A stretch of 42,648 nucleotides of DNA, taken from positions 1 through 42,648 of the IMG/VR virus record IMGVR_UViG_3300034073_000587. One strand, given 5' to 3'. Positions within the stretch are counted from its first letter, which is position 1; every line of letters begins with the position of its first letter. Both the position numbers and the translations under genes were made by a program. This document shows positions 1 to 42,648 of the stretch, piece by piece. The notes under the pieces were generated by a model. It made no database searches and was not told the DNA's origin. It was given only the letters and a program-made list of their open reading frames with translations. The DNA is from a virus.

Positions 1-527
1 ACATTCGGATAGGCCGCACGAAGGTGGCTGACGACTTGCTGAGCCAGATAGGCCGGATAGTTGCGACCGGGGTTGTGGCTCGCATAGCCGTTGTTCGGGG
101 ACCAGCCGACAGGTGTCTGCCCGCCCGTGAACTGCACCATCATGTATTTGCCGGTGATGCCGTTCTGCTCCAGCCACTTGTCGGCACGCTCCTTGAGGTG
201 GCTCGTGTATAGCTTCGGAGCCATTGCCTTGTCGTATTCGACGCCGAACAACTCGCAGTAGGACTCGATCAAGTGCTGCTTGCCGAGAGCGAAGTTGGAC
301 TTGTAAGGCTCGCAGTAGAAGATGTTGTCCGAGCGCATGATGCGCGGATCGTTCAGCGGCAGCGACTGCTCATAGGCCATCGCCACGTCGGGGTTGAAGG
401 CGAACACGTCGATGTAGGGCGTGTAAATCTGGATCGCCTCACCAGCCTTCTCGGCCAGCTTGGGGATCAGAGCGGTGAACGCCGTGCATTTGCCGATGCC
501 GCCTTCGATGACGTAGGTGTTAAGCAT
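1..527 (-). CDS. Partial GT9-like glycosyltransferase (heptosyltransferase type), C-terminus outside window
   Basis: Open from an ATG at 525-527 to the left edge (about 175 codons, no stop). The N-terminus [20 protein letters not shown] resembles the glycine-rich loop that opens GT9/ADP-heptose LPS heptosyltransferases, followed by alternating strands and a second-domain start near residue 125 ([10 protein letters not shown]). The start overlaps the stop of the upstream tail fibre gene in an ATGCTTAA arrangement, so translation is probably coupled. The context suggests a virion- or host-surface-related sugar transfer, for example fibre glycosylation or LPS modification. The fold is assigned by eye from short motifs and the acceptor is unknown. 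Base composition is G+C-richer than most of the window. Confidence 0.55.
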
Positions 528-3500
528 TCTCAAGCGCCTCCAAGCGCGCGGTCAGGGTTTCGACCTGAGCCGTTAGTTCTTGTATCGCCTTCACCAGCAC
601 GGGGATCAAGTGCGCTTCGGTGTATTGCAGCTTGTCCGGGTTGTCGGCGCTGATGATAACAGGATCGTCACCTTCGAGCGGCAGGACTTCTTGAGCAAGG
701 AAGCCATAGCGGCGCTTGCCGTCTGTCTCGTCGCTCTCGCGGCCCTTGCGGAACTGATACTCGGTGGGCTTGAGAGCGCGCACAAAGTCCAGACCATGCT
801 CGATGGGGCGGAAGCATGTCTTGTCGCGGCAGTCCGATGTAGCCGTCCACGCAATCTTGATGAGAGCGCAGGTGTGGTCGTCATTCCCCATGACGATGTA
901 GTTGCACTCGGTGGTGATGTTGCAGATGCCTTCTGGCGTTCCACCTGTGCGGCCTGCGTTGCGACCGATGCCGATGTTGTTGTCGCCAGTGGCGTTAAAA
1001 AGGGCAGCGCTGCCAACTGCTGTATTTCCTTCCGCAGTCAATGCTGCGTCTAGCGCGGCGTTGCCTACAGCCGTATTGAAGGAGCCTGTCGTGTTACGCC
1101 AGTTTGCCAATCGCCCAAAAGCCGCGTTAGATGCTCCGGTTGTGTTGCACCGAAGCGCCTCTATACCAACCGCCGTGTTGCAGATGCCCGTTGTGTGACA
1201 AGCAGCGGCAAAAACACCAACCGCGACATTACCGCACCCCGTAGTGTTGCACCGCAGCGAGCAAGCCCCAACCGCAGTATTGCTCGTCCCCGTCGTAGTG
1301 CACAGCGCAGCCTGATAGCCTACGGCGACGTTGTTCATATCGGCGTTGCCGACAGGGTTTTGAGCAAACAGGGCTTGGTAGCCTACGGCGGTGGATTGAT
1401 CGCCTTCGACGTTAGACTGAAGGGCAAGACGGCCAAGCGCTGTGTTAAAAGTGCCTGTGGTGTTGCACTGAAGAGCAGACCTACCAAAGGCAATGTTGTC
1501 GCCGCCCGTGGTATTAGCTTGCATAGCAAAGGCACCAACAGAAGTATTATTTGACCCTGTTGTGTTGCATAACAACGAAACAGTCCCAACAGCCGTGTTA
1601 CTCACCCCCGTCGTAGTGCACAGCGCAGCCTGAAAGCCCACCGCCACGTTGTTCATGTCAGCGTTGCCGACGGGGTTTTGGTTGCGGAGGGCGTCGTAGC
1701 CTACTGCAACGGATTGGTCGCCTTCGACGTTAACACAAAGTGCGTTGACACCCATAGCGGTATTAAGAGTGCCAGTGGTGTTGCAGCGCAAAGCGCTAAA
1801 ACCGTTGGCAGTGTTACTACCGCCCGTAGTTGCGCAGCACAATGCGGCAAAGCCTGTAGCGGTGTTACAGTTCGCGGTGGTGTTGCTTGCAAGAGCCCCC
1901 ACACCTACCGCAACGTTCAAGATCCCCGTTGTATTATCACGAAGAGCTTCTACGCCTACAGCCGTGTTAAAGTTTCCTGTTGTATTGGCGCGAAGGGCGC
2001 AGAACCCAGAAGCGGTATTGAGGCATCCCGTAGTATTTAGCCTCAGGCTGCAAGCACCAACAGCCGTATTATTCGTCCCCGTCGTCGTGCACAGCGCAGC
2101 CTGATAGCCTACGGCTACGTTGTTCATGTCGGCGTTGCCGACAGGGTTTTGGACAAGCAAGGCTTGATAGCCGATGGCGACGGATTGATCGCCTTCGACG
2201 TTAGCGCAGAGGGCACCAACACCAACAGCGACATTAAGGCATCCTGTAGTGTTGCAGCGGAGAGCGTCTACACCAGCAGCAGTGTTATTAATCCCCGTGG
2301 TGCTGCTGAAGAGTGACCGCAAGCCTGTGGCGGTGTTGTTGCACCCCGTCGTATTAAGCCTCAGACTGCAAGCCCCAACCGCAGTATTACTGGTCCCCGT
2401 CGTCGTACACAACGCAGCGTTAAAGCCAACGGCCACGTTGTTCATGTCGGCGTTGCCGACGGGGTTTTGGTTGGCAAGCGCTTGATGACCCACGGCGACA
2501 GACTGATCGCCTTCGACGTTGGCGCAGAGGGCGTTGTTGCCGATGGCGATGTTACAGGAGCCTGTGGTGTTGCTCGTGGCGCTAAATGCGCCCACGGAGA
2601 TGTTGGCATTGCCGGTAGTGTTTGCGCAAAGGGCACTCGTTCCCAACGCCACGTTAGAATTGCTGGTGGTATTCAGCCGCAGCGCACACGCACCAACAGC
2701 AGTATTCTGCGTCCCCGTCGTCGTACACAGCGCAGCCTGATAGCCGACAGCTACGTTGTTCATGTCGGCGTTGGCGGCGGGGTTTTGGTTGCGGAGGGCG
2801 TCTACGCCGACAGCAACAGATTGGTCGCCTTCGACGTTAAGGCAGAGGGTGTTGGTGCCGACAGCGGTGTTGAGACTGCCGACGGTATTAGCATTTAGAG
2901 CCAGCACCCCTAGTGCAGTGTTGTTGAGGCCCGTGGTGTTGGAAGAAAGTCCGCTAACGCCAACAGCGACGTTGTTTAATCCTGTAGTATTGGTGCGCAA
3001 GGCACTGGCACCCAGTGCGGTGTTATTTGCTCCCGTGGAGTTTATGCAAAGCGCTGCGAATCCCAGCGCAGTGAGGTTGGTCGCTGTCGTATTCAACCGC
3101 AACGAGCAGGCACCAACCGCAGTATTCTGGCATCCCGTCGTCGTACACAACGCAGCCTGAAAGCCCACGGCTACGTTGTTCATATCGACGTTGCCGACGG
3201 GGTTTTGGAAAAACAGGGCTTGATAGCCTACGGCGGTGGACTGATCGCCTTCGACGTTGCAGCGCATGGCCTGCATACCAATCGCAGTATTACAGGCGCC
3301 TGTAGTGTTAGCACGAAGCGCAGATGGCCCCACCACAACGTTGCATCCGCCAGTAGTGTTGGACGACAGTGCAGACTGACCAACTGCAATATTGTTAGAA
3401 GCTGTCGTATTGCACACAAGTGCGCCTTGCCCGACTGCGGTGTTAGATGTGCCAGTTGTGTTTGCAAAAAGGCTATTTGTGCCTAGCGCCACATTGAAGG

Positions 3501-4071
3501 AAGCTGTCGTGTTGCATTGGAGAGAGCCTGCGCCAAAAGCAGAATTGTTGCAGCCACTTGTGTTCGCCGTCAACGCATTGTTGCCAACCGCCGTATTAAA
3601 TCCACCCGTCAGCCCAGCATCATCCAGCGCCCCATCCCCCAGCGCCACGTTGTTCGTGCCAACAGGATAGTTCCCGTCCAGCTTGATCGTGCCGTTGACG
3701 TTGAGGCTGGTGGCCGCAGTGCTTGCGCCGATGCTCACGCCGTCGATGGTGCCGCCATTGATGTCAACATCCGATTGAACATCAGCACTGGTAGCAGTGA
3801 TATATACAACAGCATTACCGCTCAAGCTAAGAGCAGTATCACTATTGCTGCTTTCGGTTACAGTGCGGCTAAGAGTAGTTCCAGATGCAGTGTATGTGCC
3901 AGTGCCAATTTCCCAATTAGCGCCGTCTTCGATGACGTAACGAACAACGTCACCATTTACAACACCAGCATCAGCAAATGATTGAAACCCCGTAACCGCC
4001 GAACCGAGCGTCAGGGTGCCCGTGCCGGTTGTGGCAGTGGTCATTTTAGCGCGGTTAACGAGTTTAACCAT
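520..4071 (-). CDS. Tail fibre / receptor-binding adhesin with S74 intramolecular chaperone domain
   Basis: This 1183-aa protein has three parts. Residues 1-130 form an attachment domain rich in Thr/Ser. Residues 140-1060 carry 17-residue repeats of the form NTAVGxxALxxNTTGxx, with six interspersed NVEGDQS...[15 protein letters not shown] modules, resembling a YadA-head-like beta roll. Residues 1076-1183 form an S74 chaperone domain with the SDCRDK Ser-Lys motif (S1079, K1084) and a terminal coiled coil ([11 protein letters not shown]). Such domains template fibre trimerisation and then cleave themselves off. Cys recurs at fixed repeat positions, which is unusual for a fibre. A GGAG ribosome site precedes the ATG. 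The protein is expected at the tail tip and to contact the host envelope. Confidence 0.85.
1020..3640 (-). repeat. 51-nt / 318-nt nested coding repeats in the fibre gene
   Basis: The anchor CGCCTTCGAC (plus-strand orientation) occurs at 1401, 1719, 2190, 2508, 2826 and 3246. The spacings are 318, 471, 318, 318 and 420 nt. All equal one 17-aa plus one 21-aa module followed by 4, 7, 4, 4 or 6 further 17-aa (51-nt) modules. The array therefore appears to have grown and shrunk by whole 51-nt units without breaking frame. Confidence 0.9.
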
Positions 4072-4085
4072 TTTGGATTACTCCA

Positions 4086-4517
4086 TCAAGTCACGGTGAA
4101 GGTAAAGATACCGCTTGCATTCCAGATAATCTTGAAGTCAGTTTGATCGCCAGCGGATTGCGAACCATCGAAGTCGATGAAGGCAATCGGGGGATCATTC
4201 GCATCAGTGTCATTGTAGATAACCGCATAGGAAGCAGTAATCGAACCGCCAGAGGCCGTCCAAGTCACATCATCAGCGTCGAACTTGGCATCATTGGTCG
4301 TGACAGTAATGACAGCCACATTGGTGAGTGCTTGACCGCCAGCGGTATATCCAGTGCCAGTGGTAGCCTCAGTGCCAGTGATACCCGACAGTTGAGTGTT
4401 TGTGGCATCGAAGGTGGCAGTGGTGTAGAGTTTGACCTTGTAGGTGTCTCCAACAGCATTCGAGCCGTCAGCGAAGAGTTTAGCAGTGTGGTCATAAAGA
4501 GAAATGGTTACAGCCAT
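4086..4517 (-). CDS. Virion-associated hypothetical protein (Thr/Ala-rich, beta-rich)
   Basis: The 143-aa product is rich in Thr, Ala, Gly and Asp, with alternating short strands (YKVKLYTTATFDATNTQL, ASYAVIYNDTD, IAFIDFDGSQSAGDQTDFKI), and has almost no charged Lys/Arg clusters, transmembrane segment or signal. This profile is typical of small fibre-associated or decoration proteins. The ATG has a good AAGGAAC ribosome site. It lies directly between the fibre gene and other small structural genes on the same strand, so it is probably a tail fibre partner. No family is recognised with certainty. Confidence 0.6.
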   Translation of the reverse strand: MAVTISLYDHTAKLFADGSNAVGDTYKVKLYTTATFDATNTQLSGITGTEATTGTGYTAGGQALTNVAVITVTTNDAKFDADDVTWTASGGSITASYAVIYNDTDANDPPIAFIDFDGSQSAGDQTDFKIIWNASGIFTFTVT

Positions 4518-4531
4518 AGTGACAGTTCCTT

Positions 4532-4789
4532 TTAGATGAAGTAGCCATAGATGCCAGTGGCGGTTGTGCCTGTGGCTTTAACCCGCTTGACAATGCAATC
4601 CAGTTTGAAGTTGTTGGGAACCGTCACAGTGCGCTCAACACCATTGGCATTGAGATAAACAACGTCCCCTGCTACTGTAACGTAAAGTCCGATACAGGTT
4701 CCTGTCAGATCAGTCGTGTTATTAGGAGTGATCGCAGAGAAGTCACGGGCTACATTACCCGCAGATAGATCAATAAAGTTTGCAGGCAT
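4532..4789 (-). CDS. Small virion-associated hypothetical protein
   Basis: The 85-aa protein has a beta-rich pattern (CIGLYVTVAGDVVYLNANGVERTVTV) and ends IYGYFI. It resembles small phage spike or base proteins that display a single beta domain, but no named family is secure. The GAGG ribosome site precedes the ATG. It is closely spaced with genes on both sides and probably cotranscribed with portal and fibre genes. Confidence 0.55.
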   Translation of the reverse strand: MPANFIDLSAGNVARDFSAITPNNTTDLTGTCIGLYVTVAGDVVYLNANGVERTVTVPNNFKLDCIVKRVKATGTTATGIYGYFI

Positions 4790-4803
4790 GTTAGCACCTC
4801 ATG

Positions 4804-5496
4804 TCAGGGCCAAGTTGAAATAGCTGCACGTTTCCAAGTATCGGTTGCTGTGCAGATGTAAATATAGTTATCGTCGAAGGCAATCTCACCTTTAGTGCCG
4901 GTGGAATTGGCTGCTGCGGGAGGTGTATTGAAGATATCCTCAAAAGTCGGCCTGACGAAGAGGTTCCCACTGTTCTTGCTGTCTACCGCAGCGGCTACAA
5001 CAACAATGTTATTGGGAGGAGAAGGGCGAGTAGCTGTCAGTTGACCGGCAGAAGACGGGCTAGCATACAGGATATCACCAGCGGTATAGCCAGAGGTATT
5101 TACTCCGCGCACCTTGCCAAAGGCAGTGACATAACCATCTGTGTCATTCGGAATGTCTTCAGCAGCTACACCCATGACGTAGTGGCTATCATAGGTGCCA
5201 TCAGCCAAGAAGGGAGCAGCCTTGAGACGACCAGAAGCACCAATAGCGCCATCAAACCGAACTACAGTCCCTTTGTTGATCTGAGAACCGGTGGCGTTCC
5301 TGACGTAGTAGAACTCTTCCAAGCCGATCTTGAGTTTGGTATCACCACCATTAAGACCCAGATCAAGGGTGCCATCCTCGGCAGACCAAGCAACTTCACC
5401 TTCAAGCAGTGTATCAGTTTGCTCTTTATCGAACGCGATTTTACGAGTTGCGAGTAGGATTGGGTAGTGCAGTATCTTGCGCCACAGGTGTATCAT
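4804..5496 (-). CDS. Virion-associated hypothetical protein, start uncertain
   Basis: The core GEVAWSAEDGTLDLGLNGGDTKLKIGLEEFYYVRN, followed by KGTVVRFDGAIG and GYTAGDILY, looks like a small family of phage structural proteins encoded between portal and fibre genes. The rest is beta-rich. The reading frame is open upstream to an ATG at 5544. I chose the ATG at 5496, which has a weak GAGCGAG site and overlaps the portal end by about 56 nt. The conserved-looking part begins only near KIAFDKEQ, just after the portal stop at 5441, so a non-ATG start there is also possible. The C-terminus (KGEIAFDDNYIYICTATDTW) looks like a carbohydrate-contacting tail-fibre element. Confidence 0.65.
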   Translation of the reverse strand: MIHLWRKILHYPILLATRKIAFDKEQTDTLLEGEVAWSAEDGTLDLGLNGGDTKLKIGLEEFYYVRNATGSQINKGTVVRFDGAIGASGRLKAAPFLADGTYDSHYVMGVAAEDIPNDTDGYVTAFGKVRGVNTSGYTAGDILYASPSSAGQLTATRPSPPNNIVVVAAAVDSKNSGNLFVRPTFEDIFNTPPAAANSTGTKGEIAFDDNYIYICTATDTWKRAAISTWP

Positions 5497-6817
5497 TTGC
5501 AACTCGCTCTTCGTATGCTTCCCGGTCAAACGGGATTTCAGCAATAGCCATCAGTTCTTCGACAACCTCGGGGTGTTGCGATACGGAAATCTCTGCACCA
5601 TTCAGGTTGCGGAGGAAAGCGGCGATCTCACGCAGATCATGCGGAGCAACATCACCAGCAACCAGTTTAGGCATTGTCTCATAGGGGAGACCATTGAGTT
5701 GCCACAGACGCTCGATCAGTTGCTTGTTTAGCACCGTCACGATGGTGTTGATGTAGCTTTCCATACTACGAAGGAAAAGGTCAGTCTTCGACTTGGAAAG
5801 GGCATAGGAGCCAGTATTACCTCCACCCAACATCAGGAACTCAGCCATCACGGATCGTGCGATGTCGTGCTGATACCGCTTCACCACTGGGTCAATATCA
5901 ATAGACCGATTGCCATTGGCAGATATGAGTTCAACATCCATAAGGCGTTGATTGGTAGGCTTCCCATCCACATCGACATAAGGATCAGAGGGAAGGAGGG
6001 CATATCCTTGTTCATTGTTCTTCAAATCCCGTAGAATTGCTTCAAACTGTGACTTGAGAGAAGACTGTTCGCTCGTAGCATCAGCAGATAGATACTCAGC
6101 AGGCATACGACCGATAGGAACACCATGAAGTTCCCGCTCGATGGCGATGGCCTCATAGGCTTGTATCTTGTTGAGGTAAGTGTAGGCCGAGTAGGCATTA
6201 CGGAGGATCGACCGACCAGAAGGGTCATTGTTGAAGCTGGTGGTCCTGTAGTAGAGGCTCTTCTCGATGGGGATCATGGCAGGACGCCTGTTCCAACCCA
6301 TCTCTTGTTGAAGGCCAAGGATGTCACCAGTCTTGTTATCTACAACAAACTTTTCAACGGTCCAAGGTGCCCGAATAGCAATCTTCCTTACACCGATCCG
6401 TCCATCATCAAACTTGCTGTTTTTCTTCCCAGAGCGGGCATCCCCTTGTCTACGCTTGTAGACCACCTCAAACCAAGAAAACCCATAAGTCAGATACGAC
6501 AGAGCCTCAGAGATATGGTCTTCGAGGGAATGTTCCATGTCCATGAAGATAGACTTCACAAACTCTACTTCGTCTTTAGCTTGTTGACTATCGTTAGCCG
6601 GAACAACCTTGATCTTGACATCACGAAGGACTTGCTCAGTGGCATACATGACCGCGCCAATGGTGGCGTTATTGTCACGCATCTCACGATACTTCTGGAT
6701 AGCCCTACGACCACGAAGTTCAGTCAAGAACTCGTCTGCACGGATATCGCCAGTATATGTGTTCTTGCCCGATACACCAAGTTCGATCTTGGCGGCGGTC
6801 TCACTGAGTCTCTTCAT
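5441..6817 (-). CDS. Portal protein (DUF935 / Mu gp29-like)
   Basis: The 458-aa product lies immediately downstream of the large terminase, the usual portal position. Visible features match DUF935-type portals: an N-terminal REMRDNNATIGAVMYATEQVL helix, the FVKSIFMDM...SLEDHISEALSYLTYGFSWFEVVYK core (about residues 85-125), a clip/stem region rich in aromatic residues, and a C-terminal long helix (FLRSMESYINTIVTVLNKQLIERLWQLN). The portal forms the dodecameric DNA gate in the capsid vertex. No head morphogenesis (MuF) domain is fused. The gene is spaced 3 nt after TerL, so expression is likely coupled. Confidence 0.85.
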   Translation of the reverse strand: MKRLSETAAKIELGVSGKNTYTGDIRADEFLTELRGRRAIQKYREMRDNNATIGAVMYATEQVLRDVKIKVVPANDSQQAKDEVEFVKSIFMDMEHSLEDHISEALSYLTYGFSWFEVVYKRRQGDARSGKKNSKFDDGRIGVRKIAIRAPWTVEKFVVDNKTGDILGLQQEMGWNRRPAMIPIEKSLYYRTTSFNNDPSGRSILRNAYSAYTYLNKIQAYEAIAIERELHGVPIGRMPAEYLSADATSEQSSLKSQFEAILRDLKNNEQGYALLPSDPYVDVDGKPTNQRLMDVELISANGNRSIDIDPVVKRYQHDIARSVMAEFLMLGGGNTGSYALSKSKTDLFLRSMESYINTIVTVLNKQLIERLWQLNGLPYETMPKLVAGDVAPHDLREIAAFLRNLNGAEISVSQHPEVVEELMAIAEIPFDREAYEERVANDTPVAQDTALPNPTRNS

Positions 6818-6820
6818 GGC

Positions 6821-8197
6821 TTATCCTATTCGTGATAACAGGCCCTTCGCATCTTGATAGCCAATACTCAATGCGGGTTTTGCAACACTCTTCAAAGCAA
6901 GATTGGTGATGGCCCATACGAGAGCATCAAGCCTGTCAGGAGAACCGATAGAGCCAAGAGGCTCCCATTGCACTAATTGGTCCTCTAGGGCGTCTAGGCC
7001 CCTTACATGCTTGACCTTACCTCTTTCATACAACGAAGATACTGGTTCTGCCCTAGCGAACTTACCTCTTGAAGCATGAACCATCCTGATAGGAACACTG
7101 TCATCAACGGTCAAAAGAGTATGTCTGACCATTTCGCCACCTTGATTTCTCTCGGCAACGATACAGTCAGCTTCATACTCGTTATACAGTTCGATGGCCT
7201 TGGTGGCCCATTGTTCGGGCGTATATCGGTCTGTCTGGTCATCTAGGACATAGCAAGTCCCATTGACATCCATACCAGCTACGATCATCCCCGTCATGTC
7301 AGATTCAGCATTAGCCGACACAGCAGGGTCTACAGATACAACAACCCTAGCCAGTTCAGGGACATCTTCTTTATCAATCTCGCATTCAGCCAACATACCT
7401 CTTGTCCAGAGGGCACCAGAGGCTTCATCCAAGACTTCAGCATACAATTCCTGCCTACCAAGCCTTGTGCCCTCATATTGGCTCTTGACGGCGGTAAGGT
7501 AAGTGGAGGCTAGGTTTGCTGAGTTATCGAAGGTCGAACCACTTGTCACAACCGTTTTAGGGTTCTTGACTATTTCCCTCAACAACTTGGTTGGTTTGGG
7601 AGTGGTAGTGATACAGACCTGAGGATGGGAACCCAATCGCAGACAGAACTGCAACATGTCCCATGTATCTCTATCCTTGTTCCAAGCACACAACTCATCA
7701 CACCAAGCATGGTGGAACTGTGGTCCTCGGAGACGTTCAGGCTCTTCAGCGGAAAAGAACTGGACTTGAGCGCCATTGTCCCAAGTCAGTGTCCTCTTCG
7801 TGGGGGACCATTCAGGATAACCTAACTTGATCCCATTAACCGTCTTGTCATTGGGGCTACAACAAGCAAGGAACCCGCTTTCACCCTTGACCATAACTCG
7901 TTCAATATCCGAGTTGGTGGCGGCTACAGCAGCAATCCTCTTCTGCCCGCCAACCATAATCTTTTCTCTTACCCACTCGACCCCGGCCCTAGTCTTACCA
8001 AACCCTCGACCAGCATTGATGAGCCAGATATTCCAGTCACCACTAGGAGAGATTTGTTCAGGTCTGGCCCAGAACTTCCAAGTATACTTGAGTTCATCAG
8101 CCTTCTTAGGGTCCATCTTGGTCAAGATGCTGACAACATCATGCCCCATTTCTCTGAGGTCATCAGCATGGATGGGTAGACCGTTCTTACCGGGCAT
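6821..8197 (-). CDS. terL: Terminase large subunit
   Basis: The ATPase/nuclease motor packages DNA into the prohead. Walker A is GRGFGKTRAG near residues 63-72. A Walker B-like stretch and the coupling motif TTTPKPTK follow. The C-terminal nuclease begins at VVVSVDPAVSANAESD with its first catalytic Asp and continues with CIVAERNQGG. The length of about 458 aa is normal for compact TerL proteins. An upstream in-frame ATG lies at 8203, but the ATG at 8197 has the better-placed AAGGA site, so I prefer it. It overlaps the TerS end slightly, consistent with translational coupling. Confidence 0.93.
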   Translation of the reverse strand: MPGKNGLPIHADDLREMGHDVVSILTKMDPKKADELKYTWKFWARPEQISPSGDWNIWLINAGRGFGKTRAGVEWVREKIMVGGQKRIAAVAATNSDIERVMVKGESGFLACCSPNDKTVNGIKLGYPEWSPTKRTLTWDNGAQVQFFSAEEPERLRGPQFHHAWCDELCAWNKDRDTWDMLQFCLRLGSHPQVCITTTPKPTKLLREIVKNPKTVVTSGSTFDNSANLASTYLTAVKSQYEGTRLGRQELYAEVLDEASGALWTRGMLAECEIDKEDVPELARVVVSVDPAVSANAESDMTGMIVAGMDVNGTCYVLDDQTDRYTPEQWATKAIELYNEYEADCIVAERNQGGEMVRHTLLTVDDSVPIRMVHASRGKFARAEPVSSLYERGKVKHVRGLDALEDQLVQWEPLGSIGSPDRLDALVWAITNLALKSVAKPALSIGYQDAKGLLSRIG

Positions 8198-8591
8198 CCT
8201 CATCCTTCTCAGGAGCCTTCATATTCAACAAGGCGAGAAGTTCATCAATAGCCCCTGTATCCTCATTCGCTTCTTCAGGGTCAACTTCCTCAACCTTGAT
8301 GGTCGGGTTCCACCCAGCCTTACTACGAAGAAAGAGTTCAGCAGCCTTCATGTCTCCATCAAGAGCCTTGTTTACTACAACAGCCCCTACCCGCTCATGG
8401 ACATCAGATCGGGCTTCAGCAATGTCATTCCTATAGACCTTATACAGAGACGGCATGGAAGTCGGGGCACCATCAAATCTCTGAATATCGTCAAGGATGA
8501 CCTTCATCGACACCCCAGCCTTGATCTTACGCCGAATCTCTTCAGCGATAATCAGCCTATGCCTGAGTGGTTGGGGGAATGTGGTCAACAT
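8187..8591 (-). CDS. terS: Terminase small subunit
   Basis: The 134-aa protein is directly upstream of TerL. An N-terminal helix-turn-helix-like segment (RLIIAEEIRRKIKAGVSMKVILDDI...SMPSLYKVYRND) would recognise the packaging site. A central helical oligomerisation segment (VNKALDGDMKAAELFLRSKAGW) and an acidic tail follow. The order TerS-TerL-portal supports the call. The start has an AGGACGAG ribosome site. It is the first gene after a 165-nt leader and a sigma70-like promoter. Confidence 0.8.
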   Translation of the reverse strand: MLTTFPQPLRHRLIIAEEIRRKIKAGVSMKVILDDIQRFDGAPTSMPSLYKVYRNDIAEARSDVHERVGAVVVNKALDGDMKAAELFLRSKAGWNPTIKVEEVDPEEANEDTGAIDELLALLNMKAPEKDEDAR

Positions 8592-8695
8592 TGTCTCGTC
8601 CTACAACAAGGAGAAATACTAATGATTAGGTTATCGAAAAGGGTAAGATATTGCTTTTACGACAATAATCTCGTCTATTATTACTGAATAGGGTA

Positions 8696-8754
8696 AGGGC
8701 TTATGCGTCCACTTCAATCTCTACAGCTATGGTGTGGAAGTTCGACGTAAGCCC
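8696..8754 (-). promoter_or_regulatory. Long stem-loop at the 5' end of the late leader RNA
   Basis: AGGGCTTA at 8696-8703 pairs exactly with TAAGCCCT at 8747-8754. The stem continues inwards through CGTC/GACG and ACTTC/GAAGT with small bulges. It would form at the extreme 5' end of a transcript starting near 8756. It could stabilise the late mRNA or act as a regulator target. A second, A+T-rich hairpin (AATAAT-7-ATTATT) is at 8664-8682. Confidence 0.6.
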
Positions 8755-8762
8755 TATGTGTG

Positions 8763-8792
8763 ATAATATAGCAACAGTTTTGGATTTGTCAA
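8763..8792 (-). promoter_or_regulatory. Sigma70-like leftward promoter for the terminase/portal genes
   Basis: On the minus strand, TTGACA (8792-8787) is followed after 18 nt by TATTAT (8768-8763). The TATATTAT run also allows a 16-nt spacer. The -35 is consensus. The predicted start near 8756 gives a 165-nt leader before TerS at 8591. Confidence 0.65.
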
Positions 8793-8829
8793 GGGGTAGG
8801 TCTTTTTGACCAACCTTAGACAGAATCAT

Positions 8830-8923
8830 AAGGAACCATCATTAGGAACTCGATAAGTAATCAATCATATACAGAGATATAAAATCATACAATCGTCATT
8901 AGAACCTAATGGTATAGTTCCTT
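8830..8923. repeat. Nested inverted repeats AAGGAACCAT / AGTTCCTT
   Basis: AAGGAACCAT at 8830-8839 faces ATGGTATAGTTCCTT at 8909-8923. Inside it, CATTAG-AAC-CTAATG (8897-8911) is a perfect 6-bp stem, and a direct copy of CATTAG lies near 8839. The structure is A+T-rich and upstream of the late promoter. The function is not known. Confidence 0.45.
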
Positions 8924-8973
8924 ATGTATAGAGAGGATAAGGAGTATGTAGGAAGATTTCTCTTGTTGTCAAG

Positions 8974-9219
8974 TGAGGCAAATTGTCGCACCTTAGATAT
9001 TTATTTTTTACTGTGGTATTTTTGCAACACTATAGTATTTCTATCTATGGGTGGATTATGATTCTTGTAGTAGAAAAACCGAAGGTTACAGGCGGAGGGA
9101 ACCGGAGCCGAGAGAAATAATACCCGCCCCGAATGCCCCCTCCTCTGCCTGCGACATAATGTCACACCTAACCTCCTAGGTCTTGACAGCTTTTAAGGTG
9201 CCTGCGTCAACATGTCGCA
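8974..9219. promoter_or_regulatory. Three 17-bp operator-like palindromes (TGCGACAT-N-ATGTCGCA type)
   Basis: The best copy, TGCGACAT-A-ATGTCACA, is at 9150-9166. A second, TGCGTCAA-C-ATGTCGCA, is at 9203-9219. A degenerate one ending TTGTCGCA is at 8974-8990. All three are followed by a similar ACC-containing tail ending in TA. Repeated dyads in a promoter-rich intergenic region suggest a DNA-binding regulator site. No cognate regulator is identified. Confidence 0.5.
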
Positions 9220-9306
9220 CCCTATCAAATTTTGGTTCCGGGTATATGGGGGGCTACCGCACACTAACGAATCAGTCGCGCATAATCCCAAGGGTCCCTG
9301 GGCCTA

Positions 9307-9323
9307 TGTCAAGCCCCTTGACA
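9307..9323. repeat. Perfect inverted repeat TGTCAAG-CCC-CTTGACA
   Basis: Seven-base arms pair exactly around a 3-nt centre and place TTGACA hexamers back to back on the two strands. Neither has a strong -10. The leftward one has GATTAT at a 19-nt spacing. It could be a weak divergent promoter or an operator. Confidence 0.4.
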
Positions 9324-9440
9324 CGATTTTTTGATCCGAGGGGATGATTCTTTTTAAATAGGTCAAAATTGTCTTGACATTTGAATAATTTAAGAGGGAG
9401 AGAGGTGATTCGCCAACCCATAGGCCAACTGCCAAATTAC

Positions 9441-9462
9441 TGACACTCGACCTAATCCAATG
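9441..9462 (+). repeat. 22-bp near-direct repeat, left copy
   Basis: The sequence begins TGACACTCGACC and ends CCAATG. It matches 11911-11932 in 20 of 22 positions and in the same orientation. The pair brackets the leftward cassette together with its terminator. Confidence 0.7.
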
Positions 9463-9528
9463 GAATTGAACACCCGTTCAATTAATTAACCGACTGAAAA
9501 GATACGTTATAACATAGCGTCACCCGGA

Positions 9529-9569
9529 CAAAATGAAACCCCTACCGACTCTCTGGGAACCGATAGGGG
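9529..9569 (-). terminator. Terminator of the leftward cassette
   Basis: On the minus strand, CCCCTATCGG...CGGTAGGGG forms a stem of about 9 bp with one mismatch (9539-9569), followed by TTTCATTTTG. It lies just beyond the last gene of the leftward unit, so that unit appears to be separately terminated. Confidence 0.6.
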
Positions 9570-9612
9570 CTGAGACGCGATAGGCGCGCCATACAGGGGC
9601 TATGTCATGGGG

Positions 9613-9693
9613 CTATGGGGTAACCTGCCAGAACGCGACTAACAGCCCCACGAACCCTACGAACCCCGCGCAATCAAGGATCAGACGGCGCAT
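9613..9693 (-). CDS. Possible 26-aa single-span membrane microprotein
   Basis: A 26-codon frame starts at an ATG (9693) with GAGGG seven nt upstream and overlaps the end of the preceding 81-aa gene by 13 nt. It encodes MRRLILD, then a hydrophobic stretch of about 15 residues (CAGFVGFVGLLVAFW), then a short tail. The positive N-terminus fits an N-in inner membrane span. It is the last frame before the terminator. It could be real or a chance hydrophobic frame; the ribosome site and coupling favour it modestly. Confidence 0.4.
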   Translation of the reverse strand: MRRLILDCAGFVGFVGLLVAFWQVTP

Positions 9694-9926
9694 GTAGTTT
9701 CCCTCATATTTGCACGGATTAACGGATGGACAGTATATTGCAACCCGTAGGATTCTAATAATTTGCAATAACGATCAATTGACTTTTTGTCTCTTATAGG
9801 GCTTGCACCAAATTCTGCGCGGGTTGAAATATATTCATTGTCTCTTTTCCAAGCCAACTGCTTTATAGGCCAGAATTGAGAAAAATCAGACCTTATTATA
9901 ACCTCAAAGCCCAGTATTTTTTCCAT
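9681..9926 (-). CDS. Hypothetical 81-aa protein of the leftward cassette
   Basis: The start at 9926 has a strong AAGGAAA ribosome site. The frame is open further upstream to 10142, but that extension overlaps a separate small gene and lacks signals, so I rejected it. The product (MEKILGFEVIIRSDFSQFWP...DKKSIDRYCKLLESYGLQYTVHPL) looks like a small alpha/beta protein. DKKSIDRYCKLLESYGL is an amphipathic helix. No family is recognised. It is the fourth gene of the cassette. Confidence 0.6.
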   Translation of the reverse strand: MEKILGFEVIIRSDFSQFWPIKQLAWKRDNEYISTRAEFGASPIRDKKSIDRYCKLLESYGLQYTVHPLIRANMRETTCAV

Positions 9927-9940
9927 AGCTATTTTCCTTT

Positions 9941-10090
9941 TCAGAGTGTTTCGGTATTTACGATCACAACCGGTAACCCCGCCTTGGCAAGGCTTTCTTG
10001 ATAGGCTTGTGCCTCTGGCAATGTCATGCAAGGGCCAAAGGGTTGAAGGTGGAAGGGTTGAACCTTCGCCAGTCTGTAGGTTGCGCGCAT
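9941..10090 (-). CDS. Hypothetical 49-aa protein of the leftward cassette
   Basis: This is a short gene in a different frame from the long open frame around it. The ATG at 10090 has AAGGAG 8 nt upstream, the best ribosome site in the cassette. The product contains MTLPEAQAYQESLAKAGLPV, a helix ending in a Gly-Leu-Pro turn, then a VVIVNTETL strand. The shape resembles small SPOR-like or adaptor peptides, but this is too little for a family call. It begins 29 nt after the 500-aa gene and ends 14 nt before the next start. Confidence 0.65.
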   Translation of the reverse strand: MRATYRLAKVQPFHLQPFGPCMTLPEAQAYQESLAKAGLPVVIVNTETL

Positions 10091-10119
10091 TGGGTTGACT
10101 CCTTGTCTTTGCGTTTGGG

Positions 10120-11622
10120 TTATGCCGCAAGCGGCAATTCAATTTGACGATTAATTATATCGCCATTGTCATCATATTCTAAATGGTCTTTCAAATAGGC
10201 TTTCTCTTGAATTATATCTTTCTCAATTCTAATTCCGTCGGATTCCTTGACTGTTACTTTGCCAATAATTTCCTTGGCGATATTGAATTGACCGGACTCA
10301 ATAACTTGATCGCGAGTCCAGAATTGACCATTGGACAATTCAATTCGCTCCTCTGTTACATAATATTCTTGATCAAAATCAGATTGGAATATTTTATCGC
10401 CAATATCTTCAATCAAATAATATTCCGACTCTGATTCCACATAGATCACGCAATCCGCATCCCAATATTCAGAGTCTGATTCCACATAGACAATATCGCT
10501 TGCGGAATCGACATAAGATTGCGAGTAAGTATTATACCGACGCCGCGCATAATAAACGGAGACGGATTCCCTATCATGATAAATCTCGCCATTGCCTTCG
10601 CAACGGAAGTAATTACTTTCGTAACAAGACTCGCATATCGTGCACTCGCAAGACTCTACATATATTGAGTCGTCCTCTGACATTGAGTCTCCGCACTCAT
10701 CACAAGTGCAAGGATTCACGCCATACGATCCATGCGTGGCGCTGAATGACGTTGAACCATTGCGCGAAATAATTATCTCCTGATTTTCGGTATCAATTTC
10801 AACGTCTCGGCATATGTCCAGATAAGGTCCGATCACGGAGTCTTTGCCATTGGCAATGTACAATAAGCGCGCGCCATTGAACGCCCTATTGTCTGCCATG
10901 CTATATTGATTGTCCCGTAGCCACGATTCAAGCTTATCGCCTGCCGCGTTGTGCGATACATAAACCGGCGCATGGGTCCTATTCTCGGGGCGGACGATAA
11001 CGCGCGCGCCAATTCGATTCCGATTGTCTTTTACATAGGCAATTTGAAAATCGCCAGAGGCGTATACTTCGCATGGATGCGCGGGCAGATTGTCAAACGC
11101 ATAACGCATACATGAGGCAGTCAGACTCTTGCGCCCATTGGTGCAAATTGCGTCGCCCGGAATCGGTTCTGACGTATAAACGCGTTTAAAATCCGCGCGG
11201 GTTTCCCCTATTTCAAGAGTCAACGTATCGGAGCCAACTTGAACGCCATCCCGATACCATTGCGCGAAGGCAAGGCATTCCGCGTCGGTAAGATAGGGCA
11301 GAATATGCTTAATCATCTTATGCGGCTTGCCAATGGTCCGACGTTCGGAATCCTTATGCGCTTTGCTTTTATAGATTGCCAAGAGTCTTGGATCGGATTC
11401 CGCTGGGGCTGGATTGTATCGGTCAAGGACGGCATAATAGGAGATATTCCGAATCTGATTCCAATAGTTTATTTCATGCTGGACTGATTTAAGCGGAGCA
11501 AATAGCTTTTCTATCTCATTCCAGATTGGCGCGTGAAGATGCCTTGTAATTAAATCACATTCCCCCCAAGACTCCAGAGAGCCCATCAATAGGCGGGCCT
11601 TGTCAGCGTTTGAGAGCGTCAT
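10120..11622 (-). CDS. 500-aa Cys-rich acidic hypothetical protein
   Basis: The start at 11622 follows a GGGGGAAA site; a longer frame reaches 11766 but overlaps an upstream small gene. Residues 1-300 look globular alpha/beta (SWGECDLITRHLHAPIWNEIEKLF, IKHILPYLTDAECLAFAQWYRDG, AFDNLPAHPCEVYASGDFQIAYVKD). Residues 305-341 carry C-x-C-x2-C and C-x-C-x2-C-x2-C clusters, probably zinc-binding. The acidic C-terminal third repeats YVESDSEY/YVESESEYY. I do not recognise the family. It is the main product of the leftward cassette and is read against the early genes. A host-takeover or defence-interfering role is possible but is only inference. Confidence 0.8.
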   Translation of the reverse strand: MTLSNADKARLLMGSLESWGECDLITRHLHAPIWNEIEKLFAPLKSVQHEINYWNQIRNISYYAVLDRYNPAPAESDPRLLAIYKSKAHKDSERRTIGKPHKMIKHILPYLTDAECLAFAQWYRDGVQVGSDTLTLEIGETRADFKRVYTSEPIPGDAICTNGRKSLTASCMRYAFDNLPAHPCEVYASGDFQIAYVKDNRNRIGARVIVRPENRTHAPVYVSHNAAGDKLESWLRDNQYSMADNRAFNGARLLYIANGKDSVIGPYLDICRDVEIDTENQEIIISRNGSTSFSATHGSYGVNPCTCDECGDSMSEDDSIYVESCECTICESCYESNYFRCEGNGEIYHDRESVSVYYARRRYNTYSQSYVDSASDIVYVESDSEYWDADCVIYVESESEYYLIEDIGDKIFQSDFDQEYYVTEERIELSNGQFWTRDQVIESGQFNIAKEIIGKVTVKESDGIRIEKDIIQEKAYLKDHLEYDDNGDIINRQIELPLAA

Positions 11623-11638
11623 TTGCGTTTCCCCCGTA

Positions 11639-11785
11639 TCAAGCGTTAAGCGTTTCAAGGATTTTTTTCTGATCCGACGCGCGGCCATACATGCGCAAGA
11701 GCGATTCCGCTTGGCGCTTGGCGGATTCGATATTGCCGGCTTGGACATGAAGCGCGAGCGTCTCAAGGTGCCGAGAGAGTGTCAT
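11639..11785 (-). CDS. Hypothetical 48-aa helical protein, first gene of the leftward cassette
   Basis: The start at 11785 has AGGAGA at good spacing; an in-frame ATG at 11848 is rejected for lack of one. The product (MTLSRHLETLALHVQAGNIESAKRQAESLLRMYGR) is almost wholly helical, like two antiparallel helices, and mildly basic. It ends 16 nt before the 500-aa gene. Such small helical leaders can be regulators or adaptor proteins, but no family is assignable. Confidence 0.65.
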   Translation of the reverse strand: MTLSRHLETLALHVQAGNIESAKRQAESLLRMYGRASDQKKILETLNA

Positions 11786-11859
11786 CGCAGAGTCTCCTAT
11801 ACATGGGCACGCTACATGCGCGCGAATCCCTAGTAGCACGCAAAGCAAGGCAAGGCAAG

Positions 11860-11899
11860 AGGCTTGGGGCTGTCCAGATCATCGCCAGGCTTGGGGCTG
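11860..11899 (+). repeat. 13-nt direct repeat AGGCTTGGGGCTG, two copies
   Basis: Identical copies at 11860-11872 and 11887-11899 lie upstream of the leftward cassette, 27 nt apart start to start. The spacing is compatible with tandem protein binding sites near the cassette promoter. The leftward promoter itself is not clear (a weak TTGCCT-17-TACTAG lies downstream of these repeats). Confidence 0.6.
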
Positions 11900-11910
11900 A
11901 TTTTTCCGGT

Positions 11911-11932
11911 TGACACTCGACCGAATCCCATG
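11911..11932 (+). repeat. 22-bp near-direct repeat, right copy
   Basis: This pairs with 9441-9462, with two mismatches. In this copy the preceding T creates TTGACA, and TTAGAA follows after 17 nt, so it could double as a rightward sigma70-like promoter reading into the palindrome/iteron region. Confidence 0.65.
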
Positions 11933-12037
11933 TTAGAAACGAATCAATTCAGCACTACTCGGGCTTGGCGCGGAATCGCGTCACGTCGCAAAAAACACCG
12001 AGAATGGGCGCATGAAATTACATGCAAAGAATCATAT

Positions 12038-12131
12038 GTTTGCGCTAACGCTGCACCGCCAATGCTGCACCGCAGAATGTTAATTCTAACATGTTAGCGC
12101 TAACGCCGCACCGCAGAATGTTAGCGCTAAC
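12038..12131. repeat. Cluster of GTTA-N4-TAAC palindromes
   Basis: GTTAGCGCTAAC, a perfect 12-bp palindrome, occurs at 12093-12104 and 12120-12131. GTTTGCGCTAAC is at 12038-12049 and GTTAATTCTAAC at 12079-12090. The intervals carry GCYGCACCGCAGAAT-like direct repeats. This looks like a multi-site regulator or initiator binding array. Confidence 0.7.
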
Positions 12132-12213
12132 GCTGCACCAACAGCAATTATCGGCAATTCGGGGTGATACCTGATTTATCGACAAATCGGGATGATAAAG
12201 TTTTGGCACAAGA

Positions 12214-12345
12214 CCCCACCGAGGGAAATGTTCGCTTGACCCCCACCGAGGGAAATGTTCGTCAAACCCTACCGTGGAAATTGTTCACCCCACCGAGGAA
12301 AATGTTCGCCAAGAATTTCCTTGACCTCACCGAGGAAATTTTGTA
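12214..12345 (+). repeat. Five-copy 21-bp iteron-like array
   Basis: Units resembling CCACCGAGGGAAATGTTCG (plus two leading C/T) begin at 12214, 12241, 12267, 12288 and 12325. Copies 1 and 2 are identical, copy 4 differs at one position, and copies 3 and 5 are more divergent. They are tandem, same-strand, 21-37 nt apart start to start, and non-coding. Directly repeated units next to palindromes at the junction of divergent units are typical of replication origins or cooperative regulator sites. Confidence 0.75.
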
Positions 12346-12349
12346 GAAC
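12321..12349 (+). promoter_or_regulatory. Rightward early promoter candidate
   Basis: TTGACC (12321-12326) and TAGAAC (12344-12349) are 17 nt apart. The spacer is the fifth iteron copy, so binding there would directly affect the promoter. The start near 12356 leaves a short leader with GAAGGAG before the metallopeptidase ATG at 12377. Confidence 0.5.
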
Positions 12350-12376
12350 TGATTCGTCAAGAATGAAGGAGACACC

Positions 12377-13342
12377 ATGCAAGTTCCAAGTCTGATCGAA
12401 ATGCTATCCTACAAGAGGCCTCAAGGCTCTCGTCATCAACGCAAGTTCTGCAATCGCTATCTAGTTCCTGTCTTCGGTCAGCCTGATGCTCATGGTAACT
12501 ATGTTCTTGTTGTAGGAGAGAACCCCAACATCTGCTTCACCGCACATCACGACACTGTTCACACCACCTCTGGTCGTCAGATCGTCAAGATCGAAGGCGA
12601 TATGGTGTCTACTACAGGTAATGAGTGTCTTGGTGCTGACTGCACCACTGGCATCTACATCATTTTAAGTATGATTGCTGCCGGTGTGAAAGGTGTTTAT
12701 GTCATACATTCCGCCGAGGAGAGTGGCTGTCTAGGGTCCCAAGCCCTTGTCAATGACCTTCCGTTGTGGATGGACTACATCGACGCTTGTATCTCTTTCG
12801 ACCGCAAGGGCTACGACAGCATCATCACTCACCAGATGGGCGCTAGGACGGCCTCTGATGCCTTCGCAGACAGTCTTGAGGCTATCCTTGACCTTGGCTT
12901 CAAGGCTGATCCTACAGGCTCCTACACAGACTCAAACGAGTATCGTAGTATCGTCCCTGAATGCACCAACATCTCTGTAGGATACTTCAACCAACACACT
13001 GCTAGTGAGCGTCAAGACCTCATGTTTGTCGAGATGCTCATCACTGCACTCATCAATGCTGACTGGTCCAAGCTGGTCTTCAAGAGGAACCCGAGAGAAG
13101 TGGAATACGATACCTACACCTACACCCCCAAGAAGAAGGTCAAGCGTTATCCTTCCTACGACATGTGGACTAAACCTTGTTCCGCCTACTATGGCGACAC
13201 GATGGTTGATATCGTCAAGGAGAACCCCGAGCAGATCGTGGAACTCCTTCGGTCCTTCGGCTATGAAGCCAATGGGTTGCTTGATGACATCGAGAACCTG
13301 AAATATCGTAGTAGCCACAAACGCTATGATCGTTGGTCTTGA
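12377..13342 (+). CDS. M28/M20-type zinc metallopeptidase
   Basis: The 321-aa protein has the full ligand set of M20/M28 di-zinc exopeptidases in order: H57-H-D59 (TAHHDTVHT), bridging D88 (GADCTTG), E114-E115 (HSAEESG), D142 (SFDRKG) and H207 (NQHTASE). Family members remove N-terminal or C-terminal residues, or hydrolyse small amide substrates, in the cytoplasm. There is no signal peptide. The C-terminal 100 residues (YTPKKKVKRYPSYD... EQIVELLRSFGYEANGLL) are extra to the core. It is the first gene of the rightward early unit and has a strong AAGGAGA site. A peptidase in this position may act on host proteins, but the substrate is unknown. Confidence 0.8.
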   Translation: MQVPSLIEMLSYKRPQGSRHQRKFCNRYLVPVFGQPDAHGNYVLVVGENPNICFTAHHDTVHTTSGRQIVKIEGDMVSTTGNECLGADCTTGIYIILSMIAAGVKGVYVIHSAEESGCLGSQALVNDLPLWMDYIDACISFDRKGYDSIITHQMGARTASDAFADSLEAILDLGFKADPTGSYTDSNEYRSIVPECTNISVGYFNQHTASERQDLMFVEMLITALINADWSKLVFKRNPREVEYDTYTYTPKKKVKRYPSYDMWTKPCSAYYGDTMVDIVKENPEQIVELLRSFGYEANGLLDDIENLKYRSSHKRYDRWS

Positions 13343-13394
13343 CTAGGGAGAGAAAAACATGCTAGGAATGATTCGTCAGACAGAGGAGGACGAC

Positions 13395-13619
13395 ATGATC
13401 TTCACTACAGGAACTATGGTTGTGACCTTCAAGAAGCAGAACGGAGAAGTTCGCACTCTTGTTGGGACACTTTTCCCGCCCACCTACACAGGTGACTACC
13501 GGGCTGCACTCAAGTCCATCAACGAGGCTGACGATTGCCTCATCACTATGTGGGACTATGAGAAGGGTGCTTGGCGGTCGTTCTACAAGCGTAGCATCGT
13601 AGAGATGGTGGAAGCATGA
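13395..13619 (+). CDS. Small hypothetical protein, DUF2693-like
   Basis: The 74-aa product (MIFTTGTMVVTFKKQNGEVRTLVGTLFPP...ITMWDYEKGAWRSFYKRSIVEM) has the FKK-x-NGE-x-R pattern of short phage/host proteins grouped as DUF2693, tentatively. The start at 13395 has AGGAGG 6 nt upstream. An earlier in-frame ATG at 13359 has GGGAGAG and is the alternative. The stop overlaps the next ATG (ATGA). Confidence 0.65.
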   Translation: MIFTTGTMVVTFKKQNGEVRTLVGTLFPPTYTGDYRAALKSINEADDCLITMWDYEKGAWRSFYKRSIVEMVEA

Positions 13620-13783
13620 AATACCTGTTGTGTCTACAAGCACTCAACCATGTGACGACAACCAACAAGAAGTATGAGGTTATAGCCGAAGATGACCACT
13701 GGTGGACAATCAAAGCAGATGATGGACTTGTCATGTATATCTTCAAGGCAAGCTGCCCTAACTGGCAAGAGCAATCGTCCTGA
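13616..13783 (+). CDS. Hypothetical 55-aa protein
   Basis: A short gene begins at an ATGA overlap with the preceding stop. The product (MKYLLCLQALNHVTTTNKKYEVIAEDDHWWTIKADDG LVMYIFKASC) reads as a compact five-strand beta protein of the kind seen in many phage early regions. No family is recognised. The coupled start and lack of rare codons favour a real gene. Confidence 0.6.
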   Translation: MKYLLCLQALNHVTTTNKKYEVIAEDDHWWTIKADDGLVMYIFKASCPNWQEQSS

Positions 13784-13940
13784 CGTTCTATGCCTCAACA
13801 CAGAGATCAAGAGGCTACAGACCCTCATTGATGATCTGTTGTGGAATGGGGAAGACGATAGGGTTGACTTCCTACAAGATGAACTGGACTACCTCTTGAA
13901 GCTACAGGCTCAAGGGGAACGCTATCACTATCTGTTCTAG
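13722..13940 (+). CDS. Hypothetical coiled-coil-like protein, start unclear
   Basis: The C-terminal half (LNTEIKRLQTLIDDLLWNGEDDRVDFLQDELDYLLKLQAQGERY) is a convincing helical hairpin with heptad-like leucines. The frame overlaps the 55-aa gene by up to about 90 nt and offers ATGs at 13692, 13719 and 13722, none with a good ribosome site. No start codon lies in frame right after the previous stop. I list 13722 as a compromise. The C-terminal part is probably real, and the N-terminus is not reliable. Confidence 0.45.
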   Translation: MDLSCISSRQAALTGKSNRPDVLCLNTEIKRLQTLIDDLLWNGEDDRVDFLQDELDYLLKLQAQGERYHYLF

Positions 13941-13949
13941 GAGATGAAC

Positions 13950-14105
13950 ATGGAACCTGTTGTAGAGTGTGTAGAGTGTGGGAGACTTGTTGATGCTGGT
14001 TACGCTACTGTTAGTCCTAATGGTTCTCATATTTGTAGATGGTGTGAGGTAGACTGGGACTTATTGGATGAGGACTATAGTGATGAAGTAGAGGATGATG
14101 ATTAA
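13950..14105 (+). CDS. Hypothetical 51-aa zinc-ribbon-like acidic protein
   Basis: The short gene encodes CVECGRL followed 20 residues later by CRWC, a C-x2-C...C-x2-C zinc knuckle pair, and a very acidic tail (DEDYSDEVEDDD). The ATG at 13950 has AGGAG at 7 nt; an in-frame ATG at 13944 is too close to it. Small zinc proteins of this kind in phage early regions often bind host transcription or nuclease proteins, but this one has no known partner. Confidence 0.65.
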   Translation: MEPVVECVECGRLVDAGYATVSPNGSHICRWCEVDWDLLDEDYSDEVEDDD

Positions 14106-14131
14106 TACTAGAGGGCGGATATACCGGGGGG

Positions 14132-14161
14132 CACCAACCATATTAACAGATGGACTTGGTG
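14132..14161 (+). other. Intergenic RNA hairpin
   Basis: CACCAACCAT pairs with ATGG-ac-TTGGTG around an 8-nt loop, giving a 10-bp stem with a 2-nt bulge. It is flanked by GGGGGG upstream and CCCCCT downstream (14126-14131 and 14178-14183), which could extend it. No T tract follows, so it is more likely an RNA processing or regulatory element than a terminator. Confidence 0.45.
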
Positions 14162-14237
14162 TTCCTCATTTCAAGACCCCCTCAGTAGAAAAAGTTCACC
14201 TGTGACAAAACTGCAACAGTTGTAGGAAAACCCTCTA

Positions 14238-14402
14238 ATGCTCATCTATCGAGTGACGATCAGCGACAAGGAAGACGACAAACCCTTCTGCCACTTCGAG
14301 ACCAAGAAGAAGCATGAAGCTGAACGCTATGCTGAGAGGGCTAAGGCTCTGAGGCAACATGTGACCATCACACAAAGAGTGACCAGCTATGAGCCAGCCT
14401 GA
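14238..14402 (+). CDS. Hypothetical 54-aa protein
   Basis: The short gene encodes MLIYRVTISDKEDDKPFCHFETKKKHEAERYAERAKALRQ followed by HVTITQRVTSYEP, that is strand, charged helix, strand. The pattern resembles small phage proteins that ride along with nucleotide or DNA metabolism genes. A TAGGAAAA site lies upstream. The end overlaps the next gene by 14 nt in another frame. Confidence 0.6.
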   Translation: MLIYRVTISDKEDDKPFCHFETKKKHEAERYAERAKALRQHVTITQRVTSYEPA

Positions 14403-14544
14403 CGAACTGAGGATCATCCTGATGAGGATCGAGAGGGTGGCATCCATCATCGAGCGTGATGCCCTAAACACTGCCAATCAGGTCAGGGCTAGAGAGATCA
14501 TCATCTTGACTGAGATGGCTATGAAGCATGTAGGAGATGTGTGA
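14389..14544 (+). CDS. Hypothetical 51-aa helical protein
   Basis: The product (MSQPDELRIILMRIERVASIIERDALNTANQVRAREIIILTEMAMKHV) is a continuous amphipathic helix of about 45 residues. The ATG sits inside the end of the previous gene, and the stop joins the next start as TGATG. No family is recognised. Tight coupling on both sides supports expression. Confidence 0.55.
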   Translation: MSQPDELRIILMRIERVASIIERDALNTANQVRAREIIILTEMAMKHVGDV

Positions 14545-14756
14545 TGAGTGCCTTGTTCAAAGGTGAGCGCCTTTACACCGAAGCCGAAATGCTAGCCGCG
14601 ATCAAGCGGGCGCTGGAGGGGGCGGCGGCAGAAATTGGCCCTCATCCAGACCACGATAAAGCAGACTGGACAGAATATGCCCACCATGCTCACCGCCTTG
14701 CACAATTCATCCGCCGCCTAGACCCCGCGCGGTTCATTGAGGAGGAGAAGGGATGA
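14544..14756 (+). CDS. Hypothetical 70-aa protein, first of a G+C-rich island
   Basis: The ATG at 14544 overlaps the previous stop, with GGAG upstream. The protein (YTEAEMLAAIKRALEGAAAEIGPHPDHDKADWTEYAHHAHRLAQFIRRLD) is helical and His-rich. Codon use shifts here to G+C-ending codons compared with genes upstream, and this continues to about 15650. Similar short proteins occur in alphaproteobacterial prophages, so recent acquisition from a temperate phage is plausible. Confidence 0.6.
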   Translation: MSALFKGERLYTEAEMLAAIKRALEGAAAEIGPHPDHDKADWTEYAHHAHRLAQFIRRLDPARFIEEEKG

Positions 14757-14968
14757 GCGACCACATCGACCTTGAGGTGCAGATGATACACCGCAGGCGC
14801 GGCATCGCCATCCTGTCTGATGGGCAGGAGGTGCCGATCACGAACTGGGTGAACGCTGATGGAGAGTGCGAGCCGAGCGAAGCCGTGTCCTGTGTCTGTG
14901 GGCCTTGCTTCGACGGCAAGTGGTATAGCGTAGACCTGCGCGAGTATGAGAGGGCGATAGTGCAATGA
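14753..14968 (+). CDS. Hypothetical 71-aa protein
   Basis: An ATGA overlap couples it to the gene before, and its stop overlaps the next ATG. The product (GIAILSDGQEVPITNWVNADGECEPSEAVSCVCGPCFDGKWYSVDL) is a small beta protein containing C-V-C-G-P-C, possibly metal-binding. The pattern resembles short prophage proteins of Rhodobacterales and Rhizobiales. No function is assigned. Confidence 0.6.
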   Translation: MSDHIDLEVQMIHRRRGIAILSDGQEVPITNWVNADGECEPSEAVSCVCGPCFDGKWYSVDLREYERAIVQ

Positions 14969-15294
14969 CCAAGAAAGACTGCCCGCTGGGCGAGGACTGC
15001 GACCTGACGCTTGCGTGGATGAAGGGCGCGGAAGACGCGCGCGACAGGGCGAAGGCTCGGATCGAGGCGCTGGAGGCTGAGGTGGCGAAGGCTGTGGGGG
15101 CGCTGGATGGCTGCATGATCGGCGGCAACCATCTGGTGACTTGGCTGCCCGAGAACCACCTGCCCGTCGACACAGACCCGCTTGCCGCGCTTGTCAGGCA
15201 TGGCGCTGGCGTATCACACGACATCTGGTGCTGCTGGCGGTCGATCATGCAGGCCCGCACGACCCTCGCAGAACTGAAGGGAGACAAGACATGA
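14965..15294 (+). CDS. Hypothetical 109-aa protein, coiled-coil N-terminal half
   Basis: The N-terminal half has a short coiled coil (ARDRAKARIEALEAEVAKAVGAL). The centre (NHLVTWLPENHLPVDTDP) is compact, and the C-terminus ends ARTTLAELKGDKT. The ending EL(K/E)GD(K/G)T recurs in three other genes of this island, suggesting shared ancestry of the 3' ends. ATGA overlaps lie at both ends. Confidence 0.6.
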   Translation: MTKKDCPLGEDCDLTLAWMKGAEDARDRAKARIEALEAEVAKAVGALDGCMIGGNHLVTWLPENHLPVDTDPLAALVRHGAGVSHDIWCCWRSIMQARTTLAELKGDKT

Positions 15295-15647
15295 CCGACG
15301 ACGATCTGGTGAAGATGGAACAACTTGCTGAACGTGATGACCGCATGGCCACAGGTGCGCTGTATGTCGATCTTGTCGACCGCATTGAGGAACTTGAGCG
15401 CATCTTATCTTCAGGCCCGTGCGAAATAGCAGCGCATAGCAACAGCCTGACAGAGTATATGTTTCACTGGGAGGGACGCGCTTTAGACGCAGAAGCCAAG
15501 CTGGCGAAGGCGTTGGAGGCGCTGCGGCGGATTGCAAACTCACAACCTCGCCCAATGCGGAGCGGTGGGTATGAGGGTCACGATGTGTCTAACATGCAGC
15601 GCACCGCCCGCGCCACGCTGGCCGAGATTGATGGAGACAAGCCATGA
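15291..15647 (+). CDS. MxDDLVK-family hypothetical protein 1
   Basis: The true start is the ATG at 15291, coupled to the previous stop. A longer open frame to 15141 is a shadow. The 118-aa product opens MTDDDLVKMEQLAE, then VDRIEELERILSSG and a second helix (ALDAEAKLAKALEALRRIAN) and ends ARATLAEIDGDKP. It belongs with the proteins at 15644 and 16148 by the shared opening and the IEELE helix. Related short proteins are common in alphaproteobacterial prophages, and their function is unknown. Confidence 0.65.
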   Translation: MTDDDLVKMEQLAERDDRMATGALYVDLVDRIEELERILSSGPCEIAAHSNSLTEYMFHWEGRALDAEAKLAKALEALRRIANSQPRPMRSGGYEGHDVSNMQRTARATLAEIDGDKP

Positions 15648-15898
15648 ACGTCGACGATCTTGTAAAGCAACTGCGCTATCTCGGGGATCATGCTTCATAT
15701 GAACCTGACATGCACCACACTGCGGCAGATAGTATTGCGTCACTTAATGCCGATCTATCTAAAGCAATAGCTGCCCTGCAAAAGGTGCGTAATTTCGTCC
15801 GTGATATGGGGCCATATATGCATCAGGGGCACACACTTGCTCCTGCTTTGCATGATGCCTGTGTGATACTGAATGAACTGGAAGGAGACGGGACATGA
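15644..15898 (+). CDS. MxDDLVK-family hypothetical protein 2
   Basis: The 84-aa product opens MNVDDLVKQLRYLGDH, continues HHTAADSIASLNADLSKAIAALQKVRNF, and ends CVILNELEGDGT. It looks like a paralogue of its neighbours, with the EEL helix replaced. ATGA couplings lie at both ends. From about here the base composition returns towards that of the main genome. Confidence 0.6.
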   Translation: MNVDDLVKQLRYLGDHASYEPDMHHTAADSIASLNADLSKAIAALQKVRNFVRDMGPYMHQGHTLAPALHDACVILNELEGDGT

Positions 15899-16155
15899 TT
15901 AACTCAATGACTTATAGAGAAATAGCTGCCAACTGCGACGATGAAGATGCCATTGTAATTGCATCTTTAATTGACTATCACGAGATGCTGCGAAAGCCTG
16001 ATCGTGTAGACAATAGCAGTGATGTGCTTGAACCAGATGCTTATCTGTTGTCATCTATTGAACGTGTCATAAAGGAATATATGTTAGAGAAAGACTACGA
16101 TATATGGTTGAATAAAGTATACGAAGAGGATGCAAAGGGAAACAAACATGAATGA
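15895..16155 (+). CDS. Hypothetical 86-aa acidic protein
   Basis: The product (MTYREIAANCDDEDAIVIASLIDYHEMLRKPDRVDNSS...SSIERVIKEYML) is helical and acidic, and not obviously related to the adjacent MxDDLVK proteins. The ATG overlaps the previous stop. A second ATG at 15907 is possible. Its A+T-rich codons contrast with the G+C-rich genes before it. Confidence 0.55.
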   Translation: MINSMTYREIAANCDDEDAIVIASLIDYHEMLRKPDRVDNSSDVLEPDAYLLSSIERVIKEYMLEKDYDIWLNKVYEEDAKGNKHE

Positions 16156-16384
16156 CGATCTGGTGAAGCGGCTGCGCTCTGTTGATATCTCTTGGAATGA
16201 AGCAGGAGAATACTGTGCAGAAGCAGCAGCCCGCATCGAAGAACTAGAGGCTGCACTAGAGTGGCTTATCGCTGGCGCTGAGACTGTGCTTGAAGAGTGG
16301 GACAGAGGCGACGAAGCTGCATTCCGTGAGGCCATCGAAGAAATGCGCTGTGATGTGGAAGAGGCGAAGGGAGACAAGACATGA
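16148..16384 (+). CDS. MxDDLVK-family hypothetical protein 3
   Basis: The 78-aa product opens MNDDLVKRLRSVDISWNEAG, has a central AAARIEELEAALEWLIAG helix and ends VEEAKGDKT, matching the family pattern of 15291 and 15644. The start at 16148 follows AAAGGG and overlaps the previous stop. An upstream in-frame ATG at 16130 is less likely. Confidence 0.65.
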   Translation: MNDDLVKRLRSVDISWNEAGEYCAEAAARIEELEAALEWLIAGAETVLEEWDRGDEAAFREAIEEMRCDVEEAKGDKT

Positions 16385-16578
16385 TCGGTATCAATGACAT
16401 CACACTAGAGGCTGATACAGTAGGCATCTGGCTTGTTGGTATGACGAAGACAGGGATGGTCCAGATGGGCCATGTATCGTGGTATGAAATCTACCAACAC
16501 ATGAAATACCAAGAACGTCGTGATAAGATAATGAACCCTTCAATCAAGATGGGGCAGGACGTTGACGCTGACAGTTGA
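16381..16578 (+). CDS. Hypothetical 65-aa protein
   Basis: The product (MIGINDITLEADTVGIWLVGMTKTGMVQMGHVSWYEIYQHMKYQERR) has a beta-hairpin followed by a helix. It is coupled to the gene before by ATGA, and its last 17 nt overlap the start of the primase-helicase. No family is recognised. Confidence 0.55.
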   Translation: MIGINDITLEADTVGIWLVGMTKTGMVQMGHVSWYEIYQHMKYQERRDKIMNPSIKMGQDVDADS

Positions 16579-18163
16579 ACTGACACACAAGCCTTGTCCA
16601 TTCACTGACTGTCTATCCTCTGATGCTTTCTCCTACAACGAAGAGAAGGGCATAGGGTTCTGTCATTCATGTGGACGAGCATACCCCCACAAGAGAATGA
16701 GCATCCATGACTGGGCCAAGAAGGAGTATCCATTGATGGATCATAAGCCCCCACTGAGACTTGTTGATGAAACCCCTTCGATGGAAAATAAGGTGCAGTT
16801 CACACCTGACGGCTATCGAGGCATCAACAAGAAGACCAGAGAGTTCTACAACTGCACAGGAGTTCTAAACGATGGAGACCTTGCAACACTCATCTACAGA
16901 TACCCCAACGGATCAGCCAAGTATCGTAATATTCCAAAAGCCTTTAGCACGACTGCTGGCTTCCGGTCTGATACTCTCTTCGGTATGGACAGGTTTCCTG
17001 CTGGCTCTGCTCAAGCCGTAACGATCACCGAAGGTGAAGAAGATGCTATGGCGGCATTCCAGATGCACGGGTCCAAGTATCCTGTTGTATCTCTGCCCTC
17101 TGCCACCCCTTCGAGGAAATTGTTGGAGAACTGCAAAGACTGGCTAGGCTCCTTCGACAAGATTTACCTATCCATCGACACGGATGACAAGGCAGAGAAC
17201 TTCGCTATCGCCCTGCTCAATCTGTTCCCCGGTAAGGTCTATCGTGTTCCGCATGGTGACTACAAGGACGCCAATGACTTCCTCATGGCAGGCAAGCAGA
17301 GGGAGTATGTGGCGGCATGGTGGTCTTCCAAGCTGTTCACCCCGGACAACATCTATGCCACCTCAGAGGACTTCCTAGGGCTTCTGAGAGACACTCCTGA
17401 CCATGCCTATGTGCCTACGGGCATCGAGGCTCTAGACGACAAGATACTCGGTCTGATGCAAGGACACTTCACTGTCATCAAGGCACCTACAGGGATCGGT
17501 AAGTCAGAGTTCATGCGCTACCTTGAACACAATCTTGTAGCCAATCACCCTGATGTGCCCTTCGCTGTGTGGCACCTTGAGGAGACCAAACTCAGAAGCC
17601 TTCTTGGCATCGTATCCTATGTGTTACAAGATAACGTTACACGCAAAGACCTGATCCAAGAGAAGAACAAGACCCCTGAGGTGGAAAATGCTATCGAGAA
17701 GATCACCCAATCGGGTTACATGCAGTTCCACCTTAGAGAAGAAGATGGTGCAGAAGAACTGGTAAATCAGATCAGGGTGCTATCTCAGGTCTATGGGTGC
17801 AAATACGTCTTCTTCGAGCCTATCCAAGATGTCATCACGGTGTCAGACGATAAGCAGAAAGAAGCAGTCTTAGCCGATCTGTCTGTGAGGTTGTCCAAGT
17901 TGGCTGCTGATCTGGCAATCGGTATCGTCACTATCGCTCATACCAATGAGAATGGTGATCCTAAATACTGCAAGATGATTGGGCAACGAGCCTCTGTCAT
18001 CATCAACCTAGAGCGTGACAAGGAAGCAGCCGACCTGATCGACCGCAATACAACCAAGATCACTGTCCAGAAGAACAGACCTTGTGGCCTAGAAGGTAAG
18101 GCAGGGGAGTTGCTTTTCGATCTGGATACGTTTACACTGAGTGAGAAGAAAGACACCTTCTAG
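16562..18163 (+). CDS. Bifunctional DNA primase-helicase (T7 gp4-like)
   Basis: The 533-aa protein has an N-terminal zinc-binding domain (C12-x4-C17, C34-x2-C37), a TOPRIM-type primase core (E157 in ITEGEEDA; D206/D208 in SIDTDD) and a RecA-like DnaB-family helicase with Walker A APTGIGKS (308-315), a glutamate in WHLEETK and the late motif AHTNE. It would unwind the fork and make primers for the family A polymerase encoded next. The start is TTG at 16562, with GCAGGA upstream. The length is close to T7 gp4 (566 aa). Confidence 0.9.
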   Translation: MTLTVELTHKPCPFTDCLSSDAFSYNEEKGIGFCHSCGRAYPHKRMSIHDWAKKEYPLMDHKPPLRLVDETPSMENKVQFTPDGYRGINKKTREFYNCTGVLNDGDLATLIYRYPNGSAKYRNIPKAFSTTAGFRSDTLFGMDRFPAGSAQAVTITEGEEDAMAAFQMHGSKYPVVSLPSATPSRKLLENCKDWLGSFDKIYLSIDTDDKAENFAIALLNLFPGKVYRVPHGDYKDANDFLMAGKQREYVAAWWSSKLFTPDNIYATSEDFLGLLRDTPDHAYVPTGIEALDDKILGLMQGHFTVIKAPTGIGKSEFMRYLEHNLVANHPDVPFAVWHLEETKLRSLLGIVSYVLQDNVTRKDLIQEKNKTPEVENAIEKITQSGYMQFHLREEDGAEELVNQIRVLSQVYGCKYVFFEPIQDVITVSDDKQKEAVLADLSVRLSKLAADLAIGIVTIAHTNENGDPKYCKMIGQRASVIINLERDKEAADLIDRNTTKITVQKNRPCGLEGKAGELLFDLDTFTLSEKKDTF

Positions 18164-18175
18164 CGAGGAGCCGAC

Positions 18176-20017
18176 ATGCCCGTGTTTGATATCGAGACCG
18201 ACAACCTACTTGAAGATGCCACCCGTATCCATGTTCTCTCCTATTCGACTTCGGATGGCGTCAAGAGCATCACTGACTATGACGAGATGCGGGAATGGTT
18301 TCTGTATCAGGACACTCTGATCGGGCACAACATCTATCGCTTCGATATCCCTGTAGTGGAAAAGCTGCTCAATATCAAAGTCAGTGCCAAGATTGTCGAC
18401 ACTCTTGCTCTGTCGTGGTATCTCAACTTTGATCGTCAACGGCATGGTCTTGAGTGGTATGGGGAAGACTATGGCATCCCTAAACCCAAGGTCTCCGACT
18501 GGAATGACCAGCCTATCGAGGTGTATATACATCGGTGCGAAGAAGATGTGAAGATCAACCTCAGGTTGTGGAATGACCTACAGCGTAAATTACGGATTCT
18601 ATACCCGGAAGATTCGGATTACGATAGGTTCCTCAACTACCTCATGTTCAAGATGGAGTGTGCAGCAGAGCAAGAGCGTATCGGTTGGCGTCTCGATGTA
18701 GCCAAGGCACAAGGGCACTACGAAGAACTGCTTGCCCTCAAGACCGAGAAGGAACAGGAACTCATCAGGGCCATGCCTAAGGTGCCCGTCTACAAGGAAC
18801 ACAACAAGCCTAAGGTCATGTTCAAGAAGGATGGGTCTCTATCGTCTCATGGTAAGACTTGGCTCAACAAACTGATCGAAGCCAAGCTACCGCATGACAC
18901 GAAGGGTCCGATCAACCTCTTGGAAGGCTATGAGGATGGCAATCCCAATAGTCCCCAACAGGTCAAGGATTGGCTCTACGGGCTAGGGTGGAAGCCTCAG
19001 ACGTTCAAGTATGTCAAAGAGAACGATGGCACTGAGAGGGCAATTCCTCAAGTCAATGACGAAGGAGAACTGTGCGAGAGCGTCAAGGAACTGTCCAGCA
19101 AAGACCCTGCCATTGAACTGCTCGAAGGTCTCAGTGTCATTAATCACAGGCTTGCTATCTTCAAGTCTTTCCTAGACTGCGAGAGGAATGGCTATGTCAA
19201 GGCTCAGATCAATGGCCTGACCAATACCATGCGCTTCAAGCACTCTAAGCCTCTGGTCAACCTTCCCGGTGTCCATCAGGCTTGGGGCAAAGAGATCAGG
19301 GGATGCCTTATCGCTCCTGATGACGACCATGTCCTTGTAGGCACCGATATGGTCAGCCTAGAAGATAATACGAAACGGCACTACATGCAGCCGCTAGACC
19401 CTAAGTATGTCGAGGAGATGAGCCAAGAGGGCTTTGATCCACATCTTAATCTGGCACTGTTTGCTGGTGTTGTAACCCAAGACCAGATCGACCAACACAA
19501 TAAAGGAGAGATCAGCCTCAAGGACATCAGGAAGAAATACAAGGCTGCTAACTATTCCTGTATTTATGGTGTAGGTGCTGCCAAGCTGGCTAGGTCTCTG
19601 TCTATCTCCAAGAAGGAAGCAGAGCAACTCATCGAAGCCTATTGGAAGAGGAACTGGGCCATCAAGAAAGTCTCTGAGCAACAGAAGATCAAGATAACTG
19701 GCCCTTACATGTGGCTACAAAACCCTGTCTCTGGCTTCTGGCACAACCTTAGGGCAGAGAAAGATGCGTTCAGCACCCTCAATCAATCCACTGGTGTCTT
19801 CTGCTTTGACACTTGGGTTGCCTTCTGTCGCAAAGCTGGACTACGGAACTGCGGACAATTCCACGATGAGACGATCTCTCCAGTGGAAAAGGGTAAGGAA
19901 GAATGGGCTATGGATATCCAGAAGCAGGCTATAGCCAAGACGAATATGAAGCTGAAACTCAATGTCCAACTGGATGTGTCACCACAATTCGGGTCAACCT
20001 ATGCTGAGATTCACTAG
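18176..20017 (+). CDS. DNA polymerase, family A with 3'-5' exonuclease
   Basis: The exonuclease domain opens MPVFDIETD (D5, E7) with a second motif HNIYRFDIPV. The polymerase domain has motif A D391 (GTDMVSLEDN), motif B R452-K456-Y460-Y464-G465 and motif C H563-D564-E565. The O-helix position equivalent to T7 Y526 and E. coli F762 is Tyr (Y460), as in T7-type enzymes. At 613 aa it is smaller than T7 gp5 (704 aa). It is probably the replicative enzyme. The GAGGAG site and CCGACATG start context resemble those of other genes here. Confidence 0.93.
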   Translation: MPVFDIETDNLLEDATRIHVLSYSTSDGVKSITDYDEMREWFLYQDTLIGHNIYRFDIPVVEKLLNIKVSAKIVDTLALSWYLNFDRQRHGLEWYGEDYGIPKPKVSDWNDQPIEVYIHRCEEDVKINLRLWNDLQRKLRILYPEDSDYDRFLNYLMFKMECAAEQERIGWRLDVAKAQGHYEELLALKTEKEQELIRAMPKVPVYKEHNKPKVMFKKDGSLSSHGKTWLNKLIEAKLPHDTKGPINLLEGYEDGNPNSPQQVKDWLYGLGWKPQTFKYVKENDGTERAIPQVNDEGELCESVKELSSKDPAIELLEGLSVINHRLAIFKSFLDCERNGYVKAQINGLTNTMRFKHSKPLVNLPGVHQAWGKEIRGCLIAPDDDHVLVGTDMVSLEDNTKRHYMQPLDPKYVEEMSQEGFDPHLNLALFAGVVTQDQIDQHNKGEISLKDIRKKYKAANYSCIYGVGAAKLARSLSISKKEAEQLIEAYWKRNWAIKKVSEQQKIKITGPYMWLQNPVSGFWHNLRAEKDAFSTLNQSTGVFCFDTWVAFCRKAGLRNCGQFHDETISPVEKGKEEWAMDIQKQAIAKTNMKLKLNVQLDVSPQFGSTYAEIH

Positions 20018-20020
20018 GGG

Positions 20021-20050
20021 TTGACAAGGACTCGAATGTTACTATATAAC
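20021..20050 (+). promoter_or_regulatory. Sigma70-like promoter before the ssDNA-binding protein gene
   Basis: TTGACA (20021-20026) is consensus. A TATATAAC run at 20043-20050 gives a 16-nt (TATATA) or 18-nt (TATAAC) spacer. It lies just after the polymerase stop, in one of the few plus-strand gaps longer than 50 nt, and probably gives extra expression of the downstream genes. Confidence 0.65.
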
Positions 20051-20078
20051 ACTCTCTAACCAAAGGAGCGGCCCCGAC

Positions 20079-20636
20079 ATGGCTAATGCAAAATCCAAGA
20101 GCGTCATCGTTGATGCTATTCTTTACTACCCCAAGGTGTTCCTTGAGAACCGGGACATGGGGAATGAGCATGTTGATCTGAGCGAAACAGATGGCATGTA
20201 TAAGGTCGAACTGTTCCTTGATGCAGAGAACGTCAAGAAGCTGGAAGAAGCCGGTATGCCCAAGAAGTTTGGTGCCTTCCCTGCCTTCAAGGAAGGAGAG
20301 CATCAGGGTAAGACCTACAAGCGATACACTGCCAAGCGTCCTCACCTGAGCAAATATCTTCTTGATGAGGCTGGTGATCGTAAGGTGATGGGGCCTCCCC
20401 TTGTCTTCGATTTCAACACCTTTCAGGAAGCCTACAAAGCCGCTGGGGGCCAAGGTAAGTCTGATGACTACATCACCCCTTGGACAATCCAAGACGGCCT
20501 GATTGGCAACGGCACGAAGGCTAAGGTGCGTCTCAATATCTACAAGGGTGTCAAGGCTACCATCGTGACCCTTGAGCGTATTGGTATCACGGATCATGTG
20601 GTCTATGAGACTGCTGGCAACTCGGAGTGGTTCTGA
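20079..20636 (+). CDS. Single-stranded DNA-binding protein (T7 gp2.5-like / DUF2815)
   Basis: The 185-aa protein is encoded immediately after the DNA polymerase. It has the beta-rich OB-fold pattern of DUF2815/gp2.5-type proteins, with a conserved GPPLVFDFN and ARVRLNIYKG-like segment near the C-terminus and a final aromatic residue (SEWF). A strongly acidic tail as in T7 gp2.5 is absent. It would coat ssDNA at forks and stimulate polymerase and recombination. The AAGGAG site and a dedicated promoter suggest high expression. Confidence 0.75.
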   Translation: MANAKSKSVIVDAILYYPKVFLENRDMGNEHVDLSETDGMYKVELFLDAENVKKLEEAGMPKKFGAFPAFKEGEHQGKTYKRYTAKRPHLSKYLLDEAGDRKVMGPPLVFDFNTFQEAYKAAGGQGKSDDYITPWTIQDGLIGNGTKAKVRLNIYKGVKATIVTLERIGITDHVVYETAGNSEWF

Positions 20637-20833
20637 TGGATCGTTTCATCCTTGAATACCACGATGGTGAAGGGCGACGAATTGTTACTATCCAGAAGGA
20701 GTTCGAGACTGATGCTCATCTGGAAAACATGCTACAACTCTTCGCTGACTTCATGGTTGCTGTTGGCTACGCCTATATCGAGAATGTAGGGTGCCGTGAC
20801 AATCGCGGTAAGATCACTTGGGGTCCATACTAG
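20636..20833 (+). CDS. Hypothetical 65-aa protein
   Basis: It starts at a TGATG overlap with the ssDNA-binding protein gene. The product (MDRFILEYHDGEGRRIVTIQKEFETDAHLENMLQLFADFMVAVGYAYIENVG) has a beta-hairpin followed by a helix (LENMLQLFADFMVAVGY), like short proteins coupled to phage replication genes. No function is recognised. The ThyX gene follows after 6 nt. Confidence 0.6.
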   Translation: MDRFILEYHDGEGRRIVTIQKEFETDAHLENMLQLFADFMVAVGYAYIENVGCRDNRGKITWGPY

Positions 20834-20839
20834 GAGACA

Positions 20840-21568
20840 ATGGCAATGATCGAAGTGACCTATGTGAACCACATGGGAAGTGACCTCAGTGTGGTTAATG
20901 CTGCTCGGGTCTCGTTTGGCAAAGAGAGTGAAGCACTGGAATGGAAGTGGCTAGAACTTCGTGGCTACTCTGGTGATCTTGTTGCAGTGCTGAACGAGAA
21001 GGATCAAAAGCTGATCCAATACCTAGCCAAGCACGAACACTATAGCCCCTTCGGTCATTGCTTTGCTTCCTTCCATGTGAAGGCCCCCATCTTTGTTGCA
21101 CGGCAACTGGTGAAGCACAAGTTCCTGCGATGGAATGAGATCAGCAGGCGGTATGTAGATGATGAGCCTGAGTTCTATGTGCCTGATGTGTGGAGAGGTC
21201 GCAGTGCTGACAAGAAGCAGGGTTCTTCTGATAAATCTGTAGACATGCTCTATGAAGTAAGGGAAACTAAAGATGGGCAACCCTTTTTCATTGATTTAAA
21301 GGGTTGGGCTAAAACATACACAGATTCAACCTTACAACTCTACTCCCTTATGCTTGAAGCAGGAGTGGCACCCGAGCAAGCACGAATGGTGTTGCCTCAA
21401 AGCACCATGACTGAATTTTATTGGAGTGGCAGCCTTGACGCCTTTGCAGACATGTGCAATCTTAGACTGAAGCCTGATGCTCAGTATGAGACACGGCTTG
21501 TGGCTGAGCAGATCAGCGATGTGATGGAGAAGATATGGCCGATAAGCTGGGAGGCTTTAGTCAAATGA
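20840..21568 (+). CDS. thyX: Flavin-dependent thymidylate synthase ThyX
   Basis: ThyX makes dTMP from dUMP with folate and FAD. The 242-aa protein has the family fold signature: HYSPFGHCFASFHVKAPIFVARQLVKHK, followed by W98-N99-E100-I101-S102-R103-R104-Y105, and LPQSTMTEFYWSGSLDAF near the C-terminus. The family motif RHRxxSxNExSxRY appears as K92-H93-K94-F-L-R-W-N-E-I-S-R-R-Y, so both RHR arginines are lysine and the first serine is Arg. These substitutions are charge-conserving except the last. The role fits the MazG and ribonucleotide reductase genes nearby. Confidence 0.88.
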   Translation: MAMIEVTYVNHMGSDLSVVNAARVSFGKESEALEWKWLELRGYSGDLVAVLNEKDQKLIQYLAKHEHYSPFGHCFASFHVKAPIFVARQLVKHKFLRWNEISRRYVDDEPEFYVPDVWRGRSADKKQGSSDKSVDMLYEVRETKDGQPFFIDLKGWAKTYTDSTLQLYSLMLEAGVAPEQARMVLPQSTMTEFYWSGSLDAFADMCNLRLKPDAQYETRLVAEQISDVMEKIWPISWEALVK

Positions 21569-21744
21569 GACGAGTGGTCGACCCGCCTTTCGGTTGGATG
21601 TATGGCTTTCCCAAGGCTATACCCAATGATGTAGACGATACGAAGAAGTGGCTGGTCGAGAATGGCTATCCACAGAAGATCATCGACGACTATGGTGACA
21701 ACTTCTACTGTAGATACTGGATGGAGAGAGAAGATGATAAATGA
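21565..21744 (+). CDS. Hypothetical 59-aa protein
   Basis: The ATG at 21565 overlaps the ThyX stop (ATGA) and follows GGGAGG; a longer frame begins at 21535 but overlaps ThyX more. The product (MRRVVDPPFGWMYGFPKAIPNDVDDTKKWLVENGYPQKIIDDYGDNFYCRYW) resembles short phage proteins found next to thymidylate synthase genes. It is aromatic-rich. No function is known. Confidence 0.65.
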   Translation: MRRVVDPPFGWMYGFPKAIPNDVDDTKKWLVENGYPQKIIDDYGDNFYCRYWMEREDDK

Positions 21745-22054
21745 AGCTGAAATGATGAGGCTGACTAAAGACTTTTTTTACTCCGACTTCGTAGACAACC
21801 TGATCGCTGCTCGCCTTTCAGATGACTACAAAACGATCTTGTCGTTCATCAATAAAGCATCTCAGGCTGTAGTTGATGGTGATGTCTTGGACGATATCGA
21901 CATGGAAGACTTCGACCAGTGGATGAATGATCTTATTGGTATCCAGCAAGTCTTGAGCATGTATGTCGTTGATGTTGTTTTTCCTGCACCTGTCATCCCT
22001 CACACACTCATGGAGGCTTGGGTCAAATGGAACACAAAGAGCCAGTCAGCGTAA
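21734..22054 (+). CDS. Hypothetical 106-aa acidic helical protein
   Basis: The start at 21734 follows GAGAGAGAAG and overlaps the previous gene by 11 nt; the longer frame to 21662 is a shadow. The product (INEAEMMRLTKDFFYSDFVDNLIAARLSDDYKTILSFINKASQAVVDGDVLDDIDMEDFDQWMNDLI) is helical and acidic. It is unrecognised. The end overlaps the next start. Confidence 0.55.
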   Translation: MINEAEMMRLTKDFFYSDFVDNLIAARLSDDYKTILSFINKASQAVVDGDVLDDIDMEDFDQWMNDLIGIQQVLSMYVVDVVFPAPVIPHTLMEAWVKWNTKSQSA

Positions 22055-22278
22055 GTATCGAAAACTACGATGAGGAGACAGGACTTATCACGTTTGAAGT
22101 TGATGATGCTGCCAAGCAAGTCCTGATCGAACTGGGCTTCAAATACATGCTCATGCTAGGTGCCCTTGATATCGACGAAGATGATGTCTTCAAAATCCTA
22201 GAAGCCCACAAAGAGAAACTTATCAAAGAGACACTACAGCAATCCTATGACTACTGGCATGAAGGCTCCCCGGTATGA
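22027..22278 (+). CDS. Hypothetical 83-aa protein
   Basis: The ATG at 22027 has GGAGG 9 nt upstream; an in-frame TTG at 22018 is less likely. The product (VSIENYDEETGLITFEVDDAAKQVLIELGFKYMLMLGALDIDEDDVFKILEAHKEKL) has a short beta-hairpin followed by helices and resembles small phage proteins paired with nucleases. The stop overlaps the nuclease ATG. Confidence 0.6.
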   Translation: MEHKEPVSVSIENYDEETGLITFEVDDAAKQVLIELGFKYMLMLGALDIDEDDVFKILEAHKEKLIKETLQQSYDYWHEGSPV

Positions 22279-23126
22279 AGACAACAGATACTCTCGTCAG
22301 CGACATCTACAACACGATCTCTACTGGCGAAGGGTGGGATAATGATATTGAACAATGGGTCTTGTCAAATATTGCACTCTCGTTTCAAAGGCAGTTCAGC
22401 GGAAGTAGAGGAAATGAGCGGGGTAGACTGCGCCTTTCTCAGCTTGGAACTCCTTGTGAGAGACAACTATACTACTCAACAAATATCCCAGATAACGGTT
22501 CTCCACTGGCTTCCCACACTAAGTTCAAGTTCATATATGGCGACGTTATCGAGTCTCTGCTCTTGGGACTTGCCAAGGCTTCAGGACACACCGTTGTCGG
22601 ATGTCAAGACCGCTTGGAAGTCTCAGGTGTTGTTGGGCATCGAGATTGCGTTATCGACGGAATGCTGGTTGATATCAAATCCGCCTCTTCGTTTTCTATG
22701 GACAAATTCCGAAATGGGGGACTACGTTCAAACGACCCTTTTGGATACCTCTCACAACTCTCGTCCTATCTTTGGGCCTCTCAGTCTGACAGTCTTGTAA
22801 CCAACAAGAAAGAAGCTGGGTTCCTTGTAGCAGACAAGACACTTGGTCATATCATCTTTGAGGTCTATGATCTCACCGAGGAAATGAGCAGGAAGGAAGA
22901 AGAGATCGCACGAAAGAAGAAGATCATCTCAGACCCTCTACCCCCACCGAAGGGATTTGATGAGGTTCCAATGGGCAAGTCCGGTAACATGAAGCTGGAT
23001 ACCAACTGCTCCTATTGCAACTTCAATCGTATCTGCTGGCCGGGAGTAAGGGTCTTTGCTTATTCTTCTGGGCCTGTGTATCTGACGAAGATCGACAAAG
23101 AACCAGACGTGTTTGAGATCACATGA
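22275..23126 (+). CDS. PD-(D/E)XK nuclease with Cas4/AddB-like iron-sulphur cysteines
   Basis: The 283-aa protein has nuclease residues H122, D124 and D133-x-K135 (GHRDCVIDGMLVDIKSAS), the RecB/Cas4-like core. Four cysteines, C61 (GTPCERQLYY) and C245-x2-C248-x5-C254 near the C-terminus, match the 4Fe-4S cluster spacing of Cas4 and AddB nucleases. It is probably a 5'-3' exonuclease in recombination, DNA degradation or packaging-end processing. It sits with a second nuclease gene that overlaps its stop. No Cas1/Cas2 or CRISPR array is present. Confidence 0.82.
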   Translation: MKTTDTLVSDIYNTISTGEGWDNDIEQWVLSNIALSFQRQFSGSRGNERGRLRLSQLGTPCERQLYYSTNIPDNGSPLASHTKFKFIYGDVIESLLLGLAKASGHTVVGCQDRLEVSGVVGHRDCVIDGMLVDIKSASSFSMDKFRNGGLRSNDPFGYLSQLSSYLWASQSDSLVTNKKEAGFLVADKTLGHIIFEVYDLTEEMSRKEEEIARKKKIISDPLPPPKGFDEVPMGKSGNMKLDTNCSYCNFNRICWPGVRVFAYSSGPVYLTKIDKEPDVFEIT

Positions 23127-23470
23127 AACCGGCATCAGCAAAGGCTAAAGGACGAACCTTCCAACAAGAAGTCCGTAAGGCCATTCTAGAGACCTTCCCT
23201 GACCTACAGCCCGACGATGTGAGGTCAACCAGCATGGGGGCACAAGGAGAGGACATCCAACTGTCCCCTGCTGCTAGGAAGGCTCTAGGTGGCATACAGA
23301 TCGAGTGCAAGAGGACCAAGAGTTTCAAGACTGTCTACGGCTGGCTAGATCAAGCCAAGACACATGGTAACTACAAGCCTGTTGTCTTTTTCCGTGCTGA
23401 TCGTCTAGAACCTCTTGTTGTCTTGCCTATGTCTGACTATCTTAACACACTGAAAGGAGACCTAAAATGA
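23123..23470 (+). CDS. PD-(D/E)XK endonuclease, Holliday junction resolvase-like
   Basis: The 115-aa protein has N-terminal KGRTFQQEVRKAI, then GEDIQLS (D44) and IQIECKRTKSF (E61-x-K63), a compact PD-(D/E)XK core, ending in a strand (KPVVFFRADR). The size and layout match phage Hjc/VRR-type endonucleases that resolve branched DNA before packaging. It is coupled to the exonuclease gene by ATGA. Whether it resolves junctions or nicks other substrates is unresolved. Confidence 0.75.
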   Translation: MKPASAKAKGRTFQQEVRKAILETFPDLQPDDVRSTSMGAQGEDIQLSPAARKALGGIQIECKRTKSFKTVYGWLDQAKTHGNYKPVVFFRADRLEPLVVLPMSDYLNTLKGDLK

Positions 23471-23718
23471 TCGTAATCTATGATGTGATGTATGGCCCTA
23501 TCTGGTGTGAGGAAGACCCTGATTGGGATATCGAAGAGGATGGTGAGGGCTTCTACCTTGTCTGCAAGATTTGGGATGAGGACAACAACCGCCTGACTGA
23601 TGAAGAGGTCATCTTCGATACACTGGATGAGGCCCTAGAAGTGGTTAACTTCTTCAAGGACAAGACCAAGCCTTTCCTGATCCTTGACGAAGATGAACTG
23701 GGGGAGACGTTCCATTGA
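23467..23718 (+). CDS. Hypothetical 83-aa acidic protein
   Basis: The product (MIVIYDVMYGPIWCEEDPDWDIEEDGEGFYLVCKIWDEDNNRLTDEEVIFDTLDEALEVVNFF) is very acidic, with alternating strands and a C-terminal helix. This could mimic nucleic acid or inhibit a host DNA-binding protein, but that is speculation. ATGA overlap with the endonuclease gene; its stop overlaps the TTG start of the next gene. Confidence 0.6.
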   Translation: MIVIYDVMYGPIWCEEDPDWDIEEDGEGFYLVCKIWDEDNNRLTDEEVIFDTLDEALEVVNFFKDKTKPFLILDEDELGETFH

Positions 23719-24494
23719 CAGGTAAGACAGCGATTGTCTGGACATGCGCTCACGCTGACCCTTCAGTGGGAAATGAGCGTTTCGATTGGCTGGCTCAGTT
23801 GATCGAAGATGTGAAACCGGACTATGTGGTGGACTTGGGGGATGGAGCCGACATGAAGTCCCTCAACACCTACGATACGCGCTATCCTCAGGCTGTTGTA
23901 TCACAATCCTACCAGAAAGACATCGAGTGCTACAATGAAGCGATGGACAGGCTCTGGGGCCGCTACAAAGTCACGAAGAAGAAGCGTCCGTTTCGTATTG
24001 GCTTTGAGGGCAATCACGAGAATCGGATCAAAAAAGCTATCGCGCATGATCCGAGGGTTGAAGGCTCTCGGTTCGGTATATCGTTTAGCCACCTCCAAAC
24101 GGACCATTGGTTCGACGAATACCACGAATACTCTAATTCCGCCCCCGCCATTGCTGACTACGATGGCGTTTCATATGCTCACTACTTCGGTGCTGGTAAC
24201 TACGGCTCTCCTGTCAGTGGCATTCATCACGCTTACACCCTACTACAAAACAGGAACCATTCTTCTACTTGTGGTCATAGCCATAAACGTAGTGTCTACT
24301 TCAAAGATACTGCTCACCCTCATAGTATTATCGGACTGGTGGCGGGCTGTTACAAAGGGGGATATGAGGCTTGGGCGGGGCAATCGAATCAAGATTGGTG
24401 GAAAGGCGTCGTCATCAAAAGGTGTATCGCCAATGGTGTCTACGAACCTCAATTTGTCTCGCTTGAGAGCCTTAGACGGGAATACGGACAATGA
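23715..24494 (+). CDS. Calcineurin-like metallophosphoesterase
   Basis: The 259-aa protein has the phosphoesterase blocks in order: C11-A-H13-A-D15 (normally D-x-H), G42-D43 (DLGDGADM), G-N100-H101-E102 (GFEGNHE), H171-H172 and G-H188-S-H190. The first metal ligand position has Cys instead of Asp, while D15 lies two residues further on. The enzyme could hydrolyse a phosphodiester or nucleotide. Phage versions include RNA/DNA end-processing phosphatases. It starts at TTG overlapping the previous stop, with a GGGGGAG site. Confidence 0.78.
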   Translation: MTGKTAIVWTCAHADPSVGNERFDWLAQLIEDVKPDYVVDLGDGADMKSLNTYDTRYPQAVVSQSYQKDIECYNEAMDRLWGRYKVTKKKRPFRIGFEGNHENRIKKAIAHDPRVEGSRFGISFSHLQTDHWFDEYHEYSNSAPAIADYDGVSYAHYFGAGNYGSPVSGIHHAYTLLQNRNHSSTCGHSHKRSVYFKDTAHPHSIIGLVAGCYKGGYEAWAGQSNQDWWKGVVIKRCIANGVYEPQFVSLESLRREYGQ

Positions 24495-25024
24495 GTAAAC
24501 GAACCAAAAAGTTCAAACGAATAGCAAGGGACTACTACCCCACACCCCCTAAAGCTGTAGAGCCTCTGGTTAGACATCTGCCAGAGGTTTTTACTTTCTG
24601 GGAACCTTGTGCTGGTGATGGCAGGCTGATCCACCATATCCAAGAGGCTAGGCCCCGATCAGAATGTGTCTTGGCTACAGATATCCACCCTCTGAACAGC
24701 AATATCGTAGCTGCTGATGCCTTGGACTTGTTTCCCCCTGCTCCTGACCTAATCATCACTAACCCACCTTGGTCAAGGATAATGCTTCATCCTCTGATCG
24801 ACCATCTTGCAGGGATCGCCCCCACTTGGTTGTTGTTCGATGCAGATTGGGCCTACACCAAACAATCCCTTTACTTCATGCAATTCCTGAAAGTCATTCA
24901 GGTTGTGGGTCGAGTAAAGTGGATCGAGGGGAGCAAGACCAGTGGACTAGACAATGCAGCATGGTATCTCTTCGATAAGAAGGATATGTGCGATTTACCT
25001 CGTGAGACCAAGTTCTATGCCTGA
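24491..25024 (+). CDS. DNA N6-adenine methyltransferase-like protein
   Basis: The 177-aa protein has DYYPTPPKAVEPLV followed by motif I EPCAGDGRL (38-46) and motif IV NPPW (91-94), diagnostic of amino-methyltransferases. A short C-terminal part (KWIEGSKTSGLDNAAWYLFDK) completes the catalytic core, without a separate target recognition domain. It could protect phage DNA from restriction or mark it for regulation. There is no adjacent restriction enzyme. ATGA couples it to the gene before. Confidence 0.8.
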   Translation: MSKRTKKFKRIARDYYPTPPKAVEPLVRHLPEVFTFWEPCAGDGRLIHHIQEARPRSECVLATDIHPLNSNIVAADALDLFPPAPDLIITNPPWSRIMLHPLIDHLAGIAPTWLLFDADWAYTKQSLYFMQFLKVIQVVGRVKWIEGSKTSGLDNAAWYLFDKKDMCDLPRETKFYA

Positions 25025-25160
25025 CATCGAAGAACTGCTAGACAAGTATGGGTTCCAATATATCTTGGACTTCTTCAACCTGACAGAAGAGCAAGTCCTT
25101 GAAGCCCTAGACGAGACTGGTTATATCGACCTTTCAACCTTGGAGGATGAGAATGGCTAA
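25017..25160 (+). CDS. Hypothetical 47-aa protein
   Basis: A short gene starts at 25017, overlapping the methylase stop in another frame (ATGCCTGA). The product ([42 protein letters not shown]) is acidic and helical, resembling a small helix-turn-helix-like module. The extended frame upstream (24954) is a shadow of the methylase. No family is recognised. Confidence 0.55.
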
Positions 25161-25518
25161 GTGGACACTACCTGACCCTGAGACGATCCGAGAGGCATTC
25201 ATGGGCGATATGGATGTCTACCAAGCACAAGCTAAAAAGACTGCCATCTACCCTAAGAGCCAGAAGATCATCTATCCCACCTTGGGTTTGTGTGGTGAGG
25301 TTGGGGAAGTAGCTGAGAAAGTCAAGAAATCTATCCGTGATGGACATGACCTTGATGATCTGGCAGTAGCTAAGGAACTCGGTGATGTGCTTTGGTATGT
25401 AGCCAATCTCGCAGAAGACCTTGGCTATGACCTGTCTGAGATTGCTCAGATGAACTATGAGAAACTTAAATCCCGACAAGAACGCAACAAACTGCAAGGA
25501 AGCGGTGACGACCGATGA
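25153..25518 (+). CDS. MazG-like nucleoside triphosphate pyrophosphohydrolase
   Basis: The 121-aa protein carries the all-helical MazG core: [14 protein letters not shown] (E49, E52, E55) and ELGDVLWYV (E75, D78), the magnesium-binding ExxE and ExxD pairs. It hydrolyses NTPs/dNTPs and can lower host alarmone-related signals or supply precursors. The start at 25153 follows GGAGG at 6 nt; ATG 25147 is too close. It is coupled to the NrdJ gene by ATGA overlap, fitting a nucleotide supply operon. Confidence 0.82.
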
Positions 25519-27419
25519 ACAACTATCTCCCCACAGACTATCAGTCCTTCATTGCCACATCGAGGTATGCTCGTTGGCTTGACAAAGAGGGACGGCGTGA
25601 GACTTGGCCTGAAACTGTTAGCCGGTTCACATCAAACATCGTTGCTAACAAAATCAGCGACAATTCTGTCATCAAAGAGATCGAAGAGGCTATCCTCAAT
25701 CTTGAGGTGATGCCCTCTATGCGAGCCATGATGACCGCTGGCCCTGCCTTGGAACGGGACAACACCGCAGGCTACAACTGCTCTTATCTGCCTGTGGATG
25801 ATCCTAAGTCCTTTGATGAGGCTATGTTCATCCTTCTCTGTGGGACTGGTGTAGGGTTCTCTGTTGAGCGCCAATACATCAACAATCTGCCTGAGGTGCC
25901 TGACGAACTCTTCGCTAGTGAAGATGTCATTGTCGTGCATGATAGCAAAGAGGGTTGGGCTAAGGCTCTGCGTAAGCTGATCGCCATGCTCTATGCAGGA
26001 GAGATTCCTACATGGGATGTGTCGAAAATTCGCCCTGCTGGTGCCAAACTCAAGACCTTCGGTGGTCGAGCCTCTGGCCCTGCTCCTCTAGAGGAATTGT
26101 TCAAATTCGTCATCGAGAAGTTCAAGAACGCCAAAGGTCGTAAACTCAACTCCATCGAGTGCCATGACATCATGTGCAAGATCGGTGAGGTTGTTGTTGT
26201 AGGCGGTGTTCGTCGTTCTGCCATGATCTCGCTCTCCAATCTTTCTGATGATCGGATGCGATATGCCAAGAGTGGAAATTGGTGGGAAGGGAACGGTCAA
26301 CGCGCATTGGCTAACAACTCTGTGGCCTACACTGAGAAACCTGACGCAGAGACCTTCATGCGTGAATGGCTTGCTCTGATCGAAAGCAAGAGTGGTGAGC
26401 GTGGTATCTTTTCTCGGCCTGCAAGCAAACGACAGGCGGCAAAGAATGGTCGTAGGAACCCTAACTTCGAGTTTGGGACTAACCCCTGTAGTGAGATCAT
26501 CCTTCGTCCCTATCAGTTCTGCAACCTTACCGAGGTCGTAGTGAGGGCCACAGACAGTCTTGCTGATCTAGAGCGTAAAGTCAAACTTGCTACCATCCTC
26601 GGGACTGTCCAATCCACTCTGACACACTTCCCCTATCTGCGTAAGATTTGGCAGAAGAACACTGAGGAAGAGCGTCTACTTGGTGTGTCGTTGACTGGTA
26701 TCATGGACAATCAACTTCTGACGACCAATAACTCAAAACTTGGAGAGACCCTTGAGCATCTACGTCAAATTGCTTGCAATACTAACGGGGAGTGGTCTGA
26801 CCGCCTTGGTATCCCTGCTAGCACTGCTATTACCTGCGTCAAGCCAAGTGGCACAGTTTCTCAACTTGTTGATAGCGCATCTGGTATTCACGCTCGTCAT
26901 TCAAGGTATTACATCAGGACGGTAAGGGGAGACAACAAAGACCCCCTGACGCAGTTTATGAAGGATCAAGGTATCCCGAATGAACCGGATGTAATGAAGC
27001 CTGATAGCACTACAGTGTTCAGTTTCCCTCAGAAATCTCCAGAGGGCGCTATCACTCGTAACGACATGAGTGCTATTGAGCAACTAGAGACTTGGCTGAT
27101 CTATCAGCGACACTGGTGTGAACACAAGCCTTCTATCACTGTTACTGTTCGTGACCATGAATGGGTGTCTGTGGGTGCGTTTGTGTATAACCACTTTGAT
27201 GAGATGTCTGGGGTGTCCTTCCTTCCCCATTCGGATCATACCTACAAGCAAGCACCTTATCAGGAGTGCAGCAAAAGTGACTATGAGATACTGTTGTCTG
27301 TAATGCCTGAGAAGATCGACTGGTCCAAACTATCGGACTATGAGAAAGAAGATACATCGAAAGGAACCAGCACCTTTGCTTGTGTTGGTGGAAGTTGTGA
27401 GATCGTGGACCTGACATGA
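25515..27419 (+). CDS. nrdJ: Class II (adenosylcobalamin-dependent) ribonucleotide reductase
   Basis: The monomeric 634-aa reductase makes deoxyribonucleotides. Redox Cys C89 (GYNCSY) pairs with C336, radical Cys C325 is in N323-P-C-S-E327, and C325 to C336 spans 11 residues as in the Lactobacillus leichmannii enzyme (C408, C419). The C-terminal C623-x4-C628 pair is the shuttle that re-reduces the active site. The cobalamin requirement means the host must make or import B12, which fits many marine alphaproteobacteria. The gene is shorter than the L. leichmannii form (739 aa). It is ATGA-coupled to MazG and to the next small gene. Confidence 0.9.
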
Positions 27420-27559
27420 GTAAAGCTATCGGCACTATGACTTGGAAGCCCTCACCCAAGCATAAGAGGACTTCTCAGACCAACATCAAATCCTCACACA
27501 AGAGGTCTAGCACCAATAAGAAGGACACTCGAAAGATGTATCGTGGGCAAGGACGATGA
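27416..27559 (+). CDS. Hypothetical 47-aa very basic protein
   Basis: A short gene is coupled by ATGA to NrdJ and by ATGA to the PhoH gene. The product (TWKPSPKHKRTSQTNIKSSHKRSSTNKKDTRKMYRG) has about 14 Lys/Arg and 3 His and hardly any acidic residues, so it is likely disordered until it binds nucleic acid. Similar short basic peptides are seen next to phage nucleotide-metabolism genes. The role is unknown. Confidence 0.65.
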   Translation: MSKAIGTMTWKPSPKHKRTSQTNIKSSHKRSSTNKKDTRKMYRGQGR

Positions 27560-28263
27560 TCGAGGAGAAGCCTAAGAGGACTAGACGACAAACCAAATAC
27601 AAGGGGGCTGACGTAGAGGGTAAAGCCAGCGTTGTCTCCCTTGTCCCACTCAATGACCATCAGAGGCTCTATATTGACGCTATACGGACCTCTGACCAAG
27701 TGATCGTGTGTGGATACTCAGGAACAGGAAAGACCTACATAGCCGCTACAATCGCTGCCAACATGTATGCTATGAAGGAGATCGACAAGATCATCCTCAC
27801 AAGACCTAACGTCTCTGTAGGAAAAGACCTTGGCTATTTCCCCGGTGATCTGAACGAGAAGTTCACACCTTGGGCTGCTCCTGTTCTTGAGGTATTGGTG
27901 CAACAGTTGGGAAAAGGTGTAGTGGATACCGCCATCAAGAATGGAAATATCGAGATGGCACCACTATCTACTATGAGGGGACGGTCGTTCAAGGACAGCT
28001 TCATCATCTTGGATGAGGCTCAGAACACGACCATTCCTGAGATCAAGATGTTCCTGACAAGGATTGGTGAAGGGTCTAAGGTAGTCATCAATGGTGACAT
28101 CAAACAATCTGACATAAATCAACAGTCTGGTCTATCGAAGATCATCCACCTAGCCAAGAAGTATCACATGAACATCCCTGTGATAGAATTTGCTGTAGAA
28201 GATATCGTCCGCAGTGAAATCTGTAAACAGTGGATCATAGCTTTCGAAGGAGAAGGTCTGTGA
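27556..28263 (+). CDS. phoH: PhoH-like ATPase
   Basis: The 235-aa protein has a Lys/Arg-rich N-terminus, Walker A GYSGTGKT (53-60), Walker B IILDEAQN and the downstream motif GDIKQSD, matching the PhoH family of P-loop ATPases frequent in marine phages. Proposed roles are RNA metabolism or phosphate stress response; the exact activity is uncertain. It is coupled to its neighbours at both ends. Confidence 0.88.
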   Translation: MIEEKPKRTRRQTKYKGADVEGKASVVSLVPLNDHQRLYIDAIRTSDQVIVCGYSGTGKTYIAATIAANMYAMKEIDKIILTRPNVSVGKDLGYFPGDLNEKFTPWAAPVLEVLVQQLGKGVVDTAIKNGNIEMAPLSTMRGRSFKDSFIILDEAQNTTIPEIKMFLTRIGEGSKVVINGDIKQSDINQQSGLSKIIHLAKKYHMNIPVIEFAVEDIVRSEICKQWIIAFEGEGL

Positions 28264-28493
28264 CTGATATGGTGAATAGCCCTAGCCACTATTCTTCGGG
28301 CAATATCGAGTGTATCGAATATCTCAAGGATAACCTGTCTTGGCATGGCTACCTTGGATACCTTGAAGGTAACTGCAAGAAGTATCTGCATAGGTTTAGA
28401 CTAAAAAACAAACCTATCGAAGACCTCAAGAAAGCGCGTTGGTATCTTGATCGGTTGATCTTCGAGATCGAAACCGAGGGCAACGACAGCTAA
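28260..28493 (+). CDS. DUF3310-family protein
   Basis: The GTG start at 28260 follows AAGGAG at good spacing and overlaps the PhoH stop. The 77-aa product has the DUF3310 pattern: PSHYSSGNIECIEYL, followed by GYLEGNCKKYLHRFRLKNKPIEDLKKARWYLDRL. The family is common in phages and its role is not established. It is the last gene before the bidirectional terminator. Confidence 0.78.
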   Translation: MTDMVNSPSHYSSGNIECIEYLKDNLSWHGYLGYLEGNCKKYLHRFRLKNKPIEDLKKARWYLDRLIFEIETEGNDS

Positions 28494-28501
28494 AAAGAAA
28501 A

Positions 28502-28530
28502 CCCCCTTCAGGCATTCAACCTGAGGGGGG
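28502..28530. terminator. Bidirectional intrinsic terminator
   Basis: CCCCCTTCAGG and CCTGAGGGGG form an 11-bp stem with a short loop. TCTTTTTATT follows on the plus strand and TTTTCTTTTT on the minus strand. It separates the convergent early (plus) and late (minus) units. Confidence 0.92.
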
Positions 28531-28535
28531 TCTTT

Positions 28536-28766
28536 TTATTTGTGATCTTTGTAGATGTCTAGGATGTCTCGTTTGATTTCCTTGATGTCATCCCTGATCT
28601 CTTGCATAGCTTGTCGGTCTTCTTCCCTACGTTCTTCCCTAGCATGTATCTCTGCTTGGAGGAGTTGTAGTTGCTTTTGATTAGTCAAGACCGTCCTTAC
28701 GAGCCATGCCATTGCACTAAACACCGTTGCTATAACACCTGAAACAATGTAATCCAAGTAGTCCAT
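28536..28766 (-). CDS. Small membrane protein, holin candidate
   Basis: The 76-aa product has one N-terminal transmembrane segment (YIVSGVIATVFSAMAWLVRTVL), then a charged coiled coil (LQLLQAEIHAREERREEDRQAMQEIRDDIKEIKRDIL). The lysis cassette position and the single span with a charged tail fit small class III-like holins or pinholins. The family is not clear, and the protein could instead be an anchored accessory. Its start touches the stop of the o-spanin gene. Confidence 0.5.
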   Translation of the reverse strand: MDYLDYIVSGVIATVFSAMAWLVRTVLTNQKQLQLLQAEIHAREERREEDRQAMQEIRDDIKEIKRDILDIYKDHK

Positions 28767-28984
28767 TAGTCTTCCTCACAGCCTGCATCATAACCTACTA
28801 CAAGCCGCCTTCCTGTCGAGAGAGAACGCGGACCACCATCTACAATTAAAGCGTCTACATGGTCGCTTACCAAGGGCCTCAGTCCATCACAGACTGCACT
28901 ATTTTGCTTGAGAGGACTGACGCTGGCGCAACCACTCACGATCAGCATTAGAGATAGTGCTAGGAGGGATTTTGCGTATTGCAT
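28766..28984 (-). CDS. o-spanin candidate (Rz1-like outer membrane lipoprotein)
   Basis: The 72-aa product has a signal peptide (SLLALSLMLIV) and lipobox IVSGC, with Cys19 as the predicted acylation site. The mature part is short and has further Cys. Its start lies inside the end of the i-spanin gene in another frame, giving an 86-nt overlap typical of overlapped Rz/Rz1 pairs. It should span the periplasm with its partner to fuse the membranes at lysis. It is not Pro-rich, which is less usual for Rz1. Confidence 0.6.
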   Translation of the reverse strand: MQYAKSLLALSLMLIVSGCASVSPLKQNSAVCDGLRPLVSDHVDALIVDGGPRSLSTGRRLVVGYDAGCEED

Positions 28985-29153
28985 TGTCTATCCTCTTCGT
29001 TGTGTCTATGTAATTCTGTTGTTGCTCTATCGTCAAATCTCTTGTTGCTATATTTTTTCCATACTGGATCATTATGAAGGAAATCGAGATAACACCCAAA
29101 ACAGCCGCCACAATGAGCATCGGTTTTAATCCAACAAGTTTGAGTATCCACAT
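28899..29153 (-). CDS. i-spanin candidate (Rz-like)
   Basis: The 84-aa product has an N-terminal transmembrane segment (PMLIVAAVLGVISISFIMIQYG) followed by a coiled-coil-like periplasmic part (DLTIEQQQNYIDTTKRIDNAIRKI). It overlaps the lipoprotein gene by 86 nt and abuts the endolysin gene. Together these give endolysin, i-spanin, overlapped o-spanin, small membrane protein. The length is below lambda Rz (153 aa) but fits short spanins. Confidence 0.6.
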   Translation of the reverse strand: MWILKLVGLKPMLIVAAVLGVISISFIMIQYGKNIATRDLTIEQQQNYIDTTKRIDNAIRKIPPSTISNADREWLRQRQSSQAK

Positions 29154-29626
29154 TAGACCCTCCTACCAAGGCCAGAGAGACACATAGCTTTTTCTTCTTC
29201 CCTACGAGTGACTAGACCGGGAAGGGTAATGCCCCTAGCCTTTGTCCATCTTGGGAGTTCATTACAGGCCCCTACGAGATCATTTGCATTGGCCTTACGG
29301 GCAAGAGTAGAGCGACAGAAGCTACCCACTCCTACGTTGTAGGTGAACGACAGAAAGGCCCCATAGGTCAGGTCAGGAAGATCATCAGGGCGACGAAGAC
29401 ACTGCCTCATGCCCACCTCATGCTCTATGAGACTTTCCTTGAGCATGTCCTTACATTCAGCCTTGGTGTATCGATCTCCGAGTTTAACCCCTTTGGTCTC
29501 ACCAAAGCAGACAGTCGGAATGCCTACAGGGTCTAGGTAAGCCACTGTCCTGAGGCCCTCAAAGCCCCCTACAACGGAAACTAGGACAGCAGCTAGTATC
29601 GTGTTCTTTGCTACTCTACTTGCCAT
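29153..29626 (-). CDS. Endolysin, glycoside hydrolase family 24 (SAR type)
   Basis: The start at 29626 follows AGGAG at 6 nt; the frame continues to 29656 but that upstream ATG lacks a site. The 157-aa protein has a hydrophobic N-terminus without a cleavage site (TILAAVLVSVV), a signal-arrest-release segment. The GH24 catalytic triad E23-(8)-D32-(5)-T38 is exact. It cuts peptidoglycan between MurNAc and GlcNAc after release from the membrane. There are six Cys in the mature part. Confidence 0.85.
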   Translation of the reverse strand: MASRVAKNTILAAVLVSVVGGFEGLRTVAYLDPVGIPTVCFGETKGVKLGDRYTKAECKDMLKESLIEHEVGMRQCLRRPDDLPDLTYGAFLSFTYNVGVGSFCRSTLARKANANDLVGACNELPRWTKARGITLPGLVTRREEEKAMCLSGLGRRV

Positions 29627-29634
29627 GTCATCTC

Positions 29635-30003
29635 CTATTGTGGGGGCGTAGGCCATTGAGGATTACGAGGGTCTTCTGTCTTGGCAGGCAGATCACGGAG
29701 CGCTTGGCGATAGGTGGCCCATGCAGCGCGATCTACAGGGGCATCAGGCACTTGTGTCCAGTCGCAGGCAGATAGACGACGATTGCGCTCCCGACGCAAT
29801 TCCGGCCACGCCTCGGCGATCTCGGTCGCGTCGATTTCAGATTGCGTGAACGACACGACCTGACCATCGACATAGCGCGAGAAGCGGTCGTGATGGCCTT
29901 CCGCCCAATGCCCGCCTTCCGGGATCATCATCAGATCGAGGTCGCCGGATGTCGTGAAGGTTCCTGACCATGAGCCATCCGCGTGATAGATGGTGAACTG
30001 CAT
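29635..30003 (-). CDS. Tail fibre assembly chaperone-like protein
   Basis: The C-terminal half (RRERNRRLSACDWTQVPDAPVDRAAWATYRQALRDLPAK...PQWPTPPQ) matches the phage tail assembly chaperone-like domain (Phage_tail_APC type), with the RN-LxxxDW-Q-DAP...W-YR-LR-LP pattern. The N-terminal part is beta-rich. It is encoded directly downstream of the tail tip protein and probably helps fold its receptor-binding part. It is notably G+C-richer than the lysis genes next to it. Confidence 0.75.
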   Translation of the reverse strand: MQFTIYHADGSWSGTFTTSGDLDLMMIPEGGHWAEGHHDRFSRYVDGQVVSFTQSEIDATEIAEAWPELRRERNRRLSACDWTQVPDAPVDRAAWATYRQALRDLPAKTEDPRNPQWPTPPQ

Positions 30004-30004
30004 A

Positions 30005-33000
30005 TCAAGCCTCCATCACGAGCGCGGCAACGACGCCTTGGACGGTGGCCGTGCCGCCGCTTGAGCCACGATGAGTGACGTTGAACCCGACCGTCCCCGA
30101 TGTGCTGGTTGTCGTGCCGGTGGAAACATAGGTCTGCGGCTCTTCGATGCCAGAAGCGCCTTCCAGCAGCCAGCCCTCGTTCGATGTGGTATAGTCTAGC
30201 GTAACGCTTGTCCCTGTTGCCGCGACTTCGACATAAGGGCTATCCGCGCTCGAATAGCCTGCAAGCTGCATGATGACCATCAGTTTCGTGCCGCTTTTCA
30301 CGCCGCTGAAAGAGACGGTGTAAGTGGCAGTCGCGTCCTTGCTAATGTTGGCGCTGATCGAGGTCGAGTTAGCCACCGCAAGACCCGGCAGGCGATCCGC
30401 CGAGATCGTTCCCGCCGTGATGTCAGTAGCGTTCAGCGTGCCGCGAATAATGGCGTTCTGAAACTCTGCGTTGCCGGTGTCGCGCTCGATCTTCCATCCC
30501 GACGTGCCGGCGACATAGTTGTCGCTCTCGATGTCTGCGGTGACTTGGATCGCGCCTGTTGGCGTCGAGAAGTAGAGCGTCTGCGCGCTAGTCACACCGT
30601 CGATAGTCACTTGGAATGCAGACGACCACTCTTTGATTGTGGTATCTGTTATATCTACACTCGGTTGAGACAACGACCACCCTGCGGTCAATCCGACAAA
30701 ACTAGCTGTTGCCGTGTTGTAACTTGTAGCAGAGGGTGTGCTTGGTGCGCTGGCCTGCAAGGTCTGATAGTAGACGCGGCCCGTGATGACTGTATCCCCA
30801 GTTGACCCTGCGGCACCATCAGTCCCGTTTTGAACAAGGATCACAGGCAACGACCAAGTAAGCGTGCTATCTGTGCCAGTCACACCTTGAACGCTTGCTA
30901 AGGTCGTTGAGACGTAGACCGGATCGGTGCCAGATGGGATAGTAGTTGACCAAGTTGACGGAGGTGTAAGGGTGTTAGTCCCAAAGTTGTAAGACCCACC
31001 AGTAGGTGTAGCAGGGGCAGTGGAAGACCTTTTAAACACAGATGCGAGAAATGTGGAAAGGCCATCTGCTCCGTCTGCACCATCGAGACCGTCAACACCG
31101 TTCTCGGCTATCTCGAAAGGCGTAGACCAAGTTCCGGCGTTATCGGTCCCTGTGTCGCCAATGATGGAGAACACATATCTGGTCCCATAGATGGGGTCTG
31201 TTCCGGCGGGAACGTCTAAGAACCAGCCAGTCGGCGGCGTGAGAACATTGGTGCCAAAGTTGAACGACCCTCCGGATGGCGTAGCCGGAACGCTTGCGGA
31301 CCGTTGAAAGACGATGGCTGTGTAAACCGATTTGCCATCAGTAGGGTCTGCCAGTGTGGTGTCAGATGCTCCCGTAGAGAACGCCGACGCATTACCGCTA
31401 AAATCACGCGCCTTTACGAAATACCAATTCGTTGTGCCTGTTGGAAGACCACCATGTGTAAACTCAGTTCCCGCGCTGGTGCCGATGGCAGTTGCACCAA
31501 CAGTGGTATTGCTGCTATTGACAAAAACCTCGACATCTTTAAAATCGTCGTCTGTCGGATTTACCCACTTAACGATAATTTGTTGAAAACCGCCAATAGC
31601 AGAAACAGATGTGGGTGCAGAGGGTGCAGTGTTATCTCCTCCGGGAGTATGGGTTGCCGAAACATATGCACTAGTAATTCCGAGTTTGTTGACAACCCTG
31701 ACACGAATAGTATAATTTGTGCCTTCTTTAACTGGTGAGATTTGATACTGAGTTCCAGATACTTCTACTGTGTTGTAATCTGTGTCTGAAGTCTTTTTCC
31801 ACTCAAACTGGTAATAATCAACAAAAGCGTTTGCAGGAGGAGACCACGAAACAATTACACTATTAACAAACGTGCCATCTGAAGAAATAAATCCTGCGTC
31901 CGTAATAGTTAGACCTGTAGGTGCTGGTGCAGAAAACGGATTGGGTAGGGTTGTGTTGTTGAGAGAAAAGGCTTCCCCATTGACACCAGTAAATACCTCA
32001 GAAGAAATCTCCCTGAGGGTCATCTGGACTTGAATATCTAGACCATCAGTAAGACCAAAGGTCCAAGACAGAACCTCAAATTCTTTATTGGTCCAACCAA
32101 ACCGAGTATTCGTCAGCCTTACAATATCTCCAACCTGAACAGCAAAGGCGCGCATACCAAAAGAGGCCGAGACAGTCAACTGTTCCCGGTTCCTATTGAG
32201 AGCGATCCTAGCGATCCTCTGAGCCGTCTTCGAAGAGGCTGTAAAGGGCAGAGCATAGTCTAGGACATTGGAGATGCCATTATCCAGACCAAGGAAGTAG
32301 TCAGCCTTACCTGTGCCAGACCCACTGCCTGTAGCGGTAAAGGTTACACCAACCGTATTGGATGAAGCACCGAGGAGGGTGAAGTCAGTGGTCCCTACCT
32401 CAGTGATGGTGTAAGGTTGTCCAGTGACAAAAGACCCTGCACTGACGATAGAGGCTACAGCAGGATAATCAGTCTGTTGCCAATCAGTCTCAGCACCACG
32501 GAAAGTCCCCTTGACCTTATTGAAGCCATCCCTACGAGAATGCCTAGTCGAGACAGAAATCTGAGAACGAAGATCATCCTCATCAAAGTCTGCAACAGGA
32601 GAGGTATAGGCCGCAGCCTTCATTCTCCATTGACCTTGGGCATACCAAAGCAACCCACCCATAGAGGTGAGCAGATCGGTAATGATTTGACTGGGGGTAA
32701 GGCTGGTTACAAAGGCTCCGTTACAGGTGTAACGTTCTTCGCTCTCTACACTTTGCTCGCAGATATTGGCAGCAGTGGAAACAAGAGTGTCGTTGATACG
32801 AGCAGAAGGCTGAGACAGCCCATAGTCAGAGGTCAGATAGTCCCTAAGGCAAAGGGCCGGATTGTCAGACCATGCCGTTGTAGCAGTCCTCGGATCATAG
32901 ACCTTCTTGCCACGAATGATAGCAGAGACAGCAGGGACACCATTCGGGAAGGCATCTGCACTGTATTTGAACCGCACATAGAGATATGCGATATTAGAAA

Positions 33001-33565
33001 GTTTATGATCTATAGTCCATTCACCATCTGTCAAAGAGGCCGTGTCTGTGATGAGGTTGGCATCTGCCGGTTGATTGGTTGTCCCCAGATATTGCTTGAT
33101 CTGGATGAAGCCATCATAACGTGCAGAAGTGTTCCCGTCAGGGTCAGTGACTTCCTTGACGTTGTAGATCACATAGCCATTACCATCAGTGCCAGTATTC
33201 TCAAGGTCACTCACATAGGCATCATTGATCCAGATTTGTTGGTAGCTGTTGATCTCATGTCCCGCAAAGGCTAGGATGCGATGAAGATACTCATTGTCAG
33301 TCCCGGTAGAAGCATCATAGATACGGGCACCACCAACACGAACCTCACCATAGATAATCTGATGGTCTAATGCTGCTCCACTCTCACCTTGTAATGTAAA
33401 TCCTCTTGATTGGGTAAAACTTGGTTTGGGCGTAAGAGCATTGAGGACAGCACCCAAGGCAGTGCTAATAAGAAAATGGGTGAGCATACTACCGCCAAGG
33501 AATGCCCCTGTAGTAAAGGCAACCGTAGCCGTAGAAATTGCACCCATTATTGCCGAAATAGCCAT
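30005..33565 (-). CDS. Tail tip / host specificity protein (J-like)
   Basis: The 1186-aa protein begins with a hydrophobic segment (about residues 5-45), then the tip-attachment core (FTLQGESGAALDHQIIYGEVRVGG, ALCLRDYLTSDYGLSQP, DLLTSMGGLLWYAQGQWRMKA), two to three fibronectin III-like domains (about residues 555-750), several PATPSGGSFNFGTN repeat units and a C-terminal domain (ADIESDNYVAGTSGWKIERDTGNAEF). The order matches lambda J-type central tail tip proteins. It recognises a host receptor. The 3' part has a changed composition, suggesting domain exchange. Confidence 0.85.
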   Translation of the reverse strand: MAISAIMGAISTATVAFTTGAFLGGSMLTHFLISTALGAVLNALTPKPSFTQSRGFTLQGESGAALDHQIIYGEVRVGGARIYDASTGTDNEYLHRILAFAGHEINSYQQIWINDAYVSDLENTGTDGNGYVIYNVKEVTDPDGNTSARYDGFIQIKQYLGTTNQPADANLITDTASLTDGEWTIDHKLSNIAYLYVRFKYSADAFPNGVPAVSAIIRGKKVYDPRTATTAWSDNPALCLRDYLTSDYGLSQPSARINDTLVSTAANICEQSVESEERYTCNGAFVTSLTPSQIITDLLTSMGGLLWYAQGQWRMKAAAYTSPVADFDEDDLRSQISVSTRHSRRDGFNKVKGTFRGAETDWQQTDYPAVASIVSAGSFVTGQPYTITEVGTTDFTLLGASSNTVGVTFTATGSGSGTGKADYFLGLDNGISNVLDYALPFTASSKTAQRIARIALNRNREQLTVSASFGMRAFAVQVGDIVRLTNTRFGWTNKEFEVLSWTFGLTDGLDIQVQMTLREISSEVFTGVNGEAFSLNNTTLPNPFSAPAPTGLTITDAGFISSDGTFVNSVIVSWSPPANAFVDYYQFEWKKTSDTDYNTVEVSGTQYQISPVKEGTNYTIRVRVVNKLGITSAYVSATHTPGGDNTAPSAPTSVSAIGGFQQIIVKWVNPTDDDFKDVEVFVNSSNTTVGATAIGTSAGTEFTHGGLPTGTTNWYFVKARDFSGNASAFSTGASDTTLADPTDGKSVYTAIVFQRSASVPATPSGGSFNFGTNVLTPPTGWFLDVPAGTDPIYGTRYVFSIIGDTGTDNAGTWSTPFEIAENGVDGLDGADGADGLSTFLASVFKRSSTAPATPTGGSYNFGTNTLTPPSTWSTTIPSGTDPVYVSTTLASVQGVTGTDSTLTWSLPVILVQNGTDGAAGSTGDTVITGRVYYQTLQASAPSTPSATSYNTATASFVGLTAGWSLSQPSVDITDTTIKEWSSAFQVTIDGVTSAQTLYFSTPTGAIQVTADIESDNYVAGTSGWKIERDTGNAEFQNAIIRGTLNATDITAGTISADRLPGLAVANSTSISANISKDATATYTVSFSGVKSGTKLMVIMQLAGYSSADSPYVEVAATGTSVTLDYTTSNEGWLLEGASGIEEPQTYVSTGTTTSTSGTVGFNVTHRGSSGGTATVQGVVAALVMEA

Positions 33566-33566
33566 G

Positions 33567-34025
33567 TCAAGACCTCAAAAATTTTGAATAGATGTTCTCT
33601 ACATGGTTAAAGCCTAGTCTTTGCAGGACGCCATCAAAAGGTCTGTGTGTCTTGGTGTTGATGGTCAGAACCGAAACCCCATCAGCCTTGAGACATTCTT
33701 CTGCAAACTTGATTAGCTTGATACCTGTATAGCCTTTACGATATGGCTCTGAAAGAAACAAGATGTCGTTATGAGCAAAGAGGTGGTCTTTATAGTGAAT
33801 GTGCTTTCGCACGAATACTACAAAATAACCGACCAAGGCCCCATCATTTCTAGCCGTGAATATCTTCAGGTTGCCTGAAGCCTCAAGATCAGCATAGGCT
33901 TCCCAATCTGGGTTGAGTTTGATGTGATCCTTGTTGATCGCTATCTCTTTCCAATGCTTCTCTAGAAGAGGTCTTGCTTCTCTTTCTGTCGTAACAAGAA
34001 ACTCTTGTTGGTAGGTAATAGGCAT
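33567..34025 (-). CDS. GNAT-family acetyltransferase
   Basis: The 152-aa protein has the GNAT fold: N-terminal helices, the strand GALVGYFVVFV, the cofactor loop EPYRKGYTGIKLI (R/K-x-x-G-x-G/A type) and the strand VSVLTINT. The acceptor is unknown. The gene is embedded in the tail genes. Similar acetyltransferases occur here in other phages and may modify tail or host proteins. The start context is CCCGACATG. Confidence 0.7.
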   Translation of the reverse strand: MPITYQQEFLVTTEREARPLLEKHWKEIAINKDHIKLNPDWEAYADLEASGNLKIFTARNDGALVGYFVVFVRKHIHYKDHLFAHNDILFLSEPYRKGYTGIKLIKFAEECLKADGVSVLTINTKTHRPFDGVLQRLGFNHVENIYSKFLRS

Positions 34026-34040
34026 GTCGGGTGCCTTTCC

Positions 34041-34595
34041 TTAACTTGCTGTTCGTCCCCAGAAGATTTCTTTGTCTTGTAGGCTCGCTACGAACTTGAA
34101 TCCTTCATCTGATGGATACCGAGACTTCTGATCTTCATCTGAGAAACGTCTGATTGTGGGCCTCTCCAAGCGGATCAACACATTCTCTGCCGTAACTGCG
34201 ATAGTGCAAGTATCACCAGTCTCAGTGATGTTCATCTGGTCCATCTCACCAGCGAACACCTCGACATAGTTTGAAGGGCTGCTTGTCACACCGAAGTAAA
34301 TACGACACTCTCGACCTTGATACGGCTCTGTGAGGGCAAGAGCGATGAAGGAACTTGGGATACCACTCATACTAATAGTGGCACCCTTAGCCTGCATCTC
34401 TGTAGTTTCTTCAACAGTAGAGATGTTTAGAAGCTGACCAGCACCAAGGTAAGTTTTACCACCGATAGTCAGGTTGCCGTAGCCAGACCAGACATAAAGA
34501 GAGCCACTATCGAAGTCCAGATCAACTGCAAAGAAAGGGCTGATAGTCTCGTCATCAAGAGCATCAGAAACTTGTGTGCTAATTGTTCTACTCAT
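34041..34595 (-). CDS. Tail protein, DUF2163-like
   Basis: The start at 34595 has GGAGG 5 nt upstream and overlaps the previous stop (ATGA); an upstream ATG at 34610 is less likely. The product contains FFAVDLDFDSGSLYVWSGYGNLTIGGKTYLGAGQLLNIS, matching the DUF2163 region found in phage and gene transfer agent tail baseplate proteins. It is probably a baseplate hub component next to the tip protein. Confidence 0.78.
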   Translation of the reverse strand: MSRTISTQVSDALDDETISPFFAVDLDFDSGSLYVWSGYGNLTIGGKTYLGAGQLLNISTVEETTEMQAKGATISMSGIPSSFIALALTEPYQGRECRIYFGVTSSPSNYVEVFAGEMDQMNITETGDTCTIAVTAENVLIRLERPTIRRFSDEDQKSRYPSDEGFKFVASLQDKEIFWGRTAS

Positions 34596-35221
34596 ATGGC
34601 CTCCACACAATCAAAAGTGATGCCATAGTTGCTCATGTTGTTGATCTCCCACTGTTGGATATTGTTAGCCAGTCGGAACTTGCCTTTGGCAGCAGATACT
34701 ACAACAGTGGCGTTATCAAGGGGAGCAGTGCGAATAGAGGGCCACAGATCAAGGGTAGCCTCACCAGAGCCATTAGAGTTTACATCAGTCAGAACCTTGT
34801 GGAGTGTAGAAGTGCCAGCCGTCCCGAGTTGGATGTAGTCGCCTGCGAGGAGATAGCCTGTAACGCTCGTAGGAAGGCCGTCTATGTCCAACTCATCGCC
34901 AGTCTGTGAACCGCCCTTGACTACAGGAGTTCCCGGTGTAACGCTTGCAGAGCCTCTAGGAGTGGCACAGTTAGGGTCTCCCAAGAGGAAGGTGCCATAT
35001 TGCCCCTTCAGGCTCAATAGGAAGGCCACCCAAGGCTCCATCAGGTCTCGACGTAGGGGAGGAAGGGAAACAGAGGCAGTCCACCTCTGGCCCGGATGCT
35101 GGACGATCTGTTGGGAATAGGTAAAGGGGGACTGACTGATTGCTACTGCGTTCTCAGCCCCCAAGGTAATGCTGGCAATCCCAATGCTTGTCGGGAGGCT
35201 CAGTGGGTAAGATATTGCCAT
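34592..35221 (-). CDS. Distal tail / baseplate protein
   Basis: The 209-aa beta-rich protein is encoded between the HNH gene and the DUF2163 protein, where distal tail proteins are found. Key stretches are RWTASVSLPPLRRDLMEPWVAFLLSLKGQYGTFLLGDP, typical of tail proteins that link the tube end to the tip. I assign it to the tail tip assembly by position and pattern, not by exact family. Confidence 0.68.
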   Translation of the reverse strand: MAISYPLSLPTSIGIASITLGAENAVAISQSPFTYSQQIVQHPGQRWTASVSLPPLRRDLMEPWVAFLLSLKGQYGTFLLGDPNCATPRGSASVTPGTPVVKGGSQTGDELDIDGLPTSVTGYLLAGDYIQLGTAGTSTLHKVLTDVNSNGSGEATLDLWPSIRTAPLDNATVVVSAAKGKFRLANNIQQWEINNMSNYGITFDCVEAI

Positions 35222-35232
35222 CTACATTCTCC

Positions 35233-35775
35233 TTAACCGAAAGCGGCCTTATTAGATTTTCTGATGTTCATATCATAAGGCAAAACTTGTAAATTCCAAG
35301 GGACATGTAAGCCACAGATATTTTCCCCATTAAGGGGGATTATGTGATCGACATGATATTTATCACCAGTTAAGACTTCACATTCCCTAGCCAAAGTATA
35401 CACATCAGAAATCTCTTTGAATTGCCTTTCAGTTAACCACAAGGGTGTTGCCTTTTGTTTTGCAGCCCTGTATTTAGAATTATGGCATCTAACCCGGTCT
35501 TTATTGAGGTCACGCCAAAATTTTAAATACTCATACCTTTTGGCAGAGTTTTTTCTTGAAGAGCGCAAGTTAATTTCTTTTTTACGCTCTTTATTCTTTT
35601 CTGCCCAATCCCTGCTATTCTCCAGCATACGGGTTTTGTTTCTAAGGTATCTTTCCTTGTTATACTGTTTTTCGCAAGATTTACAAAGAGTTTTATGTCC
35701 GTCTTTATATGCTTTACCTCTATTAAAACTAACTAAGGGCCGCTCAATAAGACATTTTGTGCATACTTTTTTCAC
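35233..35775 (-). CDS. HNH homing-type endonuclease
   Basis: The 180-aa protein has N-terminal zinc cysteines (CTKC...CKSC), a long basic linker, and the HNH motif HVDHIIPLNG...HVPWNLQVLP with the Asn and downstream NIRKSNK. It sits between tape measure and distal tail genes, overlapping the tape measure end by 4 nt. Its base composition is clearly A+T-richer than its neighbours. This fits a selfish free-standing homing endonuclease inserted between late genes. Confidence 0.85.
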   Translation of the reverse strand: MKKVCTKCLIERPLVSFNRGKAYKDGHKTLCKSCEKQYNKERYLRNKTRMLENSRDWAEKNKERKKEINLRSSRKNSAKRYEYLKFWRDLNKDRVRCHNSKYRAAKQKATPLWLTERQFKEISDVYTLARECEVLTGDKYHVDHIIPLNGENICGLHVPWNLQVLPYDMNIRKSNKAAFG

Positions 35776-37382
35776 GAGAAGGCAGCCTTCATTTGACCAC
35801 CACGACGACGAGCATCAATAACAGCCGCTTTGGTTGCTTCAGTGATTTGCGGGATCATCTTGGCTACTTCCATACGGACATTAGCAGCATCCGATCCTGT
35901 GACAGTGATGTTGTTATTGACAGTCATGGATGAGCCACCCTGACCCGAAAGGTGTGCAGGCACAACAGTTCCACTATGGCGAGGTCTAATGATCTCAGGG
36001 CCTTTCTCACCAACAAGGTAAGACCCTCCCGACATAATAGAGCCACCAGCAGCCCTAACAGGAATGGGAGGAACAGGGATGCCCGGAGCCAACATAGCAG
36101 GGCCGGGGAAAAGCCTTCCAGAGATTGCACCAACAATCCGTTGAACAACATACACTCGATAGAGTTCGGCAATAATGTCCCTAGCCATAGAACGGAAGGC
36201 GTCCTTGACACTTCTAGTTCCATCTACCATAGCCATGAAACCAGATTCCATAGAGTTTTCGATAGATTGGATCAAGTCAAGGCGCTGACGTTCTGCATCA
36301 GTCAATTCTGTTGTAAGGTCTATTGTTTGCCTCAAACGCTGATTTTGTCTCTCAGGTGTCATGTCAAAGTTGGCTACAAGAGCGCGTCCTGAGGTTGTCC
36401 CCCTACCACCATAACGACCCAGAGCCTGACCAGCAGCAGTGCCTTCAAACTGACGCATCTCAAGAAACTTTATAGCAGCAAGTCGCGTATCTTCAGCAAG
36501 ACCTTGTGCCTGCATACGAAGATTAGCATAAAGACCATAGGCGTCTTTTAGTTTCTGATTGAACCGCTCTTGTTGGCCCACTTGTTCTTTTAAGGCATTG
36601 GCTACAGCTACAAGAGCATCATGTTCTCTTTCACGAATTATTTGTAGTTGTTGTTGGCGTATTTTATCTTTTTCTTGCAGTTCTTCGCGGACTTCTAACA
36701 GTTGGTTTTGCTGTCGATAGGAGTCAATAATCTGTTGATTTGCTGCAATCTGTTCTTCAAGGGCCGTAATCTGAGCCTCTAAGAACACAATACTTTCAGG
36801 ATCAGCAGAAGCCCTCTGTTCACGAAGAGCAACCAATTCTTGTTCAAGACGTTGTTGTTCTCTCAGAGCCTCTAGTTCAGAGATACTGCCGAGACCTCTA
36901 GCAAGCCTTTCAATCTCATTAGCAGTTTCCGTAGTCTGTTTTTTGAGAGCATCAAAAGCCTGTCTAGTGTTATCCGCAGCTTCCGATGTCCTGCTAAAAT
37001 ATGCTAGAACCGCAGTGAGAGTTGGGATGAGGATAGAAGCCGCTGTGCCTACGACAGCCCCCATAGCACCCGGAATAAGATATAGAAGACCGGCAAGTTG
37101 TGTAGCCTGTTGACCAAAAGCAACGAAAGCATTAGTGCCAGACTGGACCTGAACAACGAAGTCACCAACCTGATAACCAACTTGCTGGGTTACAACGCCA
37201 AATCTGTTCATGCCCCTACCGGCGGAAATAGCCGTATTGGAGACTTGGCCCATATTACGGTTCAAATCTTTCATCACACGGCTGGTTTCTTCTCCAGTCG
37301 TATTAAGCCTATCAAAGTCCCTAATGCCTTCTTTGATCTGCCTTGTATCAAACGCAATACCAACTTCTGCGATATCAGTCAT
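35772..37382 (-). CDS. Tape measure protein
   Basis: The 536-aa protein has a helical N-terminal domain, hydrophobic segments (about residues 100-130: LAGLLYLIPGAMGAVVGTAA), long coiled coils (about 150-270) and a C-terminal MVDGTRSVKDAFRSMARDIIAEL block typical of tape measures, then a Gly/Pro-rich stretch and MTVNNNITVTGSD. At about 0.15 nm per residue it implies a tail near 80 nm, short for a siphovirus. It follows the frameshifted chaperone genes, as expected. Confidence 0.88.
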   Translation of the reverse strand: MTDIAEVGIAFDTRQIKEGIRDFDRLNTTGEETSRVMKDLNRNMGQVSNTAISAGRGMNRFGVVTQQVGYQVGDFVVQVQSGTNAFVAFGQQATQLAGLLYLIPGAMGAVVGTAASILIPTLTAVLAYFSRTSEAADNTRQAFDALKKQTTETANEIERLARGLGSISELEALREQQRLEQELVALREQRASADPESIVFLEAQITALEEQIAANQQIIDSYRQQNQLLEVREELQEKDKIRQQQLQIIREREHDALVAVANALKEQVGQQERFNQKLKDAYGLYANLRMQAQGLAEDTRLAAIKFLEMRQFEGTAAGQALGRYGGRGTTSGRALVANFDMTPERQNQRLRQTIDLTTELTDAERQRLDLIQSIENSMESGFMAMVDGTRSVKDAFRSMARDIIAELYRVYVVQRIVGAISGRLFPGPAMLAPGIPVPPIPVRAAGGSIMSGGSYLVGEKGPEIIRPRHSGTVVPAHLSGQGGSSMTVNNNITVTGSDAANVRMEVAKMIPQITEATKAAVIDARRRGGQMKAAFS

Positions 37383-38111
37383 TTACAGCCCTCATGTAAA
37401 CTTTATCCAACTTGATAATGGCTTCTACCTCAAGGGCAGTAAGTGGTGTTCCAGTCAATTCCATCCAAGCCTTAATATCACCAAACGGTATGGGATTAGG
37501 GCCGCTAAATCCTACAGACCTTGTAGAGTTCAAAATAGTAAAGGCAGACCAGATATGAGAGAGAAGTTCTGGGAACTCAGGTCCATCCAGTTCTTTCGGT
37601 CTCTTTCCAGTCTGCCTTTCTACTTGCTCAAGATGTTCTCTTTGAGAAAGGCCATCCTTGCCGGGAATGTTCAACTTGAATTCATGTTCAGCGAACTCTT
37701 CCAGATCGGCAATCAGGCTTTCAAAAAAGAGGCATTATCGTTGAGAGCCTCCTCGATTTGATCCTTGATCCAAGGATACTCTTTATAGAGGTCTACAGCA
37801 GACTGAAAATCAAGTTTGGGGGTCTTACCACCAAGGACAATATCCCACTCTTTTGTAACCCGAGCCAGAACCTCAAGAGCAGATTGTTCAGCCTCTTCTG
37901 AGGTTAGTGTGAACTTCTTGCTCTTCTGCGCCTTCTGGAGGCGACGATTGGTTTGTTCGTGAAGGGCTTCTTTATACACTTTAGAATGAGGCGCATAGAC
38001 AGTGATGGACATTTCGGCTCCATCTGCTTTCACGATAGGTTCTAGGGTGACAGGGTGATTGAGAATGACTTCGAGAGTGTCTGCTTTAGGTTTAAGGTCG
38101 AGAAGGTCCAT
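37375..38111 (-). CDS. Tail assembly chaperone frameshift product (gpG-T type)
   Basis: The upstream frame (37713-38111) and a second frame (open from 37722 to its stop at 37375) are joined by a -1 shift at the slippery heptamer. Slipping gives a product of about 245 aa: the first 128 residues, two slipped codons, then about 115 residues starting ESLIADLEEF, including LNIPGKDGLSQREH and a helix near DIKAWMELTGTPLTALE. The second frame lacks its own ATG with a ribosome site. The arrangement matches lambda G/GT, in which the fused form recruits tube subunits to the tape measure. Confidence 0.8.
37713..38111 (-). CDS. Tail assembly chaperone, unshifted product (gpG type)
   Basis: The 132-aa product (MDLLDLKPKADTLEVILNHPVTLEPIV...SAVDLYKEYPWIKDQIEEALNDNASFLKA) resembles the first chaperone of siphovirus tail operons in size, opening beta part and C-terminal helix. 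It ends just after the slippery site. The CCCGACATG start context is shared with other genes. It is made in excess over the shifted product if the site works. Confidence 0.75.
   Translation of the reverse strand: MDLLDLKPKADTLEVILNHPVTLEPIVKADGAEMSITVYAPHSKVYKEALHEQTNRRLQKAQKSKKFTLTSEEAEQSALEVLARVTKEWDIVLGGKTPKLDFQSAVDLYKEYPWIKDQIEEALNDNASFLKA
37722..37728 (-). other. Programmed -1 frameshift site T_TTT_TTG
   Basis: On the minus strand the codons TCT-TTT-TTG give the canonical X_XXY_YYZ heptamer T_TTT_TTG, three codons before the stop (37713-37715). The -1 frame is open from here through the downstream chaperone gene to 37375. No strong downstream pseudoknot was identified by eye. Confidence 0.8.
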
Positions 38112-38129
38112 GTCGGGTGTTCCTTAGGT

Positions 38130-38172
38130 TGTGTCGGGAATTGTTATATAAGCGGCAGGAGCGGCCCCGACA
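38130..38172 (-). promoter_or_regulatory. Possible promoter in the tail operon gap
   Basis: The 91-nt gap after the tail tube gene holds, on the minus strand, TTGTCG followed after 17 nt by TATATAAC. The -35 match is 4 of 6. The same region carries GGAGCGGCCCCGACA on the plus strand (38158-38172), also found before the ssDNA-binding protein gene. It could give extra transcription of the chaperone and tape measure genes. Confidence 0.4.
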
Positions 38173-38202
38173 ACCAACCCCTGCCTACCCCACGGATGGG
38201 GA

Positions 38203-39129
38203 TTACGGATTCGTCCGAGTGAGTTTCAGGGACGTAGCTTCCGAACTATCATAGATCGCAACAAACGGCAGAGTGACAATCCGCGACTGAGGGTTGTCAA
38301 CCGGGATATCAGCGCCATTGATCTTGATACGCGGGAAGAGGAAGGTGTAGGGGTTCGTGCCAGTGGGATCATCCACTTCAACTTCGATAGCCGTCTCGGT
38401 CTCATTCAGGAAGCGATTGACCAGAGTGGCATCTTCAAAGTAAGCAGTGATCGTCCCTTCGACAGTAGCCATGCCATACTCAAGCTGCGGGGTCGTAGAG
38501 GCACCAACAACAAAGGTGGGAGCAAGGCTATTCGAGAGAGTAAAGTCAATGCCAGTGACCGTGGCAATCGACGAGAGGGCACTACCAGCGTTACCGATCT
38601 CGATAGCACCCGAATAGGAATCAAACGGGGCATTGGTCGAGGAGGCAGTCTTTGTAGGGTCGTCCGAAGTGCCGCTGATCGTCATATCCTTACCAACCAT
38701 CGAGAAGGTGCAAGTGACCATCTGGTTGGGACGGATCGAGACAGCCATAGACGAAACAGCCATACCCTTGAAGAGACGGAACTGAGTGATGTCAGTAGCA
38801 GCATCTTCAATCGAGAAATACTTGGGCGTGGTGCCAACCTTGAGGACGTTAGCATTCCAAGCACCGAAGAAAGCACTCTCGAAGAAAGGATCATAATCCC
38901 CTTTACGCAGATCAACGGTGATGTCACCAGCAGCCGTCCGGTTGCCATGACGATCAGTGCGGATCATACGATCAGGCTGGATATCATTCCCCTGAACACG
39001 CTCTTTACCCAGATTAAGGGAGTGGGTCGTGTAGGGAAGTTGAATTAGCGAAGGTGCGACCGGCGTAGTGCCGAAAACAGATTCGACAACATACGAAAGG
39101 CCAGAACGGCTACCCTGTGCAAAGGCCAT
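38203..39129 (-). CDS. Major tail tube protein
   Basis: The 308-aa beta-rich protein lies between the tail terminator and the tail chaperone genes, the usual tube protein position. The sequence is Thr/Ser/Gly-rich, with a tube-like core (LAFAQGSRSGLSYVVESVFG N-terminal, AGSALSSIATVTGIDFTLSN central) and the segment VSIRPNQMVTCTFSMVGKDMTI. It polymerises into the hexameric tail tube. The length is typical of TTPs with an extra domain. A large gap after it suggests separate expression control. Confidence 0.78.
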   Translation of the reverse strand: MAFAQGSRSGLSYVVESVFGTTPVAPSLIQLPYTTHSLNLGKERVQGNDIQPDRMIRTDRHGNRTAAGDITVDLRKGDYDPFFESAFFGAWNANVLKVGTTPKYFSIEDAATDITQFRLFKGMAVSSMAVSIRPNQMVTCTFSMVGKDMTISGTSDDPTKTASSTNAPFDSYSGAIEIGNAGSALSSIATVTGIDFTLSNSLAPTFVVGASTTPQLEYGMATVEGTITAYFEDATLVNRFLNETETAIEVEVDDPTGTNPYTFLFPRIKINGADIPVDNPQSRIVTLPFVAIYDSSEATSLKLTRTNP

Positions 39130-39140
39130 TGTTTATCTCC

Positions 39141-39548
39141 TTACGAATTGTAGATATACCAGCCGACATTGACTGGGGTGCAGTAGAATGGTGAGTCAAG
39201 GTAGCTGGTTCCTACCTCTGCATAATCGACAGAGACTATAAACCCGTTATAGGAGATATCTGTCGTGGCATCAAATCGGGCAAGGACGGCATCGACTATA
39301 TCGTAGTTGGCTCCGGGTCCAACATTCTCTGGGGTGCAAATAATCAGACGATACAGACCTTGATAGAGTTGTTGGGGATTGAGGCCCCGAGTGGCAGGAC
39401 GACGAAGAGTTGGAACCATCGTAGCCTTGATATAGGAAGTTCCATTCACTTGTTGGTAAGGAACATTCTGATAGGCGATTGCAGGAAGACCAGTTGATGT
39501 AGCAAGATGGTTGTCCAGACAAGCCCTGATATCATTCATTATGCTCAT
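39141..39548 (-). CDS. Tail terminator protein, DUF4128-like
   Basis: The 135-aa protein (MNDIRACLDNHLATSTGLPAIAYQNVPYQQVNGTSYIKATMVPTLRR... GLYRLIICTPENVGPGANYDIVDAVLARFD) matches the DUF4128 pattern, a tail terminator-type fold that caps the tube at the head end. The gene is coupled to the next upstream gene by ATGA and lies before the tube gene. The assignment rests on position and pattern. Confidence 0.72.
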   Translation of the reverse strand: MSIMNDIRACLDNHLATSTGLPAIAYQNVPYQQVNGTSYIKATMVPTLRRPATRGLNPQQLYQGLYRLIICTPENVGPGANYDIVDAVLARFDATTDISYNGFIVSVDYAEVGTSYLDSPFYCTPVNVGWYIYNS

Positions 39549-39958
39549 GTTCTGGACCTTACTTTTAGGATAGCACCTATCAAAAGGTTTGGTGCAACAT
39601 TTCGTAGGATTGCGAAAGTGCCATATTTAGGGTTATTTTCAACAAAACTGACATGCGGAGACTGGTTAGTAAAAAAGATTTTTTGCGGGTGTCTTGGAAG
39701 AGCGGCAATATCTTCTTTGAGTTGATTGAGAGCCTCACGCCTTTTAACAGTTGGGTCTTGTCCTTTTGGTTTATCTTTTGAACTTCTGCTCCTGCCAGCA
39801 CCACGAGTTGTTCTTATCGAGTGCGAAGTTACATATGCACCCGTATCTACAGGGGATATATCTGTAGCGTGTTGAGACAAGTCTTGTAGGAAAACCTCTA
39901 CAGTCCTGTCCAGTCTATTCTCAACATTTTTCAGGACTTTTGTAAGGCTGGCTCGCAT
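39545..39958 (-). CDS. Head-tail joining / tail completion protein (HK97 gp10-like)
   Basis: The 137-aa protein is basic, with a helical N-terminus (LTKVLKNVENRLDRTVEVFLQDLSQHATDISPVDTGAYVTSHSI), close to the V/S-P-V-D-T-G pattern of HK97 gp10-like neck proteins. The position between the neck genes and the tail terminator supports this. The C-terminal part is FFTNQSPHVSFVENNPKYGTF, typical of the family. Confidence 0.78.
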   Translation of the reverse strand: MRASLTKVLKNVENRLDRTVEVFLQDLSQHATDISPVDTGAYVTSHSIRTTRGAGRSRSSKDKPKGQDPTVKRREALNQLKEDIAALPRHPQKIFFTNQSPHVSFVENNPKYGTFAILRNVAPNLLIGAILKVRSRT

Positions 39959-39959
39959 A

Positions 39960-40322
39960 TCAATCCCTCACTTGAAGGAGATAGCACATGACATTATTAG
40001 CAGACTTGATTTCCATAACCTTGACGATATTGACCGTATCGCCTTCACCAACAATCTGATCTGTGCTGTCAGGTTGAGGTGTCGTATTGCCATTGACTAA
40101 TTTATCTGATAGGACTACACGACGATCACCACGAAGAATGTTCTCATCGTCGATCATGTCGGGGGTGTAGTCGTAGAAATATGCCCTGACCTTGTAATCT
40201 GTATTGGTCGTGGTGAGAGTTCCAGTAGCAGCAGAATATCCAGTCATTGCCCTTTTACGAAGAGTGACTGTCCTGCCATGTTCCTTAATCATGCTACGAA
40301 GCGTGGTAGGATCAAAGGCCAT
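39960..40322 (-). CDS. Head closure / neck protein
   Basis: The 120-aa beta-rich protein (TVTLRKRAMTGYSAATGTLTTTNTDYKVRAYFYDYTPDMIDDENILRGDRRVVLSD) is similar in layout to head closure or stopper proteins of siphovirus necks. It is encoded between the connector and gp10-like genes. The start overlaps the previous stop by one base (TGATG). The exact family is not secured. Confidence 0.7.
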   Translation of the reverse strand: MAFDPTTLRSMIKEHGRTVTLRKRAMTGYSAATGTLTTTNTDYKVRAYFYDYTPDMIDDENILRGDRRVVLSDKLVNGNTTPQPDSTDQIVGEGDTVNIVKVMEIKSANNVMCYLLQVRD

Positions 40323-40786
40323 CAGTCATAATCAGGGATATACTTATCCACTGCCTCCGGGTTGTTGAACTGTTCAACAGCGAACTGAGGATCAACTCGA
40401 TCCGTGTTGGCTTCTACAACACCCATAGCCGCTTTAGAGATACCGCCCGCAGAGACGCCCAGAGCGCGCCCAGAGACCCTCTTGCCCAAAGCCTCCATCT
40501 GGGTAGCCAACAAAGTGTATTGCTTGCTACGGTCGCTGTAGGAGGCTTGTAGGGCACCATCTAGTTGGGTATCTACTAGACGGGAGAACTTAGCTGAGAT
40601 GATCCTAGAGGCCCATGCAGCGGCATAGTAGACGTTGTTACCATTCTGTGCCAAGGCAAAGAAGATTTCTTCATCTTGCATCAGTTGGTCGTTTGTGTCA
40701 GTATCCCCGATAAGAAGACGGACGGAACTGAGACGGCCTGAAGCAGCCGTAGTGTTTAGATCACTGGGGTTATAACTCCAAGCCAT
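40322..40786 (-). CDS. Head-tail adaptor (connector) protein
   Basis: The 154-aa mostly helical protein (LSSVRLLIGDTDTNDQLMQDEEIFFALAQNGNNVYYAAAWASRIISAKFSRLVD) fits the four-helix adaptor subfamily that binds the portal. It lies after the capsid genes with neck genes downstream, as in most siphoviruses. The GD-TDxxDQLMQDEEI pattern recurs in phage adaptors. Confidence 0.75.
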   Translation of the reverse strand: MAWSYNPSDLNTTAASGRLSSVRLLIGDTDTNDQLMQDEEIFFALAQNGNNVYYAAAWASRIISAKFSRLVDTQLDGALQASYSDRSKQYTLLATQMEALGKRVSGRALGVSAGGISKAAMGVVEANTDRVDPQFAVEQFNNPEAVDKYIPDYD

Positions 40787-40797
40787 CTCAATATCCT

Positions 40798-41199
40798 TTA
40801 TTCGTATTCTCTACCATACACATGTCGCCAAGTTCGGATGATACCGATCTGCTTGTGCTTAATCAACGAAGTCTTGCACTTGCGACGGTTGAACTCGATA
40901 TCGTTCTTGGCCTTGTCTTTGACCTTGGCATTGATGTTCTTGACCAGAGCATGAAGCGATTCAAGGTCAAGTTCCTCAAGGCCATCACCGATCTTGGAAG
41001 TATCCGTTCCGGCTTCAAGGTCGTCATCGTGATAAAGGAACCCTTGATTATAGAGCACCTGAATACGATGACGATCCATGTTCATCTCTTTCCATTTGAA
41101 GATCGTATCGGTATCCCAGATACGTCCCCGTGCTTGAATGGGAACTTTTACAAACACGGGGCGATCAAATTGGAAAGGGATAGCACTGTGTCGGGCCAT
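40798..41199 (-). CDS. Hypothetical head-associated protein
   Basis: The 133-aa protein (MARHSAIPFQFDRPVFVKVPIQARGRIWDTDTIFKWKEMNMDRHRIQVLYNQGFLYHDDD...SLHALVKNINAKVKDK) has a basic beta-rich N-terminus and a helical C-terminus. It lies between the capsid and the adaptor genes. Similar short genes here are often small head or neck proteins, but no family is recognised. The first gene context AGCATGGCCCGACA resembles the CCCGACATG motif only partly. Confidence 0.6.
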   Translation of the reverse strand: MARHSAIPFQFDRPVFVKVPIQARGRIWDTDTIFKWKEMNMDRHRIQVLYNQGFLYHDDDLEAGTDTSKIGDGLEELDLESLHALVKNINAKVKDKAKNDIEFNRRKCKTSLIKHKQIGIIRTWRHVYGREYE

Positions 41200-41214
41200 G
41201 CTATCTCTCCCTTA

Positions 41215-42222
41215 TTAGGCAACGATGGTCGCAAAGTAGGTGCCCATCTCCGGGGCAACAACCTTATGAGCATACGCCATGTTGGCTTCGAGCATTTCGG
41301 CAATGCCCTGAACGCGGAGGAAGTCACCCGTATACGAACGAATGTCGATGCCGAAGCCCGAAGCATTGTCCAGTTCGTTCCAAGTGAAGGTGTAGCCAGC
41401 CGAGGGGACCATCAGACCAGCCGAACGGGGACGGTAGTAGAGAGCCGCAGCCTTGCCACCGATGAAGGTGTTGACTTCGGTATCACCCTCTTTGGCCGTG
41501 TTCTGCACCGCTTCCATGACGAGGAACTCTTCCACGCCAAAGATTTCAGCCAGTTTGGCATCCGTGACAAGAGCCGTGTTCGTGACGGTCGCACCACCAT
41601 TCAGACGATCAAGGATGTCCGGGTGGTTGACGAGAACATCACGGACTTCTTTGCCAACAACCATGACATTCGGCTTGAAGCCACCCGACTTGAGTTGGAC
41701 AGTCCGCATCGCAGTCGTAACGTCAACGATGGGGGTCGAAGCCGTGTAGTCCGACCACTGCTTGACCTGACCCGTGGTGGGGGTGCCAGCAACGCCCGTG
41801 TAATCCGTCGACCAAACCGAGGCCGCGAAGAACGAGTTGGCCCACTTGATCTCACGGTCAATGAGGAGTTGGTGCGTCAGCATTTGAGCGCCAGCAGCAC
41901 GGATATCGAGAGCCGCATCCTCGTTGGCAAGCGTCTCGAAGTCGAAGTCCGTCGAGATCGAGTAGACTTTCGCGCTATAGCTATCATTCGAGACAGCCAT
42001 ACCGACACGGGGCGACATTGTGCGGGGAGCGCGCTCTTGCACTTGACCAGTGCGGTTGAAATGCTCACGGTCATACTTGTAGTATTTGTCGGTTTTCTTC
42101 GACACCGGAACATTGGGGAACACGCGATCTGCAATAAACGCCGTGGAGTTTTGCAGGAACGCAATCGTGATATTGGTAAGCGGCTGGTCGATATGGACCG
42201 AACCCGGAGTAAGCATAGCCAT
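41215..42222 (-). CDS. Major capsid protein (HK97 fold, gpE-like)
   Basis: The 335-aa protein shows the HK97-fold plan: N-arm, E-loop (DKYYKYDREHFNRTGQVQERAPRTMSPRVG) and A/P domains (DRLNGGATVTNTALVTDAKLAEIFGVEEFLVMEAVQNTAKEG, TFIGGKAAALYYRPRSAGLMVPSAGYTFTWNE). It resembles capsid proteins of the lambda gpE/Phage major capsid protein E group. It has no fused protease. The order decoration, capsid, neck supports the assignment. It is probably the most abundant virion protein. Confidence 0.87.
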   Translation of the reverse strand: MAMLTPGSVHIDQPLTNITIAFLQNSTAFIADRVFPNVPVSKKTDKYYKYDREHFNRTGQVQERAPRTMSPRVGMAVSNDSYSAKVYSISTDFDFETLANEDAALDIRAAGAQMLTHQLLIDREIKWANSFFAASVWSTDYTGVAGTPTTGQVKQWSDYTASTPIVDVTTAMRTVQLKSGGFKPNVMVVGKEVRDVLVNHPDILDRLNGGATVTNTALVTDAKLAEIFGVEEFLVMEAVQNTAKEGDTEVNTFIGGKAAALYYRPRSAGLMVPSAGYTFTWNELDNASGFGIDIRSYTGDFLRVQGIAEMLEANMAYAHKVVAPEMGTYFATIVA

Positions 42223-42247
42223 CTTTGTATTCCTTTACTTAACTAGA

Positions 42248-42610
42248 TTAGGCCGTGGTCTCAGCACGCGAGAGTTCAATGGTCACGATGCGACCCGAAG
42301 CACCATCCTCAAGGGCATAGCCGAGGATAACGTCCGACGAAGCAGCCGTAACAGCTTTACCGTCAGCATCCGAAGCGATATCGTCGCCACGCGAGAAGGT
42401 GCCACCGCAAAGGACGGTCACACGACCATCGTAAGCGACCGGGATGGCTTCGCCAGCGCCCGAGGCACCGAAGAGGGCAACGCCATCAGTGCGAAGGCCG
42501 TCGCCGGTTTTGTCAACTTGGCCGTCAGCCGCAAGCGTGACGAAGGTGAACTGCGTAATCGCAGAACCCGAGATGTAGGTGCGGGTCTGCATATTTTCCG
42601 TGAATGCCAT
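42248..42610 (-). CDS. Capsid decoration protein, DUF2190-like
   Basis: The 120-aa beta-rich protein (SGSAITQFTFVTLAADGQVDKTGDGLRTDGVALFGASGAGEAIPVAYDGRVTVLCGGTFSRGDDIASDADGKAV) matches the DUF2190 capsid cement pattern. It is encoded just upstream of the capsid gene, as usual. A CAGGAG site precedes the ATG. It should bind the outer capsid surface. Confidence 0.78.
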   Translation of the reverse strand: MAFTENMQTRTYISGSAITQFTFVTLAADGQVDKTGDGLRTDGVALFGASGAGEAIPVAYDGRVTVLCGGTFSRGDDIASDADGKAVTAASSDVILGYALEDGASGRIVTIELSRAETTA

Positions 42611-42624
42611 TTTAATGACTCCTG

Positions 42625-42648
42625 TTACTTCTTGTAGGTTTCTTTGAG
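42625..42648 (-). CDS. Partial gene, last seven codons only
   Basis: On the minus strand the right edge reads LKETYKK then TAA at 42625-42627, 14 nt before the decoration protein start. The frame is chosen because it ends cleanly in front of a ribosome site. In siphovirus order this should be the scaffold or prohead protease, but nothing more can be seen. Confidence 0.35.
   Translation of the reverse strand, partial: LKETYKK

What the first reader, a model, noticed from the sequence alone, without database searches (positions are those of the whole stretch)
9441..11932. Leftward cassette bracketed by 22-bp near-direct repeats
A five-gene minus-strand unit (48, 500, 49, 81 and possibly 26 aa) with its own terminator lies between plus-strand early and minus-strand late genes. 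It is bracketed by repeats at 9441-9462 and 11911-11932 matching in 20 of 22 positions. Its genes match no family I know and its base use differs from the flanks. It could be a transferable host-takeover or anti-defence module, or an element moved by recombination between the repeats.
Basis: partly seen in the sequence, partly recalled or inferred. Interest (0 to 1): 0.75.

Follow-up and report, generated by a model that had tools for sequence, protein, structure and literature searches.

The report
Phage island of cell-cycle methylation sites
A marine bacterial virus that avoids the host's cell-cycle DNA-methylation site (GANTC) almost everywhere packs 43 copies into the one stretch holding its early switch region and a swappable gene set, which suggests its first genes read the host's methylation state.

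Summary
The repeats and the leftward gene set are real, but the repeats are not borders. The right copy is the -35 and spacer of a rightward sigma70-type promoter conserved in relatives. The left copy lies outside the exchanged segment and is not kept in relatives. The gene set is modular: phages with identical TerL proteins carry GP88-family genes instead of the 500-aa gene.

The larger finding is a GANTC (CcrM-site) island at 8592-12376. It has 43 sites against 16 expected; the rest of the window has 25 against 192. Cultured Roseobacter phage CRP-6 and 13 of 14 non-redundant relatives show the same pattern, whatever genes the island holds. Pooled, GANTC is the most enriched of 256 pentamers inside (3.2x) and second most depleted outside (0.2x).

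Early promoters here carry GANTC one base after the -10 box, often as TGATTCG, the GcrA motif. Erythrobacter phage XM05 has at least 17 such promoters in its early region. A strict pattern of this class is at chance level in 257 Gb of cellular genomes.

Best explanation: early transcription responds to host CcrM/GcrA methylation. The architecture is shown. Methylation and GcrA dependence are inferred, and the dense sites inside coding sequence are unexplained.

The parts
8592..12376 (.). GANTC island: 43 GANTC sites from the start of the late leftward (terminase) operon to the start of the early rightward operon
   Evidence: 43 observed vs 16.3 expected (2.63x); rest of window 25 vs 192 (0.13x)
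9440..9462 (+). left copy of the repeat (CTGACACTCGACCTAATCCAATG); no -10 box after it and its GANTC is lost (TAATC); not conserved in relatives
11910..11932 (+). right copy of the repeat: -35 box and spacer of the rightward promoter
11910..11945 (+). rightward early promoter: TTGACA-18-TAGAAA-CGAATCA, GANTC in the spacer (11923) and one base after the -10 box (11941)
   Evidence: conserved in L055; related versions in L017, L021, L023, L024
11823..11858 (-). probable leftward promoter of the cassette: TTGCCT-17-TACTAG-GGATTCG (11824 GANTC)
   Evidence: read from sequence; L055 has TTGCGC-17-TATAGA-CGACTCA at the same place
12321..12355 (+). second rightward promoter just before the peptidase gene: TTGACC-17-TAGAAC-TGATTCG
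   Evidence: CRP-6 has TTGACC-17-TAGAGT-GATTCG at its 44882
13339..13374 (+). third rightward promoter after the peptidase gene: TTGACT-18-TAGGAA-TGATTCG
   Evidence: conserved in L055/L242, L237, L238, L239
11639..11785 (-). 48-aa ORF (p48)
   Evidence: 49% identical homolog in L018 on the opposite strand
10120..11622 (-). 500-aa gene (X500): SCM-motif core, Cys-rich CxxC...CxxC segment, acidic tandem repeats; 26 GANTC sites
   Evidence: relatives
9941..10090 (-). 49-aa ORF, the most conserved cassette gene
9681..9926 (-). 81-aa ORF, found only in the window; a different ORF occupies this place in L006
9613..9693 (-). 26-aa hydrophobic micro-protein gene
   Evidence: conserved in five relatives
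9537..9571 (-). intrinsic terminator of the leftward unit
   Evidence: 15-pair stem, conserved in L006-L009
9467..9480 (.). TGAACNNNNGTTCA dyad next to the left repeat
   Evidence: present in the window, L006, L007, L008, L009 and L055
12036..12338 (+). iteron-like arrays between the promoters and the early operon
   Evidence: iteron unit shared with L055, similar arrays in other relatives
12377..13342 (+). M28-family zinc peptidase gene, partner of X500
   Evidence: phrog_4191 E=1.5e-77; adjacent to X homologs in many phages

Best explanation
The cassette is the body of an early control island in a CRP-6-type alphaproteobacterial phage. SHOWN: (1) the phage avoids the CcrM methylation site GANTC across its genome but concentrates it between its late and early operons; (2) relatives keep this whatever genes sit there; (3) the density is kept by selection on DNA, because the same protein family has 2.6-3.9x the expected GANTC inside the island and 0.1-1.3x outside it; (4) the early promoters place GANTC one base after the -10 box and often in the spacer, often as TGATTCG, the GcrA motif; (5) unrelated Erythrobacter/Sphingobium-type phages use the same promoter class in their early regions. 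INFERRED: host CcrM methylates the island, and GcrA, a sigma70 cofactor that binds methylated GANTC, or the methylation state itself, boosts or gates the first phage transcripts, tying early expression to the host's cell-cycle/replication state. Scarcity of GANTC elsewhere keeps the signal local. The swappable genes are early accessory genes; X500 works with the divergently encoded M28 peptidase. The right repeat is a promoter of this class; the left repeat is a degenerate look-alike, probably without function.
For: GANTC in the window: island 43 vs 16.3 expected, elsewhere 25 vs 192. CRP-6: 38 vs 8.7 inside, 31 vs 161 outside. Pooled 46.6 kb of islands: O/E 3.19, rank 1 of 256 pentamers, z=28; 154 kb outside: O/E 0.20, rank 255. 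13 of 14 non-redundant relatives have over 3-fold higher density upstream of terS (median 10.3 vs 0.9 per kb). Synonymous-codon shuffles: X500 z=+3.7, +4.0, +3.6; L018 GP88 +6.2; CRP-6 gp68 +5.6; most core genes -1.4 to -2.9. X homologs outside the group: Pasto 0.12, BDU-MI-1 0.13, Indie 1.21, L057 1.32. X500 orthologs share only 8 of 26/22 sites, so density is kept while sites turn over. Other avoided palindromes stay avoided inside the island (GTAC 1 vs 6.7 in the window; CCNGG 0 vs 8.8 in G012), so only GANTC flips. GANTC one base after the -10: 15 vs a background of 2.5 per offset. CGAATCA (= TGATTCG) is the commonest 7-mer around GANTC; GcrA motif TGATTCG/YGAKTCK from PMC7987155. XM05: 17 promoters TTGACCGAATC...AAACGAATCA-type and 7.6 GANTC/kb vs 1.4-2.2 in flanks. 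Strict promoter pattern: 4 hits in cellular genomes, no alphaproteobacterium; 34 stretches, mostly multi-copy, in viral contigs. Controls without an island: CRP-7 (same host as CRP-6), CRP-1, Pasto, R5C, pCB2051-A, Strzyga, MW202777 (Pasto, R5C and pCB2051-A only in part).
Against: No methylation, binding or expression data exist for these phages. GANTC inside coding sequence shows no extended GcrA flank, so promoter control alone does not explain the dense coding sites; in XM05 coding density is only at expectation. Several small island genes (49, 81 aa; CRP-6 gp69) show no enrichment. The window's host is not known. GcrA's extended-motif preference was seen in Caulobacter but not in Brevundimonas. 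A published survey found no positional asymmetry of GcrA sites in cultured alphaproteobacterial phages (PMC9437464), although it does not mention CRP-6 or Erythrobacter phages. None of the phages searched encodes GcrA, and only L020 encodes an N6 methyltransferase.
Confidence: 0.5

Rival explanations
1. Methylation-marked packaging or replication site. The island lies directly upstream of terS/terL and beside iteron arrays; its methylation state tells terminase or the replication machinery which DNA to use, as Dam sites do at the phage P1 pac site.
For: The island abuts the terS-like gene in 13 of 14 relatives. Iterons sit within it. A local, dense, turnover-tolerant cluster with scarcity elsewhere suits a location mark and would explain sites in coding sequence. 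P1 pac as precedent is from general knowledge.
Against: P1 pac is short; here dozens of sites span about 3.8 kb. The fixed position one base after the -10 box points to transcription. In XM05 the rich region is a run of about 44 small leftward genes with repeated promoters.
Confidence: 0.18
2. Import: the island is a rapid-turnover locus whose genes were recently acquired from donors rich in GANTC and have not yet lost the sites.
For: Cassette genes are exchanged between nearly identical phages. In CRP-6 other avoided palindromes (CCGG, CCNGG) are at normal frequency in the island.
Against: GANTC exceeds random expectation 2.5-4.4-fold, not just neutral. In the window, G012 and G014 other palindromes remain avoided inside the island. 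X homologs elsewhere are not GANTC-rich. Intergenic DNA conserved with L055 is rich too.
Confidence: 0.07
3. The cassette is a mobile element or recombination module bordered by the 22-bp repeats.
For: 20 of 22 matches, not expected by chance; the gene content is swapped.
Against: The left copy lies outside the replaced segment and is not conserved. The right copy is a promoter. No integrase domain in the window.
Confidence: 0.03
4. Decoy or conflict site: the cluster serves a GANTC-specific nuclease or methyltransferase, for example to absorb CcrM or expose co-infecting phages.
For: Inside coding sequence only the bare GANTC is enriched, as expected for an enzyme that reads GANTC alone.
Against: A sponge would spread sites through the genome rather than deplete the other ~39 kb; a GANTC restriction enzyme would destroy the island. 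No GANTC-reading gene was found in the window.
Confidence: 0.07

Closest known systems
GcrA/CcrM-controlled sigma70 promoters of Caulobacter and Brevundimonas (PMC3667746, PMC7987155, PMC4287350)
   Same: sigma70-type boxes with GANTC in the promoter; TGATTCG/YGAKTCK motif; GANTC between -35 and -10 is a known activating position
   Different: here GANTC recurs one base after the -10 and often beside the -35; the strict double-box pattern is found in phages and at chance level in cellular genomes; GcrA binding untested
CtrA-mediated 'lytic deferment' in alphaproteobacterial phages (PMC9437464)
   Same: phages concentrating sites of a host cell-cycle regulator in one region of small genes
   Different: different regulator and motif; that study reported no positional asymmetry for GcrA sites; here the clustered site is the methylation motif
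GANTC depletion in pelagiphages and alphaproteobacterial genomes (PMC9516812, PMC3973325)
   Same: genome-wide avoidance of GANTC
   Different: those reports describe depletion; a conserved GANTC-rich island within a depleted phage genome was not found in the papers searched
Phage P1 pac and Mu mom regulatory Dam sites (general knowledge)
   Same: phage processes that read host adenine methylation at clustered sites
   Different: GATC/Dam, few sites over short DNA; here dozens of GANTC sites over several kilobases including coding sequence
phrog_6980/phrog_13313 protein plus M28 peptidase pair of Drulisvirus, Vibrio and Pectobacterium podoviruses and Rhizobium phage Pasto
   Same: X500 shares the SCM core and Cys-rich region and neighbours the same peptidase family
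   Different: divergent rather than co-directional, about 25% identical, and GANTC-rich only here

Membership tests
CcrM/GcrA-responsive promoters | sigma70-type -35/-10 with a GANTC site in the promoter | tested here: met
   11910-11945, 12321-12355, 13339-13374; GANTC one base after the -10 enriched 15 vs 2.5 per offset in islands
CcrM/GcrA-responsive promoters | GcrA extended motif YGAKTCK | tested here: inconclusive
   commonest 7-mer is CGAATCA = TGATTCG (59 of 476), but only 11 of 43 window sites fit YGAKTCK and the pooled flanks are otherwise unbiased
CcrM/GcrA-responsive promoters | adenine methylation of the site and GcrA binding or dependence | not testable with these tools
   needs methylome, ChIP or in vitro transcription
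CtrA lytic-deferment phages | clustered CtrA-binding sites in one genomic region | not tested
   CtrA sites were not scanned; the clustered motif found is GANTC
P1-type methylation-controlled pac site | cluster of methylation sites next to the small terminase gene | tested here: met
   island directly upstream of the terS-like gene; the terS assignment rests on position only
P1-type methylation-controlled pac site | packaging starts within the cluster and depends on methylation | not testable with these tools
   no virion-end data
Mobile element bordered by direct repeats | repeats coincide with the ends of the exchanged segment | tested here: not met
   left copy lies in the unbroken flank of L006/L007 and is not conserved
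Mobile element bordered by direct repeats | encodes a recombinase or transposase | tested here: not met
   no Phage_integrase domain in the window; no recombinase-like family hit for the cassette ORFs scanned
phrog_6980-like protein plus M28 peptidase pair | homologous X protein adjacent to the phrog_4191 peptidase | tested here: met
   tblastn 25-27% to Pasto, BDU-MI-1 and Indie; peptidase phrog_4191 E=1.5e-77; X found beside the peptidase in 8 of 10 peptidase loci with enough upstream sequence (one of the 8 is the L055 contig)

The most novel reading that the evidence does not exclude
Unrelated phages of Alphaproteobacteria have independently built an early-gene region that works as a methylation antenna: a cleared genome with one GANTC-dense island and phage-specific double-GANTC promoters, so the first transcripts fire according to the host's CcrM/GcrA cell-cycle state.
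Probability: 0.4. Interest if true: 0.9.

Novelty: new variant of a known kind. Interest (0 to 1): 0.8.

Why it matters
Phages reading host DNA methylation are known mainly from Dam sites in enterobacterial phages. This points to a CcrM-based counterpart in a phage group reported to be widespread in the ocean (CRP-6 type, PMC6918029), visible as a sign flip in motif density inside one genome. It makes a testable link between the alphaproteobacterial cell-cycle clock and infection timing, with cultured phages available (CRP-6, XM05). It also gives a quick computational marker for early regions: a GANTC-dense stretch in a GANTC-poor phage.

Tried and rejected
Repeats as cassette borders: contradicted by alignments. 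Protein composition forcing GANTC: rejected by synonymous-codon shuffles and by X homologs elsewhere. General relaxation of palindrome avoidance in the island: rejected for the window, G012 and G014, not for CRP-6. A host-wide effect: CRP-7, which infects the same strain as CRP-6, lacks an island. Phage-encoded CcrM or GcrA: not found (only L020 has an N6 methyltransferase, and it is the one relative without a strong island beside terS).

X500 structure: AlphaFold2 with five sequences gave pLDDT 44 and no fold match; X500 has no hit in Pfam above cut-off, PHROGs, NCBIfam or PADLOC. Helical phasing of GANTC spacing: none evident. Circularity of the contig: not resolved, because the junction-spanning frame is only open upstream.
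Full report
OBSERVATION. The two 22-base sequences at 9441-9462 and 11911-11932 match at 20 positions. They are the only such pair in the window by a tolerant pattern search and were not produced by dinucleotide shuffles. The five leftward ORFs and the terminator are present. The 26-aa and 49-aa ORFs are conserved in relatives; the 81-aa ORF was found only in the window.

CONTEXT. The window is a 42,648-base viral record. Its closest named relative is Roseobacter phage CRP-6 (TerL 66% identical). The minus-strand late operon starts with a terS-like gene (assigned by position only) and terL at 8591; the plus-strand early operon starts with an M28 peptidase at 12377. The cassette and two regulatory stretches fill the gap between them.

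RELATIVES AND THE REPEATS. TerL searches brought 49 viral contigs. L006 and L007 have 100% identical TerL and terS-like proteins and about 93% DNA identity up to ~9690. Upstream of the 49-aa gene they carry a GP88-family gene and other small genes in place of the 500-aa gene. L008, L009 and L055 carry diverged X500 genes. The gene set is therefore exchanged. But the left repeat lies in the shared flank and has drifted, and in L055 that site does not resemble the right copy. The right copy aligns with a conserved rightward promoter: TTGACA-18-TAGAAA-CGAATCA in the window, TTGACG-18-TAGAAA-CGAATCA in L055, with related versions in L017, L021, L023 and L024. The repeats are regulatory (right) or vestigial/chance (left), not borders.

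THE GANTC ISLAND. Counting GANTC, the CcrM methylation site, gave an unexpected pattern. From 8592 to 12376 there are 43 sites against 16.3 expected; the rest of the window has 25 against 192. The pattern recurs in CRP-6 (38 vs 8.7 inside, 31 vs 161 outside) and in 13 of 14 non-redundant relatives (median 10.3 vs 0.9 per kb). In pooled islands GANTC is the most enriched of 256 xyNzw pentamers (3.19-fold, z=28); outside it is the second most depleted (0.20). The pool contains some related sequences, so its z-score is an upper bound.

CONTROLS. Seven other alphaproteobacterial or related phages, including CRP-7 from the same host strain as CRP-6, are GANTC-poor without an island (three of them examined only in part). 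Synonymous-codon shuffles show selection for GANTC in several island genes and against it in most core genes. X500 relatives outside this group are not GANTC-rich (0.12 to 1.32). Orthologous X500 genes share only 8 of 26 and 22 sites, so density rather than individual sites is kept. In the window, G012 and G014 other avoided palindromes remain avoided inside the island, so only GANTC changes sign; in CRP-6, CCGG and CCNGG are not avoided in the island.

THE PROMOTERS. In islands, promoter-like boxes have GANTC one base after the -10 six times more often than at other offsets (15 vs 2.5). The window has three such rightward promoters (11941, 12351, 13370), and a probable leftward one reads TTGCCT-17-TACTAG-GGATTCG. 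The commonest 7-mer around GANTC is CGAATCA, the complement of TGATTCG, the motif reported for GcrA-activated promoters (PMC7987155). In Caulobacter, GANTC between -35 and -10 is linked to activation at a particular cell-cycle stage (PMC4287350). A pattern search led to a second, unrelated phage group: contigs related to Erythrobacter phage XM05 and Sphingobium phage Lacusarx. XM05 has at least 17 copies of TTGACCGAATC...AAACGAATCA-type promoters between its small early-type genes and 7.6 GANTC per kb there against 1.4-2.2 in the flanks. The strict pattern gives 4 scattered hits in 257 Gb of cellular genomes, about what a simple estimate predicts by chance, and none in an alphaproteobacterium. 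It gives 34 stretches, mostly multi-copy, in viral contigs.

X500 AND THE PEPTIDASE. The 500-aa protein is a distant member of a phage protein group (phrog_6980/13313) typical of Drulisvirus and related podoviruses. Its homologs sit next to an M28-type peptidase of phrog_4191; the window's peptidase is the divergent neighbour. The functional unit may therefore span the divergent promoters. A structure prediction failed for lack of sequences.

INTERPRETATION. Shown: the island, its conservation, its independence of gene content, and the promoter architecture. Inferred: methylation by host CcrM and recruitment of GcrA-sigma70, giving early expression tuned to the host cell cycle. Unexplained: why coding sequence in the island is also dense; a packaging or replication mark would explain that better, and this is kept as the main rival. 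Concepts nearest to this are CtrA-based lytic deferment, whose authors looked for and did not find clustering of GcrA sites in their phages (PMC9437464), and GANTC depletion in pelagiphages (PMC9516812). No report of a GANTC-rich island in a phage was found in the papers searched, though the library does not hold most subscription journals.

Noticed in passing
window 1258-3260: Long tandem-like repeats (spacings of about 318 bases and others) inside the large minus-strand gene 520-4071, probably a tail fibre.
   Followed up: no
window 12036-12338: Two repeat arrays upstream of the early operon: ATGTTAGCGCTAACGC-type palindromes and CCCCACCGAGGGAAATGTTCG iterons; similar iteron units recur in L055, L021, L024, L017, L027 and CRP-6, so they may be a replication origin or regulator array.
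   Followed up: partly
window 9467-9480: TGAACNNNNGTTCA dyad beside the left repeat, conserved in the window and five relatives; resembles a regulator operator.
   Followed up: no
L020 (G015:13127-13792): The only relative tested that encodes an N6-adenine methyltransferase is also the one without a strong GANTC island beside terS.
   Followed up: partly
window 1-8591 and 12377-42648: GTAC is almost absent outside the island (3 sites vs 100 expected), and CRP-6 almost lacks CCGG and CCNGG outside its island; lineage-specific palindrome avoidance.
   Followed up: partly
L172 / G007: A 20-kb viral contig with 20-41 GANTC sites per 2 kb in half of its length, the densest seen here, with repeated double-GANTC promoters.
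   Followed up: partly
window 10120-11622 and 12377-13342: X-protein plus M28 peptidase pair recurs in Klebsiella, Vibrio, Pectobacterium, Rhizobium and Bradyrhizobium phages; function unknown.
   Followed up: partly
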